This document shows positions 1 to 33,725 of a stretch of DNA of 33,725 nt, one piece after another. This stretch comes from Nitrospirae bacterium RBG_16_64_22 (lineage in GTDB: Bacteria > Nitrospirota > RBG-16-64-22). Numbering within the stretch: the first letter of the stretch is position 1; every line of letters starts with the position of its first letter. Below the pieces are notes generated by a model. The model was not told where the DNA came from. It did no database searches and saw only the letters and a program-made list of their open reading frames with translations. The translations under genes were made by a program, and so were the position numbers. The DNA lies in NCBI GenBank assembly GCA_001803795.1, contig MHEK01000041.1, positions 1 to 33,725 on the forward strand, written 5' to 3'.

Positions 1-22
1 AGGGGACTTTTCCATCAACCTT

Positions 23-1438
23 CTAGAACCTGTAGCTGTACATCACCTGCGCGCTGGTCTGGCTGTGCGTGTTCGTCACGCCCGACCCGGCCGTTGCCTT
101 GACCTCCGGCGCGTACGAGAGCGCCGCGTCGACGCCCGACGACTTGTCGATGGCATATCCCGCGCCCAGCGTGTAGTGGTTCTTCACGATCGCCGGGAAG
201 AGCGCGTTCAGGTACGTGTCCGGAATCGGGTTGTTGCCGATGTTCGCCCCCGCCCGGACGGTGAACGGAGCTGACACCTTGTACCCGAGACCGACCATGA
301 AGACGTTCTGGTCCTTCCAGTTCTGGAACAATGTCGCGTCGACCGCGCTGCCGGCGAAACCCGCGGCAGCGGCGTTCGACTGCGTCGAGTCGGCCGTAAA
401 CGTCATCGCGAAGTTCTTCATCACGTTCTTCCAGTTGATCCACTTGTAGTCAGCCACGACGAGGAGCTCCTTCGTCGCCTGGAATGCGGCGCCCACGCCG
501 ATCGTCTGGGGCCACTCGAAGTTCTTGACCGCGATTTTCCCGGAGACGGGGATGGTCGTCGTCGCGCCGCCCATGACCACGTTGAACGTCGCCGTGGCTT
601 TGTCCGACTCGAGATCGCCGAGCGCCGTCTTGCTGTGGTACGCCGCGCCCAGCGAAAGCTGGTCGTTCACCTTGTGGACCCCGCCGACCTTCGCGGCCAC
701 ACCGTACCCGCGGGCCTCGCCGGTGAAGTCGCTGGAATTGGAGAAATCGAACCGGCCCCAGTTGAGGGCTGTGATCATCCCGGCCGCCATATAGCTTCCA
801 AACCCGTCAATCATGGTCCCGGAGACCGTTCCCGACGCCTGCGTGGCCGCCGGATTGAGCGTCTTCGGCATCATGTTCATGAACTGGGAACCGCTCATGG
901 GCATCTTGAGATCCAGCCCGGCCCACACGCCCTCGAGGCTCACGGCCACCTTCGTCTTCTTGTCCACTTCCATGACGAACGGGATCACCAGCCGGCCGAC
1001 GGAGAGCTCGGAGCGGGCCTTGTCGCCCGAACCCGCCGCCATGAACGAGTCGGCCGCGTACTCCGTCCCCATGCCGCCCTGGGCGTAAATCCCGAGGCCG
1101 TAGGCCATCATCCCGATGTTCTTGACGTACCCGATCCCAGGCATGATGAAGAGATCGGCCGATGACTTGACGTCAGGCATGCCGGTCATCTTGGCCGTCA
1201 CATTGGGCCCGAGGAACGACAGGGCCACGTCGAGCCGGTCGCCCTGGGCCCCGAGGCCGAGCGTTGCGGGATTGTTCATCATGCCGTACGTGCCGTTGTC
1301 ATACGCCATCGACGCGCCGCCCGCTCCCAAAGCGACCGGGCCGTACCCTTCGAGGTTCATGCCGTTCGTCGCGAAGGCCGGCGGCGCGACGAGCATGATT
1401 CCAAAAACTACTAACCCTAACCACTTCAGCGTCTTCAT
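23..1438 (-). CDS. OmpP1/FadL-family outer membrane transport protein
   Basis: The 471-residue product starts with a clear signal peptide (MKTLKWLGLVVFGIMLVAPP, cleaved after AFA). The mature N-terminus TNGMNLEGYGP resembles the N-terminal hatch of FadL/OmpP1 proteins, followed by ALGAGGASMAY and NNPATLG, typical early motifs of the family. The rest alternates short beta-strands and Gly/Asn turns and ends in an aromatic residue (YSYRF), as expected for an outer-membrane beta-barrel. Family members move hydrophobic compounds such as long-chain fatty acids across the outer membrane; the substrate here is unknown. I chose ATG 1438 because GGGGAGGGG lies just upstream and the signal peptide begins there. 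The open frame continues upstream to 1621, but that part overlaps a terminator-like hairpin and looks non-coding. It is the last gene of the minus-strand block and probably has its own promoter near 1694-1723. Confidence 0.9.
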   Translation of the reverse strand: MKTLKWLGLVVFGIMLVAPPAFATNGMNLEGYGPVALGAGGASMAYDNGTYGMMNNPATLGLGAQGDRLDVALSFLGPNVTAKMTGMPDVKSSADLFIMPGIGYVKNIGMMAYGLGIYAQGGMGTEYAADSFMAAGSGDKARSELSVGRLVIPFVMEVDKKTKVAVSLEGVWAGLDLKMPMSGSQFMNMMPKTLNPAATQASGTVSGTMIDGFGSYMAAGMITALNWGRFDFSNSSDFTGEARGYGVAAKVGGVHKVNDQLSLGAAYHSKTALGDLESDKATATFNVVMGGATTTIPVSGKIAVKNFEWPQTIGVGAAFQATKELLVVADYKWINWKNVMKNFAMTFTADSTQSNAAAAGFAGSAVDATLFQNWKDQNVFMVGLGYKVSAPFTVRAGANIGNNPIPDTYLNALFPAIVKNHYTLGAGYAIDKSSGVDAALSYAPEVKATAGSGVTNTHSQTSAQVMYSYRF

Positions 1439-1533
1439 GTTCCCCTCCCCCATGATTTCATCAACAACATCCCCCGGAAGGCTCTCCGGGGACACTGGAA
1501 TTCCGAAACCCGTCACCCTTCCCGTCACTCCGC

Positions 1534-1588
1534 AAAAAGAAAACGCCCTCCCGAACGGACCTTCTAGAGGTCCGGCCAGGAAGGCGTT
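1534..1588 (-). terminator. Intrinsic terminator or attenuator in the fadL leader
   Basis: Read on the minus strand, AACGCCTTCC (1588-1579) pairs with GGGAGGGCGTT (1552-1542) around an inner GGACCT/AGGTCC hairpin, and is followed at once by TTTTCTTTTT. This is a strong Rho-independent terminator shape. It lies about 160 bases after the GGDEF-like gene and about 95 bases before the porin start, downstream of a likely porin promoter. It could simply end the upstream transcript or act as an attenuator. An alternative hairpin, GGAAGG/CCTTCC (1599-1579), uses the same left arm and would exclude the terminator. Confidence 0.65.
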
Positions 1589-1693
1589 CATGACCTTCCA
1601 CGGTGGATCACCGCCAGCCATGAGCGGTGAGAGAGCGCATTGGGCCCTGAAATAATGATAAGCGGGCCGGCAAGAGCCACTCAGAGTGGGGGG

Positions 1694-1723
1694 TTTCTAT
1701 CAGGATGGGACGGCGTTTGTCAA
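1694..1723 (-). promoter_or_regulatory. Predicted sigma-70 promoter for the fadL-like gene
   Basis: On the minus strand a perfect TTGACA (1723-1718) is followed 18 bp later by TAGAAA (1699-1694). It lies in the gap between the GGDEF-like gene and the porin. A start near 1687 would give a leader of about 250 nt containing a 13-nt palindrome (CCACTCTGAGTGG) at its beginning and the terminator-like hairpin. The match is by pattern only. Confidence 0.5.
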
Positions 1724-1745
1724 GAAGATTTTCCCGCTCTGGCGG

Positions 1746-2774
1746 TCAGTCGCCCTCGCCGAATCCTCGAACCCCGCCCCCTTCGGCTCTAGCCAGCGAG
1801 AGGGCTTCGTCCGCTCGGCGAATGAGCGAGGACGTCGTCGCGGCGTCGTCCGGAAGGGTCGCGATCCCGAAGCTCACGATCAGCCGGTTCTTCTTCCGGC
1901 CGAAAGCGGGGTCTTCGGCGATCAGCCCGGAAAGCTTCTTCGCCGCCCGGAGAGCCGTGGCTTTGTCGGCTTCCGGGAGGAAGAGCCGAAAGACGCCGTT
2001 CCCGCCCGAGCACGCGACGTCGTATTCCCGGAGATTCGCCTCAACCAAGCGGGCCAGAGCGCGGATCAATCCATCCGGCGACGGTTCGCCCGCGGCTTCA
2101 AGCGTCGATTCGACGTTGTCGGGGGCCGCCACGACGACGGAAAGCGTCCTCTTGTACCGCATCGCCCGCTTGACCTCCCGGCGGAGGACGTCCCGGAACA
2201 CAGCCTCGTCAAAGAGCTGGCTCGTCGGATCGCGCCGCGCCAGGAGACGGATCGAGAGACCCAGGGCGATCACCCGCCCCGCGAGACGGAGGGACCCCTC
2301 GTCGGCCGCTGGAGAGATCGATCCCGCCGCCCCCTTCCGTCCCGATCCCAAAACCAGATCAAAGACGAGCAGTCCTCTGACATTTCCCTCCCAGGGCAGG
2401 GGAAGCAGGACAAGACCGCCTGAGACCGAGGGAGACCCCATTGAGGGAGCGAGCTCAAGAAAACCCTCCACGCCGTTTCCCGAGGCCGCCGCCCCCCGGT
2501 GCAGGAGCTGAAATTCCGGATGCAAGAGAAAAGCTTTTGTCTCGTCATCCAGCCTGATCGGGGTGAATGATTCGACGCGCGCGCTCCCGGCCGCCGCCGT
2601 CGGGACCATTCCCTCGTCCGTCCTGTCCGACAGAAACCCAACGGCGGCTTGCGCCTTGAGAACCCGAAAAAGAATATCGAGAGATGAGCGCAGGGCCTTT
2701 TGGGGATCGGCCGGCCATTCCAAGCCTCCCATGATTTCGATGATGGCGCCGATCCAGTCAGGAGTTTTCGGCAT
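1746..2774 (-). CDS. GAF-like / degenerate GGDEF-domain protein
   Basis: The protein has 342 residues. Residues about 1-170 look like a GAF-type sensory domain. From about 182 to 335 it follows the GGDEF (diguanylate cyclase) fold: the entry DPTSQLFDEAVFRDVLRRE matches the usual DxLTGLxNRRxF region, and the C-terminal VSFGIATLPDD and RRADEALSLARAEG match SxGIA and ADxALYxAK. The signature loop, however, reads GNGVF (258-262) where active enzymes have GG(D/E)EF, so the acidic residues needed for metal binding and catalysis are missing. It is probably not a working cyclase and may bind GTP or act by protein contacts. An AAGGG site precedes ATG 2774, and a good promoter sits at 2819-2847. Confidence 0.75.
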   Translation of the reverse strand: MPKTPDWIGAIIEIMGGLEWPADPQKALRSSLDILFRVLKAQAAVGFLSDRTDEGMVPTAAAGSARVESFTPIRLDDETKAFLLHPEFQLLHRGAAASGNGVEGFLELAPSMGSPSVSGGLVLLPLPWEGNVRGLLVFDLVLGSGRKGAAGSISPAADEGSLRLAGRVIALGLSIRLLARRDPTSQLFDEAVFRDVLRREVKRAMRYKRTLSVVVAAPDNVESTLEAAGEPSPDGLIRALARLVEANLREYDVACSGGNGVFRLFLPEADKATALRAAKKLSGLIAEDPAFGRKKNRLIVSFGIATLPDDAATTSSLIRRADEALSLARAEGGGVRGFGEGD

Positions 2775-2818
2775 ATCCAGCCCTTGATATTGACTGCCGA
2801 TCAGAATCCGGCAGGAAA

Positions 2819-2847
2819 AGTATAGGCCGCCCGCCGGATCGTGTAAA
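2819..2847 (-). promoter_or_regulatory. Predicted sigma-70 promoter for the GGDEF-like gene
   Basis: On the minus strand TTTACA (2847-2842), a 17-bp spacer and TATACT (2824-2819) give five of six matches in each box with ideal spacing. It is in the 94-bp gap between the PPDK-regulator stop and the ATG at 2774. Confidence 0.6.
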
Positions 2848-2868
2848 GGCGGCTATCTTCCCGTGCGC

Positions 2869-3723
2869 CTATCTTCCCGGAAACGCGGGAAGACCGTTCT
2901 TGGCCGGATGCCGGTGGCGATGAAGAGTGAGGATTTCGCTCGCGACCTCCTCAACCGCCTTTCGCGTGACCTCCAGACGGGTCCAGTCGCAGTGAGTTCT
3001 CAAGACATCTTCATAGTGGGCCAAATCGCCCTCTATCGATTCCGCGTCGGCATAGCCCGAGAGCCCGGCCCGACCGAACCGGTCCAGGCGTTCGCGTCTC
3101 AGATCGCCCAGGCGGACCGGTTCGATCATCAGCGCGTAAACCCGCGAAGGATCGATCGTGTTCAGCATGGCCGGAGGCTCGATTCCTCGCACGATCGGGA
3201 CGTTTCCGACCTTGAGGCCCGCCTGATTGGCCAGATAGATCGACAGCGGCGTCTTGGAGGTGCGCGATACGCCCACGAGAACGACGTCCGCGGCGCCAAG
3301 CGTCGCGGTATTCCGGCCGTCATCGTGCTGGACCGTGAACTCGATCGCCTCGATCCAGCGGAAGTACGACGAGTTGACCCTGTGCAGGAGCCCCGGGACC
3401 CCGCCCGGGACCGTCTCCAGGTATTCGGAGAGACCGAAGAGCAAGGAACCGATGATGTCGACCGCCGGCACGCCCGCCGCCGCCGCTTCGCGCGAGATCT
3501 CCTCGCGCAATTCCATCGAGACGATCGTGTGGACGATCATCCCTCCTTCCTCGCGGGCGCGCCGGGCCACGTCCCGGATTCCTTCGACGGTTCGCACGTT
3601 CGCCACGCGCTCGATCGCGACGCGCCTCCCGGGGAACTGCTGGAGGGCCGCTCGCGTCACCCTCTCGACCGTCTCCCCCGTGGCGTCCGAGACGACGAAA
3701 ACCATGTACTCGCGTTCGCCCAC
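2869..3723 (-). CDS. Pyruvate, phosphate dikinase / PEP synthase regulatory protein (DUF299 family)
   Basis: Proteins of this family are bifunctional: they inactivate PPDK or PEP synthase by ADP-dependent phosphorylation of a threonine and reactivate it by Pi-dependent phosphorolysis. They therefore set flux between pyruvate and phosphoenolpyruvate in the cytoplasm. The N-terminus MVFVVSDATGETVE and the nucleotide-binding P-loop GVSRTSKTPLS (mid-protein) are hallmark motifs, and the 284-residue length is normal. I chose GTG 3723 because GGAGGGGG lies six bases upstream; ATG 3705, six codons later, also fits but has no such site. Whether the target in this organism is PPDK or PEP synthase cannot be told because neither gene is in the window. 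Upstream lies a 137-bp short-tandem inverted repeat that separates it from the previous gene. Confidence 0.9.
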   Translation of the reverse strand: MGEREYMVFVVSDATGETVERVTRAALQQFPGRRVAIERVANVRTVEGIRDVARRAREEGGMIVHTIVSMELREEISREAAAAGVPAVDIIGSLLFGLSEYLETVPGGVPGLLHRVNSSYFRWIEAIEFTVQHDDGRNTATLGAADVVLVGVSRTSKTPLSIYLANQAGLKVGNVPIVRGIEPPAMLNTIDPSRVYALMIEPVRLGDLRRERLDRFGRAGLSGYADAESIEGDLAHYEDVLRTHCDWTRLEVTRKAVEEVASEILTLHRHRHPAKNGLPAFPGR

Positions 3724-3741
3724 GCAGGACCCCCTCCACTT

Positions 3742-3878
3742 GTTCGTAGGGACAGAGGCACAAAGGGGCAAAGGGGCAGAGGGACAGACAGAAGCCCCAC
3801 GCTCCCTTCTCTGCATTTGTGCCTCTGTGCCTCTGTGCCTCTGTGTCCCTGTGCCTCTGTCCCTCTGCCTCTACGAAC
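3742..3878. repeat. Intergenic inverted repeat built of about 8-bp tandem units (TGTGCCTC)
   Basis: The outer ends GTTCGTAG (3742-3749) and CTACGAAC (3871-3878) are exact inverted copies. The right arm contains several near-perfect copies of TGTGCCTC; the left arm carries degenerate copies of the reverse complement (GACAGAGGCA, AAAGGGGCA). The element fills the gap between the small-protein gene and the PPDK regulator, and the stop codon of the former lies within its outer end. No ORF with coding signs is inside it. Confidence 0.85.
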
Positions 3879-4119
3879 CCTTCAGGTCCTCGTCGTTGAA
3901 GTAGAACGAGGAGTCGACGAACTTTTCGACGGAAGGAGCGGACGCCTCGTCCATGCCCCGGATCTCGCTGACGGCCGCGATCGGGACCGCCACCCACTGC
4001 ATTTCCGTCTTCAAGTGCACGGTCTCCTCCGACACCTCGATCAAGACGCCCCGATACGTGATGCCCGACGCCACCACCTCGACTTCCTTTCCCTGAAGAG
4101 CGTAGATCTTGTCGATCAT
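3871..4119 (-). CDS. Small protein of unknown function, possible Sm/SH3-like barrel
   Basis: The 82-residue product begins MIDKIYALQGKEVEVV. The first 55 residues alternate hydrophobic strands and turns (VEVVASGITYRGVLIEVS, then VHLKTEMQWVAVPIAAVSEI), which recalls a small five-stranded Sm-like or SH3-like barrel. This is only a fold impression; I do not recognise the family. A strong GGGAGGGGAG site precedes the ATG. The start overlaps the MATE stop by ATGA, so the two are translationally coupled. The last codons and stop run into the outer end of the 3742-3878 inverted repeat, so the C-terminus may have been changed when the repeat arrived. Confidence 0.7.
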   Translation of the reverse strand: MIDKIYALQGKEVEVVASGITYRGVLIEVSEETVHLKTEMQWVAVPIAAVSEIRGMDEASAPSVEKFVDSSFYFNDEDLKGS

Positions 4120-5495
4120 CTCTCCCCTCCCTGGCTTGGCAAGCCCAGCGAAACCTTCGTGACCAGACCGCGCCGCGAAAGCCGGCGGACGATGAGAGCG
4201 GTCCGGACGGTCCAGTCGACGATCATCGCGCTCCAGACGGCGGCGATCGGCGCTCCCGCGAAAGCGGCGGCCGCCGCGGCCGGAATCCGGACGCCCCACA
4301 TTCCCCCAATGGTGACAATCAGATTATACCTTGTATCTCCCGATCCGCGAAGGGCCGCGGCCAAAAGCAGGGTCAGGGCCAGCGGGACCTGGAGCAGGGC
4401 CACGATCCGAAGATAGAGGATGCCGGGTTCGAGGACGCCGGCGTCGTCCGTAAACGCGCGGATCAGGGGGCCGGGAACGGAGAAGAAGACGACCCCCATC
4501 AAGGCCATGAACGCCACGGCCAGCCATGCCCCTTCCCTCATGACGGCGTTCGCCCGCCTCGCGCGGCCGCCCCCCAGCGCCTGACCCACGAGAGTCGTGA
4601 CGGCGAGTCCCGCGCCAAGGGCCGGCATGAACGAGAAGGCCTCGATCGCGAGACCCACCTGGTGGGCGGCGTATACCGACGTCCCGTACAAGAGGACGAT
4701 CTTCGCGTACGTCATTTGGCCAACTTGCTGAAGGAGGCGGTCGAAGAAAACCGGCAGGCCGACGCGGAACGTCTCCCGGATCATCCCTCCCGATCCCCCG
4801 CGCCACCGGATGAGCCCTCCCTTGAGCGCCAGGACAAAGAGGAACACCGCGGCCGCACCGTCCGAGAGAACGACCGCCAGCGCCGCGCCCCGGACGCCCA
4901 TCGGCTCTATCGTTCCGACGCCGTAGATGAGAGGGATGGCGATAGCGACATGAAGGAGATTCGCCCCGGCGTACGCGATCAGCGGAACGCGCGTGTTCCC
5001 CGCGCCGTGGAAGACAGCCGCCAGGACGGACAAGGCGGCCGTAATGGGGAAGAAGAGGAACAGGAGGCCCAGGTAAGCGGCGGCGAGGTCGACGACGTCG
5101 GGGGCCGCCCCCATCAGACGGGCGACCCACGTCCTCCCAAGGAGCCCCAGGATGGCCAGGACCGCTGCAATCCCGATCCCCGCCGCGAGAAGACGGCCCG
5201 CGACGCCGGCCGCCCGGTCCGGGTCCTTCGCGCCGCGCAGGTGCGCCGTGACGACGGTCGTCCCCGCCGAGATTCCCCAGAGGGCCGTCGTCCAGAGAAA
5301 AACGTGGAGCTGTCCGACGCCCACGCCCGCGATCGCCGAAGCCCCGAGGCGGCCGACAAGGAAGACATCGAGAATCCCGCCCAGCCGGAGGAAAAGGTGA
5401 GAGAGGACGGCCGGCCACGCCAACTTCGCGATGTGGCGGCGAACGCGGCCGGTGTGAAAGAGAGGAGAAAGAAAGGACCCGCGGCGCCGGCTCAC
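4116..5495 (-). CDS. MATE-family multidrug/metabolite efflux transporter
   Basis: The 459-residue protein shows about 12 hydrophobic membrane segments in two similar halves. Family motifs include AWPAVLSHLFLRLGGILDVF in helix 1 and GVGQLHVFLWTTALWGISAG near helix 2, with FHGAGNTRVPL and LRGSGDTRYN at matching positions in the two halves. MATE proteins export drugs or metabolites across the inner membrane using a Na+ or H+ gradient; the substrate here is unknown. The start is GTG 5495, overlapping the anti-sigma stop in GTGA; the open frame upstream belongs to the anti-sigma gene read in another frame. Co-transcription with the ECF sigma/anti-sigma pair suggests it is made with that stress response. 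Confidence 0.88.
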   Translation of the reverse strand: MSRRRGSFLSPLFHTGRVRRHIAKLAWPAVLSHLFLRLGGILDVFLVGRLGASAIAGVGVGQLHVFLWTTALWGISAGTTVVTAHLRGAKDPDRAAGVAGRLLAAGIGIAAVLAILGLLGRTWVARLMGAAPDVVDLAAAYLGLLFLFFPITAALSVLAAVFHGAGNTRVPLIAYAGANLLHVAIAIPLIYGVGTIEPMGVRGAALAVVLSDGAAAVFLFVLALKGGLIRWRGGSGGMIRETFRVGLPVFFDRLLQQVGQMTYAKIVLLYGTSVYAAHQVGLAIEAFSFMPALGAGLAVTTLVGQALGGGRARRANAVMREGAWLAVAFMALMGVVFFSVPGPLIRAFTDDAGVLEPGILYLRIVALLQVPLALTLLLAAALRGSGDTRYNLIVTIGGMWGVRIPAAAAAAFAGAPIAAVWSAMIVDWTVRTALIVRRLSRRGLVTKVSLGLPSQGGER

Positions 5496-6316
5496 CGGTC
5501 GGCCGCGGCAACCGTGACGATCTCGCGCATGCGTTCGTGTGGAAGATCGGAGACGGCCCAGCAGACCCCGCCGCGGGCGTCTTTCCAGGAGACGGCGTTC
5601 CGGCCCTTGACGCGGACGGGCTTCCATCCCTCGCGCCCGATTCCATCGGCGCCCTGCTCGATCATCCCCGACGGCGGGATGAAGAGCGTCACCGGCTGGC
5701 CCTCGACCTCGTAGAGGACGGCCCCGTGCCCCTGGGTCAGAAGGCGGCACATCTGGGCGCCCACCATGCGGCCTCCCTTCGGGCGAAGGTCGGGCACGGG
5801 GACGGGAGAGCCGGCGGCCGCGGAAAGCCACGCGGCCGCGGACTTCGGATCGGACTCGCGGATCCCAAGGTCCAATCCCTTCGCGAACCGCGCGTGCTCG
5901 TCCACGAGCGCCTCCGCCAGGACCGGCTCCACGCCGGACCTGGACCAAACGAGGGTCCCCGCGATCGCGAGAAACCCGATCGCCGCCGCCGCCAGCCACC
6001 CGCTGAATACCCGAGGGGCTCCGCCGCCGGCGATCCGGCTCGACCTGCCGGTCCTTTGCTCCGGAAGGACCGCCGCCGCGGGACGCGCGGCGTCATCGCC
6101 CGGCAGGGAGGCACGGACGCGCTCGGCGAACCCGTATGGGAGCGCCACATCCGCGCATCGCGACCGGACGAGCCTCTTGAGGTCCCGTTCTCTCTCTTCC
6201 GTCGAGCGGCAGGACGGGCATGCGTGAAGATGCTCCGAAAGACGGGCCGATTCTTCCAGCGGGAGTTCGCGGTCGACAAAAGCTGTGATTTGTTCCTGGA
6301 TTTCGCGGCAGTCCAT
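5492..6316 (-). CDS. Transmembrane zinc-finger (ZAS/HC2) anti-sigma factor
   Basis: The 274-residue protein has an N-terminal zinc anti-sigma domain: Cys3 followed by His29-x3-Cys33-x2-Cys36 (motif HLHACPSC). A single membrane segment lies at about 103-125 (GWLAAAAIGFLAIAGTLVW), leaving a C-terminal domain of about 150 residues outside the cytoplasm. The cytoplasmic ZAS domain should hold the neighbouring ECF sigma inactive. RsrA, partner of the related SigR, uses the same Cys/His motif as a thiol redox switch but is soluble, so the membrane anchor is a difference. I chose ATG 6316 (GAGG six bases upstream, family-like N-terminus MDCREI); GTG 6328 overlaps the sigma stop and is possible. The stop overlaps the MATE start in GTGA. 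Confidence 0.85.
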   Translation of the reverse strand: MDCREIQEQITAFVDRELPLEESARLSEHLHACPSCRSTEERERDLKRLVRSRCADVALPYGFAERVRASLPGDDAARPAAAVLPEQRTGRSSRIAGGGAPRVFSGWLAAAAIGFLAIAGTLVWSRSGVEPVLAEALVDEHARFAKGLDLGIRESDPKSAAAWLSAAAGSPVPVPDLRPKGGRMVGAQMCRLLTQGHGAVLYEVEGQPVTLFIPPSGMIEQGADGIGREGWKPVRVKGRNAVSWKDARGGVCWAVSDLPHERMREIVTVAAADR

Positions 6317-6324
6317 CCCCAACC

Positions 6325-6918
6325 TCACGCGCCCGCCGAGAGAGCGCGGACCGGCTTCGCCCGCCTGCGCCTGAGAAGGAACTCGCGCAGGGCGCGCCGG
6401 CCCCGGTGAATCCGGGACATGACCGTCCCGACCGGGACCTGCGTCATCTCGGCGATCTCCTTATACGAGAACTCTTCCACGTCGCACAGAAGAACGGCCG
6501 CCCGGAACTCCGGTGGAAGCGCCCGGAGTCCTTCCTTCAGGTCGCCGTCCAGCATCCCGGCGGAAACCACTTCCTCCGGCGTCGCCGGAAGAGACACGAT
6601 CGCCTGGTCAGCCCGGCTTTCCAGCGTACCCATCGTCGTCTCGTCCAAATCCACCTGCTGGGGCCCGCGAACGCGCTTCCGGTACTCGTTCACGAACGTG
6701 TTCATGAGGATTCGGAAGAGCCAGGCCCGGCAGTTCGTCCCCGGCTCGAAAGAATCGAAGAAGCGGAACGCCCGGAGGACCGTCTCCTGAACGAGATCCT
6801 GGGCATCGGCATCGTTCCCCGTGAGACGAAGCGCCGTCCGGTAGAGCGGCCCCAGGTGCACAAGAGCCTCGGCCTCAAACCGCTCGGAGCGCGACGGAGA
6901 AGCGGACGGATTCGTCAA
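6325..6918 (-). CDS. ECF RNA polymerase sigma factor, SigR-like
   Basis: The protein has 197 residues. Region 2 reads LRLTGNDADAQDLVQETVLRAF, GTNCRAWLFRILMNTFVNEY and RKRVRGPQ, close to actinobacterial SigR and its relatives. Region 4 is ALPPEFRAAVLLCDVEEFSY followed by KEIAEMTQVPVGTVMSRIHR. It directs RNA polymerase to stress promoters when released from the anti-sigma factor encoded directly downstream. I chose TTG 6918 (GAGGGAG upstream); TTG 6948 would lie at or upstream of the predicted transcription start. A GGGAAT-N18-GTT promoter is directly upstream, implying autoregulation. Confidence 0.88.
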   Translation of the reverse strand: MTNPSASPSRSERFEAEALVHLGPLYRTALRLTGNDADAQDLVQETVLRAFRFFDSFEPGTNCRAWLFRILMNTFVNEYRKRVRGPQQVDLDETTMGTLESRADQAIVSLPATPEEVVSAGMLDGDLKEGLRALPPEFRAAVLLCDVEEFSYKEIAEMTQVPVGTVMSRIHRGRRALREFLLRRRRAKPVRALSAGA

Positions 6919-6955
6919 TTGAAAACTCCCTCGATCGTCCGCCCACAAATCCTAG

Positions 6956-6982
6956 AACCGGACGGCCGGCGGAAAAATTCCC
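6956..6982 (-). promoter_or_regulatory. SigR-type ECF promoter (GGGAAT-N18-GTT) before the sigma gene
   Basis: Minus-strand GGGAAT (6982-6977) and GTT (6958-6956) are separated by exactly 18 bp. This is the published consensus for SigR (GGGAAT-N18-GTT). The site lies in the 77-bp gap between osmC-like and the sigma start, the place expected for an autoregulatory promoter, and points at a sigma that looks SigR-like by sequence. Confidence 0.6.
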
Positions 6983-6995
6983 GCTTATAGCTGCC

Positions 6996-7424
6996 TCAGC
7001 CGGGACGGGTCTCGACCTTGATGTCGATCGGGACGGCCTTCCTCAGCATCCCGCCCACCGAACAGTACTTCTCCTGCGAAAGCTCGACCGACCTCCGCGC
7101 GGCTTCCTCGGACAGATCGCGGCCGAAGAAAACGAACCGGACCTCGATCTTCGAGTAGACCCTCGGATGGTCCGCAACCCGCGTCCCCTTGAGGTGAATC
7201 GAGAACCGCGCGACGTCCTGCTTCTTCTTCCGCATGATCGAGACCGCATCCATGGCCGTGCACGTCCCGAACGAAATCAAGAGGAGCGCCATCGGCTTGA
7301 ATCCGGCCCCTTCTCCGCCGTGCTCCGGGGCCGCGTCCATGACAACCTCGCGGCCCTCGGCGTCCCGGCCGATGAACTTCATCCCGGAATCCAGGCTCAC
7401 GTCGACTTCAACGATCTCGTCCAT
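6996..7424 (-). CDS. OsmC-family protein (thiol peroxidase-like)
   Basis: The 142-residue length is normal for OsmC/Ohr/YhfA proteins. The two redox cysteines sit in the family contexts: one in LLISFGTCTAMD (mid-protein) and the other in QEKYCSVGGML near the C-terminus. OsmC proteins reduce organic hydroperoxides using this Cys pair; the YhfA-like branch is less well characterised. GGAGGGATC precedes ATG 7424. It lies 45 bp after the doxX-like gene and immediately before the SigR-type promoter, suggesting a redox-stress neighbourhood. Confidence 0.85.
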   Translation of the reverse strand: MDEIVEVDVSLDSGMKFIGRDAEGREVVMDAAPEHGGEGAGFKPMALLLISFGTCTAMDAVSIMRKKKQDVARFSIHLKGTRVADHPRVYSKIEVRFVFFGRDLSEEAARRSVELSQEKYCSVGGMLRKAVPIDIKVETRPG

Positions 7425-7469
7425 GATCCCTCCGGCGCTCGGAACGCGGACTCCGATGCGGAAATCCCT

Positions 7470-7961
7470 TTACCACAAGATGCTCTTCGGCGCGGCTTTC
7501 TTCAGAAAGGCATCCAGCCCCAGCGCCCGTCCCGCACCCGCCAGGAGGAGGACCGCCTGACAGACGATGAAGAGACGGTTGATCCCCGACGACGCCGGCG
7601 CCGTCCAGCCGCTTGCGAAGTAGAAATTGAGGTTCATGAAGATTCCGACAAGCGCTGCGGCCCGCGTGAGAAGACCGGCCAGGAGCATGGCCCCCACGGC
7701 AATCTCCCCCGTCACGACCAGGTACGAAAACATGTCCGCGTTGGGAAGGGCCGTCTCAACCAGGAACGATTTGTACCAGGCGTGGGGGTTCTTCTCCGCC
7801 CATCCCTTCAGGATGCCCGCCAGGATCGGCTTCGAGAGGAACCCGCCGGCGAGCTTGTTGATCCCCGCCGCGAGGAAGTAATACCCGATGTAGATCCGCA
7901 GGAAGGCGAGGTAGATCATCGACGTCTTCTCGCCGGTGAGGTCTTTGAAGAAACCCGCCAT
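7470..7961 (-). CDS. DoxX-family integral membrane protein
   Basis: The 163-residue product has four hydrophobic segments, starting with LAFLRIYIGYYFLAAGINKL, a typical DoxX helix-1 motif (R-x-x-x-G-x-x-F-x-x-G-x-x-K). DoxX-like proteins are small membrane proteins linked to quinone or thiol redox processes in several bacteria; the exact role is open. I chose ATG 7961 with GGAGGGAG directly upstream; the open frame extends further but through a 42-bp hairpin. It is probably co-transcribed with the OsmC gene 45 bp downstream. Confidence 0.8.
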   Translation of the reverse strand: MAGFFKDLTGEKTSMIYLAFLRIYIGYYFLAAGINKLAGGFLSKPILAGILKGWAEKNPHAWYKSFLVETALPNADMFSYLVVTGEIAVGAMLLAGLLTRAAALVGIFMNLNFYFASGWTAPASSGINRLFIVCQAVLLLAGAGRALGLDAFLKKAAPKSILW

Positions 7962-7986
7962 GGACTCCCTCCGCAGGAACCGCAAA

Positions 7987-8028
7987 GTGCGCCTTGCCCC
8001 CGCCCCTTGGGGCGGGGGCAAGGCGCAC
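7987..8028. repeat. Perfect 20-bp inverted repeat (GC-rich hairpin)
   Basis: GTGCGCCTTGCCCCCGCCCC is followed by TT and its exact reverse complement. The hairpin lies in the presumed 5' leader of the doxX-like gene, 26 bases before its ATG. Neither side has a T-run, so it is not a standard terminator. It could be a REP-like element or the end of a small mobile element, and it would form a very stable RNA structure. Confidence 0.8.
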
Positions 8029-8062
8029 GAATGCAAATAACGAAGAATACCTTGGAGGTCGG

Positions 8063-8090
8063 AGAACCCCGCCTTTCAAGGCGGGGTTCT
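8063..8090. repeat. Perfect 13-bp inverted repeat (AGAACCCCGCCTT/AAGGCGGGGTTCT)
   Basis: Two 13-bp arms are separated by TC, with no T-run on either strand. It lies 34 bp from the 20-bp hairpin. Hairpins of this AACCCCGCC type occur near the ends of IS200/IS605-like elements and their non-coding derivatives, so the pair may be a transposon remnant. No transposase is present. Confidence 0.7.
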
Positions 8091-8162
8091 TCAACGCCGT
8101 CCGATGCTAGACGAGAAACCCAAGAAAATCAACCGGCGCGGCAACATCAAAGTCAACGCGCC

Positions 8163-8191
8163 TTGAACCGCGATCCCCTATCTGTTATAGT
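8163..8191 (+). promoter_or_regulatory. Predicted sigma-70 promoter for the zinc-ribbon/receiver gene
   Basis: TTGAAC (8163-8168), a 17-bp spacer and TATAGT (8186-8191) lie 31 bp before the ATG at 8223. The -10 box matches five of six consensus positions. Confidence 0.5.
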
Positions 8192-8222
8192 TCCCGCGCC
8201 CGAGAGGACGCCAGGAGGCCGG

Positions 8223-8789
8223 ATGGCCGACAGGAAATACTGCCTCTGTTGCGGGGAGGAAGTCCCCTTCAACCGGGTCGAGCGGGAAGGCCGGACGGAG
8301 CTCACCTGCGCTTTTTGCGGATTTACGCTGGACGTCGAGGACGCGCCGACTCCCGCCCGCGGTTCGACGGTCTTTCTCGCCGATGATTCCCAGGTGACCC
8401 GGGATATCCTGCAAGGGATCCTTCTCTCGCGCGGAATCGCCCCGGACGTCCGCTCGTTCCCCGACGGAACGGCCTTCGTCTCCGCCGTGTCGAAGCTTTT
8501 CAGCGACCATCAAAGCCTGTCGCTCGCCATTCTGGATCTCAATATGCCCGGGATGGACGGCCTCACCGCCGCCCGCACGCTCCGGGCCCTCGAAGGGCAG
8601 TTCGGCCTGGATCGGACGCCCCTCATCTTCTTCTCGTCCGTGAAGTGCGACGAGAATCTCCGCCGCCAGCTCGTCGCGACCGCCCCGGCGTCTTACGTCA
8701 ACAAGGGAAGCGACGCCGAGCCCGATCGCCTCGTTGAACGGATCGACAAGTTGATTTCGTACATCCTGATGAAACGAAAGGCGGCGTAG
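8223..8789 (+). CDS. Zinc-ribbon / response-regulator receiver protein
   Basis: The 188-residue protein begins with a zinc ribbon (Cys7-x2-Cys10 and Cys29-x2-Cys32) and continues with a full receiver domain from about residue 48. Receiver landmarks are present: acidic pair Asp54-Asp55 (FLADDSQ), phospho-acceptor Asp105 (AILDLNMPGMDG), the Ser of FFSSV and the Lys of YVNKGS. It should therefore accept phosphate from a histidine kinase. No output domain follows, so signalling is probably through protein contact or the zinc ribbon. AGGAGG lies just before ATG 8223; the open frame upstream of it crosses the hairpins and is not coding. No kinase is adjacent. Confidence 0.85.
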   Translation: MADRKYCLCCGEEVPFNRVEREGRTELTCAFCGFTLDVEDAPTPARGSTVFLADDSQVTRDILQGILLSRGIAPDVRSFPDGTAFVSAVSKLFSDHQSLSLAILDLNMPGMDGLTAARTLRALEGQFGLDRTPLIFFSSVKCDENLRRQLVATAPASYVNKGSDAEPDRLVERIDKLISYILMKRKAA

Positions 8790-8810
8790 TCAGGGGCGGG
8801 GGTTGCGAGG

Positions 8811-9098
8811 TCAGGGCCCTTCAGGCGCCGGGTCGGCCCGGCTGTCTTCGATAAACTCGCGGACCCTGGGCGGAACCGATATCTCTTCCAGCGGGAACTT
8901 GCCGAGTTCCCGGGCGAGAATGAGCGCCCGGTCCTCCTTGTTCAGCGCTTTGTTGATGATGATTCGGCGCTCATCGTGAACGCGGCACGATCCCCCCTTT
9001 CCGCCAGGCCCCTCCCACCTGAGGTCCTCGTACGAGACGCGGACGGACAACTTCCGGGCCACCTCTTCGAGCTCTTGGGCGAGATCGTCGATCTTCAT
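8811..9098 (-). CDS. Conserved-looking small protein of unknown function
   Basis: This 95-residue protein has a helical N-terminus (MKIDDLAQELEEVARKLSVR) and a central GPGGKGGSCRVHDERRIIIN segment, followed by an acidic/basic helix (KALNKEDRALILARELGKFP). I have the impression of similar short proteins with a GGxCRV-x-G/D-x-RxIIIxK core in deltaproteobacterial-type genomes, but I cannot name a family. The single Cys lies in the conserved-looking core. It follows the next small gene by 18 bp on the same strand, so the two are probably co-transcribed. Confidence 0.65.
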   Translation of the reverse strand: MKIDDLAQELEEVARKLSVRVSYEDLRWEGPGGKGGSCRVHDERRIIINKALNKEDRALILARELGKFPLEEISVPPRVREFIEDSRADPAPEGP

Positions 9099-9116
9099 CC
9101 AACGCCCGCGGGCGGA

Positions 9117-9302
9117 TCAGCCCGCATTCTCGGCCGGCCCCGTCCGCCCGGCCCCCGCAGGGTCGCCCGGCACAACGGACGCGGGCTTCTCCTTGTACAC
9201 CTCGTAGATGCTCACGACCTTGATGTTCTCCTTCTCGAGGGCCTTCTTGATCTGCGTCATCTTGGCGTCCTCGACTTTGAGCATGAAGTTCATACGGGCC
9301 AC
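9117..9302 (-). CDS. Small protein of unknown function
   Basis: I chose GTG 9302 because AGGAG lies eight bases upstream, giving 61 residues. The first 40 residues (core MNFMLKVEDAKMTQIKKALE, then IKVVSIYEVYKE) have a beta-alpha-beta look and are well formed. The last 15 residues are Pro/Gly/Ala-rich and probably disordered. I do not recognise it. It is divergent from the Lon-like protease gene and upstream of the 8811-9098 gene on the same strand. Confidence 0.6.
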   Translation of the reverse strand: MARMNFMLKVEDAKMTQIKKALEKENIKVVSIYEVYKEKPASVVPGDPAGAGRTGPAENAG

Positions 9303-9415
9303 GATGCCATCTCCTTGCCGCGGGGTTGAAGTCGGCAATATCTAACACAACAACGCGGAAAACCGCAAGGCTTCACCGGGGTTTGGCCATCCGCCCGTTT
9401 TGGCTGTCCGCCCGC

Positions 9416-9444
9416 TTGACAGGCTCCAACCCGCCCTGTACGAT
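9416..9444 (+). promoter_or_regulatory. Predicted sigma-70 promoter for the Lon-like protease
   Basis: A perfect TTGACA (9416-9421) and TACGAT (9439-9444) are separated by 17 bp, 37 bp before the GTG start at 9482. Confidence 0.55.
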
Positions 9445-9481
9445 TCAGACGTTCTGCTTGAACGCCCCGCCAGGAGGCTCT

Positions 9482-11956
9482 GTGAATCTCCCCGAATTCG
9501 AGGTCCCCGTTTCCGAGCTTCGGTGGTCGCTCGACCCCGAAACCCTTCCTTTCTCGACAACCCGCGAGCTTGAGCCGCTTGACGAGGTCATCGGTCAGAA
9601 CCGCGCCGTCCGCGCCGTCGAATTCGGCCTCGGAATCGAGGACCAGGGATTCAACATCTTCGTCTGCGGCGCCCCCGGCACGGGACGAAGCTCGATCGTG
9701 CGGACGATGATCCGGAAGATCGCCGCCGGCCGGCCGGCCCCGCCCGACTGGTGCTACGTCCACAACTTCAAGGCGGCCGACCAGCCGAAGGCCCTGTCCC
9801 TCCCGTCCGGCAAGGCCCGGGAGTTCGCCCGCGAGATCGAGAAGCTGATCGACGACCTCAAGGGAGAGATCCCGAAGGTCTTCCAGAGCAAGGACTACGA
9901 AACCCAGCGGAACAAGATCGAGGAGGATTTCAACCGGCTCCGGGACGCCCTCATCGCCGACCTCGAGCGCAAGGCCCAGCTTTTCGGTTTCCAGATCAAT
10001 TCGACGCGGCTCGGCATCTTCGCCGTTCCCCTTCACAAGGGGAAGCCGATCCAGCCGGAGGAGTTCCAGAAGCTCGACGAGGCGACCCGGCGCGACATCC
10101 AGACGAAGGAAAAGGAACTGAGCGAGGACATCCGGACCCTCGTCGGCCAGATGCGCCGGCTCCGCGAGGAGGCCAACGCTCGCGTTCAACAGCTCGACGA
10201 ATCGGTCGTCCGTTACGCGACCGAGCACCGGATCGACGCGCTGGCCGGCAAGTATCCGGATACCCCCAAGGTCGTCGACCACATCCGTGAAATCCATACG
10301 GACGTCCTCGAAAACTACAAGGACTTCCTCCCCCAGGAGGAATCGCCCATCCAGATCCCCGGCATCGAAGCGATCGAGCCGAAGCGGTTCGACGTCAAGT
10401 ACCGCGTGAACGTCCTCGTCGATCACTCCGAATCCAAAGGGGCCCCCCTCGTCGAGGAGACGAACCCCACTTATAACAACATGATCGGCCGGATCGAAAA
10501 GAAGTCGCGCCTGGGCGCCCTTTACACCGACTTCACCATGATCCGCGCTGGATCTCTTCTGAGCGCCAGCGGAGGATTCTTCGTCGCCAACGCTCTCGAC
10601 GTCCTGCGGTCGCCGTTCTCCTGGGACGCCCTCAAGCGGATCATCAAGAGGAACGAGATCAAGATCGAGGACATCGGCGAGCTCTACGGATTCATCGCGA
10701 CGGGCGGCATCAAACCCGAACCCATTCCGGTCCACGTTCGCATCATTCTGACCGGAAGCCCGCTGCTCTACTATCTCCTCCGGCTCTACGACGAGGACTT
10801 CGCCAAAGCCTTCAAGGTCAAGGCCGACTTCGACAACGAGGCGCGATGCACGCCCGACGTCGCTCTCGCCTACGCCCGGTTCATCGCGCGGGCCACGGCG
10901 CAGGAGGGGACCCTCCCCTTCGACCGCGACGCCGTCGCGGCGCTCATCTCTCACGAGGTCCGCCAGGCCGAGAACCGGGGCAAGATCTCCCTTCGTTTTT
11001 CGGAGAGCGCCGACATCGTCCGCGAGGCATCCCACTGGGCCCGCGCTCGGAACCGGACGGTCGTGACCCGCGAGGACGTCCGGAAGGCCGTCGACGAGCG
11101 CCTCTACCGCTCCAACCTGATCGAGGAGAAGATCCAGGAGTTGTACGAAGAGGGAACCCTCCTCGTCACCGTCGAAGGAACGGCCGTCGGACAGGTCAAC
11201 GCCCTCTCCGTCTTCGACCTGGGGGACTACGCCTTCGGCCGCCCGACGCGGATCACCGCGCGCACCCATCTCGGGCGCGCCGGCGTCGTCAACATCGAGC
11301 GCGAAGTGCGGATGTCGGGGAGGACCCACAGCAAGGGCGTGATGATCCTCACCGGCTATCTTGGCGGCCGCTACGCGCAGGAGAAGCCCCTCTCGCTCAC
11401 GGGAACGCTCACCTTCGAGCAAACCTACGGAGAGGTCCACGGGGACTCGGCCTCCGCCGCCGAACTGTACGCTCTCCTCTCGTCCATCACGGAGATTCCT
11501 CTTCGCCAAGACCTGGCCGTGACCGGCTCCATCAACCAGCACGGCGAGGTCCAGCCGATCGGCGGGGTCAACGAGAAGGTGGAAGGATTCTACGAAGTGT
11601 GCAAAGCACAAGGGCTGACCGGAACGCAGGGCGTTGTCCTCCCCCGCCGCAACATCAGACATCTCATGCTCAAGGACGAGGTGGTGGACGCCGTGGCCGC
11701 CGGATCGTTCCACATCTACGCGATCGACCACGTTGAGCAGGGGATCGAGATCCTGATGGGACGGACGGCGGGCGAGCGCGGAACGGACGGGCAGTTCCCC
11801 GAAGGGACGATCAACCGGACCGTCCTCGACCGGCTGACGGCAATGGCCGAGAAGCAGAAGGAAAAACCCGCCGAAAAAACGGCCGAGGGGCCCGAGAAGG
11901 GAAACAACGGCGAGAAGCCCCAGGCGCCCCCGGGACCCCCCGCGCCGCAGAAATGA
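9482..11956 (+). CDS. Lon-related ATP-dependent protease (AAA_32 + Lon proteolytic domain)
   Basis: The 824-residue protein begins with the family N-terminus (LRWSLDPETLPFSTTRELEP, then LDEVIGQNRAV). A P-loop GAPGTGRSS follows near residue 65; the usual Lys is Arg. A long coiled-coil insertion spans roughly 100-260. The C-terminal Lon domain holds the Ser-Lys dyad: Ser656 in VHGDSASAAELY and Lys699 in GGVNEKVEGF. The protein belongs to the AAA_32/LonH-like branch, not classical LonA, and presumably degrades misfolded or regulatory proteins in the cytoplasm. The tail after about residue 785 is Lys/Glu/Pro-rich and disordered. GTG 9482 has AGGAGG four bases upstream. It is monocistronic with its own promoter. 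Confidence 0.9.
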   Translation: MNLPEFEVPVSELRWSLDPETLPFSTTRELEPLDEVIGQNRAVRAVEFGLGIEDQGFNIFVCGAPGTGRSSIVRTMIRKIAAGRPAPPDWCYVHNFKAADQPKALSLPSGKAREFAREIEKLIDDLKGEIPKVFQSKDYETQRNKIEEDFNRLRDALIADLERKAQLFGFQINSTRLGIFAVPLHKGKPIQPEEFQKLDEATRRDIQTKEKELSEDIRTLVGQMRRLREEANARVQQLDESVVRYATEHRIDALAGKYPDTPKVVDHIREIHTDVLENYKDFLPQEESPIQIPGIEAIEPKRFDVKYRVNVLVDHSESKGAPLVEETNPTYNNMIGRIEKKSRLGALYTDFTMIRAGSLLSASGGFFVANALDVLRSPFSWDALKRIIKRNEIKIEDIGELYGFIATGGIKPEPIPVHVRIILTGSPLLYYLLRLYDEDFAKAFKVKADFDNEARCTPDVALAYARFIARATAQEGTLPFDRDAVAALISHEVRQAENRGKISLRFSESADIVREASHWARARNRTVVTREDVRKAVDERLYRSNLIEEKIQELYEEGTLLVTVEGTAVGQVNALSVFDLGDYAFGRPTRITARTHLGRAGVVNIEREVRMSGRTHSKGVMILTGYLGGRYAQEKPLSLTGTLTFEQTYGEVHGDSASAAELYALLSSITEIPLRQDLAVTGSINQHGEVQPIGGVNEKVEGFYEVCKAQGLTGTQGVVLPRRNIRHLMLKDEVVDAVAAGSFHIYAIDHVEQGIEILMGRTAGERGTDGQFPEGTINRTVLDRLTAMAEKQKEKPAEKTAEGPEKGNNGEKPQAPPGPPAPQK

Positions 11957-11974
11957 CTGAACCTAGAAAAAGCA

Positions 11975-12123
11975 GTTGAACCGCGGAGCACGCAGAGAAC
12001 GCAAAGGAGTTCAAGGGATTGGAAGACACATCGACCTCACCGGGCAGGTGAGCATCGAAACCGCCCGAAAAGATGTTCCTCCGCGGACTCCGCGTCCTCT
12101 GCGGTGAGTGAACTGCGGTTTTT
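11975..12123. repeat. Intergenic inverted repeat of (A)CGCAGAG / CGCGGAG units
   Basis: The left arm (about 11975-12014) reads TTGAACCGCGGAGCACGCAG and continues GAACGCAAAGGAGTT. The right arm (about 12075-12123) is an imperfect reverse complement (CCGCGGACTCCGCGTCCTCT, then GCGGTGAGTGAACTGCGGTT). Both arms are made of 8-bp-like CGCAGAGA/CGCGGAGT units. Plus-strand pairing AACCGC/GCGGTT is followed by TTTTT, so it could also stop transcription from the protease gene. It fills the gap between two convergent genes. Confidence 0.75.
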
Positions 12124-12142
12124 AGGCTGAAGAAAGGGAGAT

Positions 12143-12940
12143 CTACCCCTCCATCGATCCCGCGGCCTCGGGGTTTCCACCTCGGCATCGAACGAACTCC
12201 CGCATGTCTTCCGGAAGCGGCGCGGCGATCTCGACGTCTCTCCGCAGGTTGTGGTGGAGGAATTCGACCCGGGCGGCGTGAAGGGCGTGCCGCGCAAGAA
12301 GAAGGCGCGCCTCCATCTCGGGCGTCATCCCCGTCTCGATAAAACGGATGAATTCCCTCTCGTCGCTCCCGTAGATCTTGTCGCCGACGACCGGGGTGCC
12401 TAGAAACGAAAGGTGCACGCGGATCTGGTGAAGCCGGCCCGTGTACGGCTTCACGGCGAGAAGAGAAAACCCGCCGAAGCTCTGGAGGACGCGGAAACCC
12501 GTCACGGCCCTCTCGCCCCCCGTTCGAACAACCGCCCTCCGGATTCTGACTTCCGAACCCTCCGCCTGACCCAAAGGGGCGTCGATCGTTCCCGTCGGCT
12601 CCGGCGGGACCCCGTGGACAACGGCCAGATAATTCTTTTGGATCGTTCTCTTCTGGAAAGCCTTGGCGAGCCACCGCGTCGCCTTTGGCGACTTGGCAAC
12701 GAGAACGACGCCGGACGTCTCCCGGTCAAGACGATGCATGAGCGTCGCGTCCGAACAGACCAGACGCGCCTGGTCAATGAGCGTCGGCCGTCCGTCCGGA
12801 AACGTCGGATGGACGAGCAGACCGGCCGGCTTGTCGAACGCCATCAGCCAGTCGTCTTCATACAGGAGAGCGGCCGGCCGGGCCTCGAAACAGGGGCCGA
12901 AACGCGAGGATTGCGTGGAATCGAACGTCGGCTGAATCAG
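12143..12940 (-). CDS. RluA-family 23S/tRNA pseudouridine synthase (start uncertain)
   Basis: The catalytic motif HRLDRETSGVVLVAKS, with its Asp nucleophile, and the C-terminal LHQIRVHLSFLGTPVVGD identify an RluA/RluC/RluD-type enzyme that isomerises uridine in rRNA or tRNA. There is no S4 domain, so RluA-like is more likely than RluD. The start is a problem: the domain begins at ALLYEDDWLMAFDKPAG, but there is no ATG, GTG or TTG in frame between the end of apt and the internal ATG 12844, which would cut the first strand. I list CTG 12940, which overlaps the apt stop as CTGA. An ATT start or a sequencing error is also possible. It is coupled to apt and rpoS upstream. Confidence 0.8.
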   Translation of the reverse strand: MIQPTFDSTQSSRFGPCFEARPAALLYEDDWLMAFDKPAGLLVHPTFPDGRPTLIDQARLVCSDATLMHRLDRETSGVVLVAKSPKATRWLAKAFQKRTIQKNYLAVVHGVPPEPTGTIDAPLGQAEGSEVRIRRAVVRTGGERAVTGFRVLQSFGGFSLLAVKPYTGRLHQIRVHLSFLGTPVVGDKIYGSDEREFIRFIETGMTPEMEARLLLARHALHAARVEFLHHNLRRDVEIAAPLPEDMREFVRCRGGNPEAAGSMEG

Positions 12941-13467
12941 TACGTGACCATCGAAACGATGTCGATGCCGGGAAGTTTCTTGCGGCCGCCCAAGTCTCCC
13001 AGCTCGACGAGAAAAGCGACGCCGACGATCACGCCGCCCATTTTCCGGATCAGCTCGACGGCGGCGGCCATCGTTCCCCCCGTCGCGAGAAGATCGTCCG
13101 CCAGGAGAACGCGCTCTCCCTTGGCGATGGCGTCTTGATGGACCGCGAGCGTCCCCGACCCGTACTCGAGCTCGTACTTCACCTCGTGGATGTCGGCGGG
13201 CAGTTTCCCCGGCTTCCGCACGGGAACGAACCCCGCCGCCAGCAGGAAGGAAAGCGGTGCCCCCAGAATGAACCCGCGGGATTCGATGCCGACGACCTTG
13301 TCGATCTCCTCGTCCTCGTAGTATGACGCGAACCGCTGAACGACCTTCTGAAACGCCGTCTTGTCCTTGAGCAAAGTGGTGATGTCCCGGAAGAGGATCC
13401 CTTTCTTGGGAAAATCCGGGATGTCGCGGATGAGGCTCTTCAAGTCGACCGGTTTCCGTTCCAGCAA
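12937..13467 (-). CDS. apt: Adenine phosphoribosyltransferase
   Basis: The 176-residue protein makes AMP from adenine and PRPP (purine salvage). The PRPP-binding motif VLLADDLLATGGTM and the N-terminal IRDIPDFPKKGILFRDITTL are diagnostic, and the length is typical. The start is TTG 13467 with GGGAGGG four bases upstream. It lies 36 bp after rpoS on the same strand and runs directly into the pseudouridine synthase. Confidence 0.95.
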   Translation of the reverse strand: MLERKPVDLKSLIRDIPDFPKKGILFRDITTLLKDKTAFQKVVQRFASYYEDEEIDKVVGIESRGFILGAPLSFLLAAGFVPVRKPGKLPADIHEVKYELEYGSGTLAVHQDAIAKGERVLLADDLLATGGTMAAAVELIRKMGGVIVGVAFLVELGDLGGRKKLPGIDIVSMVTY

Positions 13468-13503
13468 TGAACCCTCCCTCCCAGCTTGGATTAATAGTCC
13501 GGG

Positions 13504-14529
13504 CTAGAGTATGGACGCCGGTGTGATCCGCGCCCTCTGCGAGATGGCTCTCAGTCTCTTGAGCCCCGACGCCTCGATCTGGCGGACCCGCTCCCGCGTG
13601 ATTCCCAGGCGCTCGCCGATGACCTGGAGCGTCTCGGCCTCGCCGCTCACCAGCCCGAATCGGCGGATCACGACCCGGCGCTCGTTCTCCGGAAGCTGTT
13701 TGATCCATTCCCGAAGGCACTGTTGCCGGCGGCTTTCCTCCACGGCGGCGATCGGAGACTGGCTCTGGACATCCTCGATGGTATCGGCCAGCGAGCCTTC
13801 CTCCCGGTCTCCCACCGCCATGTCCAGCGAGAGCGTCCGGTTCGCCTTTCCGAGAAGGTCCCTGACCGCGTCCGGGCCGATTTTGAGGACCTGCGCCACC
13901 TCCTCCACCGTCGGGTCCCGCCCGAGATCGCGGGCCAGCCTGCGCGTCGCGCGGATCATCGTATTCAGGAGCTCGTTGATATGAACCGGAAGACGGATCG
14001 TTCGGCCGTGATTGACGATGGCCCGCTCGATTGCCTGGCGGATCCACCAGGAAGCGTACGTCGAAAACCGAAGCCCCCGCTCGTATTCGAACTTTTCGAC
14101 CGCCTTGATCAGCCCCAGGTTCCCTTCCTCGATCAGGTCCTGGAATTGAAGTCCCCGGCCGATGTACCGCTTTCCGATGTTGACAACGAGACGGAGGTTC
14201 GATTCGATCATCCGCTGCCGGGCTTCGACGTCCCCCGCCCGGATGCGCCGTCCCAGGTCCTGCTCCTCCTCGAACGTGAGGAGCTTGGCTTTGCGGATCT
14301 CCCGCAGGTAGATCTTCAACGCGTCGGGGGAACCGCGCGGACTCTCGTCCCCGTCCGATGCCGCGCGCGTCGCCGGGGCCCATTCCTCCTCGCTGGCGGA
14401 TTCGGCGTGATCGGCGTTTCCGGCCCCGTCCCATTCCGCGTCCGCCGGTTGTTCAGACGTCTTCTGGCCGGAACCAAGAATCATTTCGCGGGCCAGATCC
14501 TCATCTGAGTTTGCCCAACCCACAGCCAT
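13504..14529 (-). CDS. rpoS: RNA polymerase sigma factor, RpoS-like (group 2)
   Basis: The 341-residue protein lacks region 1.1 of the housekeeping sigma but has region 1.2 ([20 protein letters not shown]), region 2 ([20 protein letters not shown], then [20 protein letters not shown] and [16 protein letters not shown]), region 3 ([15 protein letters not shown]) and the region 4 helix-turn-helix ([20 protein letters not shown]). TIRLPVHI and the shortened N-terminus favour RpoS over RpoD. It probably directs stationary-phase/general stress transcription. The N-terminal start is unclear: ATG 14529 has GGAGGGG too close, GTG 14523 has GGAGG at eight bases, and ATG 14577 is also possible. The first 60 or so residues are low-complexity and acidic. 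It heads an rpoS-apt-rluA cluster. Confidence 0.85.
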
Positions 14530-14651
14530 CCCCTCCGCCAGGTTTTGCCCGTCCCGGGAGGATCGGCCGCAATCCATGCCGCGGCTGCCTCCGAAGGCCT
14601 GTCCCAAGTCTTATCGGGTCATGGACCATAAACCTCAAGAAAGCGGGAAAC

Positions 14652-14728
14652 TGGTCGGGGCGAAAGGATTTGAACCTTCGACCCCACGGTCCCGAACCGT
14701 GTGCGCTACCAGGCTGCGCTACGCCCCG
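14652..14728 (-). tRNA. tRNA-Pro (anticodon CGG)
   Basis: The 77-nt gene includes an encoded CCA. The acceptor CGGGGCG/CGCCCCG pairs fully. The anticodon stem CACGG/CCGTG frames the loop TTCGGGA, with anticodon CGG at positions 34-36. The T-arm GAAGG-TTCAAAT-CCTTT is intact, with one G-T pair, and the discriminator is A. It lies between rpoS and the zinc-ribbon gene, transcribed on the minus strand from its own promoter. Confidence 0.97.
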
Positions 14729-14751
14729 TATATCTGACTTATCCAGCGGTT

Positions 14752-14780
14752 ATGCTAGAGGGATGAAACCAGAATGTCAA
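14752..14780 (-). promoter_or_regulatory. Predicted sigma-70 promoter for tRNA-Pro
   Basis: Minus-strand TTGACA (14780-14775), a 17-bp spacer and TAGCAT (14757-14752) lie 23 bp before the tRNA 5' end. Confidence 0.6.
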
Positions 14781-14797
14781 GTCCAACTCTTTCGTTG

Positions 14798-15841
14798 CTA
14801 CCCTGCCGCTCGACGGCGTTTCTCGATAAATTCGGAAACCGCTTCCTCATAAAAATCACCAAGGGCGCGGACATCTTCCTTAATCCGCAAGCCATAGAGA
14901 TCCTTCCCCTCCTGAATCTCCACCCGCAAAGCCTCCCGAAAAGAGCCGCTCCGAATGCTCTCTTCTACCATCTTGGGATTGTACAGCGCAATATCGGACA
15001 GGATCGTTCGCGCCAGCCGCCGGGCCCGCGCCACCCCTTCCGACTGTTCAACCGGGATCTCCAGAGCGGGAGGATGGGGCGGAGGAGCGGGAGGCGCCGA
15101 GACGAGGGAAGGCGTCGCGGCGACCGGCGGCGGTTCCGCCCGGGCCGTCGGAATTCGCGCCGGCTCCTCGATCCGCTCCCGTTGAACGCCGACTCCCAGA
15201 GCCCCGAACAACTTCTCCACCAACCGCTTCTCGATCTCGCCGCTCCCCACCATCGCGTCCGCCGAGTAGAGATCCGTCGCGGGACGCGTGTAGCGGGTGG
15301 CGTCGTACGCCGAAGGCACGAGGACGTGAACGATCGATTTCGTCTCCGGGTCGGCCTTGAAGTATTCGCAGATATCGACCCCGAGCACCTTGCCGAGAGA
15401 CACGCCCAGGACCGCGGCGACGGGCCGTTCCCGCTCGATCCGGACAACCGCGTCGAGACCGTCGCCCGCGGCGACCGGACTGAACCCGGCGCCCGAAAGG
15501 ACCCCCGCCACCTTCAGGGCCGTTTCCTCATCCTCGACCGCCACGACGACCTTCCTGTTCGGGAGGTCGGTCAACCGGCGGGCCGCCTCGGGCGCGGCGA
15601 CGGGCCGTTCGACGATGGGCGGGGGCGCCGCCGCGGACGGCTCCGGCCGGCTGACCGCCGGAGAGGGCTCTTCGCGAACCGGGGGAGGCGGAGGAGCTTC
15701 CTTCGCTTCCGGCCGGGTCTCCGCCGGAGTCACCGGGAATACCGTCTGGCACTTGGGACACCGCACCTTTGCCCCGGCCCCGGGGATCTTCGATTCGTCG
15801 ATCTTAAGCTTTACGCCGCATGAAGAACAGCGAACAACCAT
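14798..15841 (-). CDS. MJ0042-type zinc-ribbon protein with a degenerate receiver domain
   Basis: The 347-residue protein begins with an MJ0042/zinc_ribbon_5 motif (Cys5-x2-Cys8 and Cys28-x2-Cys31 in RCSSCGVKLKIDES and KVRCPKCQTVFPV). A Pro/Ala/Glu-rich linker leads to a receiver-like fold (about 95-205, KVVVAVEDEETALKVAGVL). The phospho-acceptor position is not acidic (VAAVLGVSLGKVLGVDIC), so it is probably not phosphorylated. A second Pro-rich linker leads to a conserved-looking C-terminal helical domain (about 270-345, ARTILSDIALYNPKMVEESI). Related architectures occur in deltaproteobacterial-type genomes; the function is unknown. I chose ATG 15841 with GGAGGGGGT just upstream. It follows the rhomboid gene by 22 bp. 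Confidence 0.8.
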   Translation of the reverse strand: MVVRCSSCGVKLKIDESKIPGAGAKVRCPKCQTVFPVTPAETRPEAKEAPPPPPVREEPSPAVSRPEPSAAAPPPIVERPVAAPEAARRLTDLPNRKVVVAVEDEETALKVAGVLSGAGFSPVAAGDGLDAVVRIERERPVAAVLGVSLGKVLGVDICEYFKADPETKSIVHVLVPSAYDATRYTRPATDLYSADAMVGSGEIEKRLVEKLFGALGVGVQRERIEEPARIPTARAEPPPVAATPSLVSAPPAPPPHPPALEIPVEQSEGVARARRLARTILSDIALYNPKMVEESIRSGSFREALRVEIQEGKDLYGLRIKEDVRALGDFYEEAVSEFIEKRRRAAG

Positions 15842-15863
15842 ACCCCCTCCGGATATCGTACGA

Positions 15864-16541
15864 TTACACCACAGCCGCTTCGCGGCGGGGACAGAGAAAG
15901 CGTTCCGCCGACATGACCGCGAGACCTGCTCCAAATCCTCCCACGTGCGCCATCCAGGCCACGCCCCCCGCTTCGCCCGAACCGCCCGCGACCGCGCTCA
16001 GAAACTGGATGAGGAACCAGATGCCGATCCACAGGACCGCCGGCAGACGGACCATCTGAACCAGAAACCCCAGAAAAACCAGCGTCACGATGCGCGCCCT
16101 CGGGAACAGAATCACGTATGCTCCCATGACTCCGGCCACGGCCCCGGACGCCCCGATCATCGGAATGACCGATCCCGGCGCCGAGATGATGTGGGCCGCC
16201 GCCGCCAGCGCGCCGCAAAATCCGTAGAAGAGGAGAAACCGGACGCTCCCCAGATGCTCCTCCACGTTGTTTCCGAAGATCCACAGGAAGAGCATGTTCC
16301 CCGCCAGGTGGAACAGGCCGCCATGAAGAAACATGGACGTCCCGACGGTCACATAGTCCGCCAGGGATCCGATCCCTCCAAAAGCGAGACGAAACGGGAC
16401 CGCGCCGAATCGGCGGATGATTCCCTCTCCCCCGTCCGGCGACGCAATCTCGAGCAGGAAGACGGCGATATTGACAGCGAGGATCCCGATCGTGACGACG
16501 GGGACGATATGAACGGGATTCTCATCGCGAATCGGAATCAA
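15864..16541 (-). CDS. Rhomboid-family intramembrane serine protease
   Basis: The 225-residue product has about six or seven membrane segments. The catalytic serine is in GASGAVAG (Ser132) and the histidine in HVGGF (His199). FHLAGNMLFLWIFGNNVEE carries the HxxxN oxyanion motif. Rhomboids cleave single-pass membrane proteins within the bilayer. The start ATG 16541 lies inside the DUF523 coding region, with a 20-bp overlap, implying translational coupling. The substrate is unknown. Confidence 0.92.
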   Translation of the reverse strand: MIPIRDENPVHIVPVVTIGILAVNIAVFLLEIASPDGGEGIIRRFGAVPFRLAFGGIGSLADYVTVGTSMFLHGGLFHLAGNMLFLWIFGNNVEEHLGSVRFLLFYGFCGALAAAAHIISAPGSVIPMIGASGAVAGVMGAYVILFPRARIVTLVFLGFLVQMVRLPAVLWIGIWFLIQFLSAVAGGSGEAGGVAWMAHVGGFGAGLAVMSAERFLCPRREAAVV

Positions 16542-16989
16542 CAGACCACTCGTCCGCCGTCATGACCCGAACCCCGCGGCGCCTGAGGAGCGCCGTCGTC
16601 ACGCCCTCTCCCGCGACTACCTCCCCCTCGCGCCAGATCTCGCGCACCCCGCATGAGGGGCTCCGATCCTTCAGAATCGCGAGCCCCGCTCCCGAAACAC
16701 TCGCGAGACGAGCGGCCTCTTCGGCCCCCCGCACGAACGCGCGCGTCACGTCGGTTCCGTCGAGGCAAAGGACCCTCGCCTTGCCGTCGATGACGGGGCC
16801 CCCTCCGCCGCCCACGATCCGGGCGGAAAAACGAGGAGTCGGGAGTCCTCCCGCCTCCTCCGGACAGAGAGCGACGATCTCACAGCCGCTTATGAGGAGC
16901 TTCTCACGAAGCCCGGAGACTTCGCAGTGATCTCCGTCATGCCGGCAACGCCTGCCAACGAGGCAGGCCGAGACAAGGATCGGCCGCAT
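16522..16989 (-). CDS. DUF523 family protein
   Basis: The 155-residue protein shows the DUF523 pattern: N-terminal LVSACLVGRRCRHDG, a CPEEAGGLPTPR stretch and LKDRSPSCGVREIW. Several conserved Cys residues suggest a metal or Fe-S site, but the function of the family is not known. It is the first gene of a minus-strand set with rhomboid and the zinc-ribbon protein and has a predicted promoter at 17029-17057. Confidence 0.88.
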   Translation of the reverse strand: MRPILVSACLVGRRCRHDGDHCEVSGLREKLLISGCEIVALCPEEAGGLPTPRFSARIVGGGGGPVIDGKARVLCLDGTDVTRAFVRGAEEAARLASVSGAGLAILKDRSPSCGVREIWREGEVVAGEGVTTALLRRRGVRVMTADEWSVDSDSR

Positions 16990-17028
16990 TCTGTTTTAAC
17001 CAAGACCCACACGCCGCATTCCTGTCAA

Positions 17029-17057
17029 AACATACAACCTGGGTCTTGCGAAGTCAA
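17029..17057 (-). promoter_or_regulatory. Predicted sigma-70 promoter for DUF523-rhomboid-zinc ribbon
   Basis: Minus-strand TTGACT (17057-17052), a 17-bp spacer and TATGTT (17034-17029). The nine-base inverted repeat CAAGACCCA/TGGGTCTTG (17001-17009 and 17040-17048) brackets the -10 box and start site, and could be an operator. The rest of the 340-bp gap between the divergent genes holds this promoter, the plus-strand fab promoter and the fab leader. Confidence 0.5.
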
Positions 17058-17180
17058 CAGGTTGAATAACCAAACCTAAAACATGTTGTGAATGTCCGGG
17101 GCTGTTCCGCGGGCCCGGGACGCCGGGCGGCCGGAGCAATCGACCCCGCGTGAATCGAATCATCATCCCCCCCAATCTCC

Positions 17181-17209
17181 TTGACAGCCGCGATTCCCCT
17201 CCCTATAAT
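17181..17209 (+). promoter_or_regulatory. Consensus sigma-70 promoter of the yceD-rpmF-fab operon
   Basis: TTGACA (17181-17186), exactly 17 bp, and TATAAT (17204-17209): both boxes are perfect. The start would be near 17216, leaving a leader of about 114 nt before ATG 17330. I see short GC hairpins in the leader but no known riboswitch and no clear FapR-like or FabR-like operator. Confidence 0.85.
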
Positions 17210-17329
17210 TCGGCAACTTTGCACGCAATATCTGACTGTTAGGCGGCACAGAATCCCACCCAGCCGACCCGGCAAACAAGGGTTCCCGAGCGCCGGCCCC
17301 CTTGATTGAGACCCGCCCGGGAGGATCTG

Positions 17330-17935
17330 ATGCGAATCAAGATCGTCGACATCCCGGACGAGGGCCTGTCGATCTCGGGCCAGGAGACGATCCAGCCGGA
17401 TTCGCGCGCGGAGGGCGATCCATGCTGGTTTCCCGCCCCGGCCCGATACGAGTTGGAGATGAACCGGGTCGGGACGACTGTCCGGGTGCGAGGCCGCGTT
17501 TCGGTCGGCGTTAAATGCCAGTGTGGCCGGTGTCTGACGGAATTTCCCGTCCCCGTGGCCTCCGCGGTCCGGCTCGAATTCGTGCCGGCCGATTCGATTG
17601 CCGGCTCGGCCCCCGACAGCGTTCATCTCCTCTCGGGCGAGGAGATGAACATTGCCGCCTATCGGAACGAGGAGATCGACCTCGCGGACCTGGTCTATGA
17701 GCAGGTCCAACTCTCTCTTCCGATGTCGCCGGTCTGCCGGGAAGACTGCCGCGGTCTCTGCCCCGTCTGCGGAGCCAACCTGAACGAGGCCCCGTGCGCG
17801 GGGCACGCAGACCGCGGCGAATCGCCGTTCAGCGCGCTCGCCGCGCTGATGAAACCGGAACCGAGTCACGCGAAACGGTCCCAAAGCGGACCGAAGAAGA
17901 AAAAGGAGCAATCTCATGGGAAATCCCAAGCATAA
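17330..17935 (+). CDS. YceD family protein (DUF177), 23S rRNA accumulation protein-like
   Basis: The 201-residue protein has the DUF177 cysteine motifs [10 protein letters not shown] and, near the end, [18 protein letters not shown], probably binding zinc. DUF177/YceD genes are typically next to rpmF, as here, and E. coli YceD affects 23S rRNA levels. ATG 17330 has GGAGG five bases upstream. The stop overlaps the rpmF start by 20 bases. The C-terminus is Lys-rich. It is the first gene after the consensus promoter. Confidence 0.9.
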
Positions 17936-18098
17936 GATCTCGAAATCCCGCCGCGACAAGAGGCGCACGCACAAGAAGCTCGCGGTGCCCGGCATATCCG
18001 TCTGCCCGCAGTGCCGGGAGCCGAAGCTCCCCCATCACGTCTGCGGAAACTGCGGGACCTACAAGGGGCGGGAAGTCGTCCCGGTCGAAGAAATCTGA
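17916..18098 (+). CDS. rpmF: 50S ribosomal protein L32
   Basis: The 60-residue product starts [20 protein letters not shown], the family signature. It has the zinc-binding pairs Cys30-x2-Cys33 and Cys43-x2-Cys46 of the zinc form of L32. AAGGAG lies upstream of ATG 17916 within the end of yceD, so translation is coupled. The order yceD-rpmF-plsX is widely conserved and ties ribosome supply to lipid synthesis. Confidence 0.97.
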
Positions 18099-18133
18099 CC
18101 TCTCCCGGTGCCGGCGCATTGGCGGCGCGCGAT

Positions 18134-19213
18134 ATGTGGCCCAACGAAAATGACCCGCCCCTCCGCATCGGGCTCGATGCGATGGGCGGAGACTTCGCGC
18201 CGGCGGCAGCGGTCGAAGGGGCAGCCCTCGCCCTGCGCTCGTCGTCGTCGCACATCGTGCTGTTCGGCGACCCGGAGCGCCTCGCCGCCGAGACGGCCGC
18301 CCGAGGAATCCGCGCTTCCATCGAGATCCGCGCCGCATCGGAAGTCGTCGGGATGGATGAACCCTCCGCGACGCCTCTTCGCCGCAAGCGCAACGCGTCT
18401 ATCCGCGTCGCGATCGATGCCCTCAAAGAAGGCGACGTGGCCGCCGTCGTCTCGGCCGGTCACACGGGGGCCACGATGGCCGCCGCGACCGTCGTCCTGG
18501 GGACGCTTCCCGGCGTGGAGCGCCCGGCCATCGCAGCCCTCGTCCCCCATCAAAACGGCCATTCCGTCCTGATCGACGCGGGCGCCACGATCGACTGCAA
18601 GGCCGAGCACCTCCTCCACTTCGCCGTCATGGGCTCCGCGTACGCGAGGTGGAAGTTCGGAACGTACGAGCCGAGCGTCGGCCTCCTGTCGATCGGCGAA
18701 GAAGCCGTCAAGGGCAATGACCTCACCCGCGAGGCCCACCGCCTGCTCGGGAGTTCGGGCCTTCCCTTCGTCGGGAATCTCGAAGGGCGGGACGTCTTCC
18801 AGGGCACCGCGGACGTCGTCGTCTGCGACGGGTTCATCGGCAACGTCGCGCTCAAGATCAGCGAAGGTCTGGCCGACTCTCTCAACCATTTCTTCACGCG
18901 GGAAATCGAGAGGAGCGTCCGTCATCGAGTGGGGTACGCGATTCTCAAGCCCGTATTCCAGGCGTTTCATCGCCGCGTGGACTACTCGGAATACGGCGGC
19001 GCTCCTCTTCTCGGCGTCAAGGGCATCGTCGTGATCTCCCACGGCCGCTCATCGGCCAAGGCCATCGGCAACGCCCTCCGCGTGGCCGAGGGGCTGGCCC
19101 GAGCGAACCTCAACGAGCGGATCGTGGAGTGGCTCGCCCGCTACGTCCCCGCCTCCGCTCCGCCGGGCGACGCGAGCGGCTCCCCCTCCCCGCAGGGCAC
19201 GATTCCGGCATGA
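18134..19213 (+). CDS. plsX: Phosphate acyltransferase PlsX
   Basis: The 359-residue enzyme converts acyl-ACP and phosphate to acyl-phosphate for phosphatidic acid synthesis. The motif LDAMGGDFAP at the N-terminus, VSAGHTGATMAAA and the KISEGLADSL and YSEYGGAPLLGVKGI motifs are characteristic. ATG 18134 gives a normal N-terminus; the Shine-Dalgarno site is weak and TTG 18119 is a possible alternative. The stop overlaps fabH in ATGA. Confidence 0.95.
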   Translation: MWPNENDPPLRIGLDAMGGDFAPAAAVEGAALALRSSSSHIVLFGDPERLAAETAARGIRASIEIRAASEVVGMDEPSATPLRRKRNASIRVAIDALKEGDVAAVVSAGHTGATMAAATVVLGTLPGVERPAIAALVPHQNGHSVLIDAGATIDCKAEHLLHFAVMGSAYARWKFGTYEPSVGLLSIGEEAVKGNDLTREAHRLLGSSGLPFVGNLEGRDVFQGTADVVVCDGFIGNVALKISEGLADSLNHFFTREIERSVRHRVGYAILKPVFQAFHRRVDYSEYGGAPLLGVKGIVVISHGRSSAKAIGNALRVAEGLARANLNERIVEWLARYVPASAPPGDASGSPSPQGTIPA

Positions 19214-20217
19214 AGCGGTCGCGAATCATCGGGACCGGCTCGTACGTCCCGGCCCGTGTGCTCACGAACCACGACATCGCGAAGCTCGTCGACACAACCG
19301 ACGCATGGATCACGGAGCGGACGGGGATCAAGGAAAGGCGGATCGCCGGCCCGGACGAGACCACGTCCGAACTCGCCCTGCGGGCGGCCCGGCTCGCCCT
19401 CGGCGCCGCCCACGTGAAGCCCCGCGACATCGACCTCGTCCTCGTCGCGACGGCGACGCCCGACATGTTCTTCCCGGCGACGGCCTGCCTCGTTCAGGAC
19501 CGTCTCGGCGCCCGAACCGGCCCCGCCTTCGACATCTCGGCGGCCTGTTCGGGATTCATCTACGGCCTCTCCGTCGCGGACCAGTACATCAAGACCGGCG
19601 CCGCCCGCACCGTCCTGCTCATCGGCGCGGAACTGTTCTCCCGGATCGTCGATTGGACGGACCGTTCGACCTGCGTTCTCTTCGGAGACGGCGCCGGCGC
19701 CGTCGTCCTCCGCGCCGACTCCACGAAGCACGGCATCCTGTCGGTTCATCTCCACGCGGACGGTTCGCAATGGGAGCTCCTCAACGTCCCGAGCGTCGGG
19801 TCCATCGCTGGAGGGGGGCCGATGACCGCCCTCGATCAAGTTCGCGCGGCGAAGACCGCCCCGCGCCCCCAGACGATCCGGATGAAGGGAAACGAAACGT
19901 TTCGCGTTGCCGTCCGGACGCTCGAACAAGCCGCGCGGGAAGCGCTGGAGGCCAACCATCTCGACGCATCCGACATCGCGCTCCTGATCCCCCACCAAGC
20001 CAACATGCGGATCATCCAGGCCACGGCCAAGCGGCTCGGCCTGCCGATGTCGCGCGTTTTCGTCAATCTCGACCGGTACGGCAACACGTCGGCCGCGTCC
20101 ATTCCCATCGCCCTGGACGAGGCCGTCCGCGAGCATCGCCTGTCGGAAGGAGAAATCGTCCTCTTCGAGGCATTCGGCGGCGGGCTCACGTGGGGATCGG
20201 CGGTGGTGAGATGGTAA
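19210..20217 (+). CDS. fabH: Beta-ketoacyl-ACP synthase III
   Basis: FabH starts fatty-acid synthesis by condensing acetyl-CoA with malonyl-ACP. The 335-residue protein has the complete Cys-His-Asn triad: Cys113 in ISAACSGFIYGL, His262 in LIPHQANMRII and Asn292 in YGNTSAASIP. ATG 19210 overlaps the plsX stop. A 7-bp-unit inverted repeat follows directly and separates it from fabD. Confidence 0.96.
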   Translation: MKRSRIIGTGSYVPARVLTNHDIAKLVDTTDAWITERTGIKERRIAGPDETTSELALRAARLALGAAHVKPRDIDLVLVATATPDMFFPATACLVQDRLGARTGPAFDISAACSGFIYGLSVADQYIKTGAARTVLLIGAELFSRIVDWTDRSTCVLFGDGAGAVVLRADSTKHGILSVHLHADGSQWELLNVPSVGSIAGGGPMTALDQVRAAKTAPRPQTIRMKGNETFRVAVRTLEQAAREALEANHLDASDIALLIPHQANMRIIQATAKRLGLPMSRVFVNLDRYGNTSAASIPIALDEAVREHRLSEGEIVLFEAFGGGLTWGSAVVRW

Positions 20218-20232
20218 TAAGTAGAGACCAAC

Positions 20233-20349
20233 GATTGGAAATTGGAAATTGGAAATTTCAAATTGTAAATCCGAAAACCAACCGAGCCTCTGTTGCTCTT
20301 TGCTCTCTCGATTTGCGATTTCCAATTTCCAATTTCCAATTTCCAATTG
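20233..20349. repeat. Inverted repeat of 7-bp ATTGGAA units inside the fab operon
   Basis: The left arm (20233-20266) has three copies of ATTGGAA and a degenerate tail. The right arm (20309-20349) has four copies of the reverse complement (ATTTCCA). The loop of about 42 bp contains CTCTGTTGCTCTTTGCTCTC. The element is strikingly A+T-rich against the surrounding genes. It fills the 147 bp between fabH and fabD and ends 15 bases before the fabD ATG. Confidence 0.9.
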
Positions 20350-20364
20350 CACTTTGGAATCTTC

Positions 20365-21312
20365 ATGGCTGACCGTCCCACTCCATACGCCCTGATTTTC
20401 CCCGGCCAGGGGTCACAGCACGTCGGGATGGGCCGCGAGCTGTTCCTGGAGAATGCCGCCGCCCGGTCAGTCTTCGACGAAGCCGATCGCGTCCTCGGTT
20501 TCGAGCTTTCCCGGCTCTGCTTCGAAGGCCCGGAAGAGGACCTCAACAGGACGGCCAACACACAGCCCGCGATCCTCGCCGTGAGCGCGGCCGTGTGGGC
20601 CGCCGTCGGAGAGTTCCCCTCCCCTCCCGTTGCCGTGGCCGGCCATTCCCTGGGCGAGTACTCGGCCATCTTCGCGGCGGGAGGCATGTCGTTCTCCGAC
20701 GCGCTGGCGATCGTCCGGGCGCGCGGAAAAGCCATGCAGGACGCCGTTCCCCCCGGAGAGGGAAAGATGGCCGCCGTCCTCGGCGCGGACCGGGAAACGG
20801 TCGAGGCCGCCTGCCGGGACGCGGCCCGCGGCGACGTCCTGACGCCCGCCAACTTCAACGCCCCCGGTCAGATCGTCATCGCCGGCGCGAGCGCCGCCGT
20901 CGACCGATGCGTCCAGGCGCTCAAGAACCGGGGAGTGAGAAAGGTCGTCCCGCTCCCCGTCAGCGTGCCGTCCCACTGCGCCCTCATGCGGCCCGCGGCG
21001 GACGCTCTCGCTCCCCTCATCGCCGCCCTCCCCCTCGCGCGGCTTAGGATCCCCCTCATCAACAACGCCGACGCCGCACCCTTGACGGACCCCGAAGAGA
21101 TTCGGTCATCCCTCCTCCGCCAGCTTACGTCCGCCGTCCGCTGGGACGAGTCGATCCGGCTAATGGGCCGAGAGGGATGCCGCCTGTTCGTCGAGATCGG
21201 CCCGGGCAGGGTCCTCGGCGGGCTGGTGAAACGGATCCTGCCGGAAGCCGAGGTCCTCTCCGTCTCAGGGCTCGAAGGCCTCAAGTCCTTGAAAGATCGC
21301 CTTTCCCGTTGA
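20365..21312 (+). CDS. fabD: Malonyl-CoA:ACP transacylase
   Basis: FabD loads malonyl groups onto ACP. The 315-residue protein has the nucleophile Ser95 in GHSLGEYSA, the partner His204 in VPSHCALM and the N-terminal FPGQGSQHVGMG. ATG 20365 matches the family N-terminus. The upstream region is the 7-bp-unit repeat, and only a weak GGA eight bases upstream could serve as Shine-Dalgarno. The open frame reads through the repeat, but that part is not FabD-like. Confidence 0.95.
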   Translation: MADRPTPYALIFPGQGSQHVGMGRELFLENAAARSVFDEADRVLGFELSRLCFEGPEEDLNRTANTQPAILAVSAAVWAAVGEFPSPPVAVAGHSLGEYSAIFAAGGMSFSDALAIVRARGKAMQDAVPPGEGKMAAVLGADRETVEAACRDAARGDVLTPANFNAPGQIVIAGASAAVDRCVQALKNRGVRKVVPLPVSVPSHCALMRPAADALAPLIAALPLARLRIPLINNADAAPLTDPEEIRSSLLRQLTSAVRWDESIRLMGREGCRLFVEIGPGRVLGGLVKRILPEAEVLSVSGLEGLKSLKDRLSR

Positions 21313-21345
21313 CCGCGGGAAAACGTGATTTTTGGGAGATGTGCC

Positions 21346-21374
21346 TTGAAATCCGCCGGAACTTTGACTAATAT
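21346..21374 (+). promoter_or_regulatory. Possible internal sigma-70 promoter before fabG
   Basis: TTGAAA (21346-21351), 17 bp and TAATAT (21369-21374) lie in the 83-bp fabD-fabG gap. It could supply fabG-acpP-fabF independently of the main promoter. Confidence 0.4.
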
Positions 21375-21395
21375 CATGCGCGCTTCGGAGACGAT

Positions 21396-22151
21396 ATGAC
21401 ATCCATGCCCAAGACGCACGAAGGAAAAGTCGCCCTCGTCACGGGGGCCGCCCAGGGGATCGGCCGGACGATCGCGGACCTCCTCGCCGCGCGTGGAGCC
21501 GGCGTGGTCGTCGCCGATATCCAGCAGGAGGCGGCCGCGTCCACGGCCGCCCAGATCGCCGCCCACGGCACGCGCACGCTCGGACTCTCCGCCAACGTGG
21601 CGGACGGCGGCTCGGTGAAGGAGATGATCTCCCAGGCCGTGTCGACCATGGGCCGCCTCGACATCCTCGTCAACAACGCCGGGATCACGCGGGACAACCT
21701 TCTCGTGCGGATGAAGGACGACGAATGGAACGCCGTGCTGAACGTGAACCTCAAGGGGGCGTTCCTCTGCACACAGGCGGCGATCCGGGGCATGTCCAAA
21801 CAGCGGTACGGCCGGATCATCAACATCGCCTCGATCGTCGGCGTGATGGGGAACGCCGGACAGGCCAACTACGCCGCCTCCAAAGCCGGGCTCATCGGCT
21901 TCACCAAGACGGTCGCCCGGGAATACGCCGAGCGGGGCGTGACGGTCAACGCCGTCGCCCCGGGATTCATCGACACGGCCATGACCCAGGCCCTCCCCGA
22001 AGAAGCCCGCAAGACCCTGATGGCCCAGATCCCGATGGGCCGGCTGGGGACCGTCGACGACGTCGCCCTGGCCGTCTCGTTCCTCGCCTCGGATGACGCG
22101 TCGTACGTCACGGGGCAGGTCCTCCACGTCAACGGCGGGATGTACATGTAG
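21396..22151 (+). CDS. fabG: 3-oxoacyl-ACP reductase
   Basis: This 251-residue short-chain dehydrogenase reduces beta-ketoacyl-ACP with NADPH. It has the cofactor motif TGAAQGIG, the NNAG motif and the Ser146-Tyr159-Lys163 catalytic set (IASIVG and NYAASKAG). ATG 21396 has GGAG five bases upstream; ATG 21405 is a second possibility. The position between fabD and acpP supports FabG over a generic SDR. Confidence 0.95.
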   Translation: MTSMPKTHEGKVALVTGAAQGIGRTIADLLAARGAGVVVADIQQEAAASTAAQIAAHGTRTLGLSANVADGGSVKEMISQAVSTMGRLDILVNNAGITRDNLLVRMKDDEWNAVLNVNLKGAFLCTQAAIRGMSKQRYGRIINIASIVGVMGNAGQANYAASKAGLIGFTKTVAREYAERGVTVNAVAPGFIDTAMTQALPEEARKTLMAQIPMGRLGTVDDVALAVSFLASDDASYVTGQVLHVNGGMYM

Positions 22152-22188
22152 CAAGGCCCTCTGGCAACAGACCGGGCGCAACCCTTTT

Positions 22189-22210
22189 CCCAATCAGGAC
22201 CCAATCAGGA
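22189..22210 (+). repeat. Perfect 11-bp tandem duplication before acpP
   Basis: CCCAATCAGGA occurs twice in direct contact. The second copy runs into the AGGAGGTGA ribosome-binding site of acpP, so the duplication creates an extra partial AGGA 11 bases upstream. Confidence 0.9.
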
Positions 22211-22223
22211 GGTGAAGAGACCC

Positions 22224-22460
22224 ATGGCAGCCATCGCTGAACGCGTCAAGAAGATTATCGCCGAGCAGCTCGGCGTCGAGGACAAGGACATCACGCCCCA
22301 GGCTTCTTTCGTGGAGGATCTGGGCGCCGACTCCCTCGACACCGTCGAGCTGGTGATGGCCTTCGAGGAAGAGTTCGGAATCGAGATCCCCGACGAAGAG
22401 GCCGAGAAGATCGCCAAAGTCCAGGACGCCGTCGACTACATCGAGAAACGGTCGGCCTGA
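22224..22460 (+). CDS. acpP: Acyl carrier protein
   Basis: The 78-residue acidic four-helix protein carries the growing acyl chain on a 4'-phosphopantetheine attached to Ser37 in GADSLD. ATG 22224 has an excellent AGGAGGTGA site eight bases upstream. It lies between fabG and fabF, the usual order, and 72 bp after fabG. Confidence 0.97.
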
Positions 22461-22488
22461 GGGCTTTTCCACCTCCCGGCTTCCCCGC

Positions 22489-23745
22489 ATGGACCAGTCC
22501 GCCAAACGCCGCCGCGTCGCCGTCACGGGCCTGGGTCTCGTCACCCCCCTCGGATTGGGCGTCGAGAAGTCCTGGTCCGCCCTCGTCCGTGGAGAATCGG
22601 GCGTCCGGCGGATCACACGCTTCGATCCAACCCTCTTCAACTGCCAGATCGCCGCCGAGGTCAAGGACTTCGATCCCGCCGGCTTCATCGACGCCAAAGA
22701 GATCAAGAAGATGGACACGTTCATCCACTACGCGCTCGCGGCGTCCCAGATGGCCGTGGACGACGCCCGCCTCGCGTTCGGCGCGGGCGAGGCGGACCGG
22801 GTCGGCGTGCACGTCGGCGCGGGAATCGGCGGACTCCAGGCGATCGAGAAGTACCACGAGGTGTACAGGACGCGCGGCCCCGGGCGGATCTCGCCTTTCT
22901 TCATCCCGATGGTCATCATCAATCTCGTCTCCGGCCAGATCTCGATCCGTTTCGGCGCCAAGGGGCCGAACTCCTGCGCCGTCACGGCCTGCTCGACGGG
23001 GACGCACTCGATCGGCGACGCGGCGCGCCTGATCCAGCACGGCGAGGCCGACGTCATGATCGCCGGCGGGACCGAGGCCACCATCACGCCCCTCGCGATC
23101 GGCGGCTTCGCGGCTATGAAGGCCCTGTCCCGCCGCAACGACGATCCTACCCACGCGTCCCGCCCGTTCGACCGGGACAGGGACGGTTTCGTCATGGGAG
23201 AGGGGGCCGGCATCGTCATCCTCGAAGAATGGGGACGCGCCGTCCGCCGGGAGGCGAAGATTTACGCCGAGGTGATCGGCTACGGCGCGACGGCGGACGC
23301 CTACCACATCACGGCCCCGCCCGACGATGGGGAGGGGGCCGTTCGTTGCATGCGGCGCGCGATCGAGGATGCCCGTATCCAGGCCGACCAGGTGGGATAC
23401 ATCAACGCCCACGCCACGTCGACCTTCGCCGACTCCATCGAGATCCACGCAATCAAGGAGGTCTTCGGCGCCCACGCCCGCAAGCTCGCCGTCGGAGGCA
23501 CGAAGTCGATGACCGGCCACCTTCTCGGCGCGGCCGGCGGCATCGAGGCCATCTTCTCCGTCCTCGCCATCGACCGCGGGATCCTGCCTCCGACGATCAA
23601 CCAGGAACACCCTGACCCCGCGTGCGACCTCGACACCATCCCAAACACGGCGCGGCAGGCCAAAATCGACTGCGCCCTTTCCAATTCATTCGGGTTTGGC
23701 GGGACCAACGCCTGTCTTATCTTTCGCCGCCCCGACCTCGCATGA
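22489..23745 (+). CDS. fabF: Beta-ketoacyl-ACP synthase II
   Basis: FabF elongates acyl-ACP by condensation with malonyl-ACP. The 418-residue protein has Cys168 (TACSTGTHSIG), His308 (NAHATST) and His344 (SMTGHLLGAAGG), the Cys-His-His triad of KAS I/II. The start is ATG 22489. The stop overlaps the rnc start in ATGA. Confidence 0.96.
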   Translation: MDQSAKRRRVAVTGLGLVTPLGLGVEKSWSALVRGESGVRRITRFDPTLFNCQIAAEVKDFDPAGFIDAKEIKKMDTFIHYALAASQMAVDDARLAFGAGEADRVGVHVGAGIGGLQAIEKYHEVYRTRGPGRISPFFIPMVIINLVSGQISIRFGAKGPNSCAVTACSTGTHSIGDAARLIQHGEADVMIAGGTEATITPLAIGGFAAMKALSRRNDDPTHASRPFDRDRDGFVMGEGAGIVILEEWGRAVRREAKIYAEVIGYGATADAYHITAPPDDGEGAVRCMRRAIEDARIQADQVGYINAHATSTFADSIEIHAIKEVFGAHARKLAVGGTKSMTGHLLGAAGGIEAIFSVLAIDRGILPPTINQEHPDPACDLDTIPNTARQAKIDCALSNSFGFGGTNACLIFRRPDLA

Positions 23746-24470
23746 ACGCCGATCCGTGGGAGAACAACGGCGGCCTGGACGCCCTTGAGGACCGCCTCGG
23801 CCACCGTTTCAAGGACCGAGATATCTACATTGAAGCCCTCACGCACAGCTCCTACGCGAACGAGCACAGGGGAGAGTCCGTCCGTCCCAACGAACGGCTG
23901 GAGTTCCTGGGAGACGCCGTCCTCGACCTCCTCGTGAGCGACATGCTGATTGCGGAGCGTCCGGACGCCACCGAGGGAGACCTTTCGAAGACAAGATCCC
24001 TTCTGGTTTCCGAGACGAGCCTTTCGACGATTGGAAGCGCCCTTGGGCTCGGCCCTCTGCTCCGTCTAGGGAAAGGCGAGGAGCTTTCGGGCGGACGGGA
24101 GAAGAAATCGCTCCTGGCTGACGCCTTCGAAGCCGTCCTGGGGGCCGTCTACATGGACGGGGGTATCGATGCGGCCCGCCGGCTCGTCGAGGCGCATTTC
24201 TTCCCCGTTCTGGCCGAACCCGGTCTCCTGGGGCGGAGGGATTTCAAGACATCCCTCCAGGAGCTGTGCCAGGCGCGCGGGCTCGGCCTCCCCGTCTACC
24301 GCGTCGTCGAGGAAGAGGGGCCCGACCACGCGAAGACCTTCCGCGTCGATCTCGTCGTCGACGGCGTCCGCCGGGGGACCGGGACGGGGAGAAACAAGAA
24401 GGAAGCCGAACAGGACGCGGCCCGGATCGCGCTGGACACTCTATCGCTCGCCGACGAGAAGATCTCGTGA
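23742..24470 (+). CDS. rnc: Ribonuclease III
   Basis: RNase III cleaves double-stranded RNA in rRNA maturation and mRNA turnover. The 242-residue protein has the signature NERLEFLGDAVLDL (Glu51, Glu54, Asp58) and the second acidic pair Asp127 and Glu130 in LADAFEAVLGAVYMDG. A double-stranded RNA-binding domain covers about 170-238. It is coupled to fabF (ATGA) and to purM (GTGA); the acpP-fabF-rnc order is common in bacteria. Confidence 0.96.
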   Translation: MNADPWENNGGLDALEDRLGHRFKDRDIYIEALTHSSYANEHRGESVRPNERLEFLGDAVLDLLVSDMLIAERPDATEGDLSKTRSLLVSETSLSTIGSALGLGPLLRLGKGEELSGGREKKSLLADAFEAVLGAVYMDGGIDAARRLVEAHFFPVLAEPGLLGRRDFKTSLQELCQARGLGLPVYRVVEEEGPDHAKTFRVDLVVDGVRRGTGTGRNKKEAEQDAARIALDTLSLADEKIS

Positions 24471-25501
24471 ATCGGGGGCTCACCTACAAGGGATCCGGCG
24501 TCGACATCGAAGCCGGAAACAGGTTCGCCCGCCGGATCTCGGGCCTTGCCCGCGCGACGAGGCGCGCCGGCGTCATCGGAGGGATCGGCGGCTTCGGCGG
24601 GCTCTTCGCTCTCCCGAAGGCTTACAAGGAACCCGTTCTCGTCGCCGGAACCGACGGCGTCGGGACAAAGCTCAAGATCGCCTTCGCGACCGGCCGCCAC
24701 GATACGGTCGGCATCGACCTCGTCGCCATGTGCGTGAACGATATCCTGACCCTCGGCGCCGAACCGCTGTTCTTCCTGGACTATTTCGCCACCGGCCGGC
24801 TGGACCGGGAGACCGGCGCGGCGATCATCAAGGGAATCGCCGCCGCCTGCCGGCAGGCCGCCTGCGCCCTGCTCGGCGGCGAAACGGCCGAGATGCCGTC
24901 CTTCTATCCGCCGGGAGAGTACGACCTCGCGGGCTTCGCCGTCGGCGTGGTCGAACGGAAGAGGATTATCGACGGGCGAAAGATCCGTCCCGGCCACGTC
25001 CTTGTCGGCCTTCCGTCCTCCGGGCTTCACAGCAACGGATACTCACTCGCCCGGAAGGTCCTCTTCGAAACCGCCGGACTTTCCGTCGGAGACCGCGTCC
25101 CGGGACTTCGCCGGCCGCTCGGCGACATCCTTCTCGCGCCGACGCGCATCTACGTCCGAAGCGTCCTTCCGCTCGTCCGCCGGGACGTCATCCATGGGAT
25201 CGCGCACATCACGGGCGGCGGAATCACAGAGAACCTCCCGCGGATCCTCCCCCGCGGGTGCGGCGCCGTCGTCGACCGGTCCGCATGGACGCCTCAGCCC
25301 GTGTTTCGCCTCATCGAGGAGAAGGGGGGCGTCTCCCGACAGGAGATGTTTCGCGTCTTCAATATGGGCATCGGCATGATTCTCGCCGTGCCGCCCCGCT
25401 CCGCCACGCTCGTCCTGAAGGCGCTCGAACGGACGGGAGAACGGCCCTCCGTCATCGGCGAGGTCGTGCGGGGAAGAAGGGGGGTCCGTTATGCCGGGTG
25501 A
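24467..25501 (+). CDS. purM: Phosphoribosylformylglycinamidine cyclo-ligase (AIR synthetase)
   Basis: PurM makes AIR in de novo purine synthesis with ATP. The 344-residue protein has the N-terminal LTYKGSGVDIEAGN, the motif VAGTDGVGTKLKIA, LLGGETAEMP and HITGGGITENLPR, all diagnostic. The start GTG 24467 overlaps the rnc stop in GTGA. purN follows with an 11-bp overlap, so two purine steps are coupled to the lipid operon. Confidence 0.96.
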   Translation: MNRGLTYKGSGVDIEAGNRFARRISGLARATRRAGVIGGIGGFGGLFALPKAYKEPVLVAGTDGVGTKLKIAFATGRHDTVGIDLVAMCVNDILTLGAEPLFFLDYFATGRLDRETGAAIIKGIAAACRQAACALLGGETAEMPSFYPPGEYDLAGFAVGVVERKRIIDGRKIRPGHVLVGLPSSGLHSNGYSLARKVLFETAGLSVGDRVPGLRRPLGDILLAPTRIYVRSVLPLVRRDVIHGIAHITGGGITENLPRILPRGCGAVVDRSAWTPQPVFRLIEEKGGVSRQEMFRVFNMGIGMILAVPPRSATLVLKALERTGERPSVIGEVVRGRRGVRYAG

Positions 25502-26111
25502 GCGGATGAGAATCGGGGTTCTCTGCTCCGGCCGGGGGTCCAACCTCCAGGCGATTCTCGACGCCTCGCGCGACCCGGCCTACCCGGCCGAGGTTGCCGT
25601 TGTCATAAGCGACAACCCGCGCGCCTACGCGCTCGACCGCGCCCGCGCCCGCGCCGTCCCCGCCGAGGTGATCATCCCCGCGTCGTTCCCGGACCGGATC
25701 CAGCACGATCTGGCCGTCGCCCAGCGCCTGAAAGAATACGGCGTCGGGCTCGTCGCCCTGGCGGGGTACATGAGGATCGTCTCCCCCCAGTTCATCCGCC
25801 GCTTTCCCGGCCGGGTCATGAACATCCACCCCGCGCTTTTGCCGTCCTTTCCTGGTCTCCACGCCCAGAAGCAGGCGGTCCTCTACGGAGTGAAGGTGTC
25901 GGGCGTCACCGTCCACTTCGTGGACGAAGGAGTCGACACGGGACCGATCATCCTGCAAGTCCCCGTCGCCGTGGCCGAGGAGGACACGGAGGAGTCCCTC
26001 TCGGCGCGAATCCTCGAGCACGAGCACCGGGCGTATCCCGAGGCCATCCGCCTCTTCGCCGAGGGCCGAATCAGGGCCGAGGGCCGGCGGGTGTGGATCA
26101 GGCGGTCTTGA
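25491..26111 (+). CDS. purN: Phosphoribosylglycinamide formyltransferase
   Basis: PurN transfers a formyl group from 10-formyl-THF to GAR. The 206-residue protein has LCSGRGSNLQAILDA at the N-terminus and the active-site segment MNIHPALLPSFPG with GVTVHFVDEGVDTGPII downstream (Asn, His and Asp of the family). I chose ATG 25491, with AAGGGGGG six bases upstream; ATG 25506 is also possible. It is the last gene of the operon before the accessory island. Confidence 0.95.
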   Translation: MPGERMRIGVLCSGRGSNLQAILDASRDPAYPAEVAVVISDNPRAYALDRARARAVPAEVIIPASFPDRIQHDLAVAQRLKEYGVGLVALAGYMRIVSPQFIRRFPGRVMNIHPALLPSFPGLHAQKQAVLYGVKVSGVTVHFVDEGVDTGPIILQVPVAVAEEDTEESLSARILEHEHRAYPEAIRLFAEGRIRAEGRRVWIRRS

Positions 26112-26136
26112 ATATTCCACTCAGATGGGGCATAAT
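26108..26136 (+). promoter_or_regulatory. Predicted sigma-70 promoter for hicBA module 1
   Basis: TTGAAT (26108-26113), a 17-bp spacer and CATAAT (26131-26136). It overlaps the end of purN and would start transcripts near 26143, so the GTG at 26180, not the ATG at 26135, is the likely hicB start. Confidence 0.5.
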
Positions 26137-26179
26137 GCAAAAAAAGGGCTGCGCCGAATTCGGCCGGGAGACTGACGTC

Positions 26180-26425
26180 GTGTTCACAGAATACATCCAG
26201 GCGGCGCTTGAAAAGGCGGAGTACAAGAAACTGGACGATGCGACCTGGTTTGCCCAAATCCCCGGCTTTGAAGGCGTGTGGGCGAATGGCAAATACGTCG
26301 AGGAATGCAGAAAGGAGTTGGTCGAAGTCCTGGAGGAGTGGCTTGTTCTCAAGCTGCGGGACGAGGACTCCATTCCCGTTGTCAAGGGCATCGGCATTCG
26401 CGTCAAGGAAATCACAACAACCTGA
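26180..26425 (+). CDS. HicB-family antitoxin (module 1)
   Basis: The 81-residue protein (N-terminus FTEYIQAALEKAEYKKLDDA) matches short HicB antitoxins, with the core TWFAQIPGFEGVWANGKYVE and a C-terminal EVLEEWLVLKLRDED helix. It should neutralise the HicA encoded two bases downstream. GTG 26180 has GGGAG nine bases upstream and gives a family-like N-terminus. This stretch is visibly more A+T-rich than the operon before it, which suggests acquisition. Confidence 0.85.
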   Translation: MFTEYIQAALEKAEYKKLDDATWFAQIPGFEGVWANGKYVEECRKELVEVLEEWLVLKLRDEDSIPVVKGIGIRVKEITTT

Positions 26426-26427
26426 AG

Positions 26428-26640
26428 ATGCCTTCCGTCTCGAGGAAGGAGCTTATCAGAAAATTCAGGGCGCTGGGATACTTCGGGCCTTTTTCGGGCG
26501 GCAGGCATCAGTTCATGATTCAGGGCTCAAAGAAAATCCGCATTCCGAATCCACATGGAAGCGGAGACATCGATATCAGTCTGTTGAAGGAAATACTCAA
26601 ACAGGCAGGTATTGACCGAAACGCGTGGGAACAAGCTTAA
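26428..26640 (+). CDS. HicA-family mRNA-interferase toxin (module 1)
   Basis: The 70-residue protein folds as a dsRBD-like HicA toxin that cleaves mRNA. The catalytic His lies in FSGGRHQFM, in the usual G(S/x)(H/R)H context. The C-terminal segment reads ISLLKEILKQAGIDRNAW. The gene begins two bases after the hicB stop, antitoxin first. Only three bases follow its stop before the tRNA-Ala fragment. Confidence 0.87.
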   Translation: MPSVSRKELIRKFRALGYFGPFSGGRHQFMIQGSKKIRIPNPHGSGDIDISLLKEILKQAGIDRNAWEQA

Positions 26641-26643
26641 CGT

Positions 26644-26695
26644 GGGGGGTTAGCTCAGCTGGGAGAGCGTCCCGATTGCATCGGGAAGGTCGTGG
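26644..26695 (+). pseudogene. Truncated tRNA-Ala (anticodon TGC), 5' two-thirds only
   Basis: GGGGGGT plus a complete D-arm (TAGCTCAGCTGGGAGAGCG) and an anticodon arm TCCCG-ATTGCAT-CGGGA (anticodon TGC) are intact. The sequence stops after AGGTCGTGG, in the T-arm, and the GIY-YIG reading frame starts there. The first 26 bases are identical to those of the intact tRNA-Ala at 26958. It cannot form a functional tRNA alone. Confidence 0.85.
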
Positions 26696-26949
26696 AACTT
26701 ATGGAAGAGGTCTACACCGTCTACGTTCTTCAAAGCGAGAAGGACGGATCCTTCTACATCGGCCAAACAAGGAACTTGACCGGAAGACTCATCCGTCACA
26801 ACGCGGGCGCGGTCACATCCACAAAGGCAAGGCGCCCCTGGATCGTTGTCTGGGGCCAGACTTTTCCCGATCGGAGCGAAGCGATACGCAGGGAAAAAGA
26901 ATTGAAGAAACAAAAGAGCAGGAGGTTTCTCCAAGATTTGATAAAGTAA
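26692..26949 (+). CDS. Small single-domain GIY-YIG nuclease
   Basis: The 85-residue protein is a stand-alone GIY-YIG domain of the UvrC/URI-like type. The motif YTVYVLQ...GSFYIGQT supplies the two signature Tyr-containing segments, with the catalytic Arg in NLTGRLIRHNAG and the Glu in EAIRREKELKK. The C-terminus RRFLQDLIK is typical. Such small GIY-YIG proteins are considered mobile or repair nucleases. The frame opens at GTG 26692 inside the tRNA fragment; ATG 26701 is the next start (GGA six bases upstream). It ends eight bases before the intact tRNA-Ala. Confidence 0.85.
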   Translation: MELMEEVYTVYVLQSEKDGSFYIGQTRNLTGRLIRHNAGAVTSTKARRPWIVVWGQTFPDRSEAIRREKELKKQKSRRFLQDLIK

Positions 26950-26957
26950 ATACCATT

Positions 26958-27033
26958 GGGGGGTTAGCTCAGCTGGGAGAGCGCTAGAATCGCACTCTAG
27001 AGGTCGTGGGTTCGATCCCCATACCCTCCACCA
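26958..27033 (+). tRNA. tRNA-Ala (anticodon CGC)
   Basis: The 76-nt gene includes an encoded CCA. The acceptor GGGGGGT pairs with ACCCTCC with one G-T pair. The anticodon stem CTAGA/TCTAG frames ATCGCAC, with anticodon CGC. The T-arm is GTGGG-TTCGATC-CCCAT. All arms close, so it should be functional. It directly follows the GIY-YIG gene. Confidence 0.95.
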
Positions 27034-27064
27034 TTAAACTCCCGAACCCAGCCAGGATCTCCCC

Positions 27065-27103
27065 GGAGAGCGTCCCGATTCCTGATCGGGATACCGTCCA
27101 CCA
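27065..27103 (+). pseudogene. tRNA-Ala fragment (D-arm end, anticodon-like hairpin, acceptor end)
   Basis: GGAGAGCGTCCCGATT is identical to 26662-26677 of the truncated tRNA. It is followed by a perfect TCCCGAT-TCCTG-ATCGGGA hairpin and then ATACCGTCCACCA, which matches the 3' end of the intact tRNA at 12 of 13 positions. The T-arm and 5' acceptor are missing. An A-run follows. Confidence 0.75.
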
Positions 27104-27134
27104 AAAAAAATTTATCCAAGGGGAGGGACGACGG

Positions 27135-27335
27135 ATGAAGCTCCACGTCGTGATCGAACGTGACGAACTCGGCTACTTTGTCGCTGAAGTTCCCGCTCTG
27201 CCCGGTTGCCTGTCCCAGGGGACCACGGAGCAGGAAGCGTTGGCGAACATCAAGGAAGCGATCGAAGGCTGGCTTGAGGTCATGGAAGAAAAACACGCGA
27301 TCGATCGGACAAAGGCGGTCGAGGTCCTTGTATAG
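27135..27335 (+). CDS. HicB-family antitoxin (module 2)
   Basis: The 66-residue protein (MKLHVVIERDELGYFVAEVP, then ALPGCLSQGTTEQEALANIK) is a typical short HicB with the D-x-x-G-Y-x-V-x-x-P-x-L-P-G-C motif. No separate DNA-binding domain is present. ATG 27135 has GGGAGGG eight bases upstream. The TAG stop shares its G with the GTG start of the toxin gene. Confidence 0.9.
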   Translation: MKLHVVIERDELGYFVAEVPALPGCLSQGTTEQEALANIKEAIEGWLEVMEEKHAIDRTKAVEVLV

Positions 27336-27556
27336 TGACCGAGCCTCTAAGGCTTTGTTCCGGAACCGAGGCGGTCCGAAAGTTCCAGAAGGCCGGTTGG
27401 ACGCTCGCGCGGCGGAAGGGTTCCCACGCCATGCTTACCAAGCCCGGTTATCCCTGGACCCTTTCAGTCCCGCAACACGGAGAGCTTGGCTTCGGTCTCT
27501 TGCGAAAGCTCCTCCGCCAAGCCGGTCTCTCGATCGAGGAGTTCAACGGTCTCTAA
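27335..27556 (+). CDS. HicA-family mRNA-interferase toxin (module 2)
   Basis: The 73-residue protein has the HicA pattern: TEAVRKFQKAGWTLARRKGS, the catalytic His in KGSHAML, SVPQHGELGFGLLRKLLRQA and the end GLSIEEFNGL. The GTG 27335 start overlaps the hicB stop by one base. It is only distantly related to the module 1 HicA (different His context and C-terminus), so the two pairs are not recent duplicates. Confidence 0.9.
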   Translation: MTEPLRLCSGTEAVRKFQKAGWTLARRKGSHAMLTKPGYPWTLSVPQHGELGFGLLRKLLRQAGLSIEEFNGL

Positions 27557-27581
27557 TCCGTCAACCGGTCTCCGTGTCTTC

Positions 27582-28007
27582 TCAGGCCGTCCCCGCGTCG
27601 GAAACCAAGAAGTATCCCCTGTCCTCCCTGACCTCCGGCGAAAGCTCTTTGTGGGGGGCGTGCAGGGTCGGGTAGTGCTGGAGCAGAAGCTCCCGCAACC
27701 CCGAGTAGTTGTCGCCCGAAAGATAGCGCCGGATCGGGACCGTCGTCCCTCCCTCGACGGAATGGGCGTAGAAGTAGACCTCGATCACGGGTTCGAGACG
27801 TTCCGGGGCGATCTGCTCCGCCCACTCCATCAATGCCTCCGCGTCCACCCAGTACGACACGACCGGGTCCTCGACGGCAAACCCGTGCGCCTTCTCCATA
27901 TAGTAGCGCCACAGTTGGAACTCCTCCAGCGCCACGTACCGGACGTTGTCCACGTCCGAGCTTCCGTTCTGCCTCAGCCGGCACTTCACCAACTTGATCT
28001 TCCGCAT
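27582..28007 (-). CDS. Protein of unknown function
   Basis: The 141-residue soluble protein begins MRKIKLVKCRLRQNGSSDVD and is rich in Tyr, Trp and acidic residues (for example LWRYYMEKAHGFAVEDPVVS). No signal peptide or membrane segment is visible. GGGAGGGGAT precedes ATG 28007, a strong coding sign. It lies 54 bp after the lipoprotein on the same strand, so it may be the last gene of the pil operon. I do not recognise a family. Confidence 0.7.
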   Translation of the reverse strand: MRKIKLVKCRLRQNGSSDVDNVRYVALEEFQLWRYYMEKAHGFAVEDPVVSYWVDAEALMEWAEQIAPERLEPVIEVYFYAHSVEGGTTVPIRRYLSGDNYSGLRELLLQHYPTLHAPHKELSPEVREDRGYFLVSDAGTA

Positions 28008-28061
28008 GGGGGATCCCCTCCCACCGGCTCCTCCCGTCTGAGCCCTCCCCGTATCTTGACT

Positions 28062-28808
28062 CTAAGGTTTTGGCTCCGAAACCGTCACGCTGAACGCCTG
28101 CGTGGTTTCGGCCCCGTATTCGTCTTTGGCCGCGACGACGGCTCGCCGCTTGACTCCAAGGCTGGCACTATCGGCCGTCCAGGCCAAATGGCCCGTTTTG
28201 GGATTCACGGTCATGCCGGCAGGCCCTTCCTTCAATACGAAAGTCACCGCATCCCCGTCCGGATCCCGTGCGGCAATCGCATAGGTATAGAGCGGCTCTT
28301 TGAGGCTCGCCGTCACGGGGGGAGACGTCGTGATCACGGGCGGCCCGTTCACGACCTTCCAGGCACCCTCACGCGGTTCGCTCAACTGTTTCCCATCGTT
28401 TGACTGGACCACAAGCTTCAGAGTGTCTTCCCGCTTGATCCGTCCACGCGGGAACACATCGCCTTCGACGCCGTCGACGGCATCTCCGTTCACGAACCAG
28501 GCAAACCGCGTGCTTAGCTTGTCTCCCTCCTTATCCCAAACGCGGACGGTCGCTTTAATCGGCTCCGAGCCTGTCGGGGGATCCGGCTTGATCCATACCC
28601 CCAGTACGACCGGCCGCTGATTCGGCTTGGCGACTTCCCGATCAGATTCCGTGGCCCGCACCGCGCCGCCCTGCCCGGCTGGTCCTTTCCTCTCCCCCTG
28701 CCCCTCCGGTCCCGGTTTGGGCTCGACTTCCGTCGCGCCGCGGCACCCGGCGAACAGCAGGACCGTGGCCAGCAACGCAAGACATCCACTCCGTTTCCTT
28801 CGGGTCAA
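28062..28808 (-). CDS. Lipoprotein with Ig/cadherin-like domain, pil-operon associated
   Basis: The 248-residue protein has a lipoprotein signal (basic start, hydrophobic stretch, lipobox LLFAGC with Cys22). A charged Gly/Glu/Lys-rich linker follows, then two beta-rich parts. The second (PPVITTSPPVTA, then RDPDGDAVTFVL and GHLAWTADSASLG) resembles cadherin-like or putative-Ig domains with Ca-type DPDGD motifs. It is predicted to sit in the outer or inner membrane facing the periplasm. TTG 28808 has AGGAG seven bases upstream. It starts 10 bp after the pilY1 stop, so it is co-transcribed; it may aid pilus assembly or PilY1 function, but that is inference. Confidence 0.72.
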   Translation of the reverse strand: MTRRKRSGCLALLATVLLFAGCRGATEVEPKPGPEGQGERKGPAGQGGAVRATESDREVAKPNQRPVVLGVWIKPDPPTGSEPIKATVRVWDKEGDKLSTRFAWFVNGDAVDGVEGDVFPRGRIKREDTLKLVVQSNDGKQLSEPREGAWKVVNGPPVITTSPPVTASLKEPLYTYAIAARDPDGDAVTFVLKEGPAGMTVNPKTGHLAWTADSASLGVKRRAVVAAKDEYGAETTQAFSVTVSEPKP

Positions 28809-28818
28809 AGACGAACTC

Positions 28819-31677
28819 CTAGTAGACCTGGCGCCATGACTTCATATAGGACGATGGAAATCCCGGTATGTCTTTCTTCTTGATCTCAATCCCGCTCCCG
28901 CCCCCGGGGCCCCCGGGCGGCTCTCCGCTCTCAACCCAGTAAATACCTCCCGGACCGAGCACCACCTTGCTCGGAACGCCAATCCCTAAATCGGTGACGT
29001 CCTTCGTAATCTGGCTGGGATCTGCGCACGAAAGCGTCAAGTCGTAGAGCTTGCCCGTTCCCAACTGGCAAGCATCGGTCGAGGTATACGTCGTGAAGTA
29101 CATGTGTCCGCCGACCACAAGAGGACGGCCAAGGACCTTTTCGGCGGCAGCCAGTTGCTCACCGGCCCCGTTCTTTCCCGTGAACCAGAAAGCCTCCTGC
29201 CCGCCGGACGGCGTCGGGCAGGCACCCGTGTCTCCAAGCGGAACGATGTAGACCCATTCCTTCTCCGTGCTCGCCGGCTGGGTTTCGTCACCCGTTGCGA
29301 ACGCAACGTACGGTTTGCCCTCGCAGTTATAGACGCTCACAGTCTTGTAAACGGGCCTGCGGTTTACCGTCCCGTTGTCCGAGTTGTCGCTGTCGTCCGG
29401 ATCGTAAAGCAGGCACTTCTCCCACGTGTTCGCGTTCCCCGTGGAGACGTCGAACTTCCAGAGCCGTCCTTCCAGATCCCCCATGAGAACGGTGTCACCG
29501 TATCCGAAGCTTTTCTCGTACACATACGGAAGCGCCACGAGACCGTTCTCCGCTCCGCCCGCAAGGTCGCCGACGTTGAACTCGTTCAGTTGCGGAACGG
29601 AACCGTTGACCAGAGATCCGTCCTCGATCTTGATCGCCAGGAGCGTCGTCGCGCATCCGGCGTCCGTCGGGTTGCATCCCGATCCACTGTAAGGTCTGCC
29701 GCCCCCTACGAACGCAACCCACCCGTACCCTGTCACATTCGTGACAGCCGGCTGGGACCACGTCTGCCCGAGCCGGGCGTGTGTGAACTCCCAGAGCGGT
29801 TGCGGGTTGTCAACGCTGGAAATGTCCAGGGCGTAATAGTAGGCCCCTCCCTGACGCTCGCCCGCGATCACAACAGTATGCCAGCTTAGGTCGTCAAACT
29901 GGACGTCCGCGACGGTCGGAGTGGAGTCAGCGAAGAACTGATGCGTCTGGCGCAGGTCACGGAGCTTCCCCAGGAGGTTGTTCGGGATCCAGGACCAAAT
30001 CTCGTTCCCGTTCTCGTCGAAGGCGTGAAGCGTCCCCCCGTTCGTCCCGGCCAGGAGGCGGGTGGGACGACTTGCCTGGGCTGTTCTAAATGCGATGTAT
30101 GACGCCTCATTGTTCGGCAGGCTCGGCTTGCCCACGATTGCCGGTTCGGCATGGTAGATGTCCTGGAGCTTCCAGCTCAGCCCGTTCGTATAGTCGTTGT
30201 CCGTCGCCCGCGCCCCGCGGAACGCGCCGTTGCAGTACTCGGGGTCCCGGATGAAGTTCACGATAATCTCCGCCGTCGTCGCGGACGGATCGGACGCACA
30301 GCTCAGGGCAACGGCAGGTGCCGGATTCAGAAGGGCCGAGAGACTCCCCGCGTTGGCGGTCGTGAGTTCCACGCGGCTCCCGCCCTGCACCGTGTACATC
30401 GTCCGCGACGAAGCGGCCTTGCTCTCGAGAAGCGGCCCGGCGTCCCAGGCCGGCGTGTTCAGGTCGCTCAAGGCGTACCTCTCGAAGTGGCCCTTCCAAC
30501 CGGGCATATCGAAGTAGCCCACGTAGAGGGAATCCAGACCGAACGACACCACCGGCGCCGACCGGGCGAAGTTCCCCTTCTTGATCGCGTTGATGACGTC
30601 AGTCAGGGCCTGCTGGAGCTCGGTCGGATTGCCGGCGAAGAACGCGGCATTCCCCGTTGCCGGGTTGTCGTCGTTGTCCGCGTTGGCGTCCGTCCCGCCC
30701 GCCACGGCGATGGCGTTGATGCTGGCCTGCCCCTGGGCGATGGCAAACCCGATTACGAAGACGTCATAGCCGTTGTTGTGGAGGGTCGTGGCGGCCGCCA
30801 CGGGATCGCCTCCGCAGGTCTCATTTCCGTCCGTAATGAGGAGAGCATAGTTCTTCCGGCAAGCCGCGGTGTCGGCGGCCTCCGTCGCGGTAAAAAACGA
30901 ATTCGCCCAGGTCAGGATGCCCCCGATCGGCGTCGCACCTCGGGCCCTGATCTCGTAGTCGCCGGCGCCGAAATTCTCGGTCCCGTTCATCCACATCTGA
31001 ATGCTCGCGACATTGGCGTTCGACGCGTCCGAAGGGAGCGGGAAATTGACGAGAAGCTTGCCGGCGTCTGCCGCCGACGCGCTCTGCGCGCAACCGTCGG
31101 CCGGCCAGTCATAGTTCAGCGTGACCCTGTTCACAGCGTTATTGGCATAATTGCCGATCCTGTACCAGTCAGCGTTTGGATTGATTGCGGCACCTTCGGT
31201 CTGAAAATACCTCGCCAGGGCGAACCGGACGCCCTCCGTGTTCGGGATGAGCGTGTTGAGCGCCGCCTTGGCGATAAAAAGACGGCTGTCGTTCGTCAGT
31301 CCGTCCAGGGTCACGCTTGGAGGGTTGGGGGTCCCCTGGTCGCGCCCCCAGTAGGTCTCGCCCACCACGCCGATGCCGGCTGTCCCGTCCCCCCAGGTGG
31401 CCGCCCCGCCCGCGTCGCCCACAGTCGAGACGGCGGTATTACAATAGGTTCCAGCCAGCACCAAAGTATACGTATTTCCTGCGTACACGTACGTTCTGCC
31501 CGCGCACCCGTACGTGTCGAACGTCATGCTCCCGGAGGTGTCGACGATAAGAAGAAGGTTCGGATCGACCACGTCCTCGGCATAGAAGGGGACGGCCTCG
31601 ACCGGGTCGGGACGTCCGGCCAGCCCAAGCATGAGAGCAGAAAGGACGACTACGAGTCTAATGGCGCGCGATTTCAT
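28819..31677 (-). CDS. pilY1: PilY1-like type IV pilus tip/assembly protein
   Basis: The 952-residue protein starts with a signal peptide (MKSRAIRLVVVLSALMLGLA). A von Willebrand A domain follows, with the MIDAS motif DTSGSM (Asp46-Ser48-Ser50) and LITDGNETCGG. The C-terminal half is PilY1-type: RLLAGTNGGTLHAFDENGNE, VVIAGERQGGAYYYALDISS and VLMGDLEGRLWKFD are propeller blades, and DPDDSDNSDNG is a likely Ca-binding loop. PilY1 acts at the pilus tip in adhesion, surface sensing and control of retraction. I chose ATG 31677 for the signal peptide and the GAGGAG site. It lies between pilX and the lipoprotein in a minor pilin operon. Confidence 0.93.
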   Translation of the reverse strand: MKSRAIRLVVVLSALMLGLAGRPDPVEAVPFYAEDVVDPNLLLIVDTSGSMTFDTYGCAGRTYVYAGNTYTLVLAGTYCNTAVSTVGDAGGAATWGDGTAGIGVVGETYWGRDQGTPNPPSVTLDGLTNDSRLFIAKAALNTLIPNTEGVRFALARYFQTEGAAINPNADWYRIGNYANNAVNRVTLNYDWPADGCAQSASAADAGKLLVNFPLPSDASNANVASIQMWMNGTENFGAGDYEIRARGATPIGGILTWANSFFTATEAADTAACRKNYALLITDGNETCGGDPVAAATTLHNNGYDVFVIGFAIAQGQASINAIAVAGGTDANADNDDNPATGNAAFFAGNPTELQQALTDVINAIKKGNFARSAPVVSFGLDSLYVGYFDMPGWKGHFERYALSDLNTPAWDAGPLLESKAASSRTMYTVQGGSRVELTTANAGSLSALLNPAPAVALSCASDPSATTAEIIVNFIRDPEYCNGAFRGARATDNDYTNGLSWKLQDIYHAEPAIVGKPSLPNNEASYIAFRTAQASRPTRLLAGTNGGTLHAFDENGNEIWSWIPNNLLGKLRDLRQTHQFFADSTPTVADVQFDDLSWHTVVIAGERQGGAYYYALDISSVDNPQPLWEFTHARLGQTWSQPAVTNVTGYGWVAFVGGGRPYSGSGCNPTDAGCATTLLAIKIEDGSLVNGSVPQLNEFNVGDLAGGAENGLVALPYVYEKSFGYGDTVLMGDLEGRLWKFDVSTGNANTWEKCLLYDPDDSDNSDNGTVNRRPVYKTVSVYNCEGKPYVAFATGDETQPASTEKEWVYIVPLGDTGACPTPSGGQEAFWFTGKNGAGEQLAAAEKVLGRPLVVGGHMYFTTYTSTDACQLGTGKLYDLTLSCADPSQITKDVTDLGIGVPSKVVLGPGGIYWVESGEPPGGPGGGSGIEIKKKDIPGFPSSYMKSWRQVY

Positions 31678-31725
31678 GATGGCTTCTCCTCTGGCCCAGC
31701 CTGGCAAAGCTCCGGCCGCGCCGCG

Positions 31726-32274
31726 TTAGCTGCTCTGAGGGGGCGTCCAGCGAGCTCCCACGTCCGTTTCGACAACCATGTTCGCCCCGGGGAAATTCGC
31801 CGACGATCCCGTGGACCGGATCCGGAAGTCGATGCACCAGTTCTCCTTCACGTCGGTGATGCCCGTGTACTTCGCCGGGCACTGGACCGGCGGTGAGTTA
31901 ACCTGGTTGATCGGGTTGACGGTATACAGCACGTTGTATCCCGAAGCGGCCGCCAGGTTTCCCGTGATCCCAGGGTCGAACGGGGTGTAGGGATTCGCCT
32001 GCGCCTGGGCCAGGGCGACAGCCTGCGATCTGGCCGCCTCGATGCCGGCGTCCGCCGCGTACAGGAGCTGTGTTCCCCGGTATTGATTCCCCGCGATCTG
32101 AAGCTCCGTTGTCCCTATGGTAATGCCGGCTATGCCGATCAGAGAAACGACGAGAAGCAGGAGCAACGCGATGATGAGCGTCGCGCCTCTTTCGTTCAGG
32201 GCCGGCGCGGCATGCGCCGCCGGCCCCTCGACGGGCAAAGAATTCTGGGGCGTGAATTGCCGAGATGGATGCAT
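31726..32274 (-). CDS. pilX: Type IV pilus minor pilin PilX
   Basis: The 182-residue protein has a 30-residue leader ending ALNERG, followed by the hydrophobic stretch ATLIIALLLLLVVSLIGIAG. The Glu at +5 of the mature protein is absent (Ile), unlike PilW. Downstream are TELQIAGNQYRGTQLLYAAD and AGIEAARSQA, typical of PilX. ATG 32274 has GAGG nine bases upstream; TTG 32283 is an alternative. Confidence 0.88.
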   Translation of the reverse strand: MHPSRQFTPQNSLPVEGPAAHAAPALNERGATLIIALLLLLVVSLIGIAGITIGTTELQIAGNQYRGTQLLYAADAGIEAARSQAVALAQAQANPYTPFDPGITGNLAAASGYNVLYTVNPINQVNSPPVQCPAKYTGITDVKENWCIDFRIRSTGSSANFPGANMVVETDVGARWTPPQSS

Positions 32275-32289
32275 GTGGGGCAACCTCGA

Positions 32290-33333
32290 TCAGAGCCCGA
32301 TGTTCCGGGGTTTCACTTCCGTTGCCAGCACGCGCCGACGCTGGCTCTCAGTCCCCACCGGCGTCGCGTAGACCTTGTCCTCAATCGTCGTAGTGGCCGC
32401 GTACGAGAAATCCTTCTGAGGGGTGCCCGTTCGCGCAAGCACGTTGACACGGACCGACCGGACCTGCGAAACCTGGCAGGCTTGAGTCGCGGCGACGGCT
32501 GAAAACGCGTTGATCCAAGTATCGATCGTCCCATCGCCGTCGTTGCATCCGTTTCCGTCGGCATCGCCCCCGTTCGTGTCAAGGCCGTACGCGAGTTCCA
32601 GCCCCTCGACGTTCTCCGCCAGGACAACCGAACTACCGACCGCCGGAGCCACCGTACCTCCGGGCGTCTGGCAGACGCTTCCCCCCTTCTCCATGAGAAG
32701 CCGGGAGTTGACCATGTCAACCCGGTATCGGACGCAGTTGACCTTGTAGACCTTGGCACCGGGACCATAACTCGTGCTGAGTTGATTTGTCGTGTTGAGC
32801 GACCCACCCGCGTTGTGTTCGAATTGTGGGACTCCGCAACCCGGCAGACAGGCTGGACCGGTCACCTGTATGACATCGCTGTTTGTGCAGTTCGTCACGA
32901 TGACAATATCATCCTCCTGGACTTGGGTTGCGTTGTCCACAAACAGCGCGGCCGCCTGACTAGGCATCTGCTGAGTGACGTTCATCTCCGTGTTTCCGTC
33001 CGCGTACATGATCGTCACCTGATCCGGCGTGGCGCCCGCCCCGTTCACATGCGTGATCGGGAGGAGTTGGATGGCTCCTCCGAAACTCTGAACCGCGGCC
33101 CCGCACGGGCCGAAATTGGCCATGCGGAGGTCGCGGGCGATCGCGTCGGTCGAAACCCGGACGTTCTGCTGTGTGTCCGAGACCTGCTCCTGCGTCCGGT
33201 AAAGACGCTGGCCGACGCTGAACACGCCCATCATGGCGGCCACGGTCAGGAGCGCCACGACCATCGTCACCATCAACTCGATCAGCGTAAACCCCCGTTC
33301 GCCCCCGATTCGGCCCCACGTTGAGACTCTCAT
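32290..33333 (-). CDS. pilW: Type IV pilus minor pilin PilW
   Basis: The 347-residue protein has a perfect prepilin site (ERG|FTLIELMVTMVVALLT, cleaved after Gly14) and the PilW features VSDTQQNVRVSTDAIARDLR and MANFGPCG. The minor pilins PilV, PilW and PilX prime pilus assembly and form the tip complex with PilY1. GAGGGAGCA precedes ATG 33333. It is followed by pilX after 15 bp. Cys-rich segments suggest disulfides. Confidence 0.92.
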   Translation of the reverse strand: MRVSTWGRIGGERGFTLIELMVTMVVALLTVAAMMGVFSVGQRLYRTQEQVSDTQQNVRVSTDAIARDLRMANFGPCGAAVQSFGGAIQLLPITHVNGAGATPDQVTIMYADGNTEMNVTQQMPSQAAALFVDNATQVQEDDIVIVTNCTNSDVIQVTGPACLPGCGVPQFEHNAGGSLNTTNQLSTSYGPGAKVYKVNCVRYRVDMVNSRLLMEKGGSVCQTPGGTVAPAVGSSVVLAENVEGLELAYGLDTNGGDADGNGCNDGDGTIDTWINAFSAVAATQACQVSQVRSVRVNVLARTGTPQKDFSYAATTTIEDKVYATPVGTESQRRRVLATEVKPRNIGL

Positions 33334-33342
33334 TGCTCCCTC

Positions 33343-33725
33343 TCAGTTCGATCGAATGCCCGAAAGCGTGACCGTATGATTCGCTCCCTGCTCGTCCGTC
33401 CAAACGACAGTCACGGTGATCGTTCTCTGGCCCGCGGCGGGGACGCCGTCCTGGACGTCCCATGCGCGGGTGTAGATCGTCGGAAAAGCACCGCCCGCCG
33501 TGCCCATCTCGTCCACTGGATTGACGGGAAGGAATGCTCCATCTGGAATGTGAGCACCTGCGGTCAACTGTCCGCTCGCGAAGGGTTCGCTCCTGAGCCG
33601 TTCGTGGACTTCCTGACCCAGGTTCACGGCCGCCGTGAACCCGCGCGCCGCGACATTGCTCCGCGCCTGCGTAACGAACATGGCGGCGAGCGCCAGCATG
33701 CCGATTGCAAAGACCACCATTGCAA
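33343..33725 (-). CDS. pilV: Type IV pilus minor pilin PilV (5' end outside the window)
   Basis: The frame runs off the window edge. The visible part begins within the hydrophobic N-terminal helix of a minor pilin (MVVFAIGMLALAAMFVTQ, preceded by Ala), so the leader and cleavage site lie beyond 33725. ATG 33718-33720 is internal, not the start. It continues VNLGQEVHERLRSEPF and ends with a beta-rich segment. The position before pilW matches PilV. Confidence 0.88.
   Translation of the reverse strand, partial: AMVVFAIGMLALAAMFVTQARSNVAARGFTAAVNLGQEVHERLRSEPFASGQLTAGAHIPDGAFLPVNPVDEMGTAGGAFPTIYTRAWDVQDGVPAAGQRTITVTVVWTDEQGANHTVTLSGIRSN

Follow-up and report, generated by a model that had tools for sequence, protein, structure and literature searches.

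The minus strand of the window (the whole stretch of 33,725 nucleotides analyzed, from a groundwater Nitrospirota) encodes in series a DoxX-family protein, an OsmC-family protein, a SigR-related ECF sigma factor, a membrane-anchored zinc anti-sigma factor, a MATE exporter, and an 82-aa protein. SigR-type sigma factors are cytoplasmic thiol-stress regulators that are paired with soluble anti-sigma factors. At a probability of about 0.55, we favor a reading in which the pair described here is an envelope-sensing switch, with an RseB/MucB-like outer domain, release of the sigma factor by proteolysis, autoregulation through GGGAAT-N18-GTT, and the MATE exporter as output. The arrangement is real, though mostly a variation on known switches.

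Gene Order and the Putative Sigma Promoter

The five genes from DoxX to MATE occupy approximately positions 4116–7961, and their coordinates, Pfam matches, and junctions agree with a preliminary description of a one-strand set with small gaps or overlaps. The DoxX/DoxD-family membrane protein (7470..7961, minus strand) scores above the Pfam cut-offs for both DoxD and DoxX, and is followed after 45 nt by the OsmC gene (6996..7424, minus). The OsmC-family protein is identified by Pfam and matches PRK10738, which we take to be a YhfA-like model, at 102 bits (cut-off of 138 not reached); its two cysteines lie in FGTCTAMD and KYCSVGG. A further 77 nt separate OsmC from the sigma gene (6325..6918, minus), which encodes 197 residues from a TTG codon at 6918 that is directly preceded by GGGAG, in a frame open to 6948. 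The anti-sigma gene (5492..6328, minus) starts with GTG at 6328, with an alternative ATG at 6316, and the MATE gene (4116..5495, minus) with GTG at 5495. The exporter is assigned by Pfam MatE (1.9e-57) and by TIGR00797 (above cut-off), while the 82-aa protein (3871..4119, minus) has a weak MM0924-like match of 20.5 bits versus a cut-off of 45. Because successive genes overlap by 4 nt at the sigma/anti-sigma, anti-sigma/MATE, and MATE/82-aa junctions, these four genes appear to form one operon. The order DoxX-OsmC-sigma-anti-sigma-MATE recurs in the two remaining genomes from this genus (L039 and L040) and is therefore not due to chance.

The SigR-type promoter motif GGGAAT-N18-GTT, anticipated in the preliminary description, occurs once in the window, at 6956–6982 on the minus strand just upstream of the sigma gene, and is conserved there throughout the genus (three of three species). 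Similarly, GGGAAT-N18/19-GTT precedes the sigma gene in three of the four more distant Nitrospirota examined. When spacings of 12–26 were tried at 77 other sigma loci, the same elements preceded the sigma gene only at spacings of 18 (one locus), 19 (four), and 22 (one). The element at 6956–6982 is thus described here as a putative autoregulatory SigR-type promoter of the sigma operon. Since it sits between OsmC and the sigma gene, leaving DoxX and OsmC upstream, the latter two are neighbors rather than proven members of the same transcription unit, and no SigR-type site was found upstream of doxX in any of the three species. Of the proposed output of export plus peroxide/thiol detoxification, export would fit the MATE gene in the operon, and detoxification is not supported; DoxX and OsmC are conserved neighbors, possibly active under the same stress as the sigma operon.

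Enrichment of the motif in the genome, as well as its presence before thioredoxin genes, had also been proposed as checks. The enrichment is not clear, with 23 matches to GGGAAT-N18-GTT in the host genome versus 15.9 per spacing, and 20 versus 16.8 and 23 versus 19.5 in the sister genomes. Inspection of the surrounding frames for all 23 matches places most of them inside long open frames. Besides the site of the sigma gene itself, only the match at C101:19114 is promoter-like, with the motif followed by AGGAGG and by the start codon of a secreted protein approximately 46 nt on; the matches at L185, L189, and L191 lie 60–260 nt before a gene. A stricter pattern, GGAA-N18-GGTTCT, has seven matches in the host genome (six for the reversed control), and the two intergenic ones are again the sigma site and C101:19114. 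The C101 gene is not conserved together with its promoter, as genome G001 matches only its C-terminal part (77 residues) and genome G002 has no match. As a means of finding the regulon, the genome-wide motif was rejected, given that its matches are mostly in open frames and yield few convincing targets beyond the sigma gene. None of the four thioredoxin-family loci in the genome has a GGGAAT or GGAAT form nearby; one of them (L288) has a single GGAAC-N20-GTT.

The Sigma Factor and Its Membrane-Anchored Partner

The sigma factor carries the Pfam domains Sigma70_r2 and r4_2. Its best NCBIfam model is TIGR02947 at 182.3 bits, below a curated cut-off (251.55) that is exceeded in none of 395 Nitrospirota genomes, and its best solved relative is SigH of M. 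tuberculosis (5zx2, 165 bits). A quick tree built on 55 of 128 rows places the protein within a 40-row SigR-like superclade (SH-aLRT 99) and outside the 18-row clade that contains M. tuberculosis SigH (89). These results bear out the SigR-like kinship given in the preliminary description; the tree supports membership at the level of the superclade and tentatively places the protein outside the actinobacterial SigR clade. In the part of one survey that was consulted, zinc anti-sigma factors of Acidobacteria and Chloroflexi are listed for groups ECF270 and ECF271 (PMC8999054), and an excerpt of another describes group AS12 anti-sigma factors as all actinobacterial, with other ECF12 sigma factors lacking a nearby anti-sigma factor (PMC7406223).

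The anti-sigma factor is a zf-HC2 protein (Pfam) that scores 48.2 bits against the RsrA model TIGR03988, short of the cut-off of 62.5. Alignments identify a CHCC set of zinc ligands, C7-H33-C37-C40, equivalent to Cys11, His37, Cys41, and Cys44 of RsrA, with the first two ligands 26 residues apart in both proteins; the HxxxCxxC motif reads HLHACPSC. The single hydrophobic segment peaks at residues 109–127 (Kyte-Doolittle 1.82), with approximately 149 residues after it. Based on hydropathy and the structural model, one membrane span (approximately residues 109–129) is predicted to separate the sigma-binding part from an extracytoplasmic domain of approximately residues 131–278. The zinc motif, membrane segment, and outer domain claimed previously are therefore all present. 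The accompanying statement that RsrA is soluble is correct, yet membrane-bound zinc anti-sigma factors are common, and the portion of PMC7406223 consulted reports a zinc motif in about 48% of membrane-bound anti-sigma factors.

All four zinc ligands are found in 26 of the 29 zf-HC2 proteins scored across the phylum. This set derives from 30 loci inspected of 53 matches, less L161, which has no HxxxCxxC in frame, and four of its members (L148, L151, L152, L155) are the anti-sigma factor of the window, its orthologues, or close relatives. RsiW, a membrane anti-sigma factor with the same CHCC motif, retains its sigma factor when oxidized, according to the consulted section of PMC5358783. Given this frequency and the indifference of RsiW to oxidation, CHCC was set aside as non-diagnostic of redox sensing.

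The distribution of anti-sigma types was examined at 85 classified loci. A membrane span is present in all eight Nitrospirota/Zixibacteria loci where a zinc anti-sigma factor was found, and the protein is soluble at all 71 such loci of Actinomycetota/Acidobacteriota; five loci (L055, L061, L062, L070, L084) yielded none, which may reflect contig ends or true absences, and at L116 the sigma factor itself was picked in its place. Soluble zinc anti-sigma factors accompany other SigR-superclade sigma factors of Nitrospirota, and therefore kinship of the sigma factor does not force a membrane mechanism.

Structure comparison of the model of the extracytoplasmic domain gives the C-terminal domain of RseB/MucB as the top match by Z (8.1; rmsd 3.4, 92 aligned), and a second model gives a Z of 7.2 (rmsd 4.1, 94 aligned). 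The next unrelated rows are at 4.9 and 4.7, with the exception of TM1622 at 6.8 and 6.7. The models are middling (mean pLDDT 52 and 67) and were built from a four-row alignment, and the Foldseek E for them is never below 0.001, so that the fold match is not significant alone. Sequence homology to RseB is not supported: when the profile of the domain was compared to E. coli RseB, the probability was 2.8% and the alignment fell on the wrong half. No Pfam domain is detected in the outer domain, even at an E of 1. From the models, the domain is predicted to resemble the RseB/MucB C-terminal domain, a likeness suggestive of envelope sensing followed by release through proteolysis.

Proposed Envelope Sensing and Alternative Mechanisms

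The features above suggest the following mechanism. The cytoplasmic zinc domain of the anti-sigma factor would retain the sigma factor at the inner membrane, and an envelope signal would be sensed or gated by the extracytoplasmic domain with its predicted RseB/MucB C-terminal-like fold. The sigma factor would then be freed, most likely via two-step proteolysis in which the site-2 protease RseP acts last. Finally, the free sigma factor would bind GGGAAT-N18-GTT before its own gene, leading to more sigma factor, anti-sigma factor, MATE exporter, and 82-aa protein. According to the consulted part of PMC8103513, membrane-bound anti-sigma factors are released most often by proteolysis. The genome encodes an RseP homologue (TIGR00054, 195.6 bits; cut-off 147.55). 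RseP is near-universal, with all 14 control genomes also encoding it, and therefore its presence says little.

The preliminary description viewed the system as a redox sensor, and one form of this view is an RsrA-like thiol switch on a tether. Here, a disulfide of C7 with C37 or C40 would expel zinc and free a cytoplasmic sigma factor, the membrane domain would only localize the anti-sigma factor, and OsmC, DoxX, and MATE would be the detoxification output. The placement of the sigma factor in the SigR-like superclade and the RsrA spacing of the ligands are consistent with this switch, as are the TlpA-like genes that adjoin related sigma factors in Acidobacteria. Excerpts of the literature add that oxidative release from RsrA requires its N-terminal cysteine (PMC4960319) and that redox ECF systems govern DoxX genes in Haemophilus and Neisseria (PMC7907618). 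However, the same CHCC ligands are widespread in the phylum and insensitive in RsiW, the motif is not clearly enriched or found near the thioredoxin-family loci, and OsmC and DoxX precede the sigma promoter; the case for redox sensing is weak, and we consider the tethered switch unlikely. A thiol sensor on the other side of the membrane, in which a C194-C256 disulfide forms or is lost with the envelope redox state and gates sigma release, is improbable. Both cysteines are at strands of the model and are kept in all three members of the genus, C194 also occurs in L133 and L136, and cousins carry CxxCH where this domain ends, with one having a DsrE-like domain there. The pair is missing in L012, L014, and L043, and the close relationship of the three genus members means that their conservation of these cysteines says little. 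It is conceivable, though quite unlikely, that both compartments contribute, such that either a cytoplasmic RsrA-like zinc/thiol switch or the outer RseB-like domain releases the SigR-type sigma factor, joining disulfide stress and envelope damage in one regulon, with the CxxCH of the cousins providing a heme-based redox or gas input.

Compatible with the envelope-sensing switch is the somewhat doubtful possibility that DoxX and OsmC constitute a module of their own beside an unrelated sigma operon, with descent keeping the two together within the genus. The sigma operon has its own putative promoter between the two sets of genes, the gene order is seen only within one genus, and neither gene was recognized, judging frames by eye, beside the related sigma factors in L178–L181 and L043. 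Arguing for a connection instead are the retention of the order in all three species despite differing flanking genes, and the fact that DoxX and OsmC are of kinds found in redox regulons elsewhere.

Relation to Known Systems

Similar to SigR-RsrA of Streptomyces and SigH-RshA of Mycobacterium (ECF12), the system described here combines a related sigma factor, four zinc ligands with matching spacing, and GGGAAT-N18/19-GTT before the sigma gene. In contrast to these systems, the anti-sigma factor crosses the membrane and continues into an extracytoplasmic domain, the sigma factor lies outside the actinobacterial clade in the quick tree, and no thioredoxin-type regulon was found. SigW-RsiW of Bacillus subtilis shares the membrane anti-sigma factor, the CHCC zinc domain, and probable proteolytic release, whereas SigW belongs to another sigma group and falls outside the SigR-like superclade in the tree. 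The likeness to RpoE-RseA-RseB and AlgU-MucA-MucB lies in the predicted fold of the outer domain, which differs in being fused to the anti-sigma factor and is accompanied by a zinc domain and a sigma factor of another group, with no sequence homology shown. An ECF sigma factor is also associated with a DoxX gene in RpoE2 of Haemophilus influenzae and SigE of Neisseria; the Haemophilus anti-sigma factor is short and cytoplasmic and DoxX is a measured target, whereas DoxX is merely a neighbor here.

Among titles and the beginnings of abstracts, no membrane-anchored SigR-type system was named in the literature on the topic, on OsmC with DoxX and anti-sigma factors, or on RseB with zinc anti-sigma factors. 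Membrane-held SigR relatives outside Actinobacteria would show the same kind of sigma factor and promoter rewired to an envelope signal, and comparison of close pairs would allow a test of what makes some CHCC zinc anti-sigma factors, and not others, sense redox. Likewise, the titles searched did not include a heme c anti-sigma factor. Six Nitrospirota cousins of the anti-sigma factor have CxxCH, a heme c motif, in their extracytoplasmic part.

Operon organization and the sigma factor promoter

The window genome (G000), a Nitrospirota assembly of 118 contigs, is closest among named genomes to a groundwater Nitrospirae MAG and a Hainich Nitrospiria MAG. The gene positions bear out the single-strand arrangement noted in the preliminary description, with the genes for DoxX (7470–7961), OsmC (6996–7424), the ECF sigma factor (6325–6918), the zinc anti-sigma (5492–6328) and MATE (4116–5495) following one another in transcription order on the minus strand. 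An 82-aa gene (3871–4119) and, farther downstream, a kinase-pyrophosphorylase gene (2869–3816) continue on this strand, and 4-nt overlaps chain the genes from sigma to the 82-aa gene. Two strong inverted repeats separate doxX from a divergent regulator gene; the longer (7987–8028) is a 42-nt palindrome, and the shorter (8064–8089) is largely present in a sister locus (L039) too. The kinase-pyrophosphorylase gene is preceded by low-complexity repeats (CAGAGGCACAGAGG type, about 3749–3879) that resemble inverted repeats.

The window's only GGGAAT-N18-GTT (6956–6982, minus strand) falls in the gap that separates osmC from the sigma gene. Simple arithmetic from the 23 sites in G000 (both strands) gives a chance expectation of ~0.00025 for this 77-nt gap. 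Both sister genomes retain the site, and in three more distant Nitrospirota loci (L012, L013, L014) GGGAAT-N18/19-GTT lies 5′ of the sigma gene; it is absent upstream of sigma in a fourth (L015). Scanning 300 bases upstream of sigma for spacings of N12–26 in 77 of 80 sigma loci (L039, L040 and L116 excluded) gave matches at N18 (1), N19 (4) and N22 (1), and none at the remaining spacings. Taken together, these sites make it very probable that the sigma factor recognises a SigR-type promoter and controls its own gene. The genome's second promoter-like site, GGGAAT-N18-GTTCT (G000:C101:19114–19140; L195:1415–1441), precedes a gene for a secreted protein of 416 aa that has a weak YtkA-like match.

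Sigma factor kinship and the redox proposal

The best NCBIfam model for the sigma factor is TIGR02947 (SigH of actinobacteria; 182 bits, below the model cut-off; runner-up 147), which exceeds 160 bits in only 6/395 Nitrospirota genomes, three belonging to species of this genus and three to family f3. In a quick tree using 55 of 128 rows, the sigma falls inside a 40-row superclade (SH-aLRT 99) that excludes SigE, SigW, RpoE and AlgU, and is separate from an 18-row clade (SH-aLRT 89) holding M. tuberculosis SigH. The proposed SigR-like assignment thus holds as kinship, without making the sigma an established member of the actinobacterial group.

The parsimonious reading is that of an autoregulated sigma switch that responds to the envelope and shares its operon with an exporter: an envelope signal would trigger the switch, and the sigma would raise its own operon, MATE included. 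The redox sensing and output originally proposed are possible, given the SigR kinship and the neighbouring genes; doxX, one of these neighbours, is described as being under the control of redox ECF sigmas in Haemophilus and Neisseria (PMC7907618). However, every test able to support redox (motif enrichment, thioredoxin loci, CHCC) was negative or uninformative. Totals for GGGAAT-N10..26-GTT were 270, 285 and 331 in G000 and the sister genomes G001 and G002, or 15.9, 16.8 and 19.5 per spacing, vs N18 counts of 23, 20 and 23, at most a slight excess. The suggested sites before thioredoxin genes did not appear either, as no GGGAAT or GGAAT site lies near any of four thioredoxin-family loci; one of these (L288) has one GGAAC-N20-GTT.

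Tether and zinc ligands of the anti-sigma

By a simple hydropathy rule, 85 loci (the window's included) divide into 71 with a soluble zinc anti-sigma (69 Actinomycetota, 2 Acidobacteriota), six with no zinc anti-sigma found, and eight with a membrane-spanning one: the window, two sister species, L012–L015 and a Zixibacterium locus (L043). All eight have the four zinc ligands, as do 26/29 zf-HC2 proteins scored from the phylum. The HxxxCxxC anti-sigma with a membrane segment is present as described. Oxidative release from RsrA is reported to depend on its first cysteine (PMC4960319), whereas oxidation of RsiW, with the CHCC set and a membrane span, is reported not to free SigW (PMC5358783); given this and its prevalence, the CHCC motif cannot decide the release mechanism.

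Other Nitrospirota SigR-superclade sigmas are accompanied by soluble short (L125, L126, L128, L129, L131, L132, L134) or membrane (L127, L130, L133, L136, L138) zinc anti-sigmas; L135 and L137 had none by hydropathy classification, and a later search found a match adjoining both sigmas (G126:C12, G118:C7). Either tethering switched more than once within the superclade or the tree is too poorly resolved. At L128, L129 and L132 the soluble anti-sigma is followed by a 261-aa methyltransferase-like gene (identified by eye). A TlpA-like thioredoxin gene lies 3′ of acidobacterial SigR-like sigmas (L041:4038–5458, L055:5001–6144), with a short soluble zinc anti-sigma between them in L041 and none found in L055.

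Extracytoplasmic domains

The anti-sigma was modelled whole (mean pLDDT 52) and as the outer domain alone (mean pLDDT 67, pTM 0.70). For both models the top rows by Z were the RseB/MucB C-terminal domain (8.1 and 7.2), ahead of unrelated rows (4.9 and 4.7), while TM1622 scored 6.8 and 6.7. The numerous RseB/MucB rows represent two proteins solved repeatedly, not independent support. The best Foldseek E-values were 0.0026 and 0.0053, and profile comparison of the outer domain with E. coli RseB gave no match. The predicted likeness is a useful lead. RseB is described as binding RseA outside the membrane, with DegS cutting RseA only once binding is disrupted (PMC8103513). Here the predicted RseB-like domain would sit inside the anti-sigma itself. 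Membrane zinc anti-sigmas are reported to be common (PMC7406223); the unusual point is the pairing of one with a SigR-type sigma and promoter, plus the predicted RseB-like domain.

Of 23 anti-sigma matches examined, six, all membrane zinc anti-sigmas and each from a different Nitrospirota genome (L261–L266; G281, G126, G156, G118, G369, G130), carry a C-terminal extracytoplasmic CxxCH (CLICH, CQICH, CVVCH, CLLCH, CVICH and CHICH), five of them beside a SigR-like sigma segment. This pattern is as expected for a sensor with covalently bound heme c. In G003 (L181:873–2138), the anti-sigma has a DsrE/DsrF-like sensor part (Pfam PF02635), and the gene that follows codes for a DsrE-like protein with a signal-like start, placing both, by sequence, in one sulfur-handling family.

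Follow-up and report, generated by a model that had tools for sequence, protein, structure and literature searches.

Organization of the locus

The window, by which we mean the whole 33,725-nucleotide stretch of DNA analysed here, is contig C41 of the Nitrospirae bacterium RBG_16_64_22 genome, which comprises 2.38 Mb in 118 contigs. Downstream of purN it carries, in this order, the gene pair hicB1-hicA1, a broken copy of tRNA-Ala, a GIY-YIG nuclease gene, an intact tRNA-Ala(CGC), a second broken copy of the tRNA and the gene pair hicB2-hicA2. Handles beginning with G and L denote genomes and individual loci, respectively, G000 being the window genome. The features are as follows:

26111: end of purN
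26135..26425, + strand: hicB1, antitoxin-like gene, neighbour outside the element (PF21748, 1.1e-27)
26428..26640, + strand: hicA1, toxin-like gene, neighbour (PF07927, 3e-11)
26644..26669, + strand: left remnant, tRNA-Ala nt 1-26, exact match to the intact tRNA
26670..26686, + strand: left-remnant palindrome TCCCGAT-TGC-ATCGGGA (17 nt), in place of the 17-nt anticodon arm, nt 27-43
26687..26695, + strand: end of left remnant, tRNA nt 44-52, interrupted within the T arm where the GIY-YIG gene starts; homologous in G006
26701..26949, + strand: single-domain GIY-YIG nuclease gene (PF01541, 1.4e-16); ATG at 26701, with GTG at 26692 as a possible alternative start
26958..27033, + strand: intact tRNA-Ala(CGC), putatively the restored host gene (ARAGORN; Rfam, 61.9 bits)
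27065..27072, + strand: right remnant, tRNA nt 19-26; the homologous remnant in G006 is longer
27073..27091, + strand: right-remnant palindrome TCCCGAT-TCCTG-ATCGGGA (19 nt), in place of tRNA nt 27-64
27092..27103, + strand: end of right remnant, tRNA nt 65-76 (taccgtccacca); the native 3′ flank, with poly-A and hicB2, comes next
27135..27335, + strand: hicB2, antitoxin-like gene, native neighbour (PF15919, 8e-11); the gene start is also present in G016
27335..27556, + strand: hicA2, toxin-like gene, native neighbour (PF07927, 4.8e-15)
27582-28007, other strand: open reading frame downstream of hicA2, conserved within the genus

The core element is the segment 26644-27103, in which the GIY-YIG gene and the intact tRNA lie between a 5′ and a 3′ tRNA remnant. 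The whole 5′ piece (26644-26695) scores 28.9 bits with the Rfam tRNA model, for which the gathering score is 29. An Rfam scan of 26000-27700 found tRNA only, which rules out a group I intron with a homing endonuclease. The G+C content of the locus drops to 0.51-0.55, whereas purM-purN has 0.66-0.70 and the region downstream of the locus about 0.6. A previous sequence-only reading of the window had recognized two unrelated HicBA pairs, a GIY-YIG gene, an intact tRNA-Ala and two partial tRNAs in a stretch richer in A+T than its surroundings; Pfam, Rfam and ARAGORN confirm all of these parts, the base composition agrees, and the two HicB proteins indeed belong to different Pfam families.

In both flanking pairs, HicA and HicB domains are encoded in adjacent or overlapping genes, as identified by Pfam, and the pairs are thus predicted toxin-antitoxin modules. 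Among the 149 loci of GIY-YIG relatives, a relative of hicBA1 is found only in G006, a genome of the same genus, and hicBA2 has none except for one weak hicB-like match at the far edge of L017. In G016, likewise of the same genus, the start of hicB2 directly follows an empty tRNA, so that hicB2 represents an old neighbourhood of the gene. A role of HicBA as a component of the element is ruled out by its absence from nearly all 149 related loci, and with it falls the earlier suggestion that toxin-antitoxin addiction holds the insertion in place. HicBA is an incidental bystander with no role in the element.

The GIY-YIG nuclease

The window protein is 85 residues long and consists of the GIY-YIG domain alone, with no separate DNA-binding domain found in a domain search. 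The Y, Y-x-G, R and E columns are invariant in the family alignment, as in a catalytic domain of this type. The dN/dS ratios of 0.08-0.22 in four nuclease pairs with unsaturated dS, one of which includes a copy with an internal stop, point to a protein under constraint, and the nuclease appears to be maintained by purifying selection. Its sequence relatives in the PDB include SLX1 and UPF0213 proteins, and a single-sequence structure prediction reached a pLDDT of 68. A viral origin was considered and rejected, as the viral collection gave only two relatives, neither of which adjoins a tRNA; the only plasmid relative is a weak one.

Linkage to tRNA genes

Searching 296 genomes of the phylum Nitrospirota with the window protein as the query and no neighbourhood criterion yielded 82 usable GIY-YIG genes. 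A tRNA or tmRNA gene lies at most 400 bp away from 47 of these, in all 47 cases on the same strand, against a chance adjacency of approximately 1.6% as estimated from the 33 tRNA genes of the window genome. In the tree, adjacency is found for 42 of the 46 members of a tRNA-linked clade versus 5 of the 36 other GIY-YIG genes (p 4e-13). The non-adjacent genes, which mostly fall into other branches of the tree, form an internal control.

The linkage extends well outside Nitrospirota. Among 198 Bacteroidota genomes searched by similarity alone, 22 of 29 GIY-YIG genes are near a tRNA, all 22 on the same strand and 19 of the 22 accompanied by tRNA remnants. Scanning GTDB contigs with a small profile of the family yielded 59 loci, which together with two viral loci hold 69 GIY-YIG places; 52 of these are near a tRNA, again all on the same strand (52/52), although the profile was seeded with linked members and the scan consequently gives breadth and not an unbiased rate. 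The scan reached Thermodesulfobacteriota, Myxococcota, Bacteroidota, Ignavibacteriota, Planctomycetota and Patescibacteria-type phyla. The isotypes involved are Ala, Asp, Asn, Ser, Pro, Val, Arg, Glu, Gln, Lys, Ile, Phe and Cys and, with weaker support, Met, Tyr and tmRNA. At some relatives (L119, L121, L144, L163 and L165) no tRNA lies nearby, and none occurs within the 5.4 kb of sequence examined at the eight-copy array L266. The observation is thus much more general than could be seen from the window alone.

tRNA remnants and palindromes

Partial tRNA copies are present at 69 of 89 loci, compared to none of 89 in a reversed-tRNA control, and their polarity follows a clear rule. Once duplicates are removed, 84 loci remain; of their left copies, 52 of 80 have their first base at tRNA nt 1-3, and 54 of 78 right copies extend to the 3′ end of the tRNA, with a single case of the opposite polarity. 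The rule holds for either position of the nuclease, be it upstream of the intact tRNA (the arrangement in the window) or downstream.

A second trait is found at the 3′ junctions of the remnants, where a perfect inverted repeat of at least 6 bp follows immediately in 50 of 103 cases versus 8 of 515 random places. These palindromes are located mostly in the anticodon arm (nt 24-41) and less often in the D loop or T arm. In the Bacteroidota tRNA-Ser loci L127 and L130, nt 36 and 37 are separated precisely by an insert of 22 nt, with no loss of tRNA sequence, and in L160 and L269 one palindrome is common to both remnants of the locus. The arm-replacing palindromes in both tRNA pieces of the window had been missed in the earlier reading.

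The palindrome sequences vary between lineages. In the 2.38-Mb window genome the pattern TCCCGATN{2,9}ATCGGGA occurs at only two places, both within the remnants, which rules out TCCCGAT...ATCGGGA as a genome-wide mobile repeat there. Palindromes of the TCCCGA type are also found away from tRNA genes in several Nitrospirota genomes, and one genome with such palindromes elsewhere is G016, where the window nuclease finds no match. The Bacteroidota palindrome TCTCTACGG..GTAGAGA is present at six places in G296, of which four are in the L160 array and two flank the fourth GIY-YIG copy of that genome, on contig C4; all six being near GIY-YIG copies, a genome-wide repeat is ruled out here as well.

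Empty, solo-remnant and filled sites

Related genomes preserve the same tRNA genes in different states. First, at tRNA-Ala(CGC) the site is filled in G000 and G006 and empty in G016, where the tRNA is 100% identical to that of the window and runs straight into the native 3′ flank, both remnants and GIY-YIG gene being absent. Next, at tRNA-Ala(GGC) in the window genus, G016 is again empty, in G000 two identical remnant units of 91 bp are inserted precisely where the native 5′ flank meets the tRNA, and in G006 a right remnant is followed by the native 3′ flank. The same isotype in another genus is empty in G125 and G103, has a solo 3′ remnant in G302 and is filled in G257 and G214; between homologous flanks, the nuclease is located upstream of the tRNA in G257, and a nuclease of a different clade is located downstream in G214. 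Finally, tRNA-Asp is empty in G303, G261, G301 and G299, carries solo remnants in G125 and G257 and is accompanied by a nuclease in G135 and G004. Where filled and empty sites are compared, the native flanks resume at the tRNA ends.

Several loci also hold arrays. L267 has four units of GIY-YIG plus tRNA 45-75 after tRNA-Pro with a period of 322 bp, and L268 has three units before tRNA-Ser. Three or four near-identical units beside one tRNA, as seen in L267, L268, L160 and L130, show repeated gain or amplification.

Filled and empty alleles with the gene beside its tRNA are what is expected of a homing element, the tRNA gene being the likely cleavage target, and from the comparison of alleles mobility of the element appears well supported. 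The sequence-only reading had proposed an insertion hot spot at a tRNA gene, to be abandoned if related genomes all shared the layout with no empty sites. The empty site in G016, together with the empty, solo-remnant and filled sites at other tRNA genes, shows that the layout is not universal, and the mobile reading therefore survives.

Clade and isotype

In a tree of the 47 linked Nitrospirota rows, tRNA isotype requires 7 changes (6 states) versus 27 changes (19 states) for host family. The Asn group (11 rows) forms one clade with support of 97/95 and the Asp group (5 rows) another with support of 100/98, in trees where the short proteins leave few alignment columns. That the GIY-YIG clade tracks the tRNA isotype and not the host family, pointing to target specificity, can be considered well supported at the level of these trees. 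In a wider tree an Ala clade of 11 members spans Nitrospirota, Thermodesulfobacteriota and Myxococcota; isotype and phylum each require 25 changes, so long-range transfer between phyla is suggested, not proved. The window genome also contains a truncated nuclease relic beside tRNA-Asn, the best matches of which are in the Asn clade, and which amounts to an unplanned test of the clade-isotype match.

Discussion

We consider the core to be a minimal isotype-specific mobile element of tRNA genes that would home by a nuclease break followed by copying repair, without involvement of HicBA, and assign this reading a probability of roughly 0.6. It is probably a freestanding homing-type element specialised on tRNA genes, with the dead tRNA pieces serving as homology arms. 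In a recipient chromosome, the nuclease would break the tRNA gene that matches it, the anticodon arm being the likeliest position. The broken halves would be homologous to the two dead pieces of the donor, and repair would then copy everything between them. The recipient would gain the nuclease gene and a fresh intact tRNA, so the tRNA would not be lost, with the native flanks outside the dead pieces, as they are in the comparison of filled and empty sites. The palindromes, which stand in for arms of the dead pieces and chiefly for the anticodon arm, would block cutting of the element's own ends. The intact tRNA could be hit again, and repeated self-cutting of this kind could be the source of the tandem arrays. 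The intact tRNA inside the element is, however, identical to that of the empty site in G016, so self-cutting would have to be limited by something besides the tRNA sequence, and self-immunity is the weakest point of the mechanism.

The relatives in several phyla may together constitute an undescribed class of minimal mobile element. An extended form of the proposal, which we hold at about even odds, is that such elements, of 0.3-0.5 kb and a single gene, are widespread, break a specific tRNA gene and copy themselves in between two dead tRNAs, with the palindromes being part of the mechanism. As the homology arms would be the conserved tRNA itself, shared flanks would be unneeded and transfer across phyla would be possible.

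The palindromes might be interpreted differently if the nuclease is structure-specific in the manner of SLX1 and cuts cruciforms of the tRNA-gene arms or of the palindromes, which would then be the substrate and means of movement and not a protection. Such an activity would agree with the PDB relatives of the protein, the perfect palindromes at remnant junctions and the single palindrome of both remnants in L160 and L269. By itself it does not explain the clade-isotype matching, and palindromes of the same type occur elsewhere in some genomes, including G016 with its lack of a window-nuclease match; we therefore regard this explanation as unlikely.

Somewhat less likely again is that the nuclease acts on tRNA as RNA, as a toxin or anticodon nuclease, with the palindrome-armed pseudo-tRNAs as decoys or an RNA antitoxin and the linkage selected for regulation. 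Isotype-specific clades, palindromes centred on the anticodon arm and same-strand linkage would all be in line with this model. A decoy, however, needs neither remnants that are partial, repeated and keep differing parts of the tRNA, nor a polarity exactly as left by insertion into a gene, nor solo remnants that persist without the nuclease, nor native flanks that resume right after the remnant.

Integration by the site-specific recombinase of another element, with GIY-YIG as passive cargo and the remnants as att-site scars, would account for the 3′ or 5′ tRNA parts duplicated at the edges as in integrase islands, for which tRNA genes are common attachment sites. This is nevertheless very unlikely: no recombinase domain was found in the eight window open reading frames scanned, the whole unit of approximately 0.3-0.5 kb contains the GIY-YIG gene only, this is the sole gene common to all units, and its clade tracks the isotype. 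A neutral process in which tRNA genes duplicate in tandem and decay while GIY-YIG genes hitch-hike, although tandem units and decayed copies do exist, is the least probable of all, given that adjacency greatly exceeds the base rate in two phyla and given the exact remnant polarity with perfect junction palindromes and the apparent purifying selection on the nuclease.

Bacteria commonly encode small GIY-YIG proteins of a single domain, most of which, to our knowledge, lack an assigned role. With the homing reading, one large branch of them gains a concrete target, in that each clade predicts its tRNA gene, and this match opens the function of a large branch of orphan nucleases to direct testing. 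The model, if true, would also account for many of the odd tRNA fragments in genomes. Alongside integrases, tRNA genes would have another way of attracting foreign DNA, and the nucleases would form a natural collection of many small enzymes whose targets are related and predictable.

Comparison with known systems

The flanking pairs share HicA- and HicB-type domains with type II HicBA toxin-antitoxin systems but are only neighbours of the element, absent from nearly all related loci. tRNA-targeted genomic islands are inserted by tyrosine integrases, which keep the tRNA intact and duplicate a part of it at the edge. The elements described here likewise insert at a tRNA gene, keep it intact and duplicate part of it, but differ from such islands in having no integrase, a size of 0.3-0.5 kb, remnants on both sides and palindromes replacing tRNA arms. 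Double-hairpin elements of fungal mitochondria are short palindromic inserts found where GIY-YIG genes abound in the genome; we know of none within split tRNA copies or paired with an isotype-specific nuclease in bacteria.

Consistent with the earlier remark that no described system of this layout was known to its author, no description of these bacterial elements was found in the open-licence PMC papers searched. Gene neighbourhoods were part of a phylogenomic study of the GIY-YIG superfamily, in the text of which a word search returns no mention of tRNA-gene neighbours (PMC1564403).

The element would work like a freestanding GIY-YIG homing endonuclease, albeit without a separate DNA-binding region, and the closest known system is SegB of phages T4 and T6, a freestanding GIY-YIG homing endonuclease of the tRNA region, where recombination can amplify tRNA-segB units in tandem (PMC2988022, PMC13096335). 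Both are freestanding GIY-YIG nucleases that adjoin tRNA genes; SegB has its target in the tRNA region, and tandem repeats are possible. SegB resides between phage tRNA genes, whereas the elements described here are found in bacterial chromosomes of several phyla and at many isotypes. Unlike SegB, they are nested inside dead tRNA copies that are split and have palindromic arms, and the protein consists of an 85-residue domain alone.

Remnants and relics elsewhere in the window genome

Within the genome that supplied the window, at L180 on contig C60 (about 1517-1776), two identical 91-bp units, each a palindrome-armed 5′ piece of tRNA-Ala, are immediately followed on the 3′ side by an intact tRNA-Ala(GGC). 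No nuclease was found near these units, which are solo remnants, that is, partial tRNA copies without the nuclease gene. On contig C61 (L181, about 461-592, minus strand), a truncated GIY-YIG relic of the tRNA-Asn-linked clade follows a tRNA-Asn at a distance of about 35 nt.

GIY-YIG genes in other settings

Three Peribacteria-type genomes (L146, L148, L155) carry a GIY-YIG gene 138-164 bp downstream of tRNA-Arg(CCU), with no recognisable tRNA remnant at these loci. A tmRNA gene precedes the GIY-YIG gene by 155-290 bp on the same strand at L028, L031, L050, L053 and L076, and most of these genes form a separate clade. At L266 (G358:C34), eight GIY-YIG copies stand in a tandem array spaced at about 365 bp, and no tRNA was found around it within the 5.4 kb fetched.

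Cargo at the equivalent site in related genomes

In the congeneric genome G006, a two-gene module (L046, about 565-1190, minus strand) downstream of the right remnants takes the position of hicBA2, the toxin-antitoxin-like pair of the window, and by its sequence looks like an antitoxin-VapC/PIN toxin module. The purN-tRNA interval of G016, of the same genus, contains further cargo at the same spot as in the window: a 118-aa ORF (L045, about 1171-1527), flanked by short CAGAGGGGCATAGG-type repeats, that may encode a four-helix protein of the kind found in 23S rRNA intervening sequences.

Follow-up and report, generated by a model that had tools for sequence, protein, structure and literature searches.

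The window, meaning the whole stretch of 33,725 nucleotides of Nitrospirae bacterium RBG_16_64_22 that was analysed, contains a small GIY-YIG nuclease gene between a partial and an intact copy of tRNA-Ala, followed by a second tRNA remnant (Table 1). The two larger copies share 27 identical bases (26643-26669 and 26957-26983), after which come diverging anticodon arms and then the 9-mer AGGTCGTGG, which occurs exactly twice in the window with starts at 26687 and 27001 and a spacing of 314 bp. The first copy ends past tRNA position 52, where it runs on into the nuclease ORF. Its Infernal score of 28.9 bits lies slightly below the gathering score of 29, and ARAGORN gives a call only for the second copy. 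The palindrome TCCCGATTGCATCGGGA of the first copy (TCCCGAT-TGC-ATCGGGA) forms a perfect 7-bp stem with a 3-nt loop, and the displaced 3' end downstream adjoins a flank that is common to the empty site of the congener G001. The tRNA/nuclease unit is bracketed on either side by a HicB/HicA-like toxin-antitoxin pair.

Table 1 Features of the tRNA-Ala/nuclease locus and its flanks in the window
Feature	Coordinates	Strand	Remarks
HicB-like and HicA-like genes, upstream flank	26093-26640	+	outside the unit
Displaced tRNA-Ala 5' copy, whole	26644-26695	+	51/52 identical to congener G002
Displaced 5' part: acceptor 5' strand and D arm (tRNA positions 1-26)	26644-26669	+	identical to 26958-26983
Palindrome TCCCGATTGCATCGGGA of the displaced 5' copy, replacing its anticodon arm	26670-26686	+	between tRNA positions 26 and 44
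AGGTCGTGG (tRNA positions 44-52), homology end of the displaced 5' copy	26687-26695	+	
GIY-YIG nuclease gene	26704-26949	+	PF01541, 61 bits; 81 aa from ATG; alternative GTG start at 26692 possible
Intact tRNA-Ala(CGC)	26958-27033	+	ARAGORN; Rfam 61.9 bits; 76/76 identical in G001 and G002
Displaced 3' remnant, whole tRNA piece	27065-27103	+	D-stem end, palindrome and ATACCGTCCACCA
D-stem end GGAGAGCG of the displaced 3' remnant	27065-27072	+	
Palindrome TCCCGATTCCTGATCGGGA of the displaced 3' remnant	27073-27091	+	in place of tRNA positions 27-64
Displaced tRNA 3' end ATACCGTCCACCA; intact counterpart ATACCCTCCACCA	27091-27103	+	same C-to-G change in G002
HicB-like and HicA-like genes, downstream flank	27136-27556	+	outside the unit

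The initial annotation had read 26696-27009 as a nuclease-bearing insertion that restores the interrupted tRNA gene, with the 9-bp repeat as its signature. The repeat and its spacing are as described, the ORF does match GIY-YIG nucleases, and the proposed join does yield a complete tRNA-Ala(tgc) that ARAGORN calls. A nuclease also stands where a recombinase might be looked for, as the GIY-YIG gene is the sole ORF of the unit and a recombinase gene is absent. The repeat is no insertion signature; it is merely the stretch of tRNA positions 44-52 common to both copies, one portion of a longer tRNA duplication. What had been taken for a genuine UGC anticodon arm is the perfect palindrome. The core idea of a nuclease unit within a tRNA gene gains from the intact tRNA left in place, the partial copies outside it and the single-tRNA alleles of relatives, and it has to give up its boundaries. 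Because of the 3' remnant at 27065-27103, which had been overlooked, the unit is better read as an ORF plus an intact tRNA between two displaced parts.

Rfam searches over 26000-27700 with E values up to 1 returned tRNA matches only and no group I intron ribozyme, and a group I intron with a homing endonuclease was rejected accordingly. An assembly artefact was likewise rejected, as the layout is shared by independent genomes, some of whose records carry no metagenome-bin label (Roseivirga L025 and Algoriphagus L030).

The unit in congeners and in its own genome

Chance does not account for the repeat in the window, since its layout is found again in one congener, in another genome of the class and at dozens of further loci. 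The congener G002 (98% complete) has, in order, a displaced 5' half with TCCCGATCGCATCGGGA, a nuclease 61% identical to that of the window over 80 aligned residues, an intact tRNA-Ala(CGC) and a displaced 3' copy with TCCCGATTGCATCGGGA, which carries the same acceptor C-to-G change as in the window. In the palindrome loop of G002, CGC takes the place of the window's TGC. The same order is found in G003, from the same class, with a different palindrome, AGCCGATGTGGCATCGGCT, that is identical in its two displaced copies.

No match to the nuclease was found in the congener G001, which shows purN, one tRNA-Ala(CGC) identical at 76/76 positions to the intact copy of the window, and then, immediately downstream, the HicB-like flank; a contig end lies close downstream, and the upstream flank is not homologous to that of the window. 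Rather than being an empty site, G001 could have lost the unit secondarily. An uninterrupted allele in relatives, as the initial annotation had anticipated, is thus seen in G001 and also in Algoriphagus, and two complete tandem tRNAs lacking the ORF, the case named as speaking against insertion, were not seen, G001 having a single tRNA. The supposed exchange of UGC for CGC does not hold. The allele of G001 and the palindrome loop of G002 both read CGC, so that CGC is the ancestral anticodon and the loop triplet is TGC or CGC depending on lineage. A pattern search of G000-G003 gave no other tRNA-Ala(UGC); these are drafts, and rRNA-linked tRNAs are frequently missing from draft metagenomic genomes.

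Between the window and G002, synonymous divergence is far from uniform, with a pS of 0.91 (pN 0.29) in the nuclease gene and of 0.32 in purN, 0.34 in HicA and 0.54 in HicB. Identity is 98-100% in the tRNA borders of the nuclease gene (5' half and tRNA), 70/75 over 5' half, palindrome and leader, and 139/224 over the remaining ORF. By its pN and pS the nuclease gene is under purifying constraint. As it is synonymously saturated while its neighbours are not and its tRNA borders are almost unchanged, the cassette has probably been swapped between lineages, with unusual mutation as an alternative. When 26704-26949 is compared with the locus L132, similarity drops inside the first 60-100 bp of the nuclease gene, which suggests a recombination border.

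Two further loci of the window's own genome carry related sequence. Directly before a tRNA-Ala(GGC) on C60 (L016, C60:13800-15800, at 700-900 of the locus) lie two 91-bp repeats without an ORF, which are palindrome-bearing 5' tRNA parts. On C61 (L004, at 464-701) a truncated GIY-YIG ORF shortly after tRNA-Asn(GTT) looks like a decayed nuclease unit.

A nuclease family beside tRNA and tmRNA genes

The window nuclease exceeds the PF01541 cut-off of 22.6 bits with a score of 61 and belongs to a family of single-domain proteins of 81-85 aa, in which the catalytic residues Y11, Y22, R32 and E68 are invariant among 15 tRNA-associated homologues. Its AlphaFold model (pLDDT 92.5) matched 1zg2 (UPF0213; E 1.8e-4) and 6sei (Slx1; E 7.8e-4) in Foldseek, with much weaker structural matches to I-TevI and UvrC. 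By this model the protein resembles UPF0213/SLX1-like members of the GIY-YIG superfamily, the closest to it in both fold and sequence, and its nuclease activity is predicted. To our knowledge, UPF0213/SLX1 proteins are stand-alone or SLX4-dependent, and we know of none within tRNA genes. Slx1 acts on branched DNA, and one Slx1 structure holds hairpin-like DNA (PMC9071465).

Scanning the genome collection for relatives of the window protein gave 27 loci, mostly adjoining a tRNA, and a profile built from 15 tRNA-adjacent nuclease proteins found 3-17 copies in each of 19 genomes. A tRNA or tmRNA lies at most 250 bp away from 44/69 copies, on the same strand in 43/44. Among copies scoring at least 75 bits these figures are 29/38 and 29/29. 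Several of the copies without such a neighbour are further units in tandem arrays; at L024, L030 and L219 tandem units are 97-100% identical. The cassettes span Bacteroidota, Acidobacteriota, KSB1 and the phylum of the window, and their sites are tmRNA and roughly a dozen isotypes of tRNA. In the window's phylum the best eight loci examined (L051-L058) all adjoin a tRNA and weaker ones do not. A tmRNA followed by the nuclease is found in three copies (L235, L238, L239), and at L239 the 3' end of the tmRNA is repeated past the nuclease ORF. The nuclease lineage follows the tRNA isotype, with 29 isotype changes on the tree of 63 loci, whereas none of 300 shuffles gave fewer than 41; only this overall test was used, as the tree rests on few columns and has many open forks.

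Scans of viral contigs gave one irrelevant match in one and none in the other, and protein searches gave 4 phage and 5 plasmid matches, all distant (<60% identical). With so few and such distant matches a phage or plasmid origin was rejected. A distinct GIY-YIG clade (L222, L234, L236) lies away from tRNAs, amid dispersed palindromes of the CTTCGACAAGCTCAG type.

The displaced copies have a strong polarity. At 60 loci with an intact tRNA, probed with tRNA positions 1-26 and 44-end, partial copies upstream of the intact tRNA retained the 5' terminus at 23 loci and the 3' terminus at 0, and those downstream retained the 3' terminus at 32 loci and the 5' terminus at 1 (Fisher p 8e-15, related loci being not wholly independent). 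Partial copies flank the intact tRNA on both sides at nine of these loci. The nuclease stands before the intact tRNA, as in the window, or, more commonly, after it, and many loci in which the tRNA comes first have no upstream 5' part. The cassette is thus a single-domain GIY-YIG gene beside an intact tRNA, with a 5' part outside upstream and a 3' part outside downstream. Such polarity is expected if units insert within or at a tRNA gene, whereas random decay of tandem duplicates predicts none.

Alleles of a single site also differ, in that the insertion is missing from G001 as compared with G000 and G002, and from part of a series in Algoriphagus. Among the species of that genus examined, the tRNA-Asp site upstream of accA is empty in ten and holds one to three nuclease units in G104, G118 and G133. 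Other species have, as several alleles, ORF-less tRNA copies bearing palindromes: full-length copies in G126, 87-bp tandem pieces in G141 and a bare remnant in G136. The filled allele retains an intact tRNA identical in sequence to the empty allele. In G141 (L284), five tandem short units each consist of a T-arm part, a palindrome, the acceptor 3' strand and a terminator, and the nuclease gene is absent.

Possible origin of the cassettes

From the arrangement of these sequences we lean, with some caution, towards a widespread family of small chromosomal cassettes that would enter tRNA and tmRNA genes in a homing-like manner and spare the host by way of one whole tRNA. The nuclease would cut the DNA of a tRNA gene, probably as a cruciform or a single-stranded cloverleaf, given that the proteins closest to it in structure have branched DNA as their substrate. 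Repair of the break from a cassette-bearing copy, with tRNA sequence as the homology arms, would copy the cassette in, as in homing. A complete tRNA would be restored within or beside the cassette, through which the host would survive, and the displaced tRNA copies would afterwards be inactivated. The model is weakened by the lack of any recoding in the intact tRNA: if the nuclease cuts the tRNA sequence itself, this copy should remain open to attack. The missing upstream 5' parts at many loci in which the tRNA comes first also speak against insertion, as do the displaced copies of G126, which are full-length, lack the ORF and fit tandem duplication.

The stem-loops of displaced copies are exchanged for short palindromes. 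Of 75 junctions at which a displaced copy extends as far as the anticodon arm, 46 show a new perfect hairpin there, against 8% expected from shuffling. Where tRNA sequence lies on both sides (66 hairpins), the hairpin is in the anticodon arm in 47 cases, the T arm in 11, the D arm in 8 and the acceptor in 0, and 22 hairpins at 17 loci and in four isotypes replace exactly positions 27-43, the anticodon arm. In the homing-like model, incisions at the bases of arms and an exchange of hairpins could have replaced whole arms by palindromes. It is nearly as easy to accept as to doubt that the palindromes are instead independent small dispersed repeats, which gather in dead tRNA copies by stem-loop replacement without any part being played by the nuclease. 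The palindrome most frequent in displaced copies, TCCCGA-TCGGGA, is dispersed in the genus as TCCCGA(N2-8)TCGGGA (21, 16 and 18 copies, against 1, 0 and 1 for a control pattern). It is abundant in genomes where the nuclease is absent (16 in G001, against 0 for the control, and 17 in G036), which means that the palindromes are not solely made by the nuclease and rules out that their spread requires it. Palindromes of this kind also form a helix within the 23S rRNA gene of the window's own genome (L249, C58:28401-28416) and lie at the midpoints of long inverted repeats (L252 and L258). Taken alone, independent repeats would leave the association of nuclease and tRNA and the displaced halves unexplained; they are compatible with the homing-like model in all but its arm-swapping step, and parts of this and of the following explanations may be true alongside it.

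Perhaps a function maintains the displaced halves. They could, for example, serve the nuclease mRNA as leader or terminator or act as an RNA decoy, or their swapped arms could stabilise the unit by leaving direct repeats too short to recombine. From the sequences at hand a maintained function seems somewhat unlikely. The higher identity of the 5' half, palindrome and leader between the window and G002 (70/75) than of the rest of the ORF (139/224) would agree with it, as would the hairpins of the window, which leave its tRNA homology in separate blocks, 27 and 9 bp long. Such conservation could, however, stem from conversion by the intact tRNA or from a common cassette border, and the palindromes vary among lineages.

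Alternatively, a tRNA with a resident nuclease could duplicate locally, with one copy selected and the rest degrading, so that neither insertion nor homing would be needed. Units of near-identical sequence at L024, L030 and L219, the ORF-less arrays of full-length pseudo-tRNAs in G126, and the short tandem units of G141 and of the own-genome tRNA-Ala(GGC) locus all favour this explanation. We nevertheless regard tandem duplication with decay as unlikely, as it does not predict that 5' parts lie upstream and 3' parts downstream, and explains neither why a single nuclease family keeps turning up across several phyla, at tmRNA and roughly a dozen isotypes of tRNA, nor why synonymous saturation is restricted to the nuclease gene. 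Amplification of the SegB kind, in which a break beside a tRNA leads to tandem copies that raise tRNA dosage and help against tRNA-cutting toxins, the inactive copies being leftovers, has a precedent in SegB of phage T6, a tRNA-linked GIY-YIG enzyme that acts in this way by homologous recombination (PMC13096335), and would suit the tandem units common in this family, but is very unlikely here, since the surveyed arrays retain one or two intact tRNAs with the extras inactivated and dosage therefore unraised, the fold is closer to Slx1/UPF0213 than to I-TevI, and phage and plasmid matches are few and below 60% identity.

Returning to the homing-like model, its most far-reaching form would have a structure-selective, SLX1-like nuclease recognise the DNA cloverleaf of tRNA and tmRNA genes, copy its own gene in, leave one whole tRNA and incise the bases of arms, so that stem-loops would be exchanged for palindromes and short palindromes thereby spread in bacteria. 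This would make the cassettes a new class of mobile unit and a natural cleave-and-rescue system. In its entirety we hold this form to be improbable.

Relation to known mobile units and significance

Phages T4 and T6 encode SegB, a GIY-YIG homing endonuclease that is free-standing and has its gene linked to tRNA genes (PMC13096335). SegB shares with the cassettes a GIY-YIG catalytic domain, a gene beside tRNAs of many isotypes and tandem tRNA-nuclease segments; displaced half-tRNAs and arm swapping do not figure in the passages on SegB consulted. The cassette nuclease differs in being chromosomal, about 80 aa long, UPF0213/Slx1-like and without a separate DNA-binding part. Integrase elements in tRNA and tmRNA genes also use both kinds of target, restore the tRNA through the att site and leave an intact tRNA on one side and a partial copy on the other (PMC9897764). 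The cassettes, in contrast, measure about 0.3-0.4 kb, encode a nuclease and no recombinase, and have displaced copies that are 5' parts, 3' parts or both, with palindromes. REP sequences associated with RAYT (TnpAREP), a Y1/HUH enzyme (PMC2817692, PMC8266576), likewise place a nuclease gene between short palindromes. Here, however, the enzyme is of the GIY-YIG and not the Y1 HUH type, the palindromes sit within tRNA arms, and palindromes of the cassette type are abundant where the nuclease is absent (G001 and G036).

The insertion at mitochondrial atp6/ORF360 of Allomyces (Paquin and Lang) reportedly combines an endonuclease ORF with a segment that restores an essential gene, the displaced segment being left outside. 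This is the same combination as in the cassettes, although in a protein gene of a fungal mitochondrion, and we know of no palindrome swapping in that case. The small dispersed repeats of cyanobacteria and the Rickettsia palindromic elements are short palindromes inside structured RNA or coding genes; unlike these, the cassette palindromes go together with displaced tRNA copies that neighbour a nuclease gene. A search of the open-access literature found no paper linking GIY-YIG cassettes, tRNA halves and palindromes or swapped arms in bacteria, and the nuclease cassettes, which seem to invade tRNA genes, are apparently an undescribed family.

The cassettes account for some false or fragmentary tRNA calls, among them the apparent tRNA-Ala(UGC) in the window, and for some small ORFs annotated as "GIY-YIG nuclease family" that adjoin tRNAs. 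The replacement of arms by palindromes offers a testable handle on how short palindromes enter structured RNA genes. If the homing-like model is right, a selfish nuclease would be able to invade single-copy essential RNA genes with neither intron, intein nor integrase, by means of a whole gene copy that is left or carried, and the tRNA and tmRNA genes of several phyla would hold a natural counterpart to synthetic cleave-and-rescue drives.
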